DNA of 64,000 nt from Kiloniellales bacterium. GTDB lineage: Bacteria > Pseudomonadota > Alphaproteobacteria > Kiloniellales > JAKSBE01. The notes below the pieces were generated by a model that was not told the DNA's origin, ran no database searches, and saw nothing but the letters and a program-made list of their open reading frames with translations. The DNA lies in assembly GCA_030066685.1 (NCBI GenBank), contig JASJBF010000003.1, positions 1-64,000 on the forward strand, given 5' to 3'. Both the position numbers and the translations under genes were made by a program. Positions 1 through 64,000 of the stretch are shown here, one piece after another. Numbering within the stretch: the first letter of the stretch is position 1; every line of letters starts with the position of its first letter.

Positions 1-1397
1 TTGCGCAGCTCGTGGCTCACCGTCGCGGTGAGCTGGCCGAGGGTGACCAGCCGTGCGCTGCGCAACAGCTCGTTGTGCGTCTTGCGCAGCTCTCGGGTGC
101 GCTCGCTCACGAGCTCCTCGAGATGGTCCCGGTGCCGGGCCAGCTCGCGTTGCGCGAGCTTGAGCTCGGTTACGTCGGTGATGGCGGTGCATACCCCAAC
201 CACGGTGGCGGTGGCGTCGAGAAAGGGCGTTTTCTCGATCAGCACGTTGCGTCGTGATCCGGCCCCGTCCTCGAGCTCTTGCTCCCGAGCCATGACGGTG
301 CCCGACTCGATGACCTCGCGTTCGTGGGCGCGCCGGGTCTCGGTCTGCGCCGGAGACTCCACGAGCACGTCTTCGGGCCGCTCGCCGCGGGCGCTCGCGC
401 CGACGATGCCGTAGAGCCGCTCGTACGCCCGGTTGACCAACATGTAGCGCCCGTGCTTGTCCTTCACGCTCACCGCAACCGGCAAGCTGTTGAGGATCGC
501 GTTGAGGCTCTCCTCGTTCTGGCGCAGCGCTTGCTCGGCGCGGCGCTGCTCGGTCACGTCGACCAGCGTGCTCAGGACCGCCGGCTCCCCCTCCCAGAGG
601 ATCCGGCGCGCGAGGTTGCGCACCGTGATGACCGAACCGTCCTTGCGCACGACGTCCACGTCGTACTGGTCCGGTGCGGGGTCGCCCGAGAGCCGCGCCT
701 GACCATAACCACTCAGCCGCTCGTGCTCGTACGGCGCGAACACCGTTCTCATCGAGGGCAGGAACAGGATCTCCTCCGGTCCCTCGTAGCCGAGGAGCTC
801 CGCACTCGCCCGATTCGCATACAGCGGCTTCCAGCGCCGATGCACGACGACCCCCTGGAGCGACCCTTCGATCAGCGTCCGAAAGCGCATCTCGCTCTCC
901 CGCGCCCGCTCCTGGGCCCGTTTGAGCTCCGTGATATCGGTCCTGACGCCGACGCTGCCCCCGCTGGGCATCGGGAATTCACCGACGCGGATCCATCTCC
1001 CGCCCCTTAGCGCCTGCTCGGTCCATCCTTGTGGGTTGCGGTGAGATCGAACTCGGTCCTGAACCCAGGCCTCGATCTCATCCTCGGCCTCGAGCCCCAC
1101 GCAGTGGATGGCCGCATCGCGGGCGGCCGCTTGCAGCGGCGTGCCCGGACCCCATCGCGCGCTCGCCGGGTGGTAGATCTCGAGATATCTTCGATTGCAA
1201 ACGACCAGCCGTTCCTCGGCGTCGAAGATCACGAACCCGTCCGCCAGGCGCTCGATCGCTTCACGCAGCCGATGCACGGCCAGATCGACACCGCCGTCGG
1301 CCGGGTCCGCGGTATCGAGCCCCGGTGCCCGGCCGCGTCCTCCTCGCACGCCTGCCTCGCGGTGCTCGACTCCGGCCTCGTCTCGATTCACGGTCAT
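1..1397 (-). CDS. Multi-PAS sensor histidine kinase, 3' end beyond the window
   Basis: Reading the minus strand from the ATG at 1397 gives an open frame of 465 codons to the window edge. Three PAS-like segments can be seen at roughly residues 40-135, 155-280 and 285-410; each of the first two ends in the typical connector (VRTDITELKRAQE, LVDVTEQRRAEQ) and the third in ITDVTELKLAQ. A coiled coil follows, then a HisKA-type H-box (TATVSHELR) whose phospho-accepting His is residue 462. The catalytic ATPase domain lies outside the window. No membrane segment is visible, so it is probably a cytoplasmic sensor. A purine-rich GAGGA precedes the ATG by five bases. It is divergent from the HDOD-PP2C gene, so the two may form one signalling unit; that is inference. 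The ligand is unknown. Confidence 0.85.
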   Translation of the reverse strand, partial: MTVNRDEAGVEHREAGVRGGRGRAPGLDTADPADGGVDLAVHRLREAIERLADGFVIFDAEERLVVCNRRYLEIYHPASARWGPGTPLQAAARDAAIHCVGLEAEDEIEAWVQDRVRSHRNPQGWTEQALRGGRWIRVGEFPMPSGGSVGVRTDITELKRAQERARESEMRFRTLIEGSLQGVVVHRRWKPLYANRASAELLGYEGPEEILFLPSMRTVFAPYEHERLSGYGQARLSGDPAPDQYDVDVVRKDGSVITVRNLARRILWEGEPAVLSTLVDVTEQRRAEQALRQNEESLNAILNSLPVAVSVKDKHGRYMLVNRAYERLYGIVGASARGERPEDVLVESPAQTETRRAHEREVIESGTVMAREQELEDGAGSRRNVLIEKTPFLDATATVVGVCTAITDVTELKLAQRELARHRDHLEELVSERTRELRKTHNELLRSARLVTLGQLTATVSHELR

Positions 1398-1664
1398 GGC
1401 GTCCTCACTCGAACCGGTCGCACGGTCCCAATCCTCGGCCCATTCGGGCGGCGCAGCGACGTGCCCGCGCGAGCTTCGAAACCGCCACCCGTTCCCAGCT
1501 TCGGCGCGCACTCGCGGCAGCTATCATGCAACGGGGCAGACTCCACGACGTGGCCGCTCCGTTGTCAAGTGAACCGACGCGCCGGCCGATATGGGCAAGA
1601 CCAAGCTGGCGCATTGGTTGGACTCGTTGCGCCCCCGTAGCCCGACCGGTGCGAGGTCAGGAAT
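1398..1664. promoter_or_regulatory. Divergent intergenic region between the kinase and HDOD-PP2C genes
   Basis: These 267 bases separate the starts of two outward-facing genes and should carry both promoters. I see no convincing -35/-10 pair or palindrome and no small gene here. Confidence 0.35.
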
Positions 1665-3401
1665 TTGAATCCTGCCGCAGAGCTGTCCGTCGCGGAACCG
1701 TCGATAGCCGATCGGCTCGGTGACATCCGGCCCTCGGACTTGCCATCCCCGCCGGAAGCGGCAATCCGGATAATCGAGGCCTGTGCCTCGAAGAGCACCG
1801 ACAGTCGCAAGCTGTCGGAGATCGTGAGCACCGATCCGGGGCTGGCCGCGGAGATACTGCGCATCGTCAACTCCGCCTACTTCGGATTCGGGGGGCAGAT
1901 CCGAACCCTGAGCCGAGGTATATCGATTCTCGGCGAGCGCGCGCTGAGAAATCTCGTCTTCTGCGTCGCGATTCGAGATGCCCTCGGCTCCGGGGCAGTC
2001 GAGGGCGTCGACACCGCACGCTTCTGGGAAGCGGCCCTGCACCGGGCGGTGGCGGCGCGGCTGCTCGGTGAGCGAGTCGGACTGAGCCCGGACGAATGCT
2101 TCACCGTCGGCTTGCTGCTCGACATCGGCCTGCTGGCGATGGTTTTCTCTCGCCCCGACGCGGCCCCGCTGTGGGATGCCATGCAGCGCGCCGATCCGGA
2201 TTCGCGTTACGCGCTGGAGCGCGACACGTTCGGCGCCACCCACGACGACGTCGGCCACGCGCTGGTCCACGCCTGGAAGCTCCCCGAGGACTTGGCCCGA
2301 GTGCTCGGCGGGCACCATCGTGCTCGCCGTGCCGAGGACGCCGGCTCTCGGATGTGCCGCATGGCGTACTCCGCCGATTGGCTGGCTTGTATCGCGACCG
2401 CCGAGGACCGGCCCCAGGCGATGCGGCGTACCCGCCAGGTGCTGTCCAGGCTATGGGGCTGGTCGGAGGAGGCGTGCGACGAGCTGATGGCGAGCACGCT
2501 CGACAACGTCGAGCAGGCGGGGGCGGCGTTCGGGCTGCAGATAAAGAGCGACATCCGATTCGACGACGTCCTGCGCGAGGCCAATCTGGTTCTGGCGGAG
2601 GAGAATCTGACGTTCCAAGAGCTCAACTGGCGACTGCAGCACAGCCTGTCGGAGCGCGACGCGCTGGCCGAGCGGATCCAACGCGAGCTCGACAAGGCGC
2701 GGGTGATTCAGCGCAGCCTCTTACCCCTGCCCAGTCGGCCGGAGCCGCTGGAGAAACGCGCTAGCTGCCCTTTCGTCGGCATCAACGCACCGGCCCGAGA
2801 GCTCTCCGGCGATCTCTTCGACTACTTCCGGCTGCGCGACGGGCGGTACTATTTCGCGCTCGCGGACGTCTCGGGCAAGGGCATGGACGCCGCGCTGCTG
2901 ATGGCGAAGACGAGCAGCCTGTTTCACTGTCTCGGCAAGCTCGTGCACGAGCCCCGCAAGCTGATGGCGTTGATCAATGCGGAGCTGTGCGAACTCTCGG
3001 TGCACGGTATGTTCGTTACCATGGCGGCGGGGCTCTACGATCCGGGCGAGCGCACCGTCGAGCTGGTCAACGCCGGTCATCCGCCGGCGCTGCTGTTCGA
3101 TGCGCGCGGCGCCTCGAGCGTGGTGCCCGCCCAGGCGCCCCCGCTCGGTATCGTTCCCGGTTGTGACTATCGCACCGAGACCCGGCGCCTCGGCGAGGGA
3201 TGCATGTATCTGTTCTCCGACGGCCTGATCGAGGCGCCGGCCAAGGACGGCTCGCGCCACAACTACGACGACACCGTCAAGCTGCTGCGCGACTTGTCCG
3301 AAGTGCCGGCCCGACAACGACTGGCCCGGGTCATCGGTGAGCTCGGCCGGACCCACTCGCTCAGCGACGACGACATCACGATTCTGCTGCTCGAGCCCTG
3401 A
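1665..3401 (+). CDS. HDOD domain plus PP2C/SpoIIE phosphatase signalling protein
   Basis: The 578-residue protein has an HDOD domain at about residues 20-225 (NSAYFGFGGQIRTLSRGISI is typical), a coiled coil near 320-350, and a PP2C/SpoIIE-type phosphatase domain at about 360-578. The phosphatase metal and core motifs are present: SGDLFD, ADVSGKG, NAGHPP, SDGL and DDITIL. Such proteins usually read out two-component or stress signals by dephosphorylating a serine on an anti-sigma antagonist or similar partner, but no partner is encoded nearby. The start is a TTG at 1665 with GAGG eight bases upstream; no better start precedes the HDOD domain. The stop lies 20 bases from the convergent GcvT-SHMT gene. 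The HDOD metal-dependent phosphohydrolase residues are absent, as is normal for the family. Confidence 0.85.
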   Translation: MNPAAELSVAEPSIADRLGDIRPSDLPSPPEAAIRIIEACASKSTDSRKLSEIVSTDPGLAAEILRIVNSAYFGFGGQIRTLSRGISILGERALRNLVFCVAIRDALGSGAVEGVDTARFWEAALHRAVAARLLGERVGLSPDECFTVGLLLDIGLLAMVFSRPDAAPLWDAMQRADPDSRYALERDTFGATHDDVGHALVHAWKLPEDLARVLGGHHRARRAEDAGSRMCRMAYSADWLACIATAEDRPQAMRRTRQVLSRLWGWSEEACDELMASTLDNVEQAGAAFGLQIKSDIRFDDVLREANLVLAEENLTFQELNWRLQHSLSERDALAERIQRELDKARVIQRSLLPLPSRPEPLEKRASCPFVGINAPARELSGDLFDYFRLRDGRYYFALADVSGKGMDAALLMAKTSSLFHCLGKLVHEPRKLMALINAELCELSVHGMFVTMAAGLYDPGERTVELVNAGHPPALLFDARGASSVVPAQAPPLGIVPGCDYRTETRRLGEGCMYLFSDGLIEAPAKDGSRHNYDDTVKLLRDLSEVPARQRLARVIGELGRTHSLSDDDITILLLEP

Positions 3402-3420
3402 CCGCCCGATTCGCCTTCGC

Positions 3421-6087
3421 CTAGAAGCAGTACTGCAAGGTGGCGAAGCCCGATCTCAGTTCGCCGACCTGCGACCGCCAGTGACCTTCGGGTTCCCGGC
3501 TACCGTCGCGGATGATCTCGGCGAGGAGCGTGGCGAGCGTGCCGAAGTCATCCTCTTTCATCCCGTAACGCGTCATCTCCTGCGCGCCCATCCGCACGCC
3601 GCTGGCGGCGGCGAAGCTAGGGTCGTCGTAGTAGGCCTGTGGATTGGTAATGACGTGGTTGGTCTCCAGCAGCGTCGCCAGATACTCCCCCTTGGCGCGG
3701 GCGCCGCGCAGCAACACTTGATGCGTCTCGGTGTAGTCGCAAGCAGGGTCGCCCTCGAGCACCAGCCCCTCCGCCGCCAGCCCTCTGGCGAAAGCCTTCG
3801 CATTGGCCACGACTTGTCGGGGGTACTCGTCCTTGAACTGCATCATCTCGTAGGTGGCGCCGAGCAGCCCCAGCAACGTGCCCAGATGGTGGTTGCTCAC
3901 GTGCCCGGGGAACGTGCGCGATTCCACGTAGCGCCAGAAGTCCTCGAATGGATGCCCGGGGCCGATGTTGCTCAGAATGACGCCGCGTTGCGGCCCGAAG
4001 AACGACTTGTGGGTCGAGCCGGTCACGACATCGGCGCCCTCGGCGAGCGGGTCCTGAAAATAGGGCCCGAGCAGGCCCAGGACGTGGGCGCCGTCGTACA
4101 TGATCAGCGGTCGTTCCGGGTTGTCGCGGCCCCATTCGTCGTGGACGAAGCCGGCGATCTCCTCGACCGGCTCCTTGTGGATGATGACGCTGCGCCCGAA
4201 GACCAGGAGCTCCGGCCGGGTCTCGGCGATCAGGCGTTTGGTCGCCTCGACGTCGATGCGATGCGGGTTGTCGTCCCGGATCGGGAAATGCTCCACCGCC
4301 GGCTGCCCGCTCTCCGGGTCCCGGGCGACGTAGTTGCGCAGCGCGCCGGTCGGCTGCGCGCTGAGGTGCCCGCCCTTGTTCAGGTCGTGGACCAGGACGC
4401 GGTTGAGGCGGCGCGGCTGTCCGCCCCGGCGATGCCGGTTCTTGAACTGCAGGAAGGCGTCATAGACCGTGTCATTCGCCATCTGCCCGCTGATCACCCG
4501 GGGCTCGACCCGCGCGCAGTCGAAGAAGGTGCGCAGCGCCGCCTTGAGTTCCTCCTCCTTCTCCATGATGAAGCCAGTGCCCTTGTAGTAGCGCACGTCC
4601 GGCGCCTCCGGGCCCAGCGCTGGCACCCGGTTGTGCTCGTTGTAGCGGCCGGCGGGATCCGCGGAGACCAGCCGGTCGACGTAGTCGGAGACGGTCTGTT
4701 CCGAGGGGATCAGGTTGATGCATTCGCGCCGCCGCCATTCGGTGTTGCCTTTCGCATCCTCGGCGAGCTGCGCGGCGAGGGCCGAGGCGTCCGCGCCCTC
4801 CAGGCTCCGGATCGCGCGCGGACCGGTGAAGCCGGTGTAGGGCCGGCCGTAGGGCGGCAGGGGCCAGAGGTTCTTTTCGACCAGCTCCGCCTCGAAGCTG
4901 TTGCCCCGGGCGTCCGCGACCTCGAGGACCACCGGCCGGTCGGTCCGATAGGCGATGGTCGAGTGCAGCAAGGCCAGGCCGATCGGCCTGAGCTCGTGGT
5001 CCTCGGCGGGTGCAGCCGTGACCCCGCCGCCCTTGAAGCGCGCGTAGGGAACGCTGCTGCCCGAGGTGACGAAGCCGACGGGCGCGCCCTCCAACAAGAC
5101 CTTGAAGCCGGCGCGCAGGGGCCGGCGGGCGCCGAAGACGGCGATCGGCTGCACCAAGTGTTTCAGGCAGCGCTGCTCGACCGGCGTGTCCAGCTCTCCC
5201 CGCTTGATCCGCACGAATTCGTCGCGCTGCCGCTCCAGCTGCTCCTGTCCGATGTAACCGTCCAGACCTTCGGGGCGCACCGCGAAGGCGGCCAGGGCGT
5301 TGGCGAAGATGGGGATCTCCTGGCCCTCTGGGTCGAGGCCCAGCTCGTGGCCGTAGAGCGGCAGCCCCGCCTCCATGCGCAGCGAATCCCGGGATCCCAG
5401 GCCGCAGGGCACCGCGCCGTGACCGACCAGCTGGCCCCAGGTCGTCAGCACGCGTTCGCTGTCGACGAAAAGCTCGAAGCACATGGCCTCGCCGGTGTAG
5501 CCGGTCCGCGCCACGATCATCTGGTGGCCGTCCGCCTGCGTGACCGTCAGGCGGTTGCGCTTGTGCTCGGGCAGTGCGCCGGCGCCGATCACCTTCTCCA
5601 GGATCTCGGAGGACCGCGGTCCCTGCAGCGAGATCATCGCCAGGCGCTCGCTGATGTCCTCGAGCTCGGCGTCGAAGCTGTTGTGCGCTTGCAGCCAGTC
5701 CCAGTCCTTCGGCCGGTTCGAGGCGTTCACGACCAGCAGGAAGTCGGCCTCGTCCAGCTTGTAGAGGTAGGCGTCGTCGATCGCCCCGCCGGTCTCGTTG
5801 GCCAGGAAGCTGTACTGCGCCTGCCCCGGCGCCAGGGCGCGGGCGTTGTTGGTCAGGACCCGCAGCAGGAAGGCTTCGGCGCCCCGTCCGGTGACCCGGA
5901 AGCGGCCCATGTGGGAGACGTCGAAGAGACCGGCCTGGCGGCGCGTGGCCAGGTGCTCCTGGATGATGCCGCTGGGGTACTGGACGGGCATGTCCCAGCC
6001 GCCGAAGTCGATCATCTTGGCGCCGGCACCGACGTGCCAGTCGTGAAGTACGGTTCTCTTGAGTCCGTCCTGGCCTGCCTCCGACAT
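3421..6087 (-). CDS. Fusion of GcvT-type aminomethyltransferase and serine hydroxymethyltransferase
   Basis: This 888-residue protein joins two one-carbon enzymes in one frame. Residues 1 to about 415 are a full GcvT module with FDVSHMG, GGAIDDAYLY (folate/catalytic Asp), NASNR, ARTGYTGE and GLGSRDSLRMEAGLPLYG. Residues about 427-888 are an SHMT-like PLP module with NLIPSEQ, MYDGAHVLGLL, the PLP-lysine motif STHKSFFGP (Lys694) and RMGAQEMTRYGM. GcvT moves an aminomethyl carbon to tetrahydrofolate; SHMT interconverts glycine and serine using methylene-tetrahydrofolate. A joined enzyme could hand the folate carbon directly from one site to the other, but that is inference. The canonical gcvT is elsewhere in the window under a glycine riboswitch, so this is a second T module. 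The ATG is preceded by GGGAGG at five bases. True SHMT, alpha-methylserine or related aldolase activity cannot be separated by eye. Confidence 0.85.
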   Translation of the reverse strand: MSEAGQDGLKRTVLHDWHVGAGAKMIDFGGWDMPVQYPSGIIQEHLATRRQAGLFDVSHMGRFRVTGRGAEAFLLRVLTNNARALAPGQAQYSFLANETGGAIDDAYLYKLDEADFLLVVNASNRPKDWDWLQAHNSFDAELEDISERLAMISLQGPRSSEILEKVIGAGALPEHKRNRLTVTQADGHQMIVARTGYTGEAMCFELFVDSERVLTTWGQLVGHGAVPCGLGSRDSLRMEAGLPLYGHELGLDPEGQEIPIFANALAAFAVRPEGLDGYIGQEQLERQRDEFVRIKRGELDTPVEQRCLKHLVQPIAVFGARRPLRAGFKVLLEGAPVGFVTSGSSVPYARFKGGGVTAAPAEDHELRPIGLALLHSTIAYRTDRPVVLEVADARGNSFEAELVEKNLWPLPPYGRPYTGFTGPRAIRSLEGADASALAAQLAEDAKGNTEWRRRECINLIPSEQTVSDYVDRLVSADPAGRYNEHNRVPALGPEAPDVRYYKGTGFIMEKEEELKAALRTFFDCARVEPRVISGQMANDTVYDAFLQFKNRHRRGGQPRRLNRVLVHDLNKGGHLSAQPTGALRNYVARDPESGQPAVEHFPIRDDNPHRIDVEATKRLIAETRPELLVFGRSVIIHKEPVEEIAGFVHDEWGRDNPERPLIMYDGAHVLGLLGPYFQDPLAEGADVVTGSTHKSFFGPQRGVILSNIGPGHPFEDFWRYVESRTFPGHVSNHHLGTLLGLLGATYEMMQFKDEYPRQVVANAKAFARGLAAEGLVLEGDPACDYTETHQVLLRGARAKGEYLATLLETNHVITNPQAYYDDPSFAAASGVRMGAQEMTRYGMKEDDFGTLATLLAEIIRDGSREPEGHWRSQVGELRSGFATLQYCF

Positions 6088-6145
6088 CGCAGCCTCCCTC
6101 TTCGATCCGTCCAGTAAAGCGCCTCCGGTCGGGGCGCATCAAGGG
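6088..6145 (-). promoter_or_regulatory. Promoter and leader of the GcvT-SHMT fusion, duplicated upstream of the deaminase
   Basis: On the minus strand a TTGATG box (6142-6137) is followed after 18 bases by TTTACT (6118-6113), then by GGGAGG (6098-6093) and the ATG at 6087. The 14-base block GCTTTACTGGACGG occurs at exactly the same distance from the start codon upstream of the deaminase (6901-6888). The preceding 25 bases also match at about two thirds of positions. This is either a duplicated promoter or a shared operator. Confidence 0.6.
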
Positions 6146-6161
6146 CGCAGACTCGCCAGGG

Positions 6162-6278
6162 CTAGAGCACGATGATATGAGGTTGAAGCAACCTCATATC
6201 TGAATCGTGCTCTAATCTATTGAAGTAGAACGGGATTCAGACATGAAGCCGGATTGGCTTAGTGTCATCCCGCTCTAG
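6162..6278 (-). repeat. Double-hairpin dispersed repeat, copy A
   Basis: About 117 bases made of two adjacent imperfect palindromes. The first (6163-6213) pairs AGAGCACGAT...GATATGAGGTTG with its complement around a three-base loop. The second (6228-6277) pairs a related arm around AAGCCGGATTGGCTT. CTAG is found at both ends. The same element occurs inverted at 33209-33326 with only a few differences: a three-base deletion here and about six substitutions. It has no coding capacity. Its last bases overlap the stop codon of the deaminase gene. It resembles a MITE or REP-type element; no transposase for it is visible. Confidence 0.85.
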
Positions 6279-6868
6279 CCGAGAGGGATGTCGTTCTCCG
6301 CCTTGCGGTCCTGGTAGGCCGCGGACAGCTCGGCATAGGTCCGGGTCAGCGCCTCGATCCGCGCATCGAAGCCGGCCCGGACGCCGGCCTCGCAATCGCC
6401 GATCAGCTCGGAGAGGCTGTGGGCGCTCCAGTAGGCGTTGCTGCGGGCGTAGCCGCCGGGCTCCAGGCGGAAGACCTCCTTCAGGATCCGGAGGTCGTGG
6501 GGGATGGCGAAGGCGTCCCGCGTGTCCTCGTGGCTGAAGAGGTGATGGAAGTTGTCGAAGCCGCTCCAGGTGATGGCCGAGAGGCAGAGCGGGCAGGGCT
6601 CGTGGGTTGCCAGGAAGAGGCAGTCGCGAGTGGCGGGGCGCTCGGCCTGAGGCAGCTCGTAGAAGGCCTTGAGGGCGTGGACCTCGCCGTGCCACAGGGG
6701 GTTCTCGATCTCGTTGTTGCTCTCCGCGACGACCAGGGTGAGGTCGGACTTCCGCAGGATGGCGGCGCCGAAGATCTTGTTGCCGGCGGCGACGCCGGCC
6801 CGGGTCTTGGGCAGGATGTCGCGTTCCACGACTTGAAGCAGCCGGTCGATGAGCGCGCTGTCGGACAG
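6275..6868 (-). CDS. Zinc-dependent cytidine/deoxycytidylate deaminase-family protein, probable CTG start
   Basis: The 197-residue protein carries the deaminase zinc motifs HGE (in PLWHGEVHAL) and PCPLC, spaced as in the CDA fold, after an N-terminal segment containing GVAAGNKIFGAAIL. Family members deaminate cytosine, guanine or related bases or nucleosides; the substrate cannot be told here. The only ATG/GTG-type start is a GTG at 6829, which would remove a well-formed N-terminal helix. A CTG at 6868, with AAGGAGG five bases upstream, aligns exactly with the ATG of the GcvT-SHMT gene in the duplicated leader, so I prefer CTG. The frame is open further upstream without a better start. The TAG stop is formed by the terminal CTAG of the adjacent repeat, so the natural C-terminus may have been changed by insertion. 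Confidence 0.8.
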   Translation of the reverse strand: MSDSALIDRLLQVVERDILPKTRAGVAAGNKIFGAAILRKSDLTLVVAESNNEIENPLWHGEVHALKAFYELPQAERPATRDCLFLATHEPCPLCLSAITWSGFDNFHHLFSHEDTRDAFAIPHDLRILKEVFRLEPGGYARSNAYWSAHSLSELIGDCEAGVRAGFDARIEALTRTYAELSAAYQDRKAENDIPLG

Positions 6869-6926
6869 GACGGCCTCCTTCTGACGGCCGTCCAGTAAAG
6901 CCCGGCCGGCCGGCCCGCAGCAAGCG
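6869..6926 (-). promoter_or_regulatory. Promoter and leader of the deaminase gene, paralogous to the fusion-gene leader
   Basis: TTGCTG (6923-6918), an 18-base spacer, TTTACT (6899-6894), then AGGAGG (6879-6874) and CTG at 6868. Element spacing is identical to the leader of the GcvT-SHMT gene and the block GCTTTACTGGACGG is identical. It begins only 12 bases downstream of the egtD stop codon. Confidence 0.55.
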
Positions 6927-6937
6927 ACGCGGCGCGC

Positions 6938-7918
6938 TCAGGCGGCGACTAGGTAGTGCAGGCTGAACAGACGGCGGTCGTCGACCCAGGCCTCCAGGGG
7001 CCGCCAGCCGGCAGCCTGGGCCTGGGCGCGGAAGCCGTCCAGGCTGTATTTCCGCGAGTCCTCGGTGTGGATGGTCTCGCCCTGCTCGAGGTCGAAGCTG
7101 CAGTCGCCGAGAACGATGCGCTGCCGCCGGCGACTGACCAAGTGCATTTCGATGCAGCCCCGGGCCCGGTTGTAGTGCGCCTCGTGCCGGAAACCCTCGA
7201 GGTCCAGCTCGGCGCCCAGCTCTTGGCGCATCCGCGCCAGGAGGTTGAGGTTGAAGGCGGCGGTCACGCCCTCGGGGTCGTTGTAGGCGGCGTGCAGGAT
7301 CGCCTCGTCCTTCTGAAGGTCGATGCCGATCAGAAGGCCGCCGCCGGTGCCGACCAGCCCGGCGATCCGCCGCAGGAAGCGGGCGGCCTCGGCCGGCGCG
7401 AAGTTGCCCAGGGTCGAGCCCGGGAAGAAGCCGAGCCGGGCGTCCTCCGGCACCGCCTGCGGCAGGGCGAAGTCGCGGGTGTAGTCGGCGCAGACAGCGT
7501 GCACCGGCAGCCCGGGATAGTCCTCGGCCAGCTCCTGGGCGGCGCCCATCAGGTGCGCCCGCGAGATGTCGATCGGCACGTAGGCGGCGGGCGCCTGCAG
7601 GGCCTCGAGCAGGATCCGGACCTTGCGGCTCGAGCCGCTGCCGAACTCGACCAGGGTGGCCTCGGGGCCGGCCGCCTCGGCGATCTCGCCGGCATGGCGC
7701 CGCAGCAGCCCGATCTCGGTGCGGGTCGGGTAGTAGGCCTCCAGCTCGCAGATCCGGTCGAAGAGCCGGGAGCCCTGGGCGTCGTAGAAGAACTTGGCCG
7801 GGACCTGCTTCTGCGGCTGGCCGAGCCCGGCCAACACCGCGGCGCGGAAATCCTCGCCCTCGTGGCCGAGGTCGTGGAACTCCATCGACGGCGCGATCTC
7901 GGCGGTCCGGCTCCGCAT
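6938..7918 (-). CDS. egtD: L-histidine N-alpha-methyltransferase (ergothioneine biosynthesis)
   Basis: This 326-residue protein matches EgtD, which trimethylates histidine to hercynine with SAM. Visible signatures are KFFYDAQGSRLFDRICELEA near the N-terminus, the SAM-binding VEFGSGSSRKVRILLEAL, and FFPGSTLGNF. The C-terminal part contains IHTEDSRKYS and a terminal FSLHYLVAA. Length is normal for the family. Its ATG overlaps the egtB stop (TGATG at 7920-7916), so the two genes are translationally coupled and egtD is second in the operon. No EgtC or EgtE gene is nearby, so later steps must be encoded elsewhere. Confidence 0.93.
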   Translation of the reverse strand: MRSRTAEIAPSMEFHDLGHEGEDFRAAVLAGLGQPQKQVPAKFFYDAQGSRLFDRICELEAYYPTRTEIGLLRRHAGEIAEAAGPEATLVEFGSGSSRKVRILLEALQAPAAYVPIDISRAHLMGAAQELAEDYPGLPVHAVCADYTRDFALPQAVPEDARLGFFPGSTLGNFAPAEAARFLRRIAGLVGTGGGLLIGIDLQKDEAILHAAYNDPEGVTAAFNLNLLARMRQELGAELDLEGFRHEAHYNRARGCIEMHLVSRRRQRIVLGDCSFDLEQGETIHTEDSRKYSLDGFRAQAQAAGWRPLEAWVDDRRLFSLHYLVAA

Positions 7919-9216
7919 CAGGCGTCCTCCGCCAGGCGCAGGCCGGTGAACTGCCAGCGCTGATGCGGATAGAAGAAGTTGCGGTAGGTCGCCCGGACGT
8001 GGCCCTCGGGGGTCACGCAAGAGCCGCCGCGCAGGACGAACTGGTTGCACATGAACTTGCCGTTGTACTCGCCGACGGTGCCTTCCGGCGGCCGGTAGCC
8101 CGGGTAGGGCGCATAGGGGCTTTGGGTCCATTCCCAGACGTCGCCGTAGACCTGCCGCAGGCCATGGCCTTGCCGTGCCGGCAGCGGGCGCATCAGGTCC
8201 GCGCCGGCGAGGTTGCCGTCGACCGGCAGCCCGGCCGCGGCGACTTCCCACTCCGCCTCGCTCGGCAGGCGCTTCCCGGCCCAGCGGGCGAAGGCCTCGG
8301 CTTCGTAGAAGCTGACGTGGCAGACCGGCGCCTCGGCCTCGAGCGGCCGCAGGCCGGCCAGGGTCATGGTCTGCCAGGCGCCGTCGCGGCGCTCCCAGTA
8401 GCCCGGCGCCTCCCAGCCTTCCCTCTGGACCGTCGCCCAGCCGTCCGACAGCCACAAGGTCGGCGTCGCGTAGCCGCCGTCCTCGATGAAGGCCTGCCAC
8501 TCGCCGTTGCTGACCGCGCGCGCGGCGAGGCGGTAGGACCGCAGCAGGACCCGGTGGCGCGGGCCTTCGTTGTCGAAATGGAAGCCCTCGCCCTCGTGGC
8601 CGATCTCGTGGAGCCCGCCGTCGAAGCCGATCCAGGACGCCGCCGCCGCCCGGCCGACCGCCGCCGGGCGATAGGGCCGGTAGGCGGGCCTCAGGGGGTT
8701 GCAGGAGAAGGCGTGCAGCAGGTCGGTGAGTAGGAGCTCCTGGTGCTGCTGCTCGTGGTGGATGCCGAGCTCGACCAGGGGCGCGATTGTCTGCCAGGCC
8801 TTCGGGTCTGCCTCGGCGGCCAGGGTCTCCACCGCGGACGTGACGTGATCGCGGTAGCGTACGACCTCGGCCACCGAAGGCCGGGTCAGCAGGCCGCGCC
8901 GCGGCCGGGCGTGACGGGGCCCGGCGCCCTCGTAGTAGGAGTTGAAGAGGAAGAAGTAGTCGGGATCGAAGGCCCGGTAGTCCGCGGCGAACTTGGTCAG
9001 GATGAATTCTTCGAAGAACCAGGTGGTGTGCGCCAGGTGCCACTTCGCCGGGCTGGCGTCTTCCATCGACTGCACGACCTGGTCTTCCGGCGTCAGCCCT
9101 GCGGTCAGCGCTTCGCTGCGCCGGCGCAGGGCCTGGAAGCGCGTCATCAAAGGCGCCCGCTCGGCCTCGGCAGTGACGAGGTGAGCGGCGGAACGGGAGG
9201 TGGAGGATTTCGTCAT
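7918..9216 (-). CDS. egtB: Ergothioneine biosynthesis iron-dependent sulfoxide synthase
   Basis: The 432-residue protein is EgtB, the non-haem iron enzyme that couples hercynine with a thiol donor (cysteine or gamma-glutamylcysteine) to form the sulfoxide. The DinB-like N-terminal half carries the iron histidines in HLAHTTWFFE and in HHEQQHQELLLTD. The formylglycine-generating-enzyme-like C-terminal half (about residues 185-432) has the family motifs RWAGKRLPSEAEWE, GDVWEWTQS and FVLRGGSC. It heads the egtB-egtD operon. Which thiol it uses cannot be decided by eye, but EgtC, needed for the gamma-glutamylcysteine route, is absent from the neighbourhood. Confidence 0.93.
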   Translation of the reverse strand: MTKSSTSRSAAHLVTAEAERAPLMTRFQALRRRSEALTAGLTPEDQVVQSMEDASPAKWHLAHTTWFFEEFILTKFAADYRAFDPDYFFLFNSYYEGAGPRHARPRRGLLTRPSVAEVVRYRDHVTSAVETLAAEADPKAWQTIAPLVELGIHHEQQHQELLLTDLLHAFSCNPLRPAYRPYRPAAVGRAAAASWIGFDGGLHEIGHEGEGFHFDNEGPRHRVLLRSYRLAARAVSNGEWQAFIEDGGYATPTLWLSDGWATVQREGWEAPGYWERRDGAWQTMTLAGLRPLEAEAPVCHVSFYEAEAFARWAGKRLPSEAEWEVAAAGLPVDGNLAGADLMRPLPARQGHGLRQVYGDVWEWTQSPYAPYPGYRPPEGTVGEYNGKFMCNQFVLRGGSCVTPEGHVRATYRNFFYPHQRWQFTGLRLAEDA

Positions 9217-9590
9217 GCGTCGTGGTCCCAGGCGATCCGTGGTTGCCGGGTTCCGCGGCGCGGCTGCCGCCGTCGCTCCGCGGGGCGATGGCCCGGGATG
9301 CTAGGCCAAGCGGCAGGGTTTGAATAGCCGTGCTCCTTTCCCGCAAAGCGAGTGTTTCCAAGGCTTTGTTGACATCGGGAAACGCTTCGGAGGCGGTCTG
9401 CACGCGTTGCGCGGTCGCGAAGCGGGCCCGGCTTGGCCCGCTCCTGTGAGGCGCGAATCCAGGTATGACCTGGCGATGGGCGGGCGCCGGTCCGGCCGGT
9501 CGGGCGACTTGGAAGGGCAGCGCCACCGGTGGCCCGGCCGTGCCCGGAGTCAACGGCCGTGGCGCAAGATCAACGGCGTTTCGGCCAGGC
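9217..9590. other. Intergenic region upstream of egtB
   Basis: These 374 bases lie between the rnhA stop and the egtB start. I see no credible gene. The egtB promoter must lie here on the minus strand, but I cannot place it. A TTGACA on the plus strand at 9369 has no partner -10 box. Confidence 0.3.
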
Positions 9591-10037
9591 TCAGGACATC
9601 ATCTGGCGCGCGGCGGCCTGACGGGCCAGGGCGTCGGCTCGCTCGTTCTCGGGGTGGCCGACATGGCCGCGGACCCAGTGCCATTCGACCTGATGCGGCG
9701 CCAGGGCCTGGTCGAGCCGTTGCCAGAGGTCCTGGTTCTTGACCGGCTTCTTGGCCGAGGTCTTCCAGCCGTTCTTCTTCCAGCCGTGGATCCAGCGGGT
9801 GATGCCGTCCTTCACGTAGGTGCTGTCGGTCGTGATCTCGACCCGAGAGGGCCGCTTCAGCGCCTCCAGGGCGGCGATGGCGGCCATCAGCTCCATCCGG
9901 TTGTTGGTGGTCTCGCGCTCGCCGCCGTTCATCTCCTTCTGCTCGCCGCGGAAGCGCAGGATGGCACCCCAGCCGCCCGGGCCCGGATTGCCGCTGCAGG
10001 CGCCATCGGTGAAGATCTCGACGGTATCGCTCGACAC
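9591..10037 (-). CDS. rnhA: Ribonuclease HI
   Basis: The 148-residue protein is RNase HI, which cuts the RNA strand of RNA-DNA hybrids. The catalytic acidic residues are visible in [16 protein letters not shown] (Asp), [10 protein letters not shown] (Glu), TTDSTYV (Asp) and ENERADALA (Asp). The substrate-binding basic region [11 protein letters not shown] is present. It is the third gene of ispH-thrB-rnhA on the minus strand, 14 bases after thrB, a conserved alphaproteobacterial order. The second RNase H, RnhB, is also encoded in the window. Confidence 0.97.
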
Positions 10038-10051
10038 GATCAGTGTCTCCT

Positions 10052-11014
10052 TCAGTCAAGTCCGTAGGCGCCGGGGCCGCGGACCTCCTGGTGGAAGCGC
10101 AGCTTGCGCCGGTACTCCAGGGGATCTTTCGGCGCCACCAGGGCGCCCTCGGGATGGTTCAGCCAGTCGTAGAGCCGCGTCAGCAGAAAGCGCAGGGCGC
10201 TGCCGCGGGCGAGCAGCGGCAGGGCCTCGAGCTCGGCCTCAGAGAAGGGCCGGACCCGGCGATAAGCCTGCAGCATGAAGCGCGCCTTGGTGACGTTGAA
10301 GGCGGTGTCGGGTTCGAAGCACCAGGCGTTAAGGCAGACCGCCAGGTCGTAGGCGAAGAAGTCGTTGCAGGCGAAGTAGAAGTCGATCAGACCGGTCAGC
10401 TTCTCGCCCAGGAAGAAGACGTTGTCCGGGAAGAGGTCGGCGTGGATGACGCCTTCGGGCAGCCCGGTGGGCCATTCGGTCTCGAGGGCGGAGAGCTCGC
10501 GCTCCAGGTCGTCGGCCAGGCCGGGCTGGACCTCGTGGGCCCGCGCCCGGCACTTTTCGAGCAGGGGGCGCCAGCCGGGCAGGGAGAGGCTGTTGGCCCG
10601 GTGCCCGGCGAAATCGGCGCCGGCGAGGTGCAGCTTCGCCAGGGCGGCGCCCAGCTCGCGGCAGTGGTAGGGCTGGATCCGCTTCGGCCAAAGGCCCTCG
10701 AGGAAGGAGATCAGGGCCGCAGGCCGGCCGCAGAGCGAGCGCAGGGCCTGGCCGTCCTTGGCCGGGACCGGGGTCGGGCAGTTGATGCCCCTGGCCGCCA
10801 GGTGCTCCATCAGGCCGAGGAAGTAGGGCAGGTCCTCCGGCGCGACCCGCTTCTCGTAGAGGGTCAGGATGAAGCTGCCGCCGGTGGTGTGGAGCAGGTA
10901 GTTGGAATTCTCGACGCCCTCGGCGATGCCCTTGAAGGCGGTCACCTCGCCCAGGTCGTAATCCGCCAGGAATGCCGTGAGGTCCTCGTCGGAGACTTCG
11001 GTGTAGACGGCCAT
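10052..11014 (-). CDS. thrB: Homoserine kinase, APH-fold type
   Basis: The 320-residue protein is the alphaproteobacterial homoserine kinase of the choline/aminoglycoside kinase fold, not the GHMP type. It makes O-phosphohomoserine for threonine synthesis. It shows [13 protein letters not shown] and [10 protein letters not shown] at the nucleotide-binding lobe, [14 protein letters not shown] with the catalytic Asp, and [18 protein letters not shown] with the metal-binding Asp. Placement between ispH and rnhA is the usual order in the class. Confidence 0.95.
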
Positions 11015-11073
11015 TCAAACCGGGCGTTCACATCGGGGGATTTCGGGCCGCACGGGCGGGCCGCCCGTGGCGG

Positions 11074-12042
11074 TCAGGCGGCCCCGCGCTGCTTCGAGGT
11101 TTCGGTCAGGACCCGGGGCAGCTTGAACTGCACGTGCTCGCGGGTGACGGTGATCTCCTGGATCGTCACGTCGAAGCGGGCGCGGCACTCGCCGACCACC
11201 TCCTCGACCAAGATCTCGGGGGCCGAGGCGCCGGCCGTGATGCCCAGGCGCTTGATGTGCTTGAGGCTCGACCAGTCGATGTCCGCCGCGCGCTGGACCA
11301 GGGCGGCGTAGGAGCAGCCGGCCTTGGTCGCGACCTCGACCAGGCGCGCGGAGTTGGAGGAATTGGGCGCGCCGACCACCAGCATGGCGTCGCAGCCTTC
11401 GGCGATCGCCTTGACCGCCTGCTGCCGGTTGGTCGTGGCGTAGCAGATGTCCTCCTTCTTCGGCTCGCGGATCTTCGGGAAGCGGCGGCGCAGGACCTCG
11501 ATCACCTCGGCCGTGTCGTCGACCGAGAGGGTGGTCTGGGTGATGTAGGCCAGGTTCTCGGGGTCCGGCACTTCGACCACTTCGGCGTCCTGCGGGCTTT
11601 CGACCAGGGTGATCGAGCCGTTGGGCAGCTGGCCCATGGTGCCGATCACCTCGGGATGGCCGGCGTGGCCGATCAGGATGATATGGTGGCCGACCTTGTG
11701 GTGCCGCTCGGCCTCCCGGTGCACCTTGCTGACCAGGGGGCAGGTTGCGTCGACGTAGAAGAGGTGGCGCCGCTCGGCCTCGGCCGGGATGCACTTCGGC
11801 ACGCCGTGGGCTGAGAAAATCACCGGCACGTCGTCCGGCACCTCGTCCAGCTCCTCGACAAAGATCGCGCCCTTGGCCTCCAGGGCCTCCACGACGTAGC
11901 GGTTGTGGACGATCTCGTGGCGCACGTAGACCGGCGCACCGAACTTCAGGATCGCCTGCTCGACGATCTCGATGGCGCGCTCGACCCCGGCACAGAAGCC
12001 CCGCGGGTTGGCGAGAAGGATGGTAAGCGGCTGTTTGTCCAT
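11074..12042 (-). CDS. ispH: 4-hydroxy-3-methylbut-2-enyl diphosphate reductase
   Basis: The 322-residue protein is IspH (LytB), the last step of the MEP isoprenoid pathway, making IPP and DMAPP with a 4Fe-4S cluster. The three cluster cysteines are in [22 protein letters not shown] and ICYATTNRQ. The substrate-binding [10 protein letters not shown] and YTQTTLS-like [11 protein letters not shown] segments are present. The ATG at 12042 is preceded by an AGGAAG-like site. First gene of ispH-thrB-rnhA; divergent from the CDGSH gene. Confidence 0.97.
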
Positions 12043-12172
12043 GATCTTCCTCGTTTCGGCCGCGGCCTTGGGGGCTCTTGTGTTCGACCCGGGGCACGCT
12101 TAGAGTGCCTGCGCCCGTGCCGCGTAATCCGCCCGGACATTAATATAGTAAGGCCGATGAAGGAAGGGGAGG

Positions 12173-12412
12173 ATGGCAGATCCGATTCCGGCGCAGAAGG
12201 CGCCGTACCAGGCCCAGATCGAGGCCGGAAAGAAGTACGCCTGGTGCGCCTGCGGGCGCAGCGCCAAACAGCCCTTCTGCGACGGAAGCCACAAGGAAAC
12301 CGGCATCGCCCCAGTGGTCTTCACGGCCGAGGAAACCAAGGAGGTCTGGTTCTGCGGCTGCAAGGCGACCAAGGGCCAGCCCTATTGCGACGGCACCCAT
12401 TCCACCCTCTGA
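12173..12412 (+). CDS. CDGSH-type iron-sulfur protein with two CDGSH motifs
   Basis: The 79-residue protein carries two mitoNEET-like motifs: CACGRSAKQPFCDGSH and CGCKATKGQPYCDGTH. Each should bind a 2Fe-2S cluster through three Cys and one His. Such small soluble proteins are thought to act in electron or cluster transfer; the partner is unknown. AGGAAGGGGAGG directly precedes the ATG, and a possible -10 (TATAGT near 12145) lies in the 130-base region shared with divergent ispH. Confidence 0.92.
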   Translation: MADPIPAQKAPYQAQIEAGKKYAWCACGRSAKQPFCDGSHKETGIAPVVFTAEETKEVWFCGCKATKGQPYCDGTHSTL

Positions 12413-12437
12413 CAAGCGAGCCGGCAGCCCACCCGCG

Positions 12438-12983
12438 ATGACTCCACAGCCACGTCCCCGGGCCACCGGCCGGCGCGTTCTCCTCGCCGTCATGGGCGCG
12501 GCGGGCGTCCTGCTCGCCGCCTGCACCGTCAAGGATACCCGCCCGCCGCCCTGCCCGGTCGTGGTGGTGGTCAAGGACGCCGGGCGCCTGACCCGTTTCG
12601 AGGGCAGCGGCCGGGACCTGACCGACGTCGTCTTCGAGACGACCATCAGGAACGCCGACGTGGCCTGTGCCTACGGCGACAACGAGGTCGAGGCCGGGTT
12701 GCGCCTGCTCTTCGCGACCACCCGGGGGCCGGCGGACACCTCGCGCAAGGTCGAGTTCAGGTACTTCGTCGCAGTCGCCGACCGGGAGCAGAACATCCTG
12801 GCGCGCGAGGAGTTCGACCTGGCGGCGGAGTTCCCGGGCAACCGGACCGAAATCCTGCAGATCGACGAGATCGACCCGACCATTCCGCTGCGCGAAGGTG
12901 AGAACGGTGCTGACTATGTCGTCTACATCGGCCTGGTGCTGTCGCGCGACGAGGTGGAGTACAATCGCCGCACCTCGCGCTGA
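12438..12983 (+). CDS. Putative outer-membrane lipoprotein
   Basis: The 181-residue protein begins with a basic stretch, a hydrophobic segment and the lipobox LLAAC (Cys about residue 29), so it should be lipidated. The mature part is probably beta-rich, with VVVVVKDAGRLTRFEGSG and VVFETTIRNADVACAYG, and resembles alphaproteobacterial lipoproteins of unknown role. It starts 25 bases after the CDGSH gene and is probably co-transcribed with it. No function can be assigned. Confidence 0.8.
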   Translation: MTPQPRPRATGRRVLLAVMGAAGVLLAACTVKDTRPPPCPVVVVVKDAGRLTRFEGSGRDLTDVVFETTIRNADVACAYGDNEVEAGLRLLFATTRGPADTSRKVEFRYFVAVADREQNILAREEFDLAAEFPGNRTEILQIDEIDPTIPLREGENGADYVVYIGLVLSRDEVEYNRRTSR

Positions 12984-13414
12984 GGCCATTCTGGGCCTTT
13001 CCGTCGGGGCCGCGGCGGGCCTCTGGGGATTTCCCTTATAAGTAGATGAGTCCTTGTTCCGCTTTTCGGGGAGCCTGACCGCTGCATCCCAGGGAATGCG
13101 GGACTTTCGGGGTCTCCGCAAAATCTGCCGCAGCCGCTCTGTAGGCCCGCAGAATCCAAAAAACATTACACATTTTTAATCGAATCTATCCCGCTGGGGT
13201 GAGAATTCGCACGCCCGATGCGCTCGGATGCGGGCTAGAGAGAAGCCATAACGAGGCCTGGTCGTTGCGACTATGGCTAGAAAAATGATCCCCTCCCGAT
13301 CTCCTAGGAAGGTATCCGGCAACCGACTGCGATCGCCCGGACTCTGCGGTGTTCCGGGTGCCGAGCCGCCGGTCGAGGTGACCGGCGGCAGCCATAGAGA
13401 GACAGGAGTGAACC
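12984..13414 (+). promoter_or_regulatory. Leader region of the exported protein gene, with two hairpins
   Basis: These 431 bases hold no credible gene. An AT-rich stretch near 13165-13185 could hold a promoter. Downstream are two inverted repeats: GCCCG/CGGGC at 13213-13235 and AGCCATA/TATGGCT at 13244-13278 with an inner ACGA/TCGT pairing. They may be part of a structured 5' leader, but no known riboswitch consensus is recognised. AGACAGGAG lies just before the next start codon. Confidence 0.35.
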
Positions 13415-14395
13415 ATGTACCGATTGAAACACGCAGTGATCGCCGCCGCCCTGGCCCTGCCCATGGCGACGGCGGCCTCCGCCCAGGAAGGCGGCTTCCT
13501 GACCCAGAACGAGAGGGCCTTCCGGCTGGAGCAGGCCATCGAGCGCAAGTTCGAGCCGACCTTGGCGTTCAAGGAGGCCGAGCACGTCATCAACGGCGTC
13601 GCCCTGCGCAACAGGATTGCCGGGACCATCCACCTGCGGGGCGTGCCGCAGGACCGTCGGGTGCTCAGGGCGCTGCTTTATTGGAACTTCTCCAACCAGG
13701 AAGCCGAGGGCCGGGACGCCCTGCCGATTCTCTTCAACGGCAACAACGTCCGGGGCCAGAAGGTCGCCGACAACGCCGATCCCTGCTGGGGCCTCGTCGG
13801 CAACCACAGCTACCGGGCCGACGTCACGCGCTTCGTTCCGCAGGCCGATCCGAACCAGGACTACCGGGTGGTGCCGGTCTTCAACGAGGACAGCTCGACC
13901 ACCGGACAGAACCCCTGGCGTAATCCCGAGGCCCAGGATCGACGCCTTGAGGGCGCCTGGCTGGTCGTGATCTACAATAGCGCCGAGAACCCGCGGGGCG
14001 TGGCGATCTACGACGACCTCAGCGGCACGACCTCGATCGGCCAGGACCTGGCGTTCTTCTTCGCCCATCCGGGAATCGGGCCGGACTACGCCGGGCTGTT
14101 CAGCCTGGCCGGGGCCGACGGCCAGCGCGGCGCCGGCAACGACAACCTTGCGGCCAACGAGCGGACCTTCTTCAACGGCAACCAGATCGCCGGTCCCTTC
14201 GACCCCGACAACCCGCCCTTCCCGGTGCCGCTCAGTGCCAGCGACTGGGACGGCAGCGACGGCTGGCCGCTGAACCAGCTCGCCGACACTCATACCCATC
14301 AGGTCGAGCTGCGGGACGGCGGGTCCGAAGTGAAGTACCTGATCCCGGGCGACTGCGTGACTCCGGTGGCCTTCGTCATCGAGGGATCGCTGTAG
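13415..14395 (+). CDS. Exported protein of unknown function
   Basis: The 326-residue protein has a clear Sec signal peptide ending near ASAQ (residue 24). The mature part looks like a secreted beta-rich protein: RVLRALLYWNFSN, GNHSYRADVTRFV, EGAWLVVIYNS and GVAIYDDLSGT recall surface beta-sandwich proteins of the DUF3344 type, but this is only a resemblance. It contains two cysteines (in DPCWG and GDCVTP) that could pair. It is monocistronic, with a structured leader upstream and a strong hairpin downstream. Confidence 0.75.
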   Translation: MYRLKHAVIAAALALPMATAASAQEGGFLTQNERAFRLEQAIERKFEPTLAFKEAEHVINGVALRNRIAGTIHLRGVPQDRRVLRALLYWNFSNQEAEGRDALPILFNGNNVRGQKVADNADPCWGLVGNHSYRADVTRFVPQADPNQDYRVVPVFNEDSSTTGQNPWRNPEAQDRRLEGAWLVVIYNSAENPRGVAIYDDLSGTTSIGQDLAFFFAHPGIGPDYAGLFSLAGADGQRGAGNDNLAANERTFFNGNQIAGPFDPDNPPFPVPLSASDWDGSDGWPLNQLADTHTHQVELRDGGSEVKYLIPGDCVTPVAFVIEGSL

Positions 14396-14441
14396 CCTGC
14401 GACCCGCAGCGTCAGGGCCGGGACAGGTCTCCGATCTGACC

Positions 14442-14484
14442 GGACAGGCCCCGCCGCGGCCTCCCGCGGCGGGGCCGCTGTCCT
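14442..14484 (+). terminator. Strong hairpin terminator after the exported protein gene
   Basis: GGCCCCGCCGCGG (14447-14459) pairs perfectly with CCGCGGCGGGGCC (14464-14476) around a four-base loop. GGACAG/CTGTCC extends the stem outward across a small bulge. The sequence after it is pyrimidine-rich (CTTGCCTCTTT), a modest U-tract for such a GC-rich genome. Confidence 0.6.
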
Positions 14485-14574
14485 TGCCTCTTTCCGGCCA
14501 GATTTCGCCTTGATTCTCGGGAGGCGTCGCAAAGGGGGCCGCCGGCCCCCGGCATCGGCACGCAGCTTGAGGGG

Positions 14575-16752
14575 ATGTCGAAGGTGCCTGTTCCGCAGCG
14601 CCAAGGGCGTTTGGATCTCCAGGGCTTGGCCAAGGGCCTTGCCGAGAGACTCGGCCGGGCGCGGCTTCTGGACCTCTGGCGCGGGCTCGAGGTCGGACCG
14701 GCCTGCCGGCGCCTGAGCGCGCGCCTGGCGGCCGCCGGCCGCGGCCTGCTCCGAGGCCGTTCCGGCCGCGGCGACGCGCCCTGGCCGATGAAAGGCGCGG
14801 TCGACCCCGCCCCCGAGGCGCCGCCCTCCCGGCAGCCGCGCCGCTTCCGCCGCCCCGGTGTCAAGAACCTGGTCATCGCTGGCCTCGGCAGCGCCCTCGC
14901 GGTCCTGCTCCTGCTCGGCTACCACGCCTTCAACCTGCCCTTGCCGGAGGACTTCGCCGAGGATTCGCGCGGGCTCTCCCTGCTGCTCAAGACCGCGGAA
15001 GGTGAGACCTTCGCCAGCCGCGGCCGCTTCGAGGGCGACCGCCTGACCATCGACGAGTTGCCGGACGACCTGATCAAGGCCGTGGTGGCGATCGAGGACC
15101 GCCGCTTCTACGACCACGGCGGCGTCGACCTGCGGGGCCTGCTGCGGGCCGCCTTGATCAACCTTCGGGCCGGCGAGATCCGCCAGGGCGGCAGCACCAT
15201 CACCCAGCAGCTGGCCAAGCTGATCTTCCTGTCGCCGGAGCGCACCCTCGAACGCAAGATCCAGGAACTGATGCTGGCGCTCTGGATGGAACGCCGCCTC
15301 GACAAGGACCGGATCCTCGCCCTCTACCTCAACCGGGTCTACTTCGGCGCCGGGGCCTACGGGGCCGATGCCGCCGCCCGGCGCTACTTCGGGAAGGCGG
15401 CCAAGGCGCTAAGCCTGGCCGAAGCGGCCATGCTCGCCGGACTGGTCAAGGCGCCTTCGCAGCTCGCTCCGACCCGCGACCTGGAGACCGCCCGGCGCCG
15501 CGCCGGCCTGGTCCTGGAGGCCATGCTGGACGCCGGCTTCATCGACGGCGCCCGCTACCGCGAGGCGCGCGACGCCCCGGCCGAGCTCGCGGTCCTGCCC
15601 GAGGCGCCGGCGGGGGCGGGCTACTTTGCCAACTGGGTCGAGGCCGAGGCCCGCGGGCTGCTCGGCGGACTTTCCGGCGACGTGGTGGTGCGCACCACCC
15701 TGAACCCGGGGCTGCAGCGCCTCGCCGAGTCAGTGGTTGCCCGGCGCCTGGAGGCCGAGGGCGAGGCGCGCAACGTCGGCCAGGCGGCCCTGGTCGCAAT
15801 GACCCCAGACGGCGCCGTGCTGGCCATGGTCGGCGGCCGCGACTACGCCACCAGCCAGTTCAACCGCGCGACCCAGGCCCGGCGCCAGCCCGGCTCGGCC
15901 TTCAAGCTCTTCGTCTTCCTGGCGGCGCTGGAGGGTGGCATGTCGCCGCGCCAGCGCATCGAGGACGCGCCGATCACGGTCGAGGGCTGGTCGCCGCGCA
16001 ACTACGACGGCCGCTTCCACGGTCCGGTCACCCTGGAGGAGGCCTTCGCCCGCTCCTTGAACACCGCGGCGGTCCGGGTCTCGGAGTCGACCGGCCGCCG
16101 GGAGGTCGTCGAGACCGCCCGCCGCCTGGGCCTGTCGAGCCGCCTGGAGGCCACGCCCAGCCTCGCCCTCGGGACCTCGGAGGTGAGCCTGCTCGAGCTG
16201 ACCGGCGCCTACGCGACCCTGCCGAACCAGGGTTTCGCGGTCCGCCCCCAGGGCATCCTGGAGATCCGGGAATCCTCCGGCCGCGCGCTCTACCGCCGCC
16301 AGCAGGGCGGCGGGACGCCGGTGGTCGCGCGGCGCGACGCCACCGCGATCGACGGCATGCTGCGCGCCACCGTGGAGTGGGGCACCGGCAAGGCGGCGCA
16401 GTTCGATTGGCCGGCCGCCGGCAAGACCGGCACCAGCCAGGACTCCCGCGACGCCTGGTTCATCGGCTACACCGCGAACCTGGTGGTCGGGGTCTGGACC
16501 GGCAACGACGACGCGACGCCGATGCAGGGCGTCACCGGCGGCGCCCTGCCGGCCCAGATCTGGCGCGACTTCGCTTCCCGCGCCTACGCCGAGGGCCTCC
16601 TCCCCCCGCCGGCGACCCGCAAGCGCATCGCCGCCACCGAGGAGCCCCGCTCCTGGTCCGAGCCGGCGCCGCGCAAGACCAAGCGGCGCAAGACCGGCGT
16701 GGAGCGCTTCTTCAAGCGCCTGGAAAAGTCGATCAACTCGCTCTTCGACTAG
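14575..16752 (+). CDS. Bifunctional penicillin-binding protein (class A, glycosyltransferase plus transpeptidase)
   Basis: The 725-residue protein builds and cross-links peptidoglycan. An unusually long basic and proline-rich N-terminal tail of about 98 residues precedes one membrane anchor (LVIAGLGSALAVLLLLGY). The GT51 domain follows with EDRRFYDHGGVD, GGSTITQQLAK, and RKIQELMLALWMER. The transpeptidase has SAFK (active-site Ser in RQPGSAFKLF), SLN and GKTGTSQ. It resembles PBP1A/2A without an OB-like insertion. The tail ends in a Lys/Arg-rich stretch. The assigned start at 14575 has GAGGGG almost touching it; a start at 14788 (MKGAVDP) would shorten the tail but lacks a site. Confidence 0.92.
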   Translation: MSKVPVPQRQGRLDLQGLAKGLAERLGRARLLDLWRGLEVGPACRRLSARLAAAGRGLLRGRSGRGDAPWPMKGAVDPAPEAPPSRQPRRFRRPGVKNLVIAGLGSALAVLLLLGYHAFNLPLPEDFAEDSRGLSLLLKTAEGETFASRGRFEGDRLTIDELPDDLIKAVVAIEDRRFYDHGGVDLRGLLRAALINLRAGEIRQGGSTITQQLAKLIFLSPERTLERKIQELMLALWMERRLDKDRILALYLNRVYFGAGAYGADAAARRYFGKAAKALSLAEAAMLAGLVKAPSQLAPTRDLETARRRAGLVLEAMLDAGFIDGARYREARDAPAELAVLPEAPAGAGYFANWVEAEARGLLGGLSGDVVVRTTLNPGLQRLAESVVARRLEAEGEARNVGQAALVAMTPDGAVLAMVGGRDYATSQFNRATQARRQPGSAFKLFVFLAALEGGMSPRQRIEDAPITVEGWSPRNYDGRFHGPVTLEEAFARSLNTAAVRVSESTGRREVVETARRLGLSSRLEATPSLALGTSEVSLLELTGAYATLPNQGFAVRPQGILEIRESSGRALYRRQQGGGTPVVARRDATAIDGMLRATVEWGTGKAAQFDWPAAGKTGTSQDSRDAWFIGYTANLVVGVWTGNDDATPMQGVTGGALPAQIWRDFASRAYAEGLLPPPATRKRIAATEEPRSWSEPAPRKTKRRKTGVERFFKRLEKSINSLFD

Positions 16753-16897
16753 GGCTTCTTCGTTGACGGCCGAGAAGGATCCGACGTTTGTTCAAAGCCG
16801 GTGAGCGACCCTTACTGGACGTTCGCACGACCTTCCTTGGCAGGCCGAACTCGGGCCCGAAGTCGACCCCTCCAGTGAGCAGTCGGCGGGAAGGGGT

Positions 16898-17677
16898 TTA
16901 ACCTGGAGTGCCCGTCGGTCCGCCTGGAACCGGGCGCTCATCTCGTACGCCATCCGGCTTCCGCTGACCTCCTTCGTCCCAATCTTCCCATCCGGGAAAG
17001 GAAAGCGGCTTGATCTGCTCAAGTTCCTTCAGCCGCCGCCGCCATTCTGCCTTGTAGCTCTCGAGCTGCTGATTGGCTCGGGCTTCCTCCTGATAGGCAT
17101 AGCCGTGTCCCTGCACTCCGAACGCAAGAAACGGCGGCAGCACGGCAAATCCCATGTAGTGGAGCGAGTATTGAATCGGCCACAGAAGCTGGTCGATGTC
17201 GCCGCCGCGACCGCCGGGCCCCATGACCGCGGCGGGCGCACCGGTCGTTACCGAGCAGATGGCGCGTTTGCCGCGGAAGTATCCGCGGTCGTAGCGCATG
17301 GTGCTGGTATAGAGCCCCCCATTGACAAAGACTCTGTCGAACCAGCCCTTCAGCATGGCCGGTTGCGAATGCCACCAAAGGGGAAACTGGAGCACCACGA
17401 GGTCGGCCCGCTCCAGCCGTGCGATTTCTCGTTTCACCTCTGCCGGCAAGCTCTCGGTCTTGCTGGCATGGCATTGTTCTGCGAGTGCCGAAAAGCAGCC
17501 GGGGTCTTCACGATTCCTGTAGTGGTCCGGCTTCTCGACCGGGTCGAAGCGCTCACCGTAGAGGTCGGAGACTTCGACGCTATGGCCCAGGCGCCGCAGC
17601 GAGTGAACCGCCAATTCCTTGAGCGCGGAATTGAAAGAGAGCGGTTCCGGATGGCAGTGGACGATCAGGATGTGCAC
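16898..17677 (-). CDS. NAD(P)H quinone oxidoreductase, flavodoxin-fold
   Basis: The 259-residue protein belongs to the NQO1/KefF-like flavodoxin-fold family: ILIVHCHPEPLSFNSAL at the FMN phosphate site, QFPLWWHSQPAMLKGWFDRV, and TTGAPAAVMGPGGRGG. It should carry out two-electron reduction of quinones or other electrophiles with NAD(P)H. The start is a GTG at 17677 with a GAGGAG site upstream; no ATG fits. The divergent LysR gene 101 bases away is the likely regulator. Confidence 0.88.
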   Translation of the reverse strand: MHILIVHCHPEPLSFNSALKELAVHSLRRLGHSVEVSDLYGERFDPVEKPDHYRNREDPGCFSALAEQCHASKTESLPAEVKREIARLERADLVVLQFPLWWHSQPAMLKGWFDRVFVNGGLYTSTMRYDRGYFRGKRAICSVTTGAPAAVMGPGGRGGDIDQLLWPIQYSLHYMGFAVLPPFLAFGVQGHGYAYQEEARANQQLESYKAEWRRRLKELEQIKPLSFPGWEDWDEGGQRKPDGVRDERPVPGGPTGTPG

Positions 17678-17778
17678 AGCCTGGCGCTCCTCGACGGTAC
17701 TTGCAGTTGCTGGCAACCAGGATAGGCTGTTCGCTGAAGAACTGTAATTTACCAAAAACGGCGATCTACTTTGCAAGA
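17678..17778. promoter_or_regulatory. Divergent promoter region of the quinone reductase / LysR pair
   Basis: The region holds an inverted repeat GTTGC-TG-GCAAC (17706-17717) and an AT-rich part near 17743-17760. In LysR-type divergent pairs the regulator binds such a region. The repeat is a candidate binding site but not a textbook T-N11-A box. Confidence 0.4.
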
Positions 17779-18684
17779 ATGAACAGGCGGCTGGTTTGGG
17801 ATGATCTCTGGCTGGTCCTTGCGGTCGTCGAGGCCGGCACGCTTTCAGGGGCGGGGCGCAGGCTGGAACTGAGTCATTCGACCGTGTATCGGCGTCTGGG
17901 CGAGATCGAAAAACGGTTGGGCGTCAAGCTGTTCGACCGATCGAGGGCCGGCTATGCGGCGACCTTGGCTGGAGAAGAGGTTGCAACGGCGGCACGGCGG
18001 ATCCAGACAGAGGTTCTGGATGTAGAACGCCGCGTTGTGGGACGGGACCTTCGGCCGTCAGGAACGGTGCGCGTGACCACGACCGATACGCTTTTGGTCG
18101 GTCTGCTATCCCCGATCTTCTCCGAGTTTCGCAAGGCCTACCAAGATATCTCATTGGAGATCGCAGTTTCGAACGAGATCTTCAGCCTGTCGAAACGTGA
18201 GGCTGACGTAGCGGTCCGTCCCTCTATCGCACCTCCGGAGACCCTTCTCGGGCGCAAGATCGGCACCATTGCTCAGGCGATCTATGGCCGGAAGGATCGC
18301 ATCCCGGAGAATGGAAGCGATCTGAACAAACGCTCCATGTCATGGGTGGGGCCGGACGAGCGCATGGGCTACCGGATGCTGGAACGATGGATGGCCGATG
18401 AAGAGCTGGGCGACAATTGCCAATACCGCGTGGATACACTTTTCGGAATGTTTGCCGCGGTCAGAGACGGGGCCGGCCTCGCAGTCCTGCCATGCTACTT
18501 GGCCGACGGCGACCAGCGGCTGATGCGCTTCGGGGAGGCGATTCCCGCGCTGTCGACCGATCTCTGGCTCCTGACGCACCCGGATCTGCGCAGGACGGCA
18601 CGCATCCAAGCGCTTTTGCGTTTCTTGGCCAATGCGGTGAAGGATCGCAGCGCGTGGCTCTCAGGACGTGCCGGCCAGCCGTGA
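17779..18684 (+). CDS. LysR-family transcriptional regulator
   Basis: The 301-residue protein has an N-terminal winged helix-turn-helix (LVLAVVEAGTLSGAGRRLEL, then TVYRRLGEIEKRLGVKLFDR) and a periplasmic-binding-protein-like effector domain. The divergent quinone reductase gene is the likely target. Its last 24 bases overlap the 3' end of the convergent AraC gene. Codon use looks less GC-rich than neighbours, which would fit acquisition of the LysR/oxidoreductase pair, but I have not measured it. Confidence 0.92.
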   Translation: MNRRLVWDDLWLVLAVVEAGTLSGAGRRLELSHSTVYRRLGEIEKRLGVKLFDRSRAGYAATLAGEEVATAARRIQTEVLDVERRVVGRDLRPSGTVRVTTTDTLLVGLLSPIFSEFRKAYQDISLEIAVSNEIFSLSKREADVAVRPSIAPPETLLGRKIGTIAQAIYGRKDRIPENGSDLNKRSMSWVGPDERMGYRMLERWMADEELGDNCQYRVDTLFGMFAAVRDGAGLAVLPCYLADGDQRLMRFGEAIPALSTDLWLLTHPDLRRTARIQALLRFLANAVKDRSAWLSGRAGQP

Positions 18685-19518
18685 CGGATGGCCGCCTTTG
18701 CAACTAGTGGACCTCGAAAGCGCTCTCGGGACCGGTTGCTCGATCGACACCCTGGAGGGCGTTGCGCCCATCACCTTGGCGAAGGCGGCGGAGAAGGCGC
18801 TGGCGCTGCGGTAGCCGTGCCGGGCCGCGATGCGCGGAATCGGCTCGCCCCGGGACAAGGCCTCGAGCGCAGCGTGGAAGCGGACGCGCTGGCGCCAGCG
18901 GTTGAAGCTCATCCCGAGCTCGCGCGCGAACAATCGGGCCAGGGTGCGCGACGAGGCGCCGGCGACCGCCGACCAGCCCTCCAGGGTCCGGCGGTCCGAG
19001 GGGTCGGCGAGAAGCTCGGCGCAGAGCCGCTGCAGCCGCGCATCGCGCGGCAGCGGGACGTGGAGCGACAGCTCCGGCGCCCGGGCGATCTCGTGCTCGA
19101 TCATGCGGGCGAGCAGGGCGCCGCGGCTGTTCGCCTCGTAAACGACCGGCTCCTCGCTGAGCGCGAGGATCAATTCCCGCAACAGGGCCGAGACCGCGAC
19201 TACGCAGAGGGCGCGCCGCGGCTCGGGACCCGTCGAGGCGTCGATGTAGAGGGTGCGCATCTCGACGTCGCCGTGCATGCCGACTGCGTGGGGCGTTCCG
19301 GCGGGGATGTAGACGGCGCCCTCCGGCGGCACGACCCAGGCCTCGGCCTCGGTCCGCAGGCGCATGACGCCGCGGATCGCATAGAGCAGCTGGTCGCGCG
19401 CGTGCGCGTGGAGCGGGATGACGTCGCCGTCGGCGAAGTTCTTCGACATCGCCCCGATGGCCTGGGGCAGGTCCTGATAGTCCCGGGGATCCGTGCTCCG
19501 TTTTGTATGGCCGGCCAT
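18661..19518 (-). CDS. AraC-family regulator with cupin sensor domain
   Basis: The 285-residue protein has an AraC-type cupin N-terminal domain (HAHARDQLLYAIRGVMRL and VYIPAGTPHAVGM) and a C-terminal double helix-turn-helix (SSRTLARLFARELGMSFNRW, then IAARHGYRSASAFSAAFAKV). It is divergent from an MFS transporter and probably controls it. It overlaps the LysR gene end by 24 bases. Confidence 0.92.
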   Translation of the reverse strand: MAGHTKRSTDPRDYQDLPQAIGAMSKNFADGDVIPLHAHARDQLLYAIRGVMRLRTEAEAWVVPPEGAVYIPAGTPHAVGMHGDVEMRTLYIDASTGPEPRRALCVVAVSALLRELILALSEEPVVYEANSRGALLARMIEHEIARAPELSLHVPLPRDARLQRLCAELLADPSDRRTLEGWSAVAGASSRTLARLFARELGMSFNRWRQRVRFHAALEALSRGEPIPRIAARHGYRSASAFSAAFAKVMGATPSRVSIEQPVPRALSRSTSCKGGHPSRLAGTS

Positions 19519-19628
19519 AGCCCTCGCGGCCCCCTGTGCGATTTGTCAGATTCGCGACGACAATTGGCATGACATCGTATTTCGGACAAGGGCAAAGTCG
19601 GCCTGCAAAGCCGAGTGATGGGGCCGTC

Positions 19629-20891
19629 ATGAACCGGGACCGGGCATATTTCCTGCTGCTCAACATCGGGCACTTCCTGGACCACCTCTTCACCTTGATC
19701 TTCGCGACGGTGGCGGCCCTGGCGCTGCATCGCGAATGGCAGGTCGGCTACGCCGAGCTTCTGGTCTACGCGACGCCCGGATTCTTCGCCTTCGGTGTCT
19801 TCGCGCTGCCGGCCGGCTGGCTGGCCGACAGGTGGAGCCGCGACGGCATGATGTGCGTCTTCTTCCTCGGCATCGGCCTGGCGTCGATCGCCACCGGCCT
19901 GGCCCAAACCCCGCTGCAGATCGGCCTCGGCCTCTTCGTGATCGGGGCCTTCGCGGCCATCTATCACCCGGTCGGTCTCGCCATCGTCACCCTGAGGTGG
20001 CGCGATACCGGGATGCGGATCGCCGTGAACGGGGTCTGGGGCAACCTGGGCGTCGCCTGCGCGGCCCTGATCACCGGCTTCCTGATCGACCATGGCGGGT
20101 GGCGCATGGCGTTCTTCGTTCCCGGCGCCTTCTCGATCGCCGTGGGGCTGGCCTACGCCGGTCTGCGCCGGGACAGCCTGTCCGACGAGCGGAGAGAGCC
20201 GAAGGCGCAAGGCGCTGCCGGTCGCGCGCCTGCGGCCGCCGCCTACCGCGCTCTGCTGCTGCGGGTTTCCGCGATCGTGTTCCTGACCGCCGCCCTCGGA
20301 TCCCTGATCTTCCAGTCGACCACCTTCGCGCTGCCCAAGATCTTCGACGAGCGCCTACAGGGATTGGCGGGGGCGCTATCGGCCTGGACCGAGGACGCCG
20401 CCGCATCCGGCCAGGGCGACGTGGCGACGGCGGTCGGCGCGCTCGCCTTCGTCGTCTTCGCGGTCGCCTCGCTCGCCCAGCTCGTGGTCGGCGGCTTGCT
20501 CGACCGCGTCGGCCCGCGGCCGGTGTTCCTCGCCGTGGCGGCGCTGCAGCTGGTCTTCTTCGCGCTCATGCCGGGGTTGACCGACGGTTTGGCGCTCGCC
20601 GTGGCCCTGGGCTTCATGCTGGGCGCCTTCGGCCAGATCCCGATCAACGACTTCATGATCGGCAAGATGGCGAGCGGCCCCTTCAGAGCCCGCATCTACG
20701 CCGCCCGGTACGTGGTGAGCTTCACCGTCCTGGCGCTCTCCCTGCCGCTGATTGCCTTCGTCTACGACACCTGGGGCTTCGATACCCTGTTTCGCATCCT
20801 GGCCGCCACCGCCCTCTTGGTGCTCGCGGCCGTCGCGGCCCTTCCAAGACGCCTTCCGACGCCGGAGGCCGCCGCCCTCGCCGCCGAGTAG
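19629..20891 (+). CDS. Major facilitator superfamily transporter
   Basis: From the ATG at 19629 the protein has 420 residues and about twelve hydrophobic segments, split by a cytosolic loop near residues 185-205. The MFS motif A-like loop GWLADRWSRDG follows the second helix. A conserved start NIGHFLDHLFTLIFAT resembles fosmidomycin-resistance-type MFS members; the substrate is unknown. The frame also opens 31 codons earlier, but the upstream residues are polar and overlap the promoter. The divergent AraC gene is the likely regulator. Confidence 0.88.
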   Translation: MNRDRAYFLLLNIGHFLDHLFTLIFATVAALALHREWQVGYAELLVYATPGFFAFGVFALPAGWLADRWSRDGMMCVFFLGIGLASIATGLAQTPLQIGLGLFVIGAFAAIYHPVGLAIVTLRWRDTGMRIAVNGVWGNLGVACAALITGFLIDHGGWRMAFFVPGAFSIAVGLAYAGLRRDSLSDERREPKAQGAAGRAPAAAAYRALLLRVSAIVFLTAALGSLIFQSTTFALPKIFDERLQGLAGALSAWTEDAAASGQGDVATAVGALAFVVFAVASLAQLVVGGLLDRVGPRPVFLAVAALQLVFFALMPGLTDGLALAVALGFMLGAFGQIPINDFMIGKMASGPFRARIYAARYVVSFTVLALSLPLIAFVYDTWGFDTLFRILAATALLVLAAVAALPRRLPTPEAAALAAE

Positions 20892-20901
20892 GGGCGGCGT
20901 C

Positions 20902-21519
20902 TCAGCCCTCGTCCCGCTCCAGCGCCTGGCCGATGCGCGCGACCAGGTGCGCGGCCGCCGCCTCGACCACGTCGGGGGGCAGCTCGAGGGTCTGCGCGGC
21001 GCGGGACTGGAGGATGCGGGCAAGGCCGTGGACGCCGGACCATACGAAGAGCGCGTCGAGGGCGACCGCGGACTCCGAGGCCGGCGCGCCGGCCCGGGCC
21101 GAGAGCCGGGTGAGGCAGTCGTTGAGCAGGGCGAAGGCGTGCCTGGCCTGGCGCATCATGTCGGGATGCTTCTTCAGGTCGGGCAGCAGGTCGCCGAACA
21201 TCAGGCGGTACTGCAGGGGATGGGCCCGGGCGTAGTCGAGGTAGGCCCGGCACATCCCGGCCAGATCGTCCTGCGGATCGGCGCGGCGCGGCCGCGCGTC
21301 GAGATGCCGGGCGAAGGACTCGAAGGCTCGGGCGACGATCTCCGCCAGGATGTGATCCCGGCTCGGGAAGTGCTTGTAGGGCGCTTGGTGCGAGACCCCG
21401 AGGCGGCGGGCGACCTCGCGCAGGCTCAGGGCTTCGACGCCCTCGGCCTCGATGATCGCCAGGGCCTCGTCGAGGCAGGCCTCGCGCAGATTCGCCGGTT
21501 TGCTCCTGGTCGCGGCCAT
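20902..21519 (-). CDS. TetR-family transcriptional repressor
   Basis: The 205-residue protein has a TetR N-terminal helix-turn-helix (ALSLREVARRLGVSHQAPYKHF) and a C-terminal effector domain of the WHG type (FVWSGVHGLARIL). It is the last gene of a minus-strand run DUF2141 - SDR - lipoprotein - tetR. The tandem palindromes upstream of the first gene are its probable operator. It ends 11 bases from the convergent MFS gene. Confidence 0.92.
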   Translation of the reverse strand: MAATRSKPANLREACLDEALAIIEAEGVEALSLREVARRLGVSHQAPYKHFPSRDHILAEIVARAFESFARHLDARPRRADPQDDLAGMCRAYLDYARAHPLQYRLMFGDLLPDLKKHPDMMRQARHAFALLNDCLTRLSARAGAPASESAVALDALFVWSGVHGLARILQSRAAQTLELPPDVVEAAAAHLVARIGQALERDEG

Positions 21520-21574
21520 CTGCGGCAGACTAGTCTGGCGTCCCGGTTCCGTCGAGCGGGCCGCCGGACCGGGC

Positions 21575-22057
21575 TCAGCCGCAGGGCGCCGCCTGGGCCT
21601 CGAAGAGCGCGAGGGCGCGGTCCCAGGCGACCGGAACTTCGTCGCGGGCGACCTCCAGGCGGGCGAAGCGGGCGCAGGCCAGCGCGCCCAGGGCCTCGCG
21701 GATCGCCGCCTGGTGAATGTCGCTCTCGACGAAGGCGGCGAGGCTGGCTTCATCGGTCCAGACGGTCATGGTCCAGGCCTGCTTGCCGAGCAGCTCCCGC
21801 CGCAGGGAATAGCCGACGAAGCCGGGGCGTTCCGGCAGGCTGGCTTCCACCTCGAAGACGTAGTCCCAGAAGGTCGCGCGGCGCGCGCCGTCGTCGCGCA
21901 GCACCGCCTTGGTGACGGCGACCACGAGCCGGCCTTCCCCGTCGACCGTCACGCCGTCGCGGCGGTCGTAGCCGGGGCCCTGGAACGGAGTCGATATGGC
22001 GCAGCCGCCCAGGCCGAAGACGGAGAGCAGCGCGAGGGTCACGGCGAACCTGCCCAC
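21575..22057 (-). CDS. Lipoprotein with monooxygenase-like (ABM/DUF3291-type) fold
   Basis: The 160-residue protein has a signal peptide with lipobox LGGC (Cys19). The mature part holds YSLRRELLGKQAWTMTVWTD and ALVESDIH-like FVESDIHQAAI, recalling dimeric alpha/beta-barrel monooxygenase-like proteins. Catalysis is not established. It lies 10 bases after the SDR gene, within the presumed TetR-controlled operon. Confidence 0.7.
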   Translation of the reverse strand: MGRFAVTLALLSVFGLGGCAISTPFQGPGYDRRDGVTVDGEGRLVVAVTKAVLRDDGARRATFWDYVFEVEASLPERPGFVGYSLRRELLGKQAWTMTVWTDEASLAAFVESDIHQAAIREALGALACARFARLEVARDEVPVAWDRALALFEAQAAPCG

Positions 22058-22067
22058 GTCACGGCCC

Positions 22068-22904
22068 TCACGCGCCCTGCAGGCGGTGCTTGGTCATGCC
22101 CCGCATGACCTGCGCGAGGATCCGGGTTCGGGCCCAGCGGGGCAGGCCAACCATCGAGCCCTCCAGGCACTTGGCCAGCCAGCCCGGGCGGACCGTGGTC
22201 CGCCGGCCCAGCGCGTCGAGGGTGGCCTGGGCGATGTCCTTCGGTCTCTGACCCATCCCCATCCTCATGCCGGCCCGGGCCGCGAAGCCGCTGTGGATCG
22301 GCCCGGGCGCACAGGCCAGGACGTCGATGCCCAGGGGCGCCAGCTCCAGGTGCAGGCCCTCGGCCAGGGTCTGGACGTAGGCCTTGGTCGCCGCGTAGTT
22401 GGCGGCCAGCGGCACCCCCTGGAAGGCGAGAAGCGAGCTCATCAGGATCAGGCCGCCGCGCTTCCGCGCTGCGAAGTCCCGGGCGAAGGCTTTGCATAGC
22501 CCCAGTACGGCCCGGCAGTTGACGTCGACCATGTCGAGCTCCGCCTCGCCGTCGGACTCGAGAAAGCCGCCCGAGGTGCCGAATCCGGCGCAGGCGACCA
22601 GCAGCCCGACCTCGAGCTCGGCGGTCGCCGCGGCGACGGCCTCCAAGGATTCCGGCGCGCCGAGGTCGAGGGCGAGGATCCGGGCCTCGATGCCGTGCCG
22701 GGCGGCGAGTTCGGCCGCGATTCGCTCCAGCTTCGGCCGCCGGCGCGCGACCAGGACCAGGTCCAGTCCGGCCTGCGCGAGACAGGCGGCCATCTCCCGG
22801 CCGATGCCGTCGGAGGCGCCGGTGACCAAGGCCCAGGGGCCGTAGCGGCCACGCAGGCCGTTGCCGCCCGCCGGTGGCCGGGGCGCGGCCTGCAAGGAGG
22901 TCAT
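22068..22904 (-). CDS. Short-chain dehydrogenase/reductase
   Basis: The 278-residue protein shows the SDR cofactor motif VTGASDGIGREMA, the LVACAGFG (NNAG-equivalent) motif, the catalytic serine in ILMSSLLAF, and the YAATK (YxxxK) motif. It resembles the DltE/YqjQ-like group of membrane-lipid-related SDRs. The substrate is unknown. Its ATG overlaps the stop of the DUF2141 gene by four bases (ATGA), so the two are coupled. Confidence 0.92.
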   Translation of the reverse strand: MTSLQAAPRPPAGGNGLRGRYGPWALVTGASDGIGREMAACLAQAGLDLVLVARRRPKLERIAAELAARHGIEARILALDLGAPESLEAVAAATAELEVGLLVACAGFGTSGGFLESDGEAELDMVDVNCRAVLGLCKAFARDFAARKRGGLILMSSLLAFQGVPLAANYAATKAYVQTLAEGLHLELAPLGIDVLACAPGPIHSGFAARAGMRMGMGQRPKDIAQATLDALGRRTTVRPGWLAKCLEGSMVGLPRWARTRILAQVMRGMTKHRLQGA

Positions 22905-23353
22905 TCCGCGACCTCCACCGGGACCCGAAGCGTCGCGCCCGGGCTCAGCTCGACCGCGGCTTCCTCGAAGCGCGGCGCGCGCAGCATCGGGCGCACGTTG
23001 TTGGTCACGCCCCAGGGCTCGGTCGGGATGCCGAGGAAGTTGGTGTCGGTGCGCTGGTTGCCGTTGAAGTCGTGGGACACCGCGACGGCGTAGGCGCCCG
23101 GCGCCAGGCCGTCGAAGCTGCATTCGACGCCGCCGGGCCGGGCGGCCTGCCATTGCACCGTCGCCAGGGAGTCGTCCATCGGGAAGCCTTCGGGACCGCG
23201 GTAGAGGGCGCAGCCGATCTCGCCGCCCTCGGCCTCGATGCCGGTGACCACGACGGTGATCGCTTCGGCGCGGACTGGCGCGCCCGTGGCGAAGACTAGT
23301 CCGGAGATTGCGATGATGGGGCCAAGGGCCCGGCCGAAGGCGGGGAGGGGCAT
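22901..23353 (-). CDS. DUF2141 exported protein
   Basis: The 150-residue protein has a signal peptide (ending near VRAEA) and the DUF2141 features GCALYRGPEGFP, GLAPGAYAVAVSHDFNGN and the ending motif GVTNNVRP. The ATG at 23353 is preceded by AGGAG. An in-frame start 60 bases upstream would read through the operator palindromes and is unlikely. It is the first gene of the TetR-linked operon. The molecular role of the family is not known. Confidence 0.85.
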   Translation of the reverse strand: MPLPAFGRALGPIIAISGLVFATGAPVRAEAITVVVTGIEAEGGEIGCALYRGPEGFPMDDSLATVQWQAARPGGVECSFDGLAPGAYAVAVSHDFNGNQRTDTNFLGIPTEPWGVTNNVRPMLRAPRFEEAAVELSPGATLRVPVEVAE

Positions 23354-23368
23354 GGCTTCAGCTCCTAA

Positions 23369-23413
23369 GTTGACATTGTCAACCAAGATAACCGAGAAGG
23401 TAGACAGTGTCAA
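23369..23413 (-). promoter_or_regulatory. Tandem TetR-type operator upstream of the DUF2141-SDR-TetR operon
   Basis: Two palindromes are present: GTTGACATTGTCAAC (23369-23383, perfect 7-base arms) and TAGACAGTGTCAA (23401-23413). Their centres are about 31 bases apart, close to three helical turns, so two dimers could bind the same face. TTGACA here may also be a -35 element. Repression by the operon's own TetR protein is inferred. Confidence 0.6.
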
Positions 23414-23467
23414 TTTCGCTTGGGCAGGTTCCCTTCGGCGGTCCCCGAAGGCTTCCGGGCGACGGCG

Positions 23468-24295
23468 TTACTTGCGGGCGATGATCTCGACCGGGGCGAT
23501 GCGGCCGGCGCCGATGTTCTCGACCATGTTCTTGATCTTTTCCGCGCCGCTCGCGCCCATCAGGACGTGCAGGCCCAGGGGCGGCGGCCCTCCGGCGGCG
23601 GCGATCCTGGCCCTGAGCTCGGCGAAGAAGTCGAGGGCGAAGTCGCGCCGGTTCCGCTCCGCGGTGACCGCGAAGCCGGCCGCCGCCAGCGCGCGCTTGT
23701 AGGCTTCAGGCGCCGCGACGGCGCTGGTCTCGGCGGTGCTCGCCCAGGGCACCGGGAAGACCAGTTCGCCCTCGCCCAGGCGCATGACGTCGTAGACGCC
23801 GAAGGTCGCGCCGGGCCTGAGCACGCGGAAGACCTCGGCGAAGAGGCTCTCCTTGTCCGCGATGTTCATGCCGACGTGCATCATGTAGGCGGCGTCGAAG
23901 CCCGCGTCGTCGAAGGGCATGTCGAGGGCGCTGCCCTCGTGCAGGGCGATTCGGTCGTCCAGGCCGACCCATTCACAGAGCGTCCGGCCGGTCTCGACGT
24001 ACTCCGTGGTCAGGTCGATACCGATCACCCGGCAGCCGAAGCGGCTCGCCGTGAAGCGCGAGGCCCCGCCGAGGCCGCAGCCGACGTCCAGCACCTCGCC
24101 CTCGGCGTCGAGCGGCAGCTGGCTCAGGAAGTCCTCGGAGGCTTGGCGCCCGCCGATGTGGAACTCGTCGACCGGCGCGAGGTCTTCGACCGAGACCGTC
24201 TCGGGCGTCTTGCCCAAGGCCTCGAGACCCTCCCGGATGGCGGCCAGAAGTGCGCCGTGCGTGTAGTGCCCCGCGACGGCAGGCTCTCCGGACAT
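23468..24295 (-). CDS. SAM-dependent class I methyltransferase
   Basis: The 275-residue protein has the SAM-binding motif LDVGCGLGGASRF, then VIGIDLT and a motif IV-like FDAAYMMHVGMNI. The N-terminal DEFHIGGRQASEDF recalls the sarcosine/dimethylglycine and phosphoethanolamine N-methyltransferase group, so an amine substrate is possible but unproven. It points away from the glycine riboswitch. The ATG at 24295 is preceded by GGGGAG. Confidence 0.85.
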   Translation of the reverse strand: MSGEPAVAGHYTHGALLAAIREGLEALGKTPETVSVEDLAPVDEFHIGGRQASEDFLSQLPLDAEGEVLDVGCGLGGASRFTASRFGCRVIGIDLTTEYVETGRTLCEWVGLDDRIALHEGSALDMPFDDAGFDAAYMMHVGMNIADKESLFAEVFRVLRPGATFGVYDVMRLGEGELVFPVPWASTAETSAVAAPEAYKRALAAAGFAVTAERNRRDFALDFFAELRARIAAAGGPPPLGLHVLMGASGAEKIKNMVENIGAGRIAPVEIIARK

Positions 24296-24504
24296 GCGCT
24301 GTCTCCCCTTTAGGTCTGGCAGATGCCGCCATGGTGATCTCCTTAGTCCGCGGTGCAATCCCCAATCTCGGTGACGCCGTGAAGGCGGGCCGTTTCGCCG
24401 TCCGCGACCTCGCCGGTTGACTTTCCGCGCCCAGGGCCTAGGGTTCCCGCAACGGGCCGGCTCGCCAGGCCGGCCCGGGATTGAAGCTTACATAGCCGTT
24501 AATC

Positions 24505-24710
24505 CCGAGCGGGAGAGATCCGGTCCGCAGTGGCGGATCGGGCGCCGAAGGAGCAACCGCCCCGGAAACTCTCAGGCCCAGGGACCGCTCGGGTTAGGCA
24601 CTCTGGAAAGCAGGCAGGGCCGCAGGCGCTGCCTCACCGAAGGGTGAAAGCCGGATCACGGCCCGGAACCGGGCCGCCGGTGAAATCTCTCAGGTCCGAC
24701 GACAGAGGGG
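24505..24710 (+). ncRNA. Tandem glycine riboswitch upstream of gcvT
   Basis: Two glycine-aptamer-like units lie in tandem. The first (about 24507-24592) shows GCGGGAGAGATC, CGCCGAAGGAGCAA and AACTCTCAGGCCCAGGGACCGC. The second (about 24600-24709) shows CTCTGGAAAGCA, CACCGAAGGGTGAAAG, an extended GC-rich hairpin, and AATCTCTCAGGTCC ending in GACAGAGGG. Both carry the conserved GCCGAAGG/ACCGAAGG and CTCTCAGG core. Glycine binding normally switches on the glycine cleavage operon that follows. A ribosome-binding site lies 40 bases downstream. Boundaries are approximate. Confidence 0.93.
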
Positions 24711-24764
24711 GCAGGCAGGCCGTCGAGGCAGCGGCCCGCTGCGCGTCTGTCGGAGGACCGGATC

Positions 24765-25889
24765 TTGAGCGTCACCGTCGAAGAGCTGAAGCGGACACCG
24801 CTCCACGGGCTGCACCTGGAGCTGGGCGGCCGCATGGTGCCCTTCGCGGGCTACGCCCTGCCGGTGCAATATCCGGCCGGTATCATGGCTGAGCACCGGC
24901 AGGTCCGCAGCGCCGCCGGCCTCTTCGACGTCTCCCACATGGGCCAGGTGACGATCACCGATGCGGGGGACGGCGCGGATGCCGCCGCGGCCCTGGAGGC
25001 CCTGGTCCCGGCCGACGTCCAGAACCTGTCGCCGGGACGCAGCCGCTACAGCTTCTTCACCAACGCCGCCGGCGGCATCCTCGACGACCTGATGATCACG
25101 CGGAGCGAGGACGGTCTCTCCGTGGTGGTCAACGCCGCCTGCAAGGCGGCCGACTTCGCCCACCTTCGGGCCGGCCTGGCCGGCCGCGCCGAGGCCCGCA
25201 TGGACGAGACGGCCGGTCTGCTGGCCCTTCAGGGGCCGGCGGCCTCCGAGGTGCTGGGCCGCCTTGCGCCCGAGGTCGCCGGCATGGCCTTCATGACCCG
25301 GATCGAGGTCGAGCTGGAGGGAGCGCCCTGCCAGGTCAGCCGCGCCGGCTACACCGGCGAGGACGGCTACGAGATCGCCGTGCCCGGCGCGGCGGCCGAG
25401 GCCCTGGCCAAGCGGCTGCTGGCCGAGCCCGAAGTCGGGCCGGTCGGTCTGGGCGCGCGGGATTCCCTGCGTCTCGAAGCCGGGCTCTGCCTCTACGGCC
25501 AGGATATCGACGAGACCACCACGCCGGTCGAGGCCGGCCTGACCTGGGCGATCCAGAAGCGCCGTCGCGAGGAGGGCGGCTTCCCCGGCGCCGAGGTCAT
25601 CCGGCGCCAGCTCGCCGAAGGCCTGACGCTGCGCCGGGTCGGCCTCCGCCCCGAGGGCCGGGTGCCGGTGCGCGAGGGCGCGGCGCTGCAGGACGCTGAG
25701 GGCGCGGCGGTCGGCCGGGTGACCAGCGGCGGCTTCGGCCCCAGCGTCGGGGCGCCGGTCGCCATGGGCTACCTCGACACCAGGCTGGCGGCCCCCGGCG
25801 CGGTTGTGACCGCCCTGGTGCGCGGCCGGGCGATGCCCTGTCGGGTCGCCAAGCTGCCCTTCGCGCCGCACAGATACTATCGAGGCTGA
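24765..25889 (+). CDS. gcvT: Glycine cleavage system T protein (aminomethyltransferase)
   Basis: The 374-residue protein takes the aminomethyl group from lipoyl-H protein and makes methylene-tetrahydrofolate and ammonia. Motifs: [33 protein letters not shown] and [18 protein letters not shown]. The start is TTG at 24765 with GGAGG eight bases upstream; the first residues ([13 protein letters not shown]) match the family N-terminus, so the rare start is well supported. First gene of gcvT-gcvH-gcvP under the riboswitch. The window's second T module is the GcvT-SHMT fusion. Confidence 0.96.
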
Positions 25890-25911
25890 CGACAAGAACT
25901 GGGAGACGATC

Positions 25912-26286
25912 ATGAGCAACCTGCGCTTCACCGACGACCACGAATGGATTCGCCTCGACGGCGAGGTCGCGACCGTCGGCATCACCGACTACGCCCAGGA
26001 GCAGCTGGGCGACGTCGTCTTCGTCGAGCTGCCGGAGGCCGGTACCGCCCTGGAGAAGGGCAAGGAGGCGGCGACGGTGGAATCTGTCAAGGCGGCCAGC
26101 GAGATCTACGCCCCGCTCGACGGCGAGGTGACCGAGGCCAACGCCGCCCTGGCCGACGATCCGGCCAAGGTCAACAGCGATCCCGAGGGCGAGGGCTGGT
26201 TCTTCAAGATGACCGTTGCGGACAGCAGCCAGCTCGACGGGTTGATGGACGAGGCCGCTTACAAGGCCTTCGTCGAGACGCTTTAA
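25912..26286 (+). CDS. gcvH: Glycine cleavage system H protein
   Basis: The 124-residue lipoyl carrier shuttles the aminomethyl intermediate among P, T and L proteins. The lipoylated lysine is Lys60 in [20 protein letters not shown]. The C-terminal [11 protein letters not shown] is also typical. It lies 22 bases after gcvT with a GGGAG site. Confidence 0.97.
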
Positions 26287-26311
26287 GACGAGATCCAATC
26301 GGATGAAACAG

Positions 26312-26440
26312 CCCCTCACCCAGCTCCGGCTAAGGCTCGGCTCGAAGCCTCGCCAAGCCTGTGCAACCCTCTCCCTCGGGGAGAGGGGCGCGCAGCGCCG
26401 GGCTCCGCCCCCCGCCGCGAAGCGGTGGGAGGGTGAGGGG
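26312..26440 (+). repeat. Intergenic palindromic repeat inside the gcv operon
   Basis: Outer arms CCCCTCACCC (26312-26321) and GGGTGAGGGG (26431-26440) enclose an inner hairpin CCCTCTCCC/GGGAGAGGG (26367-26387) and variable GC-rich sequence. Elements with these arms are widespread between genes in many proteobacteria. It accounts for most of the 230-base gap between gcvH and gcvP and could act as a transcript-stabilising or attenuating structure. Confidence 0.75.
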
Positions 26441-26516
26441 CGAAGTGCTGGTATCGGCCGACCAGGTCGGAATCGGGACACCCTACCAGCCGCAGGACAA
26501 GCAGGAGCTTAGGCAG

Positions 26517-29426
<2,910 letters not shown>

Positions 29427-29731
29427 ATGCAACCTGCAATTTCGCAGGTATATGACGGTCCGAGCGGCTTGCGGTGGGGCGGCCGCGATCTTAAGTGGCA
29501 AAGTCTATTGATCCTGCTAGCGCTTTTCGGCACTCTTCGCGATTGCGCTGGCGACCCGTGACCGACAAGCGGCTTAACACCGACGCCATCGCAAGTTCGA
29601 CGCTGTTGAGAGTCCGGAAAGACAGAGGTCCCTTCGTGGGGCCGCCGGGCGCGTCCTAGTTCGCGTTACCAGCTCTCGACCGAGAAAGGGGTGAACGGCC
29701 TGGTAAGCCATACGGAACTAGTGGACCAAGA
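29427..29731. other. Intergenic region after gcvP
   Basis: The 305 bases contain a small hairpin ACCTGC/GCAGGT at 29435-29452, a weak terminator candidate, and otherwise nothing I can assign: no tRNA, small gene or clear promoter. Confidence 0.3.
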
Positions 29732-30073
29732 ATGAAATCCGATACCCGCCTGGCACGCGCGGCGCCATCCCCGGACGATAGCCGGCTCGAGAACCTGGAA
29801 GCGGTGTGGCGCTTGGCTACCGACGCCTTCGACGCCGCCTATCAGTGCGGCTTCCAGGAGCACGTCTACGACCCCATCGCACGACGCATCGAGGACGCCG
29901 AGAAGGACATCACCAAGACCCGGGCCAGCACGCCCGGCGGCGTGGCGGTCAAGCTGCGCGTGGTCCTTCGACATGAGCGCAACGAAACCGACCGCCGCCA
30001 CTGGTTCGGCCTTCTGCAATCCGCCCTGGACGATCTCGAAGCCCTGAAGGCGGCGGAGGACGACCTGGGCTGA
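29732..30073 (+). CDS. Hypothetical protein, 113 residues
   Basis: A mostly helical, charged, soluble protein without signal peptide or membrane segment. Recognisable stretches are LEAVWRLATDAFDAAYQCGF and RRHWFGLLQSALDDLEALK. I do not recognise the family. The upstream ribosome-binding site is poor. It stands alone between gcvP and the YcxB-like pair. Confidence 0.55.
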   Translation: MKSDTRLARAAPSPDDSRLENLEAVWRLATDAFDAAYQCGFQEHVYDPIARRIEDAEKDITKTRASTPGGVAVKLRVVLRHERNETDRRHWFGLLQSALDDLEALKAAEDDLG

Positions 30074-30233
30074 CCACCGCCGGCCCCGGCGGCCGAAGCC
30101 TACAGCCAATCCTTGCCTGACCCGAGGCGCGGCGGCGCCGCACGCCTGCGGCGTCGCGAAAAGCGCTTGAGCTTTACCGGGCCTTTACGAAGCGCTGCCA
30201 GACAGGAGCTGTCGAAGGGCAGGCGGGGACCAA

Positions 30234-30824
30234 ATGCGATTTTCCGGCGTCGTTTCCGCGCGGGACCATCAGGACCTGGTCGGTTTCCTGGCGGGGCGCC
30301 GGCGGATTTGGTGGCGGGCCCAGGCGGGCAGCCTGCTGCTGCTTCTCTCCGGTTTCTTCGTCGCCTTTGCCGGCCTCAGCTTCCTTTGGGTGCTGGGTGA
30401 AGCCTTCCGGGACGACGGTGCCCGGGAGGTGCTTCGGCAGCCCTATCTCATCGCGCTGACCATCGTCGGCTTCCTCTTGTTGTCCCTGGCCGCCATCCTG
30501 CTGCCCAGCTCCGGCCGGCTTTGGGCCCGCTTGCGGGCCCAGCCGCAGGATGCCGAGATGGTCCGCGAGATGCTGCGCGAGGGCGTGAACATCGGCGAGG
30601 TGTCTTTCGAGGCCGATGAGCGCGGCCTCGTGGTCGCCTCGAGCCTGGTACGCTCGACCTATGCCTGGACGGCCTTTCGGCAACTCTCGGAGTCCGAGCG
30701 CAGTCTTTTCCTCATGGTCGACGCCGGTTCCGCAGTCATCCTGCCCAAGCCGGCTTTGGGCGGCGAGGCCGAGCTCGAGGCCTTCAAGGCCCTGGCCGGG
30801 CCGCGGATCGGAGGGAGCCCTTGA
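30234..30824 (+). CDS. YcxB-like membrane protein, first of a pair
   Basis: The 196-residue protein has two membrane segments (about residues 32-54 and 75-95) and a C-terminal soluble YcxB-like domain (STYAWTAFRQLSESERSLFL, then VILPKPALGGEAE). The biochemical role of the family is unknown. The stop overlaps the TTG start of the next gene. Confidence 0.72.
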   Translation: MRFSGVVSARDHQDLVGFLAGRRRIWWRAQAGSLLLLLSGFFVAFAGLSFLWVLGEAFRDDGAREVLRQPYLIALTIVGFLLLSLAAILLPSSGRLWARLRAQPQDAEMVREMLREGVNIGEVSFEADERGLVVASSLVRSTYAWTAFRQLSESERSLFLMVDAGSAVILPKPALGGEAELEAFKALAGPRIGGSP

Positions 30825-31462
30825 CCGGCGATCGCTTCGAGCTCGCCTTCGAGCTGACCGCGCGGGAGCGCTTGGCCGCGCTGGAAGCCTGCGCCCGGAT
30901 CGCGAACCGGCGCCGGGACGTGACGCTGCACTTCCTGAGCCATCCCCTGCTCACGGTCATCCTCGTCCCGCTGCTCGGCTATATCTGGATCGCCTGGCTA
31001 CTGCGGGTCTTCGAGGCGCTCTCTCATGGCGGGCCCAGGGCCCTGACACAGCACTTCGGAGTCGTCGACGGCCTCGCCGGGATCTTTCTGACCTGGCTGA
31101 TCCTGGACCAGGCCTGGAGCCAGATCGGCCGCTTCTGGGGTCGCGAGAAGGCGATTCGGGCCGGCCACGAAGGTGTCAATTGGGGCGCGCAGCGGTTCGT
31201 CGCCGACTCCGACGGCCTGTCGGTCGAGTTCGCGGCACGCCGCACGCACTACCGTTGGCCGGCCTTCATCGGCCTGGAGCGGACCCGGCGGTTCGTCCTG
31301 CTGATGGTGGCTCCCGGACTGGGTGTCGCGATCCCGCGGCGCGCCTTCGCCACGGAAGCCCGGGTGGAGGCCTTCTGCGCCTTCGCCGAGCGCTGCATCG
31401 CCACCGCCCGAGATCGAGGGGCCAGCGGGCCCGGTTCTCCGGGGCCAATCCTCGGGGCTTAA
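30821..31462 (+). CDS. YcxB-like membrane protein, second of a pair
   Basis: The 213-residue protein repeats the architecture of its neighbour: basic N-terminus, two membrane segments (about 41-63 and 79-95), then the soluble domain (RTHYRWPAFIGLERTRRFVL and GVAIPRRAF). It starts at TTG 30821 with GGAGGGAG just upstream, overlapping the preceding stop by four bases (TTGA), so the pair is coupled and probably forms a hetero-complex or arose by duplication. Confidence 0.72.
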   Translation: MTGDRFELAFELTARERLAALEACARIANRRRDVTLHFLSHPLLTVILVPLLGYIWIAWLLRVFEALSHGGPRALTQHFGVVDGLAGIFLTWLILDQAWSQIGRFWGREKAIRAGHEGVNWGAQRFVADSDGLSVEFAARRTHYRWPAFIGLERTRRFVLLMVAPGLGVAIPRRAFATEARVEAFCAFAERCIATARDRGASGPGSPGPILGA

Positions 31463-31562
31463 CGCGGAGGCTGGATCTGCGCTACTATCAGTCACGGGGA
31501 AAGTCCTGTGTTCAGACCAACTGACTCGAAAGCCGCGGGGAGGCGGCGAAAGGACTGGCGCA

Positions 31563-31700
31563 GTGGATACCTATAGGTCGGTAGTGGAGAGCCGACGGGA
31601 CAACGGTTATCGGCGTGTCGTGCAGAGGGGTATCGGCTTGGCCGTCAGCCTCGCCATCGTCATGCTGCTGGCCCTGTTCTGGCTGCCCTACGGCGGCTGA
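31563..31700 (+). CDS. Small single-span membrane protein, 45 residues
   Basis: From GTG at 31563, with AAAGGA seven bases upstream, the frame encodes a basic amphipathic N-terminus (DTYRSVVESRRDNGYRRVV) followed by one membrane helix (GLAVSLAIVMLLALFWLPYG) and a stop. The positive-inside pattern predicts a cytosolic N-terminus. No homologue is recognised; it sits 100 bases after the YcxB-like pair. Confidence 0.5.
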   Translation: MDTYRSVVESRRDNGYRRVVQRGIGLAVSLAIVMLLALFWLPYGG

Positions 31701-32060
31701 GGTCGGTAAAGCGGAGGCGCCTGCCACCGCGGGCGCAAAAATGGGGGGCCCACCGCAGAGCCGGTGAGGTGGGGCGGTGACCTTTGCGCCCTGATTCGCG
31801 CGGTGGCCGCTCCTGGAGACCGCTTGACCGCTTCAACGGAGCTCTCCAGCCATCACGTTTCGGCGTCTGCGCAGCCCGGCTTGGCTGCGTTTGCTGGCCC
31901 CTGCGGCAATTTTCCAAGAGCACCTGACGGCGGCCCCGCCGCTTGCTATGGTTAAAGCTCGATGACCTGGCGAGCGGCAAGGCCGGAGGCTGTCGCTCGC
32001 AGGGCCCGAAGTCGGCCGGGAGGCCGAACGCGGGCCGCGACGACCGAGGCGAGGGAGAGC
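31701..32060. other. Intergenic region before the PmtA-like gene
   Basis: These 360 bases show no credible gene. An inverted repeat GCGAGCGGC/GTCGCTCGC lies near 31971-32001, upstream of the methyltransferase start, and TATGGTTAAA near 31944 could be a -10-like element. Confidence 0.3.
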
Positions 32061-32669
32061 ATGACGGCTGAGCAGCGCAGCTCGATCGCGCGCGTGCACG
32101 AGCGACGGCGGTCGCCGGCTTGGCTATTCTTTCGGCGCTTCCTGGCGCATCCCTTTCGCTTGGCCTCGATTCTGGAATCGTCCTCGGCCCTCAGCCGGCT
32201 CGTCGCCGAGCAGCTGCCGAGAGAGCCGGACCACTACGTCGTCGAGCTGGGGGCCGGCACCGGTCCGGTGACGCGCGCCCTTCTTGCCTCGGGCGTGGCG
32301 CCGGAGCGGCTGATCGCGGTCGAGATCGATCCCGAGATGGCGGCCTTCCTGCGCCACAGCTTCCCTGGGGTGACGGTGATCGAACACGACGCTATGACCC
32401 TCCCGCAGGCCTTGCCGCGGCAGGCGCAGGGGCGGATCGCGGCGGTGGTCTGCGGCCTGCCGGTCTCGCTCCTGACGGCGGCTCAGCAAGGCGAGCTGGT
32501 CGGCATGATGCGCGCACTGCTGCCGCCCGGACGGCCCTTTTTCCTCTACACCCACCGTCTGACTTCGCCGCTGCCCGAGGCCGAGCTTGGCTTGGCCGGC
32601 GAGCGGCTGGCCTTCACCTTGCTGAATCTGCCGCCGGCCTCGGTCTGGGCCTATCGCCCCCTGTCCTGA
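32061..32669 (+). CDS. SAM-dependent methyltransferase, PmtA/rRNA-dimethylase-like
   Basis: The 202-residue protein has the SAM motif VVELGAGTGPVTRALLASGV followed by LIAVEIDPEMAAFLR, typical of the phospholipid N-methyltransferase (PmtA) group related to KsgA. PmtA-type enzymes convert phosphatidylethanolamine to phosphatidylcholine in alphaproteobacteria. The usual motif IV is replaced by VVCGLPV, compatible with this group. Another membrane-associated methyltransferase is possible. GAGGGAGAGC precedes the ATG at 32061. It ends 16 bases from the convergent lipoprotein gene. Confidence 0.75.
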   Translation: MTAEQRSSIARVHERRRSPAWLFFRRFLAHPFRLASILESSSALSRLVAEQLPREPDHYVVELGAGTGPVTRALLASGVAPERLIAVEIDPEMAAFLRHSFPGVTVIEHDAMTLPQALPRQAQGRIAAVVCGLPVSLLTAAQQGELVGMMRALLPPGRPFFLYTHRLTSPLPEAELGLAGERLAFTLLNLPPASVWAYRPLS

Positions 32670-32685
32670 GATCGCGCCGGCCCGG

Positions 32686-33171
32686 TCACCGACGTTCTTG
32701 CGACTCCGGGGTCGGCACGCTGCCATCGGGCCGGTGGTAGCCCGGACCGACCGCGAGAGGCTGCTCGGGCAGGATCTCCGCGTCGAGCTGGGATCGATAG
32801 CTGCGGCTCTCCTGGGCGATGACCCTCTCGCCGGATTCTACGGGGGCCAGGAGTCGAAGCTCGACCTGATAGTCCCGATCCTTGCGCACAGCCTCGACCG
32901 GTCGCGTCTCGAAGGTGTAGCTGCGCCGCGTCGGCAGCACCTTCTGGCGGATCACGATCGGCGGGCCGCCGGCCGGGTCCTCGAAGACGGCTTCCAGGAC
33001 GCTGCCCTCCGGGGGCTCGCCCTTGATGCGGGCGACGAAGCCATAGGTCATCTCGGCTTGGCGATAGTTCAGGATGAAGCCGCCGCCGACGAACTCGACC
33101 TGCGGGCCCTGGTCCTCGCCGCAGCCGGCGAGCAGCAGAACGAGCAGGGCGCAGCGGCAGAAGCCCTTCAT
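32686..33171 (-). CDS. Putative lipoprotein
   Basis: The 161-residue protein begins with MKGFCRCALLVLLLAGC, a compact signal peptide with lipobox LAGC (Cys17). The mature region is probably all-beta (FILNYRQAEMTYGFVARIKG, YTFETRPVEAVRKDRDYQVE). No family is recognised. The frame is open up to 33225 through the adjacent repeat, but the lipoprotein start at 33171 is clearly preferred. Confidence 0.72.
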   Translation of the reverse strand: MKGFCRCALLVLLLAGCGEDQGPQVEFVGGGFILNYRQAEMTYGFVARIKGEPPEGSVLEAVFEDPAGGPPIVIRQKVLPTRRSYTFETRPVEAVRKDRDYQVELRLLAPVESGERVIAQESRSYRSQLDAEILPEQPLAVGPGYHRPDGSVPTPESQERR

Positions 33172-33208
33172 GATCAACGCTCCCTCGGCAGGGTCGCCCA
33201 GGTCGTTG

Positions 33209-33326
33209 CTAGAGCGGGATGACATTAAGCCAATCCGGCTTCATGTCTGAATCCCACTCTACTTCAACAGTTTAGAGCACGATTCAGATATGAGGTTGCT
33301 TCAACCTCATATCTGAATCGTGCTCT
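33209..33326 (+). repeat. Double-hairpin dispersed repeat, copy B
   Basis: The second copy of the element at 6162-6278, in opposite orientation. Here the AGAGCACGATTCAGATATGAGGTTG hairpin (33274-33326) is perfect with 25-base arms and a three-base loop, so this copy shows the intact form. The second, diverged hairpin spans 33211-33260. It lies upstream of the lipoprotein gene and could include part of its control region. Confidence 0.85.
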
Positions 33327-33381
33327 CGCCCCCAGGACCACCCTGTCCGGCGCCAGACGGCAGCGGCCCGACCAATTCGGG

Positions 33382-33777
33382 TCAGCGTCGCCGGCCGGCG
33401 CGGCGGTTGAAGCGGGACAGGTCCTGGCGTGCGCCGCGCAGACGGTCGGTCGCCCGCGGACCGGCACGGTAGCTGTTGCGGTCCAGGCGCTGGATCACGG
33501 CGCGGGTGTTGGACTCGTAGCGCTGGGCACGGTTCTTCGAGACCGGGTCCAGCGGTGCCGTCTCCCGGTTTCGGAGCGTTGGCGCCGTCTGCAGCCTGGG
33601 TCCCTGCGGCACGGCCTTGGGGGGCGTATCCCTCAGTCTTTCGAGCCGCAGCTCCCTCCGTTCCACCCGTTCCGTACGCTCCGCCGCCGCGTCACCGGCT
33701 TGGGCGGACGCTCCGGCAAGCAGGGTCGGGATCAGGACGGCGATAAGCACTGCGGACCCACGGTTTCGGCGAGGCAT
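33382..33777 (-). CDS. Small exported arginine-rich protein
   Basis: The 131-residue protein has a signal peptide (start at 33777, cleavage near GASAQA) and a very basic mature chain with RTERVERRELRLERLRDTP and a C-terminal RFNRRAGRRR. No domain is recognised. The high Arg content suggests binding to an anionic surface such as LPS or nucleic acid, but this is speculation. AAAGGACC precedes the start. Confidence 0.6.
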   Translation of the reverse strand: MPRRNRGSAVLIAVLIPTLLAGASAQAGDAAAERTERVERRELRLERLRDTPPKAVPQGPRLQTAPTLRNRETAPLDPVSKNRAQRYESNTRAVIQRLDRNSYRAGPRATDRLRGARQDLSRFNRRAGRRR

Positions 33778-34095
33778 ATGCCTGGTCCTTTCTCTATTCT
33801 TGCCCTTGGGGCCCGCCCGACCTGAGAAGCGGGCGCCTCCCATCATCTCTAGATGGGGCGCCCGCTCCGGTGCTGCAACGTGCCGCGCTATGCCGTCGAT
33901 GCTGTGGCCGGGTCCTGCAGCCGCCGGCGAAGTCCGAGCACCTAAACCATCGCAAGGCCGGCCACGATCGGCGCTGGGAGAAGGTCCGGATCGCGGCGCC
34001 CTGCGATCGACATTACCGCGACGGCGAAGCCGAGCATGGCTACTTCGGCGGCGAGCGGAACCTCGGCCGCCGCCGGATAGGGGCATGGCGGTGAG
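33778..34095. other. Intergenic region downstream of the Fo operon
   Basis: The 318 bases after the atpF stop show no convincing gene. One minus-strand frame near 33944-34080 encodes a short hydrophobic peptide without a good start and could be a gene remnant. Confidence 0.3.
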
Positions 34096-34578
34096 TTACT
34101 GCAGCCTTTCGTCGAGGCCGTCGATGGCGGATTGGACCAGGTCGTCGGCGGTGGCCTTGTCCAGGTTCTCGCTGAGCAGCTTGGCCGTGGCCGCGACCGC
34201 CAGCTCGACCGCCTGACCCCGGATGTCCTTCAACGCGTTGGCCTCGGCCTGGGCGATCTTGTCCAGTGCCACTTGCTCGCGCTGCTTGAGGTCGGCCTCC
34301 AGGTCCTGCTGCGCCTTCTCACGCATGCGCTGGGACTCGGCCCGCGCGTGGGCCAACATCTCCTCGGCTTCTTTCTCGGCGTCGCGCTGCTTGCGCTTGT
34401 GGTCCGCCAGCATCTTCTGCGCCTCGACGCGCAGGGCCTCGGCCTCGTCCAGCTGGCGGCGGATCTCCTCGGCCCGCTTGTCCAGACTGCTGGTGACAAA
34501 GCGAAAGGCCCGGCCACCGATGGCGAGCATGATGATCGCGAAGGCGACGGCGGTCCAGAAAGTCGGGTCGGAAAACAT
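34096..34578 (-). CDS. atpF: ATP synthase Fo subunit b
   Basis: The 160-residue protein has an N-terminal membrane helix (WTAVAFAIIMLAIGG) and a long charged coiled coil typical of the b stator (KRKQRDAEKEAEEMLAHAR). It ties Fo to the F1 head. It follows the b' gene by four bases and is last in the minus-strand order atpI-atpB-atpE-b'-b. The F1 genes are not in the window, as in other alphaproteobacteria where Fo and F1 operons are separate. Confidence 0.93.
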   Translation of the reverse strand: MFSDPTFWTAVAFAIIMLAIGGRAFRFVTSSLDKRAEEIRRQLDEAEALRVEAQKMLADHKRKQRDAEKEAEEMLAHARAESQRMREKAQQDLEADLKQREQVALDKIAQAEANALKDIRGQAVELAVAATAKLLSENLDKATADDLVQSAIDGLDERLQ

Positions 34579-34582
34579 GACC

Positions 34583-35068
34583 TCAGCCTCCCGCGACCTG
34601 CGTGACCGCCGCGGCACTGGCCTTGTCGTCCGGCTTGACGCCGATCAGGCGCTCGGTCGCGGCACTGGCAACTTCGGCCGCTGCCTGATGGATGCCAGCG
34701 GTCGCGTCCTTGCGGGCCTGGGCGATGCGCGCCTCGGCCTCGGCGATCAACTTCGCGTTCTTGCGGTCCATGTCGCCGTGCGACCTGGAAACATCGGCCG
34801 CGGTCTCGTCGAGGACCGCTCGCATGGCGGCCTGCGCGCGCGCCTCGGCCTCGGCCCGGGTTCTCTCGTAGTCCGCCAGGACGGCCTCGGCCTCCTTGCG
34901 CAGCGAACCCGCCTTGGCGATGTCGTCGTCCAGGCGGCGCTGACGCTGTTCCAGAATCCCTGAGACCTTGGGCAGAACGCTGCGTGAGAGAATCAGAAAG
35001 AGGAGCGTGAAGACCACCACCAGCCAGAAGATCTGGCTGGCAAAGGTTCCGAAATCGAACTGCGGCAC
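34583..35068 (-). CDS. ATP synthase Fo subunit b'
   Basis: The 161-residue second stator subunit has PQFDFGTFASQIFWLVVVFT at the membrane anchor and a long helical arm. A b'/b heterodimer in place of a b homodimer is characteristic of alphaproteobacteria, cyanobacteria and chloroplasts. It lies between atpE and atpF. Confidence 0.93.
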   Translation of the reverse strand: MPQFDFGTFASQIFWLVVVFTLLFLILSRSVLPKVSGILEQRQRRLDDDIAKAGSLRKEAEAVLADYERTRAEAEARAQAAMRAVLDETAADVSRSHGDMDRKNAKLIAEAEARIAQARKDATAGIHQAAAEVASAATERLIGVKPDDKASAAAVTQVAGG

Positions 35069-35090
35069 GTCTTCGCCTCCGCTTGCCGGC

Positions 35091-35318
35091 TCAGAACACG
35101 AAAAGCAGGAGCAGCGCGATCAGCAGGGCGTAGAGCGCCACCGCCTCGACCAGCGCGAAGCCGATCCACATGAAGGTGGTCAGCGAGGGAACTGCCGAGG
35201 GATTGCGCGCGCCCGCCTGGATCATCGACGAGAAGATATTGCCGATACCGGCACCAACGCCGCCCAGGCCTACGACGGCCAATCCGGCACCAATGAGCTT
35301 CGCTGCTTCGGCTTCCAT
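35091..35318 (-). CDS. atpE: ATP synthase Fo subunit c
   Basis: The 75-residue hairpin protein of two membrane helices forms the rotor ring. The polar loop (ARNPSA) and the proton-carrying Glu in FALVEAVALYALLIAL are visible; no sodium-specific set of residues is evident. Confidence 0.97.
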   Translation of the reverse strand: MEAEAAKLIGAGLAVVGLGGVGAGIGNIFSSMIQAGARNPSAVPSLTTFMWIGFALVEAVALYALLIALLLLFVF

Positions 35319-35365
35319 CTAACGGGTCTCCTTGGTCTTGTAACGGAGTTGTTGGGTTGCGGTCC

Positions 35366-36157
35366 TCAGTGCAGGTGCAGTGCGTCGTTCAGATAGACGC
35401 AGCTGAGGATGGTGAAGACGTAGGCTTGAAGGAACGCGATGATGAACTCGAGGCCGGTCAGTCCGGTGACCAGCGCCAGCGGCACGATGCCGCCCACGAT
35501 ACCGAGCTGCGGGATGAAGCTGGCGAAGACCTTCAGCATCGTGTGGCCGGCGGTCATGTTGGCGAAAAGCCGCAGGGCCAGGCTCACCGGTCGGGTCAGG
35601 TAGGACAGCAGCTCGATCGGGATGAGCAGTGGCGCCATGGCGACCGGCACGCCGGCAGGCAGGAAGATGCCGAAGAACTTCACACCGTGCTTGACGAAGC
35701 CGATCATCGTCACGGCGATGAACACAAAGGCCGCCATCGTGAAGGTCACGACGATGTGGCTGGTGTAGGTGAAGGTGTAGGGCACCAAGCCGATGAAGTT
35801 GCCGGCCAGCACGAACATGAAGAGCGTGAAGATGAAGGGGAAGTACTTGCGCCCCTCTGTGCCGACGTTGTCCCGGATCATGTTGGCGATGAACTCGTAG
35901 GCGACCTCGGCCAGGGATTGCCAACGGCCCGGCACCATGGCGCCGCGGCGCAGGCCGAAGGAAAGGATCATCACCACCAGCACCAGGCCCGCCACCATGT
36001 AGGTGGAGGAGTTGGTGAAGCTATAGAAGGGGAGGCTCTCGTAGCAGCCCTCGATGACGCCGTCCGCGCCCTGGCAGGGCGCGCGTTCGCCGATCAGGGG
36101 CGAGATCTCGAACTGGTGCAGCGGATCGAAGCCGCCCTCTGCGCCACTTGCCGCCAT
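35366..36157 (-). CDS. atpB: ATP synthase Fo subunit a
   Basis: The 263-residue membrane protein forms the proton half-channels next to the c ring. The essential Arg is in PVSLALRLFANMTAGH, and the C-terminal helix has GLEFIIAFLQAYVFTILSCV. It is the second gene after atpI. Confidence 0.97.
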   Translation of the reverse strand: MAASGAEGGFDPLHQFEISPLIGERAPCQGADGVIEGCYESLPFYSFTNSSTYMVAGLVLVVMILSFGLRRGAMVPGRWQSLAEVAYEFIANMIRDNVGTEGRKYFPFIFTLFMFVLAGNFIGLVPYTFTYTSHIVVTFTMAAFVFIAVTMIGFVKHGVKFFGIFLPAGVPVAMAPLLIPIELLSYLTRPVSLALRLFANMTAGHTMLKVFASFIPQLGIVGGIVPLALVTGLTGLEFIIAFLQAYVFTILSCVYLNDALHLH

Positions 36158-36178
36158 CCGTTCCTCTTTCCCTGCCTG

Positions 36179-36526
36179 CTATCCGTCGGAAGGGGTTTGA
36201 TCCCCGTTCCCCGGCTTCTTGTAGCCCACCGCCGAACCCTGGCCCGAGGCGACGCGGATCACGTTGAGGATCCCGGCGGCCGATCCAAGAAAAAAGAACA
36301 GGATCATCAGCCAGGGCCGCGTGCCGAGCCACTCGTCGAGCAGCCAACCGATCCCGACGCCAACCGCGAGCGCCGAGACCATTTCGATGCCGAGCCGGAA
36401 AGCCAGCCCCATGCCGCTGCGCGGCTGATCGCGATGCCGGCCTTGCGCCGAATCGCGCTTGTCGCGCGCTGCTTGAAGCCGGGCGTCGAAGTCTTCAAGA
36501 GAGGTGGGTTTCTCGGGTTCGGTCAT
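36179..36526 (-). CDS. atpI: ATP synthase accessory protein AtpI
   Basis: The 115-residue protein has a charged N-terminus and two membrane segments (IEMVSALAVGVGIGWLLDEW and WLMILFFFLGSAAGILNVI), as in AtpI, which helps c-ring assembly. First gene of the Fo operon. The smc stop lies 170 bases upstream, which is the likely place for the operon promoter. Confidence 0.92.
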   Translation of the reverse strand: MTEPEKPTSLEDFDARLQAARDKRDSAQGRHRDQPRSGMGLAFRLGIEMVSALAVGVGIGWLLDEWLGTRPWLMILFFFLGSAAGILNVIRVASGQGSAVGYKKPGNGDQTPSDG

Positions 36527-36696
36527 GGTGCAGCGCCTGCCCCCTCCGATCCCTATGCCCGACCCCGTCTCCGGACTTCGCTGCTCCGGAACGGCGCGCG
36601 GACCTTACGAATGGCCCTGGAGTGAGTCAAGCCGGATGAGGCGCGAAATCCCTGCCTGTCGCGGCACTTGTGGGGCGCAGGGTGATTGCTCGGACG

Positions 36697-39600
36697 TCAG
36701 GCGGATTCGCGCAGAGTCTCGGCCGCTTCCAGATCGACCGAGACCAGCTTGGAGACGCCACGCTCGGCCATGGTGACGCCGTAGAGCCGGTGCATCCGCG
36801 CCATGGTCATGCGGTGATGGGTGATGATCAGGAAGCGGGAGATATCCTTTGCGGAAAGCTCGTCGATCAGGTGGCAGAACCGATCGACGTTGGCGTCGTC
36901 CAGCGGTGCGTCGACCTCGTCCAGCACGCATATCGGTGCCGGATTGGTCAGGAAGACGCCGAACAGCAGCGACAAGGCGGTCAGGGCCTGCTCGCCGCCG
37001 GACAGGAGCGACATGACCTGGAGGCGCTTGCCCGGCGGGCTGGCCATGATCTCCAGCCCGGCTTCCAGCGGGTCGTCGGATTCGACCAGCTTCAGGTGCG
37101 CGCGGCCGCCGCCGAATAGGCGGACGAAGAGCTCCGAGAAGTGTTGGTCGACCAGCTTGAAGGCGGCCAGCAGGCGCTCGCGGCCTTCGCGGTTCAGGCT
37201 GGCGATGCCCTGGCGCAGGCGGGCGATGGCCGCCAGCAGGTCCTCGCGCTCGCTCTGCAGGCCTTCGATCCGCTCGGTCAGCTCCTCGGCCTCGGCCTCG
37301 GCGCGCAGGTTGACCGGGCCCATGTTGTCGCGCTCCCTCGTGTAGCGCTCGAGCTTGGCCGCGACCTCGTCCTTGGGCGGCAGCTCCTGGCCGGGATCGA
37401 CCTCGGCGGCTTCGAGCACCCTGTCCAGGCTGCACTCGAGCCGCTCGCGGACCCGCTGGGCGATGGCCTGCAGGCTGGCATCGGCCTGCTCGACACCGCC
37501 CTCGGCGCGGATCCGGTTCTCGCGTGCGGTCGCCAGCTCGCCTTCGGCCGCCTTCAGCGCGCGGTCGGCCTCGGCCTGATCGGTCTCGCCCTCGGCCAGC
37601 GAATCGGCGGCGCTCCGGCGGTTCGCCTCGGCCGCCTCGATCTGCTCGGCCAATGCCCCGCGGCGTTCGTCCATCTCTTTGGGCCGCGCCTCCAGGTCTT
37701 CGAGTTCGCGCTCCAGGTGCTCGCGCCTCTGGTCCAGCTCGGCCAGATGCCGGTCCGCGGCCTCCGCGCGCTGCCGCCAGGAGGCGATGTCCTCGGTGAT
37801 CTGTGCCAGGCGCCGGCGGCGGTCCTCGGATTCGCGCTTCAGCCGCGCCAGCTCGGCCTGGCGCTCGGCCAGCTCGGCGCGCAGCTCGGCGACCGCGGCC
37901 TTCCTGGCCTCCAGCTTGCTGCGCTCGATCTCCTGGTCGGGCAACCCGGCGATCTCTTCCGCACAGCGGTCGTGCTCCGCCGCCGTCTCCGCGGCATCGG
38001 CGGTCAGCATCTCGACCGCCTCCAGCAGCGCCGCCAGGCGCGCCTTGGCGCCGGCCGCCTCGTCGGTCAAGCGGCCGTGTCCCTGGCGCGCCTCGTTCAG
38101 GACCGAGAGCGCGGCGCGCTGCTCGTCGCGGGCCTGGCGCTCGGCTTCGATGGCCGCCTTGGCGGCCTCGCGCGCCGCTTCGGAGGCGGCGCGCGCCTCG
38201 GCCTCCCGAGCCTCGGCCTCTGGCAGCTCCGATTCGATCTCCGCCAAGCGATTGCGATGGCGCAGCTGGGTGGCGGCGGAGACCGGCGTGCCGGCCGCCT
38301 TGCGCAGGCCGTCCCAGCGCCAGAGAGCCCCGTCGCGGGTCACCAGGCGCTGGCCACAGGCCAGCTTCGGCTGCAGGCGCTCACCCTCCGCGGCGTCCAC
38401 GACCACGCCGATCTGCGCGAGCCGGCGCGCCAGCGCCGCGGGGCCGCGGACGAATTCGGCCAGGCTCCGAGCGTTCTCCGGAAGGGAGGGCGCCCCTTCT
38501 AGCGCGGGCAGCGTCGACCAGTAGAGCGGCGCAGCGGCTTGGTCCGACGCCGAGAGGTCGTCGCCGAGGGCGGCGCCCAGGGCGGTTTCCAGTCCGCTGT
38601 CGACCTCGACCTTCTCGACCAGGGGCGGATGATCGCCCTCCGGCGCCGACTGTAGCAGCCCGGCGAGCGCGGCGGCCTCGGCCTGAAGCTTGCCGAGCGC
38701 GGCTTCGGCCGCCTGCAAGCGGCTGCGCGCTTCGGTTTCGGCCTCGCGGGCGGCGGCCACCGCTTCTTCCTTGCTGTCCTGCCCGTCGCGCGCGACCTCG
38801 AAGGCGGCCTCGGCGGACTTCAGTGCAGTCTCGGCCGCTGCGAGCTCGCTCAGGTCTCGCGACGCCGACTCCAACCCGGCTTTCTCCTTGCGGGTGTCCT
38901 CGAGCTGCCGTTCCAGGCGCTCGCGCCGCTGCGCCAGCTCGCCGAGGCGCCGGCGCAGCGCACCGGCGTGGGCCTCGGCGCCGGCGATCGCGCCGGAAAG
39001 GTCCGACAGATCCGATTCCTTAACCTCCAGGCGTCCGGCGGCTTCGTCCCTCAGGGCCTCGGCCCCGGTCAGGGCTTCCGCTTCGCCCGAGGCCTCGCCT
39101 CGCAGGTTGGTCTGCTCCTCCTCCAGGCGGGCGATTGCGGACTGGGCGTCGGCGGCGATGCCTTCGTCCCGTCCCCGGTCGGCCATGACCTGGGCGAGGC
39201 GCTGTGTGGCCTGCGCCTTGGCCTCGGCCAAGCGCTGGGCCTCGCGCTCAAGGGCGTCGCGCTCGACGACCAGGCGCTGCAGGGCGGCGGCCGCCTCGGC
39301 CTCTGCCTGGCGCCGCTCAGGCAGTGAGGCCGCGGTATCGGCCTGGGCTTTGGCGCGCTCGGCCGCGACTTCCGTGCTCCTGCCGACCGCAGCCTCGTCC
39401 TCGGCCAGGCGTTCGCGCGCCTCGGCCAGGCGTTGCCGCGCCGCCTCGGCCTCGAGGTGCAGCAGCATCGCCTCGTGGCGCCGGATGTGATCGGAGAGGC
39501 TGCGGAAGCGCCGGGCCTGGCGGGCCTGCTTCTTCAAGCCCTGAAGTTGGCCTTCAAGGGCGCTGATGACGTCGTCCAGCCGCTCAAGGTTGGTCTCCGC

Positions 39601-40161
39601 CGCGCGCAGGCGCAGCTCGGCCTCGTGGCGCCGGCTGTGCAGGCCGGAGATCCCGGCCGCCTCCTCCAGCAGCATGCGCCGTTCCGAGGGCTTGGCGTTG
39701 ACGATGGCGCCGATCCGGCCCTGGCTGACCAGGGCGGGGGAGTGGGCGCCGGTCGCCGAATCGGCGAAGAGCAGCTGGACGTCGCGGGCCCGCACCTCGC
39801 GGCCGTTGACCCGGTAGGTCGAGCCGTGGTCCCGCTCGATGCGGCGCTGGACCTCGAGCTCCTCGTGGTCGTTGAACTGCGCCGGGGCGGTGCGGTCGCG
39901 GTTGTCGAGGAAGAGCTGCACCTCGGCGATGTTGCGCGACGGCCGGCTGGCGCTGCCCGAGAAGATCATGTCCTCCATGCCGCTGCCGCGCATGCGCTTG
40001 GCCGAACCTTCGCCCATGACCCAGCGCAGGGCCTCGACGAGGTTCGACTTGCCGCAGCCGTTCGGTCCGACGATTCCGGTCAGGCCCCGTTCGATCCAGA
40101 GTTCCGTGGGATCGACGAAGGACTTGAACCCCGCGATCTTGAGCTTCGAGAACTGTACCAA
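36697..40161 (-). CDS. smc: Chromosome segregation protein SMC
   Basis: The 1154-residue ATPase of the bacterial condensin complex has Walker A GPNGCGKSNLVEALRWVMGE at the N-terminus, two long coiled-coil arms around a hinge (about residues 505-640), the signature SLLSGGEQALTALSLLFG, and Walker B ICVLDEVDAPLDD near the C-terminus. Length and order are normal. It follows the DsbA-like gene on the same strand by 44 bases. Confidence 0.97.
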   Translation of the reverse strand: MVQFSKLKIAGFKSFVDPTELWIERGLTGIVGPNGCGKSNLVEALRWVMGEGSAKRMRGSGMEDMIFSGSASRPSRNIAEVQLFLDNRDRTAPAQFNDHEELEVQRRIERDHGSTYRVNGREVRARDVQLLFADSATGAHSPALVSQGRIGAIVNAKPSERRMLLEEAAGISGLHSRRHEAELRLRAAETNLERLDDVISALEGQLQGLKKQARQARRFRSLSDHIRRHEAMLLHLEAEAARQRLAEARERLAEDEAAVGRSTEVAAERAKAQADTAASLPERRQAEAEAAAALQRLVVERDALEREAQRLAEAKAQATQRLAQVMADRGRDEGIAADAQSAIARLEEEQTNLRGEASGEAEALTGAEALRDEAAGRLEVKESDLSDLSGAIAGAEAHAGALRRRLGELAQRRERLERQLEDTRKEKAGLESASRDLSELAAAETALKSAEAAFEVARDGQDSKEEAVAAAREAETEARSRLQAAEAALGKLQAEAAALAGLLQSAPEGDHPPLVEKVEVDSGLETALGAALGDDLSASDQAAAPLYWSTLPALEGAPSLPENARSLAEFVRGPAALARRLAQIGVVVDAAEGERLQPKLACGQRLVTRDGALWRWDGLRKAAGTPVSAATQLRHRNRLAEIESELPEAEAREAEARAASEAAREAAKAAIEAERQARDEQRAALSVLNEARQGHGRLTDEAAGAKARLAALLEAVEMLTADAAETAAEHDRCAEEIAGLPDQEIERSKLEARKAAVAELRAELAERQAELARLKRESEDRRRRLAQITEDIASWRQRAEAADRHLAELDQRREHLERELEDLEARPKEMDERRGALAEQIEAAEANRRSAADSLAEGETDQAEADRALKAAEGELATARENRIRAEGGVEQADASLQAIAQRVRERLECSLDRVLEAAEVDPGQELPPKDEVAAKLERYTRERDNMGPVNLRAEAEAEELTERIEGLQSEREDLLAAIARLRQGIASLNREGRERLLAAFKLVDQHFSELFVRLFGGGRAHLKLVESDDPLEAGLEIMASPPGKRLQVMSLLSGGEQALTALSLLFGVFLTNPAPICVLDEVDAPLDDANVDRFCHLIDELSAKDISRFLIITHHRMTMARMHRLYGVTMAERGVSKLVSVDLEAAETLRESA

Positions 40162-40205
40162 GCCGACCCGTGCTTCCCCTGCTCAGCCGACGGCGCCGCG
40201 CGACG

Positions 40206-40853
40206 TCAGGATTGCGAGCCGGCATCCTTCAGGGCCTGCTCGAACTTCTCGAGGCCCTGGTTGCCGACCAGCTTCTTGCCGTTGATGATGAAGGACGGCG
40301 TTGAGTTGATGCCGTATTCCTCGCTGCCGTACTTACGCAGCTTCTGGATCTTGGCCAGCGCTGCCTCGTCCTGCACGCAGGCGTCCAGGCTGGCCTTGTC
40401 GATGCCGGCCATGGCTGCCATTTGCGAGAGCGCTGCTCGCGGGTCCTGGGCCCGGGTCCAGCGCGCCTGGTTGCGGAACAGGATGTCGATGAAGGCGAAG
40501 TGGCGGTCGCCCTCGACGCAGTTCGCCGCCAGCGCCGCATAGGTGCCCAGCGCGTCGAAGGGGAAGTGGCGGTAGACCAGGCGCGCCTTGCCCGCTTCGA
40601 TCCAGTTCTTCTTGATCGTCGGCAAGGTCTCGGCATGGAAGGCGGCGCAGTGCGGGCAGGTCAGCGAGGAGTACTCGATGATCGTGACAGGCGCCTTCGG
40701 GTCGCCGAGAATCCGGTCCCCGGCGAAGACCCCCTTCTCGTCGGCCACCAAGGCGTCCTCGGCCTGGCCGTCGCGCCACAGCAAGCCCAGCCCGCCACCA
40801 GCGGCGAGAACCGCCAAAGCCGTGCCCGAAATCAGGATATGCCGACGTTCCAT
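40206..40853 (-). CDS. DsbA-family thiol oxidoreductase
   Basis: The 215-residue protein starts with a signal anchor (ISGTALAVLAAGGGLGLLW), then a thioredoxin fold with helical insertion; the active site is CPHC in SSLTCPHCAAFH, and the cis-Pro loop is INSTPSFIINGKK. It should catalyse or shuffle disulfides in the periplasm, like DsbA/DsbG-type proteins next to smc in related bacteria. Confidence 0.93.
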   Translation of the reverse strand: MERRHILISGTALAVLAAGGGLGLLWRDGQAEDALVADEKGVFAGDRILGDPKAPVTIIEYSSLTCPHCAAFHAETLPTIKKNWIEAGKARLVYRHFPFDALGTYAALAANCVEGDRHFAFIDILFRNQARWTRAQDPRAALSQMAAMAGIDKASLDACVQDEAALAKIQKLRKYGSEEYGINSTPSFIINGKKLVGNQGLEKFEQALKDAGSQS

Positions 40854-40977
40854 GTTAACCCCTACCAGATGTTGTGGATGCTAGTCGTGGCAGCGCCGCG
40901 GCACAAGCCGTGTTTTGGCCCTGTTTTCCACACCTCTATGTGGGGCCTAAGGGTCAATTATGGCAAGGCCTTGGCCT

Positions 40978-41502
40978 TCACGTCTGCTTGCGTTTCCTGA
41001 GCGCCCGGCCGAGCCCTTCGAGGGCGCCGCGCAGGCCCTCGTCGTCGATCGCGGCGCTGAGTTCGGCCGCCTCCGGGCCCTCTCCGGCCTGCACCGGCGG
41101 GTCCTGAGGTAGCGCCTGGGGCGGCCTCTCTGACGTCCTGCGCTGCGGCAGCGGCCCCTGGCGAAAGGCCAGGCGCGAGACCGCGGCGTAGCCCAGGGTC
41201 TGGTTGATCCGCTCGATCAGCTGCGGCGCCAGGTGTTGCAGCTCTAGGGTCCAGGCGCTTTCGACCTGCAAGGTCAAGGTGCCCTCCGCGCGGCGCTTCG
41301 GGTCGGCGAAGCTCAGCTTCAGGGGCAGGCAGCGCGCCGCCAGGGTCTCTCCGACGATCTCCGGCCACTCGGCGATCAGGCTGCCCTCGGCGAGACCGCG
41401 GCGGCCCAGGGCCTTGCGGGTCACCTTCGGCAGGGTCGCCGCAAGGGGCCGCAGGCCGCCGCGGCGGCGCTGGCCCTGCCGGTCGTCGCGGTCCTTGGTC
41501 AT
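40978..41502 (-). CDS. DUF721 / DciA-like protein
   Basis: The 174-residue protein has a basic N-terminus and a DUF721 core (IAEWPEIVGETLAARCLPLKL and LTLQVESAWTLELQHLAPQL). DUF721 includes DciA, the loader/operator of the replicative helicase DnaB in bacteria without DnaC; the assignment to that role is by family. The ATG at 41502 is preferred to one 19 codons earlier, which would overlap the mutY promoter. It is divergent from mutY. Confidence 0.85.
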   Translation of the reverse strand: MTKDRDDRQGQRRRGGLRPLAATLPKVTRKALGRRGLAEGSLIAEWPEIVGETLAARCLPLKLSFADPKRRAEGTLTLQVESAWTLELQHLAPQLIERINQTLGYAAVSRLAFRQGPLPQRRTSERPPQALPQDPPVQAGEGPEAAELSAAIDDEGLRGALEGLGRALRKRKQT

Positions 41503-41557
41503 GACCGAATCGCGGCGCTCCTTTCCTCCCCGGATCGGCTTCACTATAGAAGGTGTC

Positions 41558-42622
41558 ATGACCGCCGCCAGCCGCGAATCCCTCGCCGCAGAGCTCCTCG
41601 CCTGGTACGACCGCCACGCCCGGCGCTTGCCCTGGCGGGCGAGGCCCGGCGAGACCCCGGATCCCTACCGGGTCTGGCTGTCCGAGATCATGCTGCAGCA
41701 GACCACGGTCGCGGCGGTCCAGCCCTACTTCCGCGACTTCCTCGCGCGTTGGCCGCGAATCCGGGACCTGGCGGCCGCCGACCTGGACTCGGTGCTGACC
41801 GCCTGGGCCGGCCTCGGGTACTATGCCCGGGCGCGCAACCTGCACCGCTGCGCCAAGGTGGTGACCGAAGAGCACGGCGGCCGCTTTCCAGAGGACGAGG
41901 CGGCGCTGCGTGCGCTGCCGGGAATCGGTCCCTACACCGCGGCGGCGATCGCGGCCATCGCCTTCGACCGCAAGGCGACGCCGGTCGACGGCAACGTCGA
42001 GCGGGTCACCGCCCGGCTCTTCGCGGTCGAAACGCCCCTGCCGCGGGCCAAGGCCGAGCTGCGCCGGCGCGCCGAGACCCTGACCCCGGACCGGCGCCCG
42101 GGCGACTTCGCCCAGGCCCTGATGGACCTGGGCGCGACGGTCTGCCTGCCCCGGCGGCCGCGCTGCCTGGCCTGCCCCTTGGAGGCGGCCTGCGCGGCGC
42201 GGGCGGCGGGCCTGCAGGATGCGCTGCCGCGTCGCGCGCCCAAGGCCGAGCGGCCGACCCGCCGCGCGGTCGCCTTCTGGACCCTGGCGCCCTCGGGCAA
42301 GGTGCTGCTGAGACGGCGCGCCGAGACCGGCCTGCTCGGCGGCATGATGGAGGTGCCCTCGACCGAGTGGCGCGCCGCGGACTGGGCCGAATCCGAGGCC
42401 CTGGTCCAGGCGCCGCTGCCGGCGGCCTGGCAGGAACTGCCGGGCCGGGTGCGCCACACCTTCACCCACTTCCACTTCGAGGTCGCGGTCTGGGCCGGAC
42501 GTGCCGCCGCCGAGGACCCGGTCGATGACGGCCTCTGGTGCCCGCTCGACCGCCTGGGCGAGCAGGCCCTGCCCAGCGTCATGCGCAAGATCGTCCAGCA
42601 CGCCCTCAAGGGCGGGGTATAG
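41558..42622 (+). CDS. mutY: Adenine DNA glycosylase MutY
   Basis: The 354-residue enzyme removes adenine mispaired with 8-oxoguanine. It shows the catalytic Glu in WLSEIMLQQTTV, the helix-hairpin-helix ALPGIGPYTAAAIAAI followed by PVDGNVERV with the catalytic Asp, and the 4Fe-4S cysteines in CLPRRPRCLACPLEAAC. The C-terminal half is a Nudix-like recognition domain. The start overlaps no neighbour and faces away from DUF721. Confidence 0.96.
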   Translation: MTAASRESLAAELLAWYDRHARRLPWRARPGETPDPYRVWLSEIMLQQTTVAAVQPYFRDFLARWPRIRDLAAADLDSVLTAWAGLGYYARARNLHRCAKVVTEEHGGRFPEDEAALRALPGIGPYTAAAIAAIAFDRKATPVDGNVERVTARLFAVETPLPRAKAELRRRAETLTPDRRPGDFAQALMDLGATVCLPRRPRCLACPLEAACAARAAGLQDALPRRAPKAERPTRRAVAFWTLAPSGKVLLRRRAETGLLGGMMEVPSTEWRAADWAESEALVQAPLPAAWQELPGRVRHTFTHFHFEVAVWAGRAAAEDPVDDGLWCPLDRLGEQALPSVMRKIVQHALKGGV

Positions 42623-42661
42623 TCGAACGGGATGCGCCGCGCAGCCGTCCAAGGACCCATC

Positions 42662-43471
42662 ATGACACCCGCCGCAATCCGAGCCGCCGCAGAAGTCCTC
42701 GCCGATCTCCGGGTCGGCGGTGCCGGTCGCAGCGCCCAGCTCGAGGACCTGCCGGAGGCCTGTCGGCCGGGGACCCTGGACGAGGCCTATGCGATCCAGG
42801 AGGCCCTGCGGCCGATGCTGGAAGCGCGCGGCCTGGGGCCGGCGGTCGGCTGGAAGATCGGCTGTACCACGCCGGTGATGCAGGACTACCTGAAGATCGA
42901 TCATCCCTGCGCCGGGACGCTCTACCGGGCGACCACTCACGCGGAGCGGGCCGTGCTGACGGCCTCCAATTTCTTTCAGCTCGGCCTGGAGTGCGAGATC
43001 GCGGTCCGGCTCTCGGCGGATCTCGGCGCGCGGGACGGCGGCCAGACCCGGGAGAGCGTCGCCGCTGCGGTCGGCGGGGTGATGACCTCGGTGGAGATCG
43101 TCGATCACCGCTTTCGCGACTTCGCCGCCGTCGCGACGCCGAGCCTGGTCGCCGACGACTTTTTCTCGGTCGGTTGCGTGCTTGGCGCCGAACGTCCGCC
43201 GGAAGACCTCGGCGATCTCGCGGCACTGTCCGGCGGATTCGGATTCGACGGTTCGCCGCCGGCCAGGACCGGGACCGGTGCCGCGATCCTCGGCCATCCG
43301 CTGAACGCCCTCGCTTGGCTGGCCGAGCACGCCGCCGCCCGCGGCACGCCCCTGCGCGCGGATCAGGTGGTCACCCTGGGCAGCGTCGTTAAGACCATCT
43401 ATCCCGAGGCGGGGACACGGATCGAGGCCGGCTTCGATCGCCTGCCGGCGGTTCGCCTGGAGATCGCCTGA
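42662..43471 (+). CDS. 2-keto-4-pentenoate hydratase / FAH-fold protein
   Basis: The 269-residue protein is of the fumarylacetoacetate-hydrolase fold, MhpD-like branch: VGWKIGCTT near the N-terminus, metal ligands in LGLECEIAVRL, SVEIVDHRF, and GHPLNALAWLAEH at the C-terminus. Such enzymes hydrate or decarboxylate 2-oxo-enoic acids from aromatic meta-cleavage; no other pathway gene is near, so the substrate is open. It begins 40 bases after mutY. Confidence 0.87.
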   Translation: MTPAAIRAAAEVLADLRVGGAGRSAQLEDLPEACRPGTLDEAYAIQEALRPMLEARGLGPAVGWKIGCTTPVMQDYLKIDHPCAGTLYRATTHAERAVLTASNFFQLGLECEIAVRLSADLGARDGGQTRESVAAAVGGVMTSVEIVDHRFRDFAAVATPSLVADDFFSVGCVLGAERPPEDLGDLAALSGGFGFDGSPPARTGTGAAILGHPLNALAWLAEHAAARGTPLRADQVVTLGSVVKTIYPEAGTRIEAGFDRLPAVRLEIA

Positions 43472-43497
43472 CCTCTGCGCCGTCGTAGGCCGGGGGA

Positions 43498-43526
43498 CGG
43501 GCGGCCGCGAGGCCTGAGGCCGCCCG
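43498..43526. terminator. Hairpin between the convergent hydratase and peroxidase genes
   Basis: CGGGCGGCC (43498-43506) pairs with GGCCGCCCG (43518-43526) around an 11-base loop in the gap between two convergent genes. It could serve both strands. No clear U-tract follows on either side. Confidence 0.45.
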
Positions 43527-43568
43527 CTCGGTTCCGGAAGCCCTCGGCGCCCCCCGCCGGAGCGCGCT

Positions 43569-45071
43569 TCAGTCCTTGGGACCGAAGTCGCCCTTCGACG
43601 CGGGCAGGCCCGAAAGCCTGATGATGGAGGCGAGCGTCCAGTCGCCCGGATCCACGTTGTCGTCGCTGTCGAGCAGCGGATCCGCGTCCGGCGTCCAGCA
43701 GGGATCGAGGTTGAACCAGGAGGTCGGCTCGCCCTTCAGGAGACCGGCGAAGGTCGCGCAGACGATGGTCGAGCCGACCCGGCCGAGCTTCTGTCCGCCA
43801 GCCTCCTCCGCCTCCTTCAGGATGTAAAACCACAGGGAATCGTGGTCCGCCTCGACCTGGGCCGCTGCCGCGCACCACTTCCTGGCCACCTCCGTTCCGG
43901 CCGGAAGCCCGAATCGCCAGCCGCGCAGGAGATTGCGGAAGGCCAGGACGTTAAGCGGTGATCCCGCTTCGTCTTCGTGCAGGGCCGCCAGGGCGTTGGA
44001 GAGCTTGGTGTCGATCCGCCGGGCCCGCTGCGGGGCGCCCTTGCTGCAGGACTCCATTTCGAGAAACAGATCCCACTGGATGGAGTTCTTCTCGGTCATG
44101 GGACGGAAGCCCCGCAGGTCATCCGGGTCCTCCGTCTCGCCCGTGTTGTCGAAGATCGGCGTGAACTCGTCCTCCTTCCGGTGCGTGTGGTTCGTCTGGT
44201 AGGCGTTGCGGACCAGCGAATGGCCGAAGCGATAGGCCGCGACCGAGAACTCCACCGGCATGAAGGGGTCGTGCTTCCAGTTGTAGACGTCGTCCAGGCC
44301 GAGGCTCCATTTCTTTCGGCCGTCGGCCGTCGTCTCGAGGGACAGCGCGGCCCCGTGAACCTCCGGGTCCGAGATGCGCGCGAGGAAGTCGTGCCAGACG
44401 ATGTGCTGATAGAGCTTGCGCAGCGTGCCGCGCGCCGCCTCGAAGGGATCTTTCGCGCCCTGATCCTTGGCGCGCTCAACCAGCTTGTTGTGCGCCAGAA
44501 GAAAGGCCAGCTGAAGCTGCGAGATCATCGCGTTCTCGTCGTTGCGCATGTCGCCGATCAGGGCGCGGCCTTGGGAATTGCGCGGCAGGTCGGGGAGCTG
44601 CGAGTAGGGGACCTGGCCGATCAGCAGCCTGCCCTCGTTGTCCTGGTCGTAGAGATAGGGGCTGTCGGCCGGTCCGCGGCCGTAGATGTTGTCCAGGTCC
44701 AGGCGCGGCGTGCGGTGGTTGAGCAAGCCGTTGGGATCGTTCTGGCGCATCAGCGAGGAGGCGGGATCGAAGGTGATGTCGTGGTCGACGAACTGGCCGA
44801 AGTAGGTGTAGCCCGCGGGCAGATCGGATCCGAACTCCTGATCCAGGGCCTTGACCCGTTCCGGATCCTCGGCGATCTCGCCAGGATCTTCGTCCGGTGC
44901 CTCGATCATCTCATTTCGGGCGATGTCGAGGAGATGTGCTTCGACTTCGGCGTCGGAGTTTCCGGGCGGAGACCAGGCCGGAAGATCCGGGCAAAGCCGG
45001 CCGAAGGGCCCGTGATAGAACCGCGACCGGGGCGCGACGACGTCGAGCTTGGAACCGCTGGCGTGCGACAT
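43569..45071 (-). CDS. Animal-type haem peroxidase
   Basis: The 500-residue protein belongs to the peroxidase-cyclooxygenase superfamily. The distal His is His97 in YFGQFVDHDITF, the conserved RTPRLDLDNIYG follows, and the proximal haem ligand is His284 in YRFGHSLVRNAY. Such enzymes oxidise halides, phenols or other donors with peroxide. No signal peptide is visible, so it is either cytosolic or exported by a leaderless route. The start at 45071 has AAAGGA upstream. It is divergent from an exported caspase-like gene with a CRP-type palindrome between them. Confidence 0.9.
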   Translation of the reverse strand: MSHASGSKLDVVAPRSRFYHGPFGRLCPDLPAWSPPGNSDAEVEAHLLDIARNEMIEAPDEDPGEIAEDPERVKALDQEFGSDLPAGYTYFGQFVDHDITFDPASSLMRQNDPNGLLNHRTPRLDLDNIYGRGPADSPYLYDQDNEGRLLIGQVPYSQLPDLPRNSQGRALIGDMRNDENAMISQLQLAFLLAHNKLVERAKDQGAKDPFEAARGTLRKLYQHIVWHDFLARISDPEVHGAALSLETTADGRKKWSLGLDDVYNWKHDPFMPVEFSVAAYRFGHSLVRNAYQTNHTHRKEDEFTPIFDNTGETEDPDDLRGFRPMTEKNSIQWDLFLEMESCSKGAPQRARRIDTKLSNALAALHEDEAGSPLNVLAFRNLLRGWRFGLPAGTEVARKWCAAAAQVEADHDSLWFYILKEAEEAGGQKLGRVGSTIVCATFAGLLKGEPTSWFNLDPCWTPDADPLLDSDDNVDPGDWTLASIIRLSGLPASKGDFGPKD

Positions 45072-45391
45072 GGCTGATCCTTTCGCCGTGTTGGCAGTGA
45101 GTCGGTGGCTGGGACTGCGCCCTGCGCCCGAGTTCCTCTGGGACGCGGGCAGCCCGGAGGACTCGCCACAAATGACGGCTTTCGGCAGTGGCAATTATCA
45201 CCAAAGTACTAGGATGCGCGCTGCCTGGAAGGCTGCGGTTGGCTGGACCGAGTCGGCGTCGCCGACGTGATCTGTGTCACAAATCCTTACGGGAAATCGG
45301 CTTACGATGTCGGTCTGGTAGCAGTGTTTCGTGGCGGCGATTCCTGGGCCTTCGGAGGTTTCCGCGCCGTGCACGATATTTGGGGGGAACC
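45072..45391. promoter_or_regulatory. Divergent control region of the peroxidase / caspase-like pair
   Basis: The 320 bases hold no gene. Near the middle are two adjacent inverted repeats: GTCGGCG-T-CGCCGAC (45252-45266) and the CRP-like GTGA-N6-TCAC (45267-45280). Exact -35/-10 boxes could not be placed. Confidence 0.45.
45267..45280. promoter_or_regulatory. CRP/FNR-family-like operator
   Basis: GTGATCTGTGTCAC followed by AA matches the CRP core GTGA-N6-TCAC perfectly. It is directly abutted by another palindrome. A cyclase gene lies 3 kb away, but a CRP gene is not in the window. The centre is about 119 bases from the caspase-like start codon and about 200 from the peroxidase start codon. 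Confidence 0.45.
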
Positions 45392-46732
45392 ATGTACACA
45401 TCGACGAGTTCGACGCTGTCCGGCGCGTGCGCGACGGCGGTCCTTCGGCATTCCAGGCGCGGCGGCGGGTTCCGGGCCTTCGTCCTGGCCTTGGCCATTT
45501 CGAGCGTGGCGGCCTTCGGCGCCCGGGCGGAGCCCGTGGTCGCCGACGGCAATACGCCTTTCCATCGGATCTACATCGTCGGCAGCGGCGATAGCGCCGA
45601 GGAAGACAGCGCGCTGACCGAAGACTTGAACGCGCTGCGCGCGGACCTGGAGCAGAGCCAGAACCACAAGTCCCTGAACAGCACTTCGCTGGTCAGACCG
45701 CCGTTGTTCCTCGTGGAAGGCGCGATCAACGGCGCCAAGGCTTCGGCGCTGCCGGGGGACGCCGTCACCATCTATTTGAGCGGTCGCGGCAACGTCGACA
45801 GCTTCCGGCTGACCAACGGCGTCGAGATCAGCGCCACCGATCTGGCGGACCTGCTCGACGGCTTCGAACCGGGGGTCCTGCGGACTATCATCCTGGACAG
45901 CTGCTTCGGCGGCAGCTTCGCCGACGACCTCGGCGGATCGGCGGAGGTGGCGGTGATCGGGACCTCGACCACCTGTCCCTTCAACGCGCCCTTCGACGAC
46001 TTCGTCCAGACCTTCTCGGAAGACATCGCCGAGCTGGCCGGAGAGGGGGCCGCGGACAGCGAGCCCGACGGCGTCGTGACGGCCACGGAGCTCCGGAACG
46101 GGCTGATCGGCCGCGGCTGGAAGCTAGGCGAGGCCGGGTCGCTCGACGTGATCGAAAACGGCCAGAGCAAGTGCGACGGTGACTGCGACCTGCCCGCCAT
46201 CACTGTGGATCCGCCCGAATGCGGCGACTTCATCGGTGTTGCCGGCGCCGGATTCTCGCCTTTCAGCAACGTCGACATCGACGTTCTGGATTCGAGCCTG
46301 GCCCCGCAAGGTGCGGGCAACAACGCGACGACCGACGCCGCCGGCGCCTTCGCCGCCGTGCCGGTGACCGTGCCGACCGCGCCGACCCTGGTCGTCGCGA
46401 CCGACGCGGCGTCCCTACTGGACTGGCACTTCTGCGAGGCCGGCGGCGGCATGGCGCCGGACGACACGGCGCCGAGCTGCGAGCTGGTGGCCGGCGCCGG
46501 CGTCATCGACGCGACGGTTCAGGACCTGGAGAGCGGTCTCGCCGAGATCCGGGTGACGAGGGCCTCCAACGTCAGCGTGAGCGTCCCGAGCTTTACCGTC
46601 GGCACCACCGATCCGGTGATGTTCCAGGCCAGCATCGTCAACTCGAGGCGGACCGCCCGCCTTTGGCTGACCATCACCGACGTGGCCGGCAACAGGACCA
46701 TCTGCTCGAAGACCGTCCGCCGAAGCCGGTGA
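45392..46732 (+). CDS. Exported caspase/legumain-like protein with Arg in place of the catalytic His
   Basis: From the ATG at 45392 (GGGGG upstream) the protein has 446 residues and a signal peptide with a long basic n-region, cleaved near ARAEP (about residue 48). The next 200 residues recall the caspase-hemoglobinase fold: VTIYLSGRGNVDSFRLTNG, then ISATDLADLLDGF and TIILDSCFGGSFADDL. In active C13/C14-like peptidases the first motif is SGHG; here it is SGRG (Arg132, codon CGC), while the nucleophile Cys171 in DSC is kept. The rest (about 260-446) is a cysteine-containing, probably Ig-like beta region. It may be a pseudo-peptidase used for binding. It is divergent from the haem peroxidase. 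Confidence 0.75.
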   Translation: MYTSTSSTLSGACATAVLRHSRRGGGFRAFVLALAISSVAAFGARAEPVVADGNTPFHRIYIVGSGDSAEEDSALTEDLNALRADLEQSQNHKSLNSTSLVRPPLFLVEGAINGAKASALPGDAVTIYLSGRGNVDSFRLTNGVEISATDLADLLDGFEPGVLRTIILDSCFGGSFADDLGGSAEVAVIGTSTTCPFNAPFDDFVQTFSEDIAELAGEGAADSEPDGVVTATELRNGLIGRGWKLGEAGSLDVIENGQSKCDGDCDLPAITVDPPECGDFIGVAGAGFSPFSNVDIDVLDSSLAPQGAGNNATTDAAGAFAAVPVTVPTAPTLVVATDAASLLDWHFCEAGGGMAPDDTAPSCELVAGAGVIDATVQDLESGLAEIRVTRASNVSVSVPSFTVGTTDPVMFQASIVNSRRTARLWLTITDVAGNRTICSKTVRRSR

Positions 46733-46742
46733 GGGAACCGCG

Positions 46743-46773
46743 GGGGCCGGGGGCACTCTCCGGCCCCGGCCCC
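46743..46773. terminator. Bidirectional hairpin between the caspase-like gene and glnK
   Basis: GGGGCCGGGG (46743-46752) pairs perfectly with CCCCGGCCCC (46764-46773) in the 48-base gap between two convergent genes. A strong stem without a clear U-tract. Confidence 0.5.
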
Positions 46774-46780
46774 GCCAGCG

Positions 46781-47119
46781 TCAAAGCGCCGCGTCGTCGC
46801 GGTCGCGGGTCCGAATCCTGACGACCTGGCCGAGGTCGGTGACAAAGATCTTGCCGTCGCCGACCTTGCCGGTCTCAGCCGCCTCGCAGATGGCATCCAA
46901 GGCGCGCTCGACCATCTCGTCGGTGACCGCGACCTCAATCTTCACCTTGGGCACGAAATTGATGGTGTACTCGGCACCGCGGTAGATCTCGGTGTGGCCT
47001 TTCTGGCGTCCGTAGCCCTTGACGTCGCTTGCGGTCAGCCCGTGAACGTCCAGCGCGGTCAGGGCCTCGCGCACGGCCTCCAGACGGTGCGGCCGGATTA
47101 CGGCCATGATGAACTTCAT
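46781..47119 (-). CDS. glnK: Nitrogen regulatory PII protein
   Basis: The 112-residue PII protein has the T-loop with the uridylylation tyrosine in KGHTEIYRGAEYTINF, the B-loop TGKVGDGKIFV and the C-loop RIRTRDRD. It binds ATP/ADP and 2-oxoglutarate and blocks the AmtB channel when nitrogen is ample. It lies 26 bases after amtB on the same strand, so it is second in the operon. Confidence 0.95.
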   Translation of the reverse strand: MKFIMAVIRPHRLEAVREALTALDVHGLTASDVKGYGRQKGHTEIYRGAEYTINFVPKVKIEVAVTDEMVERALDAICEAAETGKVGDGKIFVTDLGQVVRIRTRDRDDAAL

Positions 47120-47145
47120 CGCTCTTCTCCTCGTTCCGCGCCGGC

Positions 47146-48459
47146 TTAGAGCTCGTAGCCGCTCTCGCCGTGGGCGACGATGTCTAGGCCCTCCAGCTCG
47201 TCCTGGTCGCTGACCCGCAGCGGCGTGACTGCGGCGACGAGCTTCAGGATGACGAAGCTGGCGACCGCCGACCAGAGGGCCACCGCGACCACGCCCAGCA
47301 GCTGCACGCCGAACTGCCCGGTCGCGGAGACGCCGTCGGCCAGGCCCAGGCCGCCGAAGGCCTCGGTCGCCAGGAAGGCGGCGAGCAGGGTGCCGAGCGC
47401 GCCGCCGATGCCGTGCACGGCGAAGACGTCGAGGGAATCGTCGATCCTGAGCTTCATCTTGATGAAGGTGACGAACCACTGGCAGATGAGCCCCGAGAGG
47501 ACGCCGATGATCAGCGCGCCTAAGGGTCCGACGAAGCCGGAGGCCGGGGTGATCGAGGCCAGGCCCGCGACCATGCCGGTGACGATACCGATCAGGCTGG
47601 GCTTGCCGTACTTGACCCACTCGGTGGCGGCCCAGGTCAGAGAGGCGACTGCGGCGGAGATGTGGGTCACCGCCATGGCCATGCCGGCGTTGCCGTCGGC
47701 GGCCAGGGCCGAGCCGGCATTGAAGCCGAACCAGCCGACCCAGAGCATGGCCGCGCCGACCATGGTCAGGCCCGGGCTGTGCGGCGGCTTCATCTCACCG
47801 GGGAAGCCGCGCCGGCCGCCCAGCATCTTGGCGAAGACCAGGGCCGAGACACCGGCGGTGACGTGGACCACGATGCCGCCGGCGAAGTCCATCACCCCGA
47901 GGTCGGCGAGCCAGCCGCCGCCCCAGACCCAGTGCGCCGTCGGGGCGTAGACCAGGATCAACCAGGCCGCGCTGAAGAGGCAGACCGCCGGGAAGGTGAC
48001 CCGTTCCGGGTAGGCACCGACGATCAATGCCGGGGTGATGATCGCAAAGGTCATCTGGAACATGAAGAACACGGTCTCGGGGATCGTGCCCGAGAGGCTG
48101 TTGGTTCCGACCCCGGCCAGCATGGCCTTGCCCAGGCCGCCGATGATCGCATTGGCCGCGCCGCCGTCGTCGAAGGCCAGGCTGTAGACGACCAAGAGCC
48201 AGAGCACCGAGGCCAGGCAGCAGACCGTGAAGCAGTGCATCAGCACCGAGAGCACGTTCCGCGCGTGCACCAGCCCGGCGTAGAACAGGGCCAGGCCGGG
48301 CAAGGTCATGAAGAGCACCAGGGCGGTCGCGGTCAGGATCCAGGCGGTGTCGCCGCCGCTGAGACCGCCGTCCTGGGCCCAGGCGGCGCTGCCGCCGCCG
48401 AGGCTGCTGGCAAGAACGAAGAACGCCGCGATCGCGCGGCGCGAGCCAGGTTGTCGCAT
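47146..48459 (-). CDS. amtB: Ammonium transporter AmtB
   Basis: The 437-residue protein has a signal-like first hydrophobic segment (cleavage near AWAQD) and about eleven membrane helices. Amt motifs are visible: DTAWILTATALVLFMTLPGLA at the start, GAYPERVTFPAV, the channel-lining HWVWGGGWLADLGVMDFAGG, and FAVHGIGGALGTL with the pore histidine. First gene of amtB-glnK; a candidate sigma-54 site lies upstream. Confidence 0.95.
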   Translation of the reverse strand: MRQPGSRRAIAAFFVLASSLGGGSAAWAQDGGLSGGDTAWILTATALVLFMTLPGLALFYAGLVHARNVLSVLMHCFTVCCLASVLWLLVVYSLAFDDGGAANAIIGGLGKAMLAGVGTNSLSGTIPETVFFMFQMTFAIITPALIVGAYPERVTFPAVCLFSAAWLILVYAPTAHWVWGGGWLADLGVMDFAGGIVVHVTAGVSALVFAKMLGGRRGFPGEMKPPHSPGLTMVGAAMLWVGWFGFNAGSALAADGNAGMAMAVTHISAAVASLTWAATEWVKYGKPSLIGIVTGMVAGLASITPASGFVGPLGALIIGVLSGLICQWFVTFIKMKLRIDDSLDVFAVHGIGGALGTLLAAFLATEAFGGLGLADGVSATGQFGVQLLGVVAVALWSAVASFVILKLVAAVTPLRVSDQDELEGLDIVAHGESGYEL

Positions 48460-48525
48460 CGAGTCGCCTCCCCCTCTGTCGGCCGCCCTTTGCTTTATTG
48501 GGACCGGGACGGCTCTTGATTCTTG

Positions 48526-48541
48526 AGCGAAGGGTATTCCA
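48526..48541 (-). promoter_or_regulatory. Candidate sigma-54 promoter of amtB-glnK
   Basis: On the minus strand TGGAATACCCTTCGCT has the invariant GG and GC separated by ten bases as in the -24/-12 consensus, although the inner bases are poor matches. It would give a leader of about 55 bases. amtB/glnK are RpoN/NtrC targets in many proteobacteria. Confidence 0.35.
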
Positions 48542-48622
48542 CGGCGCGGCCCGAGTCTGCAAGGGGCGAGGCAAGACGCGTCTCGAGGTCCCCTTGAGCC
48601 GGGATTGCGCTAAGCTGCCGAC

Positions 48623-51140
<2,518 letters not shown>

Positions 51141-51152
51141 GAAAAATAGAGG

Positions 51153-51788
51153 CTAGCCGCCTGAAAGCAATTCCCGTATTGGCCGGAAAGTGCGGCGGTG
51201 GGCCGGGGTCACGCCCAGGCTGGCCAGCGCCGCTTGGTGCTCGGCGGTGCCGTAGCCCCGGTTGCGCTCCCAGCCGTAGCCGGGGAAGCGCCGGGCCAGG
51301 GCCGCCATCTCGCGGTCGCGGGTGACCTTGGCGACGATCGAGGCGGCGGCGATCGACAGGCTGCGGCCGTCGCCCTTGACCACGGCCTCGGCCGGGCAGG
51401 CGAGCGCGGGCAGGCGGTTGCCGTCGACCAGGGCCGCCGCCGGCGCCGGCGTCAGCGCCGCGAGCGCCCGGGCCATGGCGGCCATGGTCGCCGCCAAGAT
51501 GTTCAGCCGGTCGATCTCCTCGACCTCGGCCTGGCCGCGGCCGATCCAGACCTTTCCCAGCTCAGCCTCGGCCTCCAGTGCGTCGTGGATCGCCTCGCGC
51601 TCGGCCGGCTTCAGGGCCTTGGAGTCGTCCAGCCGTGCGAGCAGCGCCGGCGGCAGGGCGTCGCGGTCCAAGACTACCGCCGCGGCCACCACCGGACCGG
51701 CCCAGGGCCCGCGGCCGGCCTCGTCGATGCCGGCGACGCGGCCGCCGTGCAGGGCGCCGAGGCGGGACTCCAGGGCGTAGTCGGGCAT
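51153..51788 (-). CDS. rnhB: Ribonuclease HII
   Basis: The 211-residue protein removes single ribonucleotides and RNA primers from DNA. The catalytic DEAG and further acids are visible in GIDEAGRGPWAGPVVAAAVV, LVDGNRLP, and SIVAKVTRDREM. The ATG at 51788 overlaps the stop of the antiporter gene (TGATG), so translation is probably coupled; a GTG one codon earlier is also possible. Confidence 0.95.
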   Translation of the reverse strand: MPDYALESRLGALHGGRVAGIDEAGRGPWAGPVVAAAVVLDRDALPPALLARLDDSKALKPAEREAIHDALEAEAELGKVWIGRGQAEVEEIDRLNILAATMAAMARALAALTPAPAAALVDGNRLPALACPAEAVVKGDGRSLSIAAASIVAKVTRDREMAALARRFPGYGWERNRGYGTAEHQAALASLGVTPAHRRTFRPIRELLSGG

Positions 51789-53218
51789 CACTCGGGCTTG
51801 CGCTCCGGCTTGGCGAGGGCGGGGACCGCCTCGCCGCCCTCCGCCGCCACCTGCCGCAGGGCGGCCTCCGGCGGCGCCTTTCGCTTGCGCCGGATCCAGT
51901 TGCCGGCGGCGGTCCAGATCGCGGCCAGACTGTTCTCCGCCTGGAGCGCCGACTTGATGACCAGGCGCAGCTCCGAGCCGAGGGTCAGGCGCAGGATCTC
52001 CTTGCCCGAGGTGACCCGCAGCAGGGCGATGCGGTTGAGGCGCCGGGCCAGGGTCAGCCAGAAGGGCGCGGTGACCAGGGACAGGGCGGTGATCGAGACC
52101 AGGAAGCGGTGGTTCTCCCAGGAGATCGCGCCGACGCTGAGCCCGAGGGCGGCGAGGATGAAGGAGAACTCGCCCATTTGGGCCAGCAAGACGCCGGAGA
52201 GGTAGGCGCGGTGCCAGGGCTCGCCCAGGGCCCGCAGCAGGCCGATGTTGAGCGCGGTCTTCAGGACGGCGACGAAGACGATGATGACCAGGAAGGTGGT
52301 CAGGTTGTCCCAGACGAAGCGCAGGTCGATCAGCAGGCCGATCGACAGGAAGAAGACCATAAGAAGGATGGCCTGGATCGGCTGGCTGTGGCGCAGCATG
52401 CCCTTGCGGGCGGTTGAGTTGCCGATCACCAGGCCGGCCAGGAAGGCCCCGTAGGCCGCCGACAGGCCGAGCAGGCCGGAGATCGTCGAGGCGCCGAAGC
52501 AGAAGGCGAGGCCGGCCAGCGGCGTCAGGTCGGCGCTCTTGCCGACCAGCCGGGTGAAGGGCAGCTGGATGCGCTTGCGCCGGCTCAGGTAGAAGATCAG
52601 CAGCGCCAAGAAGCCGACAGAAAGGCCAACCTTGAGGACCGCCTCGACGGCCGGCGCGTCGCTGGAACCGAAGGAGCCGACGATCAGCATCATCGGCACC
52701 ACCGCGAGGTCCTGGGCGATCAGCACGCCGACGGTGATCTGGCCAACCCGGGTCCTGAGCTCGCCGATGTCCTCCAGCATCTTGATCGCGACCGCGGTCG
52801 AGGACAGCGCCACCGCGAAGCCGAGCAGGATGGTCAGCTGCGCGCTCCAGCCGGTCGCCGCCGAGAGCGCGGTCATGGCCATCAGGCCGACGACGATCTG
52901 CAGCAGGGTCGTGGTCAGGGCGATCTTCCAGACCTCGCGGAAGCCGCGCAGCGAGAGCTCCATGCCGATCAGGAAGAGCAGCATCAGGACGCCGAGCTCG
53001 GCGAAGAGCGCGATGGTCTCACGGTTGTCGACCAGGGCGAAACCGCTGGGGCCGAGGATGGCGCCAGCCAGGATGTAGCCGACCAGGGCCGGCTGCCGCA
53101 GACGCAGCATCAGCAGCCCGCAGCCCAGCGCCGCCAGCACCACCACCGCGATGTTGGTCAGCTGGTAGTGATGCTGGATCTGCTCCTGAATGTCCTGGAT
53201 CGCGCCGAGGCCGTCCAT
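51788..53218 (-). CDS. CPA2-family monovalent cation/proton antiporter
   Basis: The 476-residue protein has about twelve membrane helices of the sodium/proton exchanger domain: LVGYILAGAILGPSGFALV, FAELGVLMLLFLIGMELSL, and QDLAVVPMMLIVG. It resembles KefB/YbaL but lacks the C-terminal TrkA-N domain; instead it ends in a short basic and proline-containing tail. It should exchange potassium or sodium for protons. A longer frame from 53329 is open, but the ATG at 53218 fits the family N-terminus. Confidence 0.9.
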   Translation of the reverse strand: MDGLGAIQDIQEQIQHHYQLTNIAVVVLAALGCGLLMLRLRQPALVGYILAGAILGPSGFALVDNRETIALFAELGVLMLLFLIGMELSLRGFREVWKIALTTTLLQIVVGLMAMTALSAATGWSAQLTILLGFAVALSSTAVAIKMLEDIGELRTRVGQITVGVLIAQDLAVVPMMLIVGSFGSSDAPAVEAVLKVGLSVGFLALLIFYLSRRKRIQLPFTRLVGKSADLTPLAGLAFCFGASTISGLLGLSAAYGAFLAGLVIGNSTARKGMLRHSQPIQAILLMVFFLSIGLLIDLRFVWDNLTTFLVIIVFVAVLKTALNIGLLRALGEPWHRAYLSGVLLAQMGEFSFILAALGLSVGAISWENHRFLVSITALSLVTAPFWLTLARRLNRIALLRVTSGKEILRLTLGSELRLVIKSALQAENSLAAIWTAAGNWIRRKRKAPPEAALRQVAAEGGEAVPALAKPERKPE

Positions 53219-53406
53219 GGCGGTTACCTTAGCACGGGAGGCGTGAAGGGACCGTCGATCCCCGCTCCCAAGAGTGTCGTGATTCGCCAGTCTCCACAAG
53301 GAATGTGGCGGCGCGGTGGCGGAAGTCACAGCGGGCTTGGAACTGCGACGATCCGCTCATACAAGCCACCTGACGTCCTGTTTCGCGATGCTGCAAACCC
53401 CCCGGC

Positions 53407-53495
53407 TGTCATGCCCGGGCTTGACCCGGGCATCCATGGTGCCGCATGGCGCCCGCCCTCAAACATGGATCACCGGGTCAAGCCCGGTGATGACA
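53407..53495 (+). repeat. 89-bp structured repeat, left copy (flanks GIY-YIG gene)
   Basis: Arms of 32 bases pair with each other around a 25-base variable centre. Each arm is itself a hairpin: ATGCCCGGG-CTTGA-CCCGGGCAT on the left and ATCACCGGG-TCAAG-CCCGGTGAT on the right. The outer ends are TGTCA/TGACA. It begins 338 bases from, and has the same orientation as, its partner at 53834. It lies 13 bases beyond the nuclease stop codon. Confidence 0.88.
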
Positions 53496-53508
53496 GGGGA
53501 AGGGTGGC

Positions 53509-53796
53509 CTAGATCGCAATCTCCGGATACAGATCGCGCCAAGTTGGGTTGTCTTTCTCGATCAGGTCGATCTTCCAGGCCCGCGGCCAGCTCTTGATTG
53601 CCTTCTCTCGCCGAATGGCTTGTCTGACGTCCTGGAAGACCTCGAAGTGCACCAGGAGTCTGACGCCGTACCTGCGCGCGAAGCGGCTGCCTATGCCTTC
53701 CCTGTGCTCGTAGCCGCGCCGTATTAGGTTGTTCGTCACGCCGGTGTAGAGCGTGCCGTTGCGACGGCTGGCCAGGATGTAGACGTAGTAGGGCAT
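53509..53796 (-). CDS. GIY-YIG nuclease (UPF0213-type) bracketed by repeats
   Basis: The 95-residue protein is a single-domain GIY-YIG nuclease: YYVYILASRRNGTLYTGVTN carries the two tyrosines of the signature, followed by LIRRGYEHREG (catalytic Arg) and the Glu of AIRREKAIKSW; the C-terminal NPTWRDLYPEI is typical. Related domains nick or cut DNA at repair, restriction or mobile-element junctions; the substrate of this small family is not established. The gene is flanked on both sides by an 89-bp structured repeat, 13 and 37 bases away, which suggests a functional link. Confidence 0.93.
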   Translation of the reverse strand: MPYYVYILASRRNGTLYTGVTNNLIRRGYEHREGIGSRFARRYGVRLLVHFEVFQDVRQAIRREKAIKSWPRAWKIDLIEKDNPTWRDLYPEIAI

Positions 53797-53833
53797 ATCC
53801 GACTTTGTTTTCCCTCTCCTGCCAGCCCCCAGC

Positions 53834-53922
53834 TGTCATGCCCGGGCTTGACCCGGGCATCCATGGATCCGCTTGTTCTCCCGCCTCGACCATGGATCAC
53901 CGGGTCGAGCCCGGTGATGACA
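53834..53922 (+). repeat. 89-bp structured repeat, right copy (flanks GIY-YIG gene)
   Basis: Same length, arms and orientation as the copy at 53407. One base in the right arm differs (GTCGAGC for GTCAAGC), while the 25-base centre is largely unrelated. It lies just upstream of the nuclease start, so it may overlap the nuclease promoter, and 26 bases beyond the stop of the radical SAM gene. Confidence 0.88.
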
Positions 53923-53948
53923 GCGGAGAAGCGGCGCCGTTTAGCGCG

Positions 53949-55052
53949 TCAGAACAGCGTCAGCTGGGCGCTCTTGGGCTGCGGGCGGAGGAACTGGCTG
54001 CTGTCGAGACGCCAGTCCTCGCGCTGATGATCGAGGCCGAGGCGCTTGGCGGCGAGGTCGAAGCGGCGGGCCAGCAGCTCGGCCTCGACGCCCTTGCCGC
54101 GCATGCGCTCGCCCCATCGGGATTCGTAGAGCCGGCCGCCGCGGGCCGCGCGCAATTGGTTGAGCACCCGCTCCTTGCGCTCGGGGAAATGCGCCTCCAG
54201 CCATTCCTCGAAGAGCTCCTTGAGCTCCAGCGGCAGGCGCAGCAGGACGTAGCCGGCGAGCTTAGCCCCGGCCGCCGCACCGGCCTCGAGGATCGCCTCC
54301 AGCTCGCTGTCGTTGAGGGCCGGGATCATCGGCGCCGCCATGACCCCGCTCGGCACCCCGGCCCCGGCGAGCTTGCGGATCGCCGCCAGGCGCTTGACCG
54401 GGGCGGGCGCGCGCGGCTCCATCACCCGGGCGAGCCCGCGCTCCAGCGTCGTCACCGAGACGCAGACCTTGGCCAGGCCGGCGGCGGCCATGGGCCCCAG
54501 GATGTCGAGGTCGCGGACCACCAGGTCGGACTTGGTGACGATGGTCACCGGGTTGCGCGCCCGCCACAGCACCTCGAGGATCTGCCGGGTCAGGGCCAGG
54601 CGCCGCTCGACCGGCTGGTAGGGATCGGTGTTGGTGCCCAGCGCGATGGGCTGCGGCTTGTAGGAGGGCTTGGCGAGCTCCTTCTCGAGCAGGGCGGCGA
54701 CCTCGTGCTTGGCCATGATCCGGGTCTCGAAGTCGAGGCCCGGCGACATGCCGAGGTAGGCGTGGGTCGGGCGGGCGAAGCAGTAGACGCAGCCGTGCTC
54801 GCAGCCCCGGTAGGGGTTGACCGACTTGTCGAAGGGCACGTCGGGGGAGTCGTTGCGCGCGATCACGCTCTTGGAGCTGTCGGCCAGGACGACGGTGCGC
54901 AGCGGCGCTTCCGCCTCCGCCCCCTCCGCGCCGCCGGCCGCCGAGGCCCAGCCGTCGTCGACCGCGATCCGGCCGGTGGACTCGTAGCGGTTGTCGGGGT
55001 TGGAGACGGCGCCGCGGCCCTTCTTCGGGCGATCCGGCAGCCGCTCGTCCAT
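53949..55052 (-). CDS. Radical SAM protein, PA0069 / Rv2578c type
   Basis: The 367-residue protein has the cluster motif CEHGCVYC inside NPYRGCEHGCVYCFARPTH, followed by GTNTDPYQPVE and VTKSDLVVRDLD, typical of the SPL-like PA0069 family. It should bind a 4Fe-4S cluster and cleave SAM; the substrate is not known, although the sequence group is near spore photoproduct lyase. The N-terminal 50 residues are disordered and basic. Confidence 0.9.
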   Translation of the reverse strand: MDERLPDRPKKGRGAVSNPDNRYESTGRIAVDDGWASAAGGAEGAEAEAPLRTVVLADSSKSVIARNDSPDVPFDKSVNPYRGCEHGCVYCFARPTHAYLGMSPGLDFETRIMAKHEVAALLEKELAKPSYKPQPIALGTNTDPYQPVERRLALTRQILEVLWRARNPVTIVTKSDLVVRDLDILGPMAAAGLAKVCVSVTTLERGLARVMEPRAPAPVKRLAAIRKLAGAGVPSGVMAAPMIPALNDSELEAILEAGAAAGAKLAGYVLLRLPLELKELFEEWLEAHFPERKERVLNQLRAARGGRLYESRWGERMRGKGVEAELLARRFDLAAKRLGLDHQREDWRLDSSQFLRPQPKSAQLTLF

Positions 55053-55158
55053 GTTTCGAGGCTAGCTCAAGAAAAGGAACAAAACAAGAACAATTGTCTC
55101 GGATTTCTTCGCCCGCAAGGCGCCTTGGCAGGCGGCACGCCTTTCGCCGCGAGCGAAC

Positions 55159-55566
55159 TCAGTGCCGGCGCACCTCGTAGATGGTCTGGCGGCCAAGCCG
55201 GTTGTCCAGGACCAGCCGGGACAGCGCGTCGATGGTCAGCGGCTCGGTCCGGAGCGCCGGGTCGTCCGCCCGGGCGGCCCGGACCAGCATCAGGTCGTGC
55301 GCCGCTTCGCAGAGGACCTCCAGGGCGCGAGCGATGCGCGCCCGGCCCTCGGCGCTGAAGTTCCAGGTCCCGTCCTCGCCATCAACTTCATCGCTGAGCA
55401 GATCCTGGGCCTCCGTCAGCTCGACCACAGGCGGCGAGGTCGCGGACAGCCATTCCGGCTTGGGATCCGAGACCTGCGTGCCGGCAACGTCCCTGGCCGC
55501 CTCGACCGCCTGCCGGATGGCGTTGGGATGGGCGCGTGGAAAGGTGACGGTGAAGATCAGGGTCAT
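55159..55566 (-). CDS. Hypothetical protein, 135 residues
   Basis: A soluble acidic protein (FTVTFPRAHPNAIRQAVEAA, ALEVLCEAAHDLMLVRAA) ending in RQTIYEVRRH. No family is recognised. It lies 40 bases from the stop of the kinase gene upstream on the same strand and may be co-transcribed with it. Confidence 0.6.
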   Translation of the reverse strand: MTLIFTVTFPRAHPNAIRQAVEAARDVAGTQVSDPKPEWLSATSPPVVELTEAQDLLSDEVDGEDGTWNFSAEGRARIARALEVLCEAAHDLMLVRAARADDPALRTEPLTIDALSRLVLDNRLGRQTIYEVRRH

Positions 55567-55606
55567 GGTCCAAGGAGTGTGCCAGACCCCGGGCTTTCGC
55601 CATAAC

Positions 55607-56695
55607 CTAAATCAGCTTCTCCAGCCCCGGACGGCTCCGCCATTCGCCGCGCATGCGTTGCAGCGTGGCAGCCGAGAGGTAGTCGTCGACCCGGCCGGCG
55701 ACGTGGGCGATGGTCGCGGCGTCGGTGTTCTCGGCCGACCAATCCTCGGCGTTTTCGGCGGCATGCTTATCGGCGGCGCGGTCGCGGCGGTGCAGGACCC
55801 GCCACTTCGCGCACCAGGTGATAGCGCGCAGGAAGAGCAAGCGGCGCAGCGGCACGAGCCAGGGCCCGAGCGCGGCGGCCAGATCCGGGGCGGCGATCTC
55901 CAGGTAGTGGCGGTAGAAGACCGCGACCTCGTCGATGGAAAGCTCGGCGTAGACCTCCAGGTCCCAGGTGGTCGAGGAGTAGACCGTGGCGTGGGCGAGA
56001 TCGATGCCGGGCGAACCGTAGAGCGCCTTCTCCAGGTCGACGATCACCGCCTTGGCCTCGCCGTCCGGACTTCCCTCGATCAGGAAGTTGCCGGGGTGGG
56101 TGTCGGTTAGCACCAGGGTGATGGGCTGCGGCCGTCCCGCGACCTCGGCTCGGAAGCCGCGGGCCCAGGCCAGCTCGTCCTCGATCTCGGCGCGGGCCTG
56201 CGCGCTTAGGCCGGCCTCGTCGAGAAAGCGGGCCTGAGCTTCGATCTCTTGCATCGCCCCGGCCACCGGGTCGCGATGGTCCTCCAGCGGCGGCCGCTGC
56301 TCGGGCGGCGGCAGCGGCAGGGAATGCACCCGCGCCATGCAGGCGGCCAGGGCCGGCAGGTCCCGGGGCAGGCTCGGCGGCCGGCCGGCGATCTCCTCGA
56401 CCAGCAGCGCGCCCATGGGTAGCGCCGCGCTCGGCGGCAGTAGGCCGTGCAGCTTCGGCGCCTGGCCGCTGCGGCTGGCGCGCTCGAAGCAGGTGGCCTG
56501 GTAGCGCAGGTTGACCTCGGCCGAGAGGCCGAACTGGCTCTGCTTGGGCACCCGCAGCAGCAGGCCGCGCCCGGCGACGCGGATGTGGTCGTGCGCCAGG
56601 CCTTTGTCCTGCAGCGGCACGAGGTCCGCCGGCGCGACCGCGGCGAAGCCGGGCAGCCGGACCAGGGCGGCATGGAGTGCGGGCAAGTCGGCCAT
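55607..56695 (-). CDS. APH-fold phosphotransferase (aminoglycoside/choline-kinase-like)
   Basis: The 362-residue protein has a kinase-like fold: IRVAGRGLLLRVPKQSQFGL at the nucleotide site, a degenerate catalytic loop LTDTHPGNFLIEG (usual HxDxxxxN, here TDTHPGN), and the metal-binding IVDLEKALYGSPGIDLA. The substrate is unknown. Start at 56695 (MADLPALHAAL) is preferred to one six codons earlier. Confidence 0.8.
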   Translation of the reverse strand: MADLPALHAALVRLPGFAAVAPADLVPLQDKGLAHDHIRVAGRGLLLRVPKQSQFGLSAEVNLRYQATCFERASRSGQAPKLHGLLPPSAALPMGALLVEEIAGRPPSLPRDLPALAACMARVHSLPLPPPEQRPPLEDHRDPVAGAMQEIEAQARFLDEAGLSAQARAEIEDELAWARGFRAEVAGRPQPITLVLTDTHPGNFLIEGSPDGEAKAVIVDLEKALYGSPGIDLAHATVYSSTTWDLEVYAELSIDEVAVFYRHYLEIAAPDLAAALGPWLVPLRRLLFLRAITWCAKWRVLHRRDRAADKHAAENAEDWSAENTDAATIAHVAGRVDDYLSAATLQRMRGEWRSRPGLEKLI

Positions 56696-56847
56696 GGCGG
56701 CGATAAAGGGCAAAAGCCTGCGGGAGTCAATTCGTCCCGCGCCCGGCGAGGGCGGATCCCGGGCCTTTCGGTGCGCGCTGCATTTTGGGTTATAGTCCTC
56801 GGCGAAGCGGTCCCTCGAGCCCTCGGGAGGCCGCGGCAGGGGAGCGG

Positions 56848-59190
56848 ATGGAGCGATCGATGCCTGGAATTCGGAGCGGGTCGTCCCGCCGGACGGGACT
56901 CTTGGCCTCGGGCCGGCGTCTTCTGCCGCTCGGCCTGATTATCGTGATCCTCGCCGCCGCCTGGGCGCCCGGCGCCGCCCATGCCCAGGCCTTCATCGGC
57001 CAGACCGCCGGCGAGGAGACGCCGGCCGCCGAGGAGGTCGCGCTGCCGGAAGAGCTGACGCCGGCGCAGGTTCGGGGGCTGGTCGCCGGGCTTTCCGACG
57101 AGCAGGTCCGCGCCATCCTCATCGAGCAGCTCGACAAGGCCGCCAAGCCCGAAGCGGAGGGCGCCGACGCGGGCTCCCTCGGCATGCTGATGGGTATCGA
57201 GGACGTGGGTGGGACCTTGCAGGGCCGCCTCGCCGAGGTACTCGCGCAGGCCCCCGAGGCGCCCTCCATGCTGACCCTGGTCGCGACCCGGCTGGAAGGC
57301 AGCGGCGGGATCCTAATCACGCTGCTCGGGCTGCTGGTCGTCCTCGGTCTCGGCTTCGCGGCACGCTTCTTCTGGCGCCGCTTCGTCGGCAAGCACCAGG
57401 AAAAGCTCGCGGCACGAAGTGCCGACATCGGCGCTTACGCCTCCCTCGCCGTCATCGGGGATGCCATCGTCTGGTTGCTGTTGGAGCTCTCCGGCGTGGT
57501 CATCTTCTATGTGGCGGCGATCGTCGTGGTCTTCACCTTCTGGCACGGCGACGAGGCGGCCCGCTTCTTCCTCGGCACCTTCGTCTCCGCCACCGCCGGC
57601 ACGCTGTTCGTCATGGCGATGACGGAGTTCTTCCTGCCGTTCAAGTGGCGGGTCTACCGGCTCCTGCCTCTTGAGGACCGGCCGACTCTGCGGGTCCGTC
57701 GCTTCATGCTTGCGTTGGCGTTGATCTGGAACTTCGGGTTCCTCACCTGCGCCCTCCTGGCGATCTACGGGGCGCCGCCGACGATGCACCTGTTCCTGGT
57801 GATGATGGTGGGGACGGTCTTCATCTTGCTGCTTATCGTTGGGCTGTGGACCATCCGCAAAGACGTTGCCGCCCTGATCCGCGGCGACTCCGAGGAATCC
57901 GGCGGCTGGAGCTACCTGCGCCGCCTGCTGGCCGACAGCTGGCATTACCTGGCCAGCGCCTACATGCTGCTGGTCTTCGGTCTCGCCATGGGACAGCTCC
58001 TGCTGCAGGGCGAGCAGACCAACAACACCAACACCGGGCTGATCAGCCTACTGCTCTTCGTCGCCGCGCCGGCGCTGGACATCATGATCGGGCGCTTCCT
58101 CTCCGCGCGCTACGGCGCCGACAGCGCCGTCTGCGCCGCCTTGAGGCGCGCCATACGGGTCCTGATCGTGGTCGGCGCCGCGGCGGTCTTCCTGTCGCTC
58201 TGGGGCTTCCACGTCGAGGCTCTCGAGGGCATCGGGATCGGCGGCTGGCTGGTCGCGGCGACGATCAACGTCGGCGTCACGGCCCTGGTCGGCTACGTCA
58301 TCTGGCAGCTGGTCAGCGCCATGATCGACAGCCGCCTTGAGGCCGAAGGCGGCGGCGAACCGGGCGAGCACGCGGCCCCCGGCGGCGAGGGCGGCGGCGC
58401 CGGCGCGACCCGGACGGCGACCCTGCTGCCGCTGCTGCGCTCCTTCGCCTTCGCCACCATCGCGGTCATGGCGGTCATGACCGCGCTCTCGGGCCTCGGG
58501 GTCGACATCGGCCCGCTGCTGGCCGGCGCCGGCGTGGTCGGCATCGCCATCGGCTTCGGCGCCCAGACCCTGGTACGGGACATCGTCTCCGGCGCCTTTT
58601 TCCTGATCGACGACGCCTTCCGCATGGGCGAATACATCGACGTCGGCGCCGCCAAGGGCACGGTGGAGAAGATCTCGGTCCGCAGCCTGCGCCTGCGCCA
58701 CCATCGCGGGCCGTTGAACACCATTCCCTTCGGGGAGATCCGGACCCTGACCAACTACTCGCGCGACTGGGTGATCATGAAGCTGCCGATGCGGCTGACC
58801 TACGACACCGATCCCGTGAAGGTGAAGAAGATCGTCAAGCAGATCGGCCTGGAGATGTCCGAGGACCCGGATCTGGGCCCGATGCTGCTGGATCCGCCGA
58901 AGTCCCAGGGCGTCCTGCAGATGGACGACTCGGCGATGATCCTGCGGGTGAAGTTCATGGCCAAGCCTGGGGAACAGTTCGTCCTACGCCGCGAGCTGCT
59001 GCACCGGATTCGCGCCGCCTTCGCGCGGGAGGGCATCACCTTCGCCAGCCGCGAGGTCACCGTCCACGTGAGCGGCGACGCCGAGAACGGCAAGACCAAG
59101 GAAGCCGCCGCCGCGGCCGCCCGCCGGATCCTGGACGACGAGGCCGAACGCCAGCAGGCTGCCGCCGCCGGCGCCGGGGATACCCGCTAG
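56848..59190 (+). CDS. Large MscS-family mechanosensitive channel
   Basis: The 780-residue protein has a signal peptide (cleaved near AHAQA), a periplasmic N-terminal part of about 100 residues, around ten membrane helices, and a C-terminal MscS module. The pore helix is in LLAGAGVVGIAIGFGAQTLV, followed by VRDIVSGAFFLIDDAFRMGE and the beta domain GTVEKISVRSLRLRHHRGPL. Its length and layout resemble YbiO. It should open under membrane tension to release solutes. GGGGAG precedes the ATG at 56848. It overlaps the LysE gene by four bases at the 3' ends. Confidence 0.9.
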   Translation: MERSMPGIRSGSSRRTGLLASGRRLLPLGLIIVILAAAWAPGAAHAQAFIGQTAGEETPAAEEVALPEELTPAQVRGLVAGLSDEQVRAILIEQLDKAAKPEAEGADAGSLGMLMGIEDVGGTLQGRLAEVLAQAPEAPSMLTLVATRLEGSGGILITLLGLLVVLGLGFAARFFWRRFVGKHQEKLAARSADIGAYASLAVIGDAIVWLLLELSGVVIFYVAAIVVVFTFWHGDEAARFFLGTFVSATAGTLFVMAMTEFFLPFKWRVYRLLPLEDRPTLRVRRFMLALALIWNFGFLTCALLAIYGAPPTMHLFLVMMVGTVFILLLIVGLWTIRKDVAALIRGDSEESGGWSYLRRLLADSWHYLASAYMLLVFGLAMGQLLLQGEQTNNTNTGLISLLLFVAAPALDIMIGRFLSARYGADSAVCAALRRAIRVLIVVGAAAVFLSLWGFHVEALEGIGIGGWLVAATINVGVTALVGYVIWQLVSAMIDSRLEAEGGGEPGEHAAPGGEGGGAGATRTATLLPLLRSFAFATIAVMAVMTALSGLGVDIGPLLAGAGVVGIAIGFGAQTLVRDIVSGAFFLIDDAFRMGEYIDVGAAKGTVEKISVRSLRLRHHRGPLNTIPFGEIRTLTNYSRDWVIMKLPMRLTYDTDPVKVKKIVKQIGLEMSEDPDLGPMLLDPPKSQGVLQMDDSAMILRVKFMAKPGEQFVLRRELLHRIRAAFAREGITFASREVTVHVSGDAENGKTKEAAAAAARRILDDEAERQQAAAAGAGDTR

Positions 59191-59828
59191 AGCCGGCTGC
59201 TGAGCAGCTTGAGCCCTGCGAGGCCGAAGAATGCGCAGAGGGCCGCCTGAATCGCCCGTCGCGCCTTGCCGTAGAGCCGCAGCATGGCGGTCGTTGAGAA
59301 GGCCAGGGCGTAGAGGCAGTGGATCAGCAGCGACAGAAGGCCGGTGCCTGCCACGATGACGAAGGCGACCCAGAGCGGCGCGTCGGGCTGGAGGCCGAGG
59401 GAGATGATCGCGATCCAGGCCAGGGCGGCCTTGGGGTTGGTCATCTGGATCGCCAGGCCGCGCAGGAAATAGCCGAAGGGGCCGCGCCGGCCGCCGGACA
59501 GCGTCGTCGCGGCAATGTCGTGGGCAGAGGCTGCGGCGCGGAACGATTTGTAGGCGAGCCACAGCAGGTAGAGGCCGCCCACGACCTTAATGACCGTCAG
59601 CGCCGCGGCGTAGGAGGCGAGCAGGGCGGAGAGGCCGGCCGCCGTCAGCAGGGCCCAGCAGCAGGATCCGGCGGCGACGCCGCCCGCCAAGCCCAAACCG
59701 GCGCGCCGTCCGGCGCTCATCGAGGTCCCCAGGATCGCCAGGACGTTCGGGCCGGGGCTCATGATGGACAGCAGGAAGGCCGAATAGGCCAGAAAGATTC
59801 CGGGCAGGTAGGTCGACAGCTCGGCCAT
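59187..59828 (-). CDS. LysE/RhtB-family exporter
   Basis: The 213-residue membrane protein has about six helices and the family start FLLSIMSPGPNVLAILGTSM, then GGLYLLWLAYKSFR and NPKAALAWIAIISL. It should export amino acids or related small molecules; the substrate cannot be told from sequence. Confidence 0.92.
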   Translation of the reverse strand: MAELSTYLPGIFLAYSAFLLSIMSPGPNVLAILGTSMSAGRRAGLGLAGGVAAGSCCWALLTAAGLSALLASYAAALTVIKVVGGLYLLWLAYKSFRAAASAHDIAATTLSGGRRGPFGYFLRGLAIQMTNPKAALAWIAIISLGLQPDAPLWVAFVIVAGTGLLSLLIHCLYALAFSTTAMLRLYGKARRAIQAALCAFFGLAGLKLLSSRL

Positions 59829-60022
59829 GCGCTCGCTTTCCAGGTGGCGTCTTCGGTAGCAGCGGTCTGTATAGCAGAGGCCTCCCGACAGAGGCTTGTC
59901 AGGAGGCTTGCCGTCGGGATTGGAGCGATCCGATTGCCCGCATGGGCCAACATCCGGGCTTCGCGTGTTTCCGCTGATGCCGCACTGTGGGGCCGGGTTC
60001 TTATTGCCGGAGGCGCTGCAAC

Positions 60023-60394
60023 ATGGATCGTGACCCGCTCGACACGTTCGGCTCCTTTCTTATGAGGAAGTTCAGAGACAGAGCCATCGACCGATACGAT
60101 CTCTTGGCGCGCGGGCACTTCAAGGCGCCGCGCGATCAAGAGCTGCAGAACGACCTCGCGTCCTTGAGCGCGGCGCAACGGGACATCGTTCGGAACTGCG
60201 TGATCGACTGTGTCGACGGCGGGCTGCACGACTTCCTATTCGCCTTGCAGGAAACCGCCGACTTCGAGAACGAGGTCCGGGTCATGGTCGACGGCAAGAA
60301 CGTCGCGGAGATCAGTGACGGCCTCCAGGGCGAGCTCTTCTCGGAAGACGGCTGGTTCGCCCGCTTCAGCGCCTATGGCGAGCCGGCGGATTAG
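60023..60394 (+). CDS. Hypothetical protein, 123 residues
   Basis: A soluble acidic protein with VRNCVIDCVDGGLHDFLFAL and ISDGLQGELFSEDGWFARFS. The pattern of a helical N-terminal half and a short beta-rich end recalls small immunity-like proteins, but I do not recognise the family. GGAGG lies nine bases before the ATG at 60023. Confidence 0.7.
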   Translation: MDRDPLDTFGSFLMRKFRDRAIDRYDLLARGHFKAPRDQELQNDLASLSAAQRDIVRNCVIDCVDGGLHDFLFALQETADFENEVRVMVDGKNVAEISDGLQGELFSEDGWFARFSAYGEPAD

Positions 60395-60488
60395 CGCCCC
60401 CGCCGGTTTCTTTCCTTGGCCTGCGGTCCGAAGGCACCACATGCTTCGGTACACCGGTGATCTTTGCGAAAAGAAGAGGTCGAGAGCC

Positions 60489-60956
60489 ATGGCAGGTGAG
60501 AAGAAGGCCCGCGCGATCGGATTCAACCACGTGGCGCTGGAGGTCGGCGACATTGGCGAGGCGCTCGAGTTCTACGGCCGTTTCCTGGACTTCGAGCTGC
60601 AGAGCCGGAGCGAGACCATGGCCTTCATCTATTTCGGCGACCAGTTCGTTAATTTCTCAAAGGGCCGCCGCCAGGCCCCGGACGACGCCCGCCACCTCGG
60701 GCTGGTGGTCGACGACAAGGAGGCGGTGCGGGCGCAGCTCGACGAGATGGGGGTCGAGATCCTGCCCGGCCCCTTCCTCGACTTCCTCGATCCCTGGGGC
60801 AACCGGATCGAGATCGTCGGCTACCGGAACATCCAGTTCACCAAGGCCCCCGAGGTCCTGCGCGGCATGGGCCTGGCGCATCTCGAGAAATCCGAAAAAG
60901 CCTTGGATGAGCTCGCCAAGAAGGGCATGGCTCCCGATCCCGCCGGCGACCGATAG
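60489..60956 (+). CDS. VOC-family (glyoxalase/dioxygenase-fold) protein
   Basis: The 155-residue protein has a vicinal-oxygen-chelate fold: IGFNHVALEVGDIGEALEFY with a metal-type His, ARHLGLVVDDKEAV with a second His, and FLDPWGNRIEIVGY with a Glu. The ligand set fits a metal enzyme; the substrate is unknown. A C-terminal helical extension follows the VOC domain. Confidence 0.85.
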   Translation: MAGEKKARAIGFNHVALEVGDIGEALEFYGRFLDFELQSRSETMAFIYFGDQFVNFSKGRRQAPDDARHLGLVVDDKEAVRAQLDEMGVEILPGPFLDFLDPWGNRIEIVGYRNIQFTKAPEVLRGMGLAHLEKSEKALDELAKKGMAPDPAGDR

Positions 60957-61007
60957 GGGTTAGCCTTTGGGGTCACTTCGTCTGGAGGGCTGTGCTATCA
61001 CGCGGGC

Positions 61008-61697
61008 ATGGCGGTTGCGAAACTCGACATCGTGATCCCCGTGCTGGGCGCGCCGCCGGCGTTGGCGGCGACCCTGGCCGCCCTGGAAGAGAGGCGGGCG
61101 GCAGGTCTGGTCGGCGAGGTGGTCCTGGTCAGCGGCGACGGCGACCCCGAATTGCGGCAGCGCTTCGGCGAGGCAGCGCGGGTGATCGCCGCCGCTGCCG
61201 GACGCGGCCAGCAACTGGCGGCGGGCGCGCAGGCCTGCGATGCACCCTGGCTGCTGTTCCTGCATGCGGACACCCGGCTCGGCGCGGGCTGGGCGGCCCA
61301 GGCGAAGGCCTTTGTGTCCGGAACGCCGGGCGGTGAGCGGGCCGCTGCCTTCCGACTCGCCTTCGACGCCTCGCACGGCGCGGCGAGGTTCATCGCGGCC
61401 CTGGCCAACTGGCGCAGCCGCCGGCTGGGCCTGCCCTACGGCGACCAGGGGCTGCTGATTTCGCGCAAGCTCTACGAAGAGGTCGGCGGCTTCCGGCCGC
61501 TCGTCCTGATGGAGGACGTCGATCTGGTGCGGCGGATCGGCCGGCGGCGCCTGATTATCCTGGAGGGCCGCGCGGTGACCTCGGCCGACCGCTACCGCCG
61601 CGACGGCTGGTGGCTCAGGCCCCTGCGCAACCTCTCGGTCCTGACGCTCTACTTCCTCGGCGTGCCGCCGGCGACCCTGCGCCGGCTCTACGGCTAG
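61008..61697 (+). CDS. TIGR04283-type glycosyltransferase (GT2)
   Basis: The 229-residue protein has a GT-A fold: LDIVIPVLGAPPALAATLAA, AAAAGRGQQLAAGAQACDAP, LLFLHADTRLG with the DxD-like motif, and LPYGDQGLLISRKLYEEVGG. Proteins of this group are annotated in arsenosugar or membrane-linked sugar transfer, next to TIGR04282 partners. That partner is the very next gene, 10 bases away. Confidence 0.88.
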   Translation: MAVAKLDIVIPVLGAPPALAATLAALEERRAAGLVGEVVLVSGDGDPELRQRFGEAARVIAAAAGRGQQLAAGAQACDAPWLLFLHADTRLGAGWAAQAKAFVSGTPGGERAAAFRLAFDASHGAARFIAALANWRSRRLGLPYGDQGLLISRKLYEEVGGFRPLVLMEDVDLVRRIGRRRLIILEGRAVTSADRYRRDGWWLRPLRNLSVLTLYFLGVPPATLRRLYG

Positions 61698-61707
61698 GCA
61701 CCGCGCC

Positions 61708-62358
61708 TTGTCGTCCGCCCGGAGAAAACCCGCCCGGCACCTGGTGATCTTCGCCCGCGCCCCGCGCCTGGGGCGGGTCAAGCGGCGGCTGGCAAAGGAT
61801 TTGGGCGCGCTCGTCGCTCTTCGTTTCCACCGCCTCAACACCCGTGTCCTGCTGCGCCGGCTGTTGGGCGATCCGCGCTGGACTACCTGGCTCGCGGTGA
61901 CGCCCGATCCGGCCGCGCGGGACACGGGCGCCGTTTGGCGCCATCGCGGGCCCTTGCTCGCCCAGGGGGCAGGCGACCTCGGGGCGCGGATGGGCCGGGT
62001 GCTGCGCTGGCTGCCGCCCGGGCCGGTGGTCATCCTCGGTAGCGACATTCCGGGCATCGACCCGACGCGCGTTGCCGCCGCCTTCCGGGCCCTGGGGCGG
62101 GCCGACTTCGTGCTCGGGCCGGCGGCCGACGGCGGCTACTGGCTGATCGGCGCGCGGCGCCGGCCGGCCCTGCGTTTGTCCTTCGCCGGCGTGCGTTGGG
62201 GCGGGCCGCAGGCCCTGGCGGACACCCGCGCGAAGATGGCCGGTCGCGTGGTGCTTCTGGACGAACTTCAAGACGTCGACACCGCCGCCGACCTGGCGCG
62301 GATCGATCCGGCAGCCTGGACGCGGCTGGTCACTCCGCCGCGTCGAGGTGCTCCTTGA
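61708..62358 (+). CDS. TIGR04282 (DUF2064) glycosyltransferase-like protein
   Basis: The 216-residue protein has HLVIFARAPRLGRVKRRLAK, VVILGSDIPGIDPTRVAAAF and VLGPAADGGYWLIGARR, typical of the group linked to TIGR04283. The start is a TTG at 61708 directly after the previous gene. The last 29 bases overlap the convergent moaB. The pair's substrate here is not known; arsenosugar biosynthesis is a family-level label only. Confidence 0.88.
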   Translation: MSSARRKPARHLVIFARAPRLGRVKRRLAKDLGALVALRFHRLNTRVLLRRLLGDPRWTTWLAVTPDPAARDTGAVWRHRGPLLAQGAGDLGARMGRVLRWLPPGPVVILGSDIPGIDPTRVAAAFRALGRADFVLGPAADGGYWLIGARRRPALRLSFAGVRWGGPQALADTRAKMAGRVVLLDELQDVDTAADLARIDPAAWTRLVTPPRRGAP

Positions 62359-62875
62359 GCCGCGGCATGAGCTCCGCGAGGTTGCAGGGCCGGTGCCGGA
62401 TGTCGAGCTGGTAGCGCAGGATCTCCTGCCAGCCGTCCCGGCAGGCCGAGGGCGAGCCGGGCAGGGCGAAGAGGTAGGTGCCGTCGGCGACGCCGCCGAT
62501 GGCCCGGCTCTGGATCGTCGAGGTGCCGACCTTCTGGAAGCTGATCCAGCGGAACAGCTCGCCGAAGCCCTGGATCTCCTTCTCGATCACCGCGGCGAAG
62601 GCCTCCGGCGTCACGTCGCGTCCGGTCACCCCGGTGCCGCCGGTCGAGATCACCACGTCGACCTCGGGATCGGCCGCCAGGGCGCGCAGCTTGGCCTCGA
62701 GCGCGGCCTGCTCGTCGCGCAGGATCTCGCGGCGTACCACCTTGTGGCCGTCGGCCTCGATCAGCTCCTGCAGGGTCCGTCCGGACTTGTCGTCCTCGAG
62801 GGTCCTGCTGTCGGAGACCGTCAGGACCGCGATGTTGACCGCTTGGAAGGGCCTGCGGTCATCGATGTTTGCCAT
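62330..62875 (-). CDS. moaB: Molybdenum cofactor biosynthesis protein B
   Basis: The 181-residue protein has the MoaB/MogA molybdopterin-binding motifs VLTVSDSRTLEDDKSG, ISTGGTGVTGRDVTPEA, and LFALPGSPSACRDGW. It adenylates molybdopterin or takes part in that step. The ATG at 62875 fits the family N-terminus better than one seven codons upstream. It overlaps the lytic transglycosylase stop by 17 bases on the same strand. Confidence 0.92.
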   Translation of the reverse strand: MANIDDRRPFQAVNIAVLTVSDSRTLEDDKSGRTLQELIEADGHKVVRREILRDEQAALEAKLRALAADPEVDVVISTGGTGVTGRDVTPEAFAAVIEKEIQGFGELFRWISFQKVGTSTIQSRAIGGVADGTYLFALPGSPSACRDGWQEILRYQLDIRHRPCNLAELMPRLKEHLDAAE

Positions 62876-64000
62876 TCTGTGCCACCCCGTTCGCACTCCC
62901 GTCGAGCGCCTTATAGCTCGGCCAGTCGCCGGCCGCCAGGGCGTCCAGCGACGGTGCGGGCTGGCCGAGGCGCTCCCTGTATATCCATAGATTGGTCAGG
63001 ACCCGCTCGATGAAAAGGCGGGTCTCGCGGGCGGGCAGGCTTTCGATGAACAGCAGCGGATCGTTGTCGTAGCTCATCCGCTTCTGCCAGCGGCCCAGGT
63101 TGCCGGGGCCGCCGTTGTAGGCCGCGGTCAGGCGGAAGAGGTTGCCGCCGACCCGGGCGTTGTCCAGCAGGTGGGCGAGGTACTTCTGGCCCAGCTCGAT
63201 GTTCAGCTCGGGATCGAACAGCCGGTCGCGCCCGGAGCGGCGCTGCAGGCTGCGATCGCGGCCGATGAAGCTGGCGGTGCGCGGCATCAGCTGCATCAGG
63301 CCGCGGGCCCCGTCCGGGCTCTTGGCCCGGGTTTTGAAGGCCGATTCCTGGCGCATGAAGGCGTAGACCAGGGCGCGGTCGACCCGGAAGCCCTTGCGCG
63401 GCTCCCAGGGCGGCAGGGGATAGAGGGCGACATCCAGGGAGGTGCCGTTCCAGGTCGCCTGGCCGGCCCCCTGGTCCAGGCGGCGCGCCAGCTTCAGCGC
63501 GAGCGCCGGCAGGCCGGCCCTGTCAGCCACGGCCAGCAGGGCGTCGACGGTCTCCGGCTCGTTCCAGTCCCGCATCCGCAGCAGCTCGCGCTGCGCCATG
63601 TCGCGCCGGCCGACCTGGACCAGGGCCAGGGCGCGGGCGCCGGCCGGCCGCGCCATCAGGCTCTCGACCATTGCCGGGGTGAAGCGCGGCGGCGTGAAGT
63701 CGAAGCTGGCCTCGATGCCCAGGGCGCGGCGCGCCAGCAGGCCGTAGAAGGTGCGTGGGTAGTCGGCGGCCAGGGCCAGCCAGCGGCTCATCTCGGCCGG
63801 CTGGCGCAGCCGCAGGTGCGCCCGGGCCGCCCAATAGGCGCCCGAGGACTTGTTCCAGGCCGATACCCTGTCCGACTCCGCAAGGGCCTCGAAATGGTGC
63901 GCGGCGGCGGCGAAGTCGCGCAGGCGCCAGGCCGCCAGCCCGGCGGTCCAATGGGCGATCGGGATCTCGCCGCCGGAGCGGCGGGCCGCCGGATCGGCCA
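62859..64000 (-). CDS. Soluble lytic murein transglycosylase, 5' end beyond the window
   Basis: The frame is open to the right edge, well past the internal ATG at 63791; the upstream part (HWTAGLAAWRLRDFAAAAHH and AYWAARAHLRLRQPAEM) is the helical superhelix of Slt-type enzymes. The C-terminal SLT domain has the catalytic Glu in FMRQESAFKTRAKSPDGARG, then LMQLMPRTA and AYNGGPGNLGRW. It cleaves the glycan strand with 1,6-anhydro product. About 380 codons are visible. Confidence 0.93.
   Translation of the reverse strand, partial: ADPAARRSGGEIPIAHWTAGLAAWRLRDFAAAAHHFEALAESDRVSAWNKSSGAYWAARAHLRLRQPAEMSRWLALAADYPRTFYGLLARRALGIEASFDFTPPRFTPAMVESLMARPAGARALALVQVGRRDMAQRELLRMRDWNEPETVDALLAVADRAGLPALALKLARRLDQGAGQATWNGTSLDVALYPLPPWEPRKGFRVDRALVYAFMRQESAFKTRAKSPDGARGLMQLMPRTASFIGRDRSLQRRSGRDRLFDPELNIELGQKYLAHLLDNARVGGNLFRLTAAYNGGPGNLGRWQKRMSYDNDPLLFIESLPARETRLFIERVLTNLWIYRERLGQPAPSLDALAAGDWPSYKALDGSANGVAQNGKHR

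Follow-up and report, generated by a model that had tools for sequence, protein, structure and literature searches.

The control region described here can be compared with two kinds of described DNA element and one described enzyme. Its closest counterparts among promoters are the core promoters of the alphaproteobacterial sigma-70 factor (RpoD), which it resembles in its TTG-led -35 element, 18-base spacer, T-rich -10 element and short Shine-Dalgarno leader. It differs from them in that the putative -10 element, TTTACT, is without the usual A at position 2, and in that the conserved run reaches GCTTTACTGG. In the alphaproteobacterium Sinorhizobium meliloti the -10 region of sigma-70 promoters is reported to be poorly conserved, and a motif is described there that keeps the TTG but otherwise shows little resemblance to RpoD promoters (PMC3616915).

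The second comparison is with promoter duplication between neighbouring genes, with which this locus shares a direct repeat confined to the 5' control regions of two unrelated adjacent genes. Unlike such a duplication, the copy here also covers the Shine-Dalgarno sequence and the first codons, and separate species keep it at one gene or the other. The third is with the guanine deaminase of the cytidine deaminase (CDA) superfamily (PDB 1wkq, 1tiy). This enzyme is the best solved match of the deaminase encoded at the locus, and relatives of that deaminase stand in a purine-gene context. The differences are the low similarity, the length of 197 aa, the lack of an NCBIfam match and the egtB-egtD neighbours found here. 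Literature searches found nothing on the GcvT-SHMT fusion or on the arrangement of deaminase and fusion gene described here.

In what follows the window is the whole 64,000-nucleotide stretch of DNA that was analysed. Its own genome (G000, 73 contigs) and those of two sister species (G001 and G002) together form the genus sample. Comparison of the control unit is based on four sequences from these three genomes, two of which are fragmented.

Layout and uniqueness of the repeated unit

The deaminase and fusion genes of the window are headed by an ungapped direct repeat, recovered by an independent repeat search of the window, in which 46 of 64 bases (72%) are identical at a spacing of 781. Each copy spans the region from a -35-like TTG through the Shine-Dalgarno sequence to codon 3, and both start codons are in register (Table 1). 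A preliminary description of the locus had reported two copies of the 14-mer GCTTTACTGGACGG; their positions proved correct, as did the 20 bases between the near end of the 14-mer and the start codon at each gene (ATG at 6087 for the fusion gene, CTG at 6868 for the deaminase). The match between TTGATG and TTGCTG, and the 18-base spacer that separates each from TTTACT, were also borne out on the minus strand. An AGGAGG was correctly placed at both genes, the literal sequence being found only at the deaminase while the fusion gene has GGGAGG; GGAGG begins 10 bases ahead of either start codon. Alignment of the four unit copies finds the -35-like TTG in all of them, and GCTTTACTGG, identical in all four, is the longest invariant run.

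Table 1. Positions of the features of the locus within the window
Feature	Position	Strand	Basis or remark
GcvT-SHMT fusion gene, 888 aa, ATG 6087	3421..6087	-	Pfam GCV_T 7.9e-79, SHMT 8.4e-28
Cytidine-deaminase-superfamily, guanine-deaminase-like gene, 197 aa, CTG start	6275..6868	-	Pfam dCMP_cyt_deam_1 1.1e-8
egtD, upstream neighbour	6938..7912	-	TIGR03438 7.2e-122; ends 69 bases before deaminase start
egtB, upstream neighbour	7918..9216	-	TIGR03440 1e-177
Control unit copy 1, 64 bases, fusion gene, CTTG to codon 3	6080..6143	-	repeat finding
Control unit copy 2, 64 bases, deaminase gene	6861..6924	-	repeat finding
14-mer GCTTTACTGGACGG, fusion gene	6107..6120	-	exact match
14-mer GCTTTACTGGACGG, deaminase gene	6888..6901	-	exact match
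Putative -35 TTGATG, fusion gene	6142-6137	-	sequence, alignment
Putative -35 TTGCTG, deaminase gene	6923-6918	-	sequence, alignment
Putative -10 TTTACT, fusion gene	6118-6113	-	sequence; weak TATAAT match
Putative -10 TTTACT, deaminase gene	6899-6894	-	sequence
Shine-Dalgarno core GGAGG, fusion gene	6097-6093	-	sequence
Shine-Dalgarno core GGAGG, deaminase gene	6878-6874	-	sequence

The window is GC-rich and holds as many as 536 pairs of repeated 14-mers (55 of them on the same strand within 1 kb, many overlapping), so that the repeat of GCTTTACTGGACGG alone proves little. The full unit is a different matter. Against a 64-base background with a mean of about 18 and a standard deviation of about 3.6, an identity of 46/64 lies about 8 standard deviations higher. 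The next-best place among 128,000 window positions reaches 33/64 with the fusion copy as query and 37/64 with the deaminase copy, and a further 327,000 positions of the same genome give a maximum of 36/64. If the 14-mer is left out, 41 positions remain from the TTG to the start codon, and 25 of these are the same in both copies, compared with 12.6 expected from shuffling. Many unrelated copies of the block, which the preliminary description had regarded as damaging to its case, do not occur: a search of the whole 5.96 Mb genome for GCTTTACTGGACGG gave the two exact matches of the window, and a single mismatch added no others. Allowing up to two mismatches gave 31 matches, the two exact ones included, versus 54 for a reversed control pattern.

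It is probable, judging from its composition, that the unit functions as a promoter. A core promoter with its leader would account for the sharp conservation edge at the TTG (see below) and for the T-rich hexamer placed 18 bases further on, with a Shine-Dalgarno sequence behind it. The two hexamers together match the sigma-70 consensus at 8 of 12 positions for the fusion gene and 7 of 12 for the deaminase, and the spacing of 18 lies within the range of 16-18. TTTACT has no A at position 2, and a consensus scan that required this A and 9/12 matches returned no sigma-70 promoter at the unit. Because the -10 hexamer is weak, we use the term promoter-like only. A coding role for the block was considered and rejected, since the deaminases of G000 and G002 do not share one reading frame through the leader.

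Conservation in related genomes

The unit is retained in both sister species, at the fusion gene in G001, where 56 of 64 bases are identical to copy 1, and at the deaminase gene in G002, where the figure is 50 of 64 relative to copy 2 with one gap; the G002 leader has one extra base ahead of the CTG. When the G001 fusion unit alone was used as query, the two best places on the window strand were copy 1 (56/64) and copy 2 (43/64), followed by a score of 33. This search, with a single unit from outside the window, is not circular, unlike the profile built on all four copies, whose partly circular scores are 60-68 bits on its own copies, at most 19.5 bits elsewhere in the three genus genomes and at most 20.3 bits elsewhere across 61 genomes of the order. 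The pattern TTG-N19-GCTTTACTGG, searched with zero mismatches in the genus sample, occurs only at both G000 genes, the G001 fusion gene and the G002 deaminase gene.

Eight sites of the alignment split fusion-type from deaminase-type units and none conflicts with this split, so the two units diverged before the species separated. In the fusion pair of G000 and G001, conservation is about 0.9 inside the unit and 0.2-0.25 upstream of it, with a sharp edge at the -35-like TTG.

GcvT-SHMT fusions themselves are rare, being present in 6 of the 61 genomes of the order (G000 and G001 counted) and in 2 of 385 genomes in a sample of the class (G000 counted). The unit is absent upstream of the other fusions examined (G013, G019, G023, G024 and G239). 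These more distant genes have different DNA ahead of them, which marks the unit as particular to this genus. Two further candidates were set aside. The sequence GCTTTACTGAACGG, a one-mismatch match to the 14-mer in G001 and G002, sits in an unrelated intergenic element, and TTTACTGGAC, ahead of a deaminase gene in a Paracoccus metagenome-assembled genome (L100), lies at another distance without a profile match and was taken as chance. The intergenic element is an inverted repeat of CCCTCCCCCATCGAGGGGGAGGG type that holds GCTTTACTGAACGG at two unrelated loci of G001/G002 (1480-1570 in both L120 and L122).

The two genes and their neighbourhood

The deaminase matches Pfam PF00383 and has the zinc-binding motifs HGE (HxE) and PCPLC (PCxxC). 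With 1wkq, the E value is 8.8e-7, so that both the motifs and the similarity to a known enzyme that mark a CDA-type guanine deaminase are found. Among 80 loci elsewhere, members of the family lie beside xanthine dehydrogenase, allantoinase and ureidoglycolate lyase in 19-20 and beside xanthine permease in 17. These neighbours, together with the guanine deaminase match, suggest guanine or a related purine as the likely predicted substrate. In the DNA compared at these 80 loci outside the genus, the deaminase is never accompanied by the fusion gene, nor by egtB or egtD.

The deaminase appears to start with the CTG at 6868, a rare start codon in bacteria. There is no in-frame ATG, GTG or TTG between the upstream stop and this codon, the corresponding codon of many homologues is ATG or else GTG, GGAGG stands at the appropriate distance and the CTG (6866-6868) is conserved in G002. 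The start position given in the preliminary description can thus be kept; the nature of the codon had gone unmentioned there.

The genome of the window holds a second, divergent copy of the fusion gene, which is truncated where contig C61 ends. Its N-terminal part is missing from the assembly and a third unit may therefore exist. Compared with window positions 3421-4260, the C61 copy (L151, 15854-16700) differs at a single base in a stretch of 150, beyond which identity drops to 50-80%, a pattern that suggests either gene conversion or a collapsed assembly repeat. From about codon 657 onwards, the C-terminal part of the window fusion departs to an unusual degree from that of G001.

On the minus strand of the window the gene order is ispH, thrB, rnhA, egtB, egtD, deaminase, fusion, where ispH, thrB and rnhA are names that we presume from reading the protein sequences. 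G001 has the same egtD-egtB-rnhA-thrB-ispH order, on a contig that ends inside the last codons of egtD. In this genome the fusion gene is convergent to a peroxiredoxin-like gene, and that same gene is faced by egtB-egtD-deaminase in G002 and by the second fusion gene on C61. This exchange of partners (deaminase at L150, fusion at L149/L151) points to rearrangement of a once joint cluster. We infer that the deaminase and fusion genes stood side by side in the ancestor, and that subsequent losses or moves took a different course in each lineage. Between the deaminase and the fusion unit, window positions 6163-6277 contain a nested palindromic pair, TAGAGCACGAT...ATCGTGCTCTA and TAGAACGGGAT...ATCCCGCTCTA, that looks like an intergenic repeat, although a 20-base probe taken from it matches the window only once.

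Origin and function of the repeat

Taken together, these comparisons make it quite likely that a short control region, consisting of a putative core promoter, a ribosome-binding leader and the first codons, underwent a local duplication that placed a copy ahead of each gene. Duplication of a control region was one of the possibilities raised in the preliminary description, and it is well supported by a homology of 64 bases that is kept in two relatives. The similarity extends beyond the size of a binding site, it is in register with both genes, and the copies cluster by gene across species. According to this model, a 5' unit of about 64 bases would have been duplicated before the species of the genus separated, carrying a putative housekeeping-type core promoter, a short Shine-Dalgarno leader and the first two or three codons. 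Each copy would most likely start its own transcript about 20 bases ahead of the start codon. With a separate transcript start for each copy, the deaminase would be served by an internal promoter downstream of egtB-egtD and the fusion gene by one of its own, and the two genes may thereby have similar basal output.

Other origins for the likeness of the two copies are much less probable. Chance similarity between GC-rich upstream regions might be favoured by the wealth of repeated 14-mers in the window, but in practice it is already refuted by an in-register identity so far above background and by the retention of the unit in two relatives. That gene conversion or a recent rearrangement made the copies alike, rather than one old duplication, is very improbable. 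The fusion sequence of G000 does seem to recombine, as the abrupt change in identity of the C61 copy illustrates; the window copies, however, show no sign of homogenisation, and the division of sites into fusion type and deaminase type across species, eight to none, speaks against it.

How the unit acts is a separate issue. It had been proposed that one common regulator links the deaminase and the fusion enzyme in one response, but the analysis brought no positive evidence for this and no shared operator-like dyad. A dedicated regulator of both genes is possible, for instance one that binds GCTTTACTGG as an operator overlapping the promoter and controls the two together, and the invariance of this run, the longest in the four copies, would suit it. 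We consider it unlikely all the same. The run coincides with the expected place of the -10 element, and the deaminase is unlinked to the fusion gene in the 80 loci elsewhere. A genome-wide search for the block, suggested earlier as a means of finding a regulon, led only to the two known copies and to no further genes, and in G000, G001 and G002 no additional site was detected by the 14-mer, by TTG-N19-GCTTTACTGG or by the four-sequence profile. As far as draft genomes allow, the occurrence of the block at no other gene rules out a regulon. With two targets only, sequence cannot separate the regulator model from a shared core promoter, which alone would give similar basal expression without a dedicated regulator. 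It is less likely still, and indeed improbable, that the unit acts as RNA, as a leader hairpin or a small-RNA target, with transcription coming from upstream. The deaminase lies close behind egtD, and its leaders in G000 and G002 can fold with the Shine-Dalgarno sequence paired; yet the energies of these folds are not clearly better than those of shuffled sequences (z -1.36 and +0.78), the fusion leader has no such fold and no Rfam match was obtained at E values up to 1. The deaminase leader fold (window 6866-6894) uses partly different base pairs in G000 and G002, and a hairpin in the spacer between -35 and -10 was no better than shuffles in three of four copies.

Conclusions

It is unlikely that the two genes form a dedicated switch, in which a private regulator or leader mechanism couples purine deamination with the folate/glycine fusion and perhaps with ergothioneine synthesis. 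If such a switch did exist, nitrogen release and one-carbon supply would shift together in this genus. The shared unit gives no evidence for a new regulon. The duplication of the 5' control unit is real, local and old. Events of this sort are ordinary, but this one has left a tidy phylogenetic trace and is dated by relatives that retain one or the other copy. On a small scale it illustrates clearly how a gene may come to be expressed by sharing in the promoter and leader of the gene beside it. From the shared unit one would also expect the purine-type deaminase and the rare GcvT-SHMT fusion to be expressed alike, which offers a testable functional link between them.
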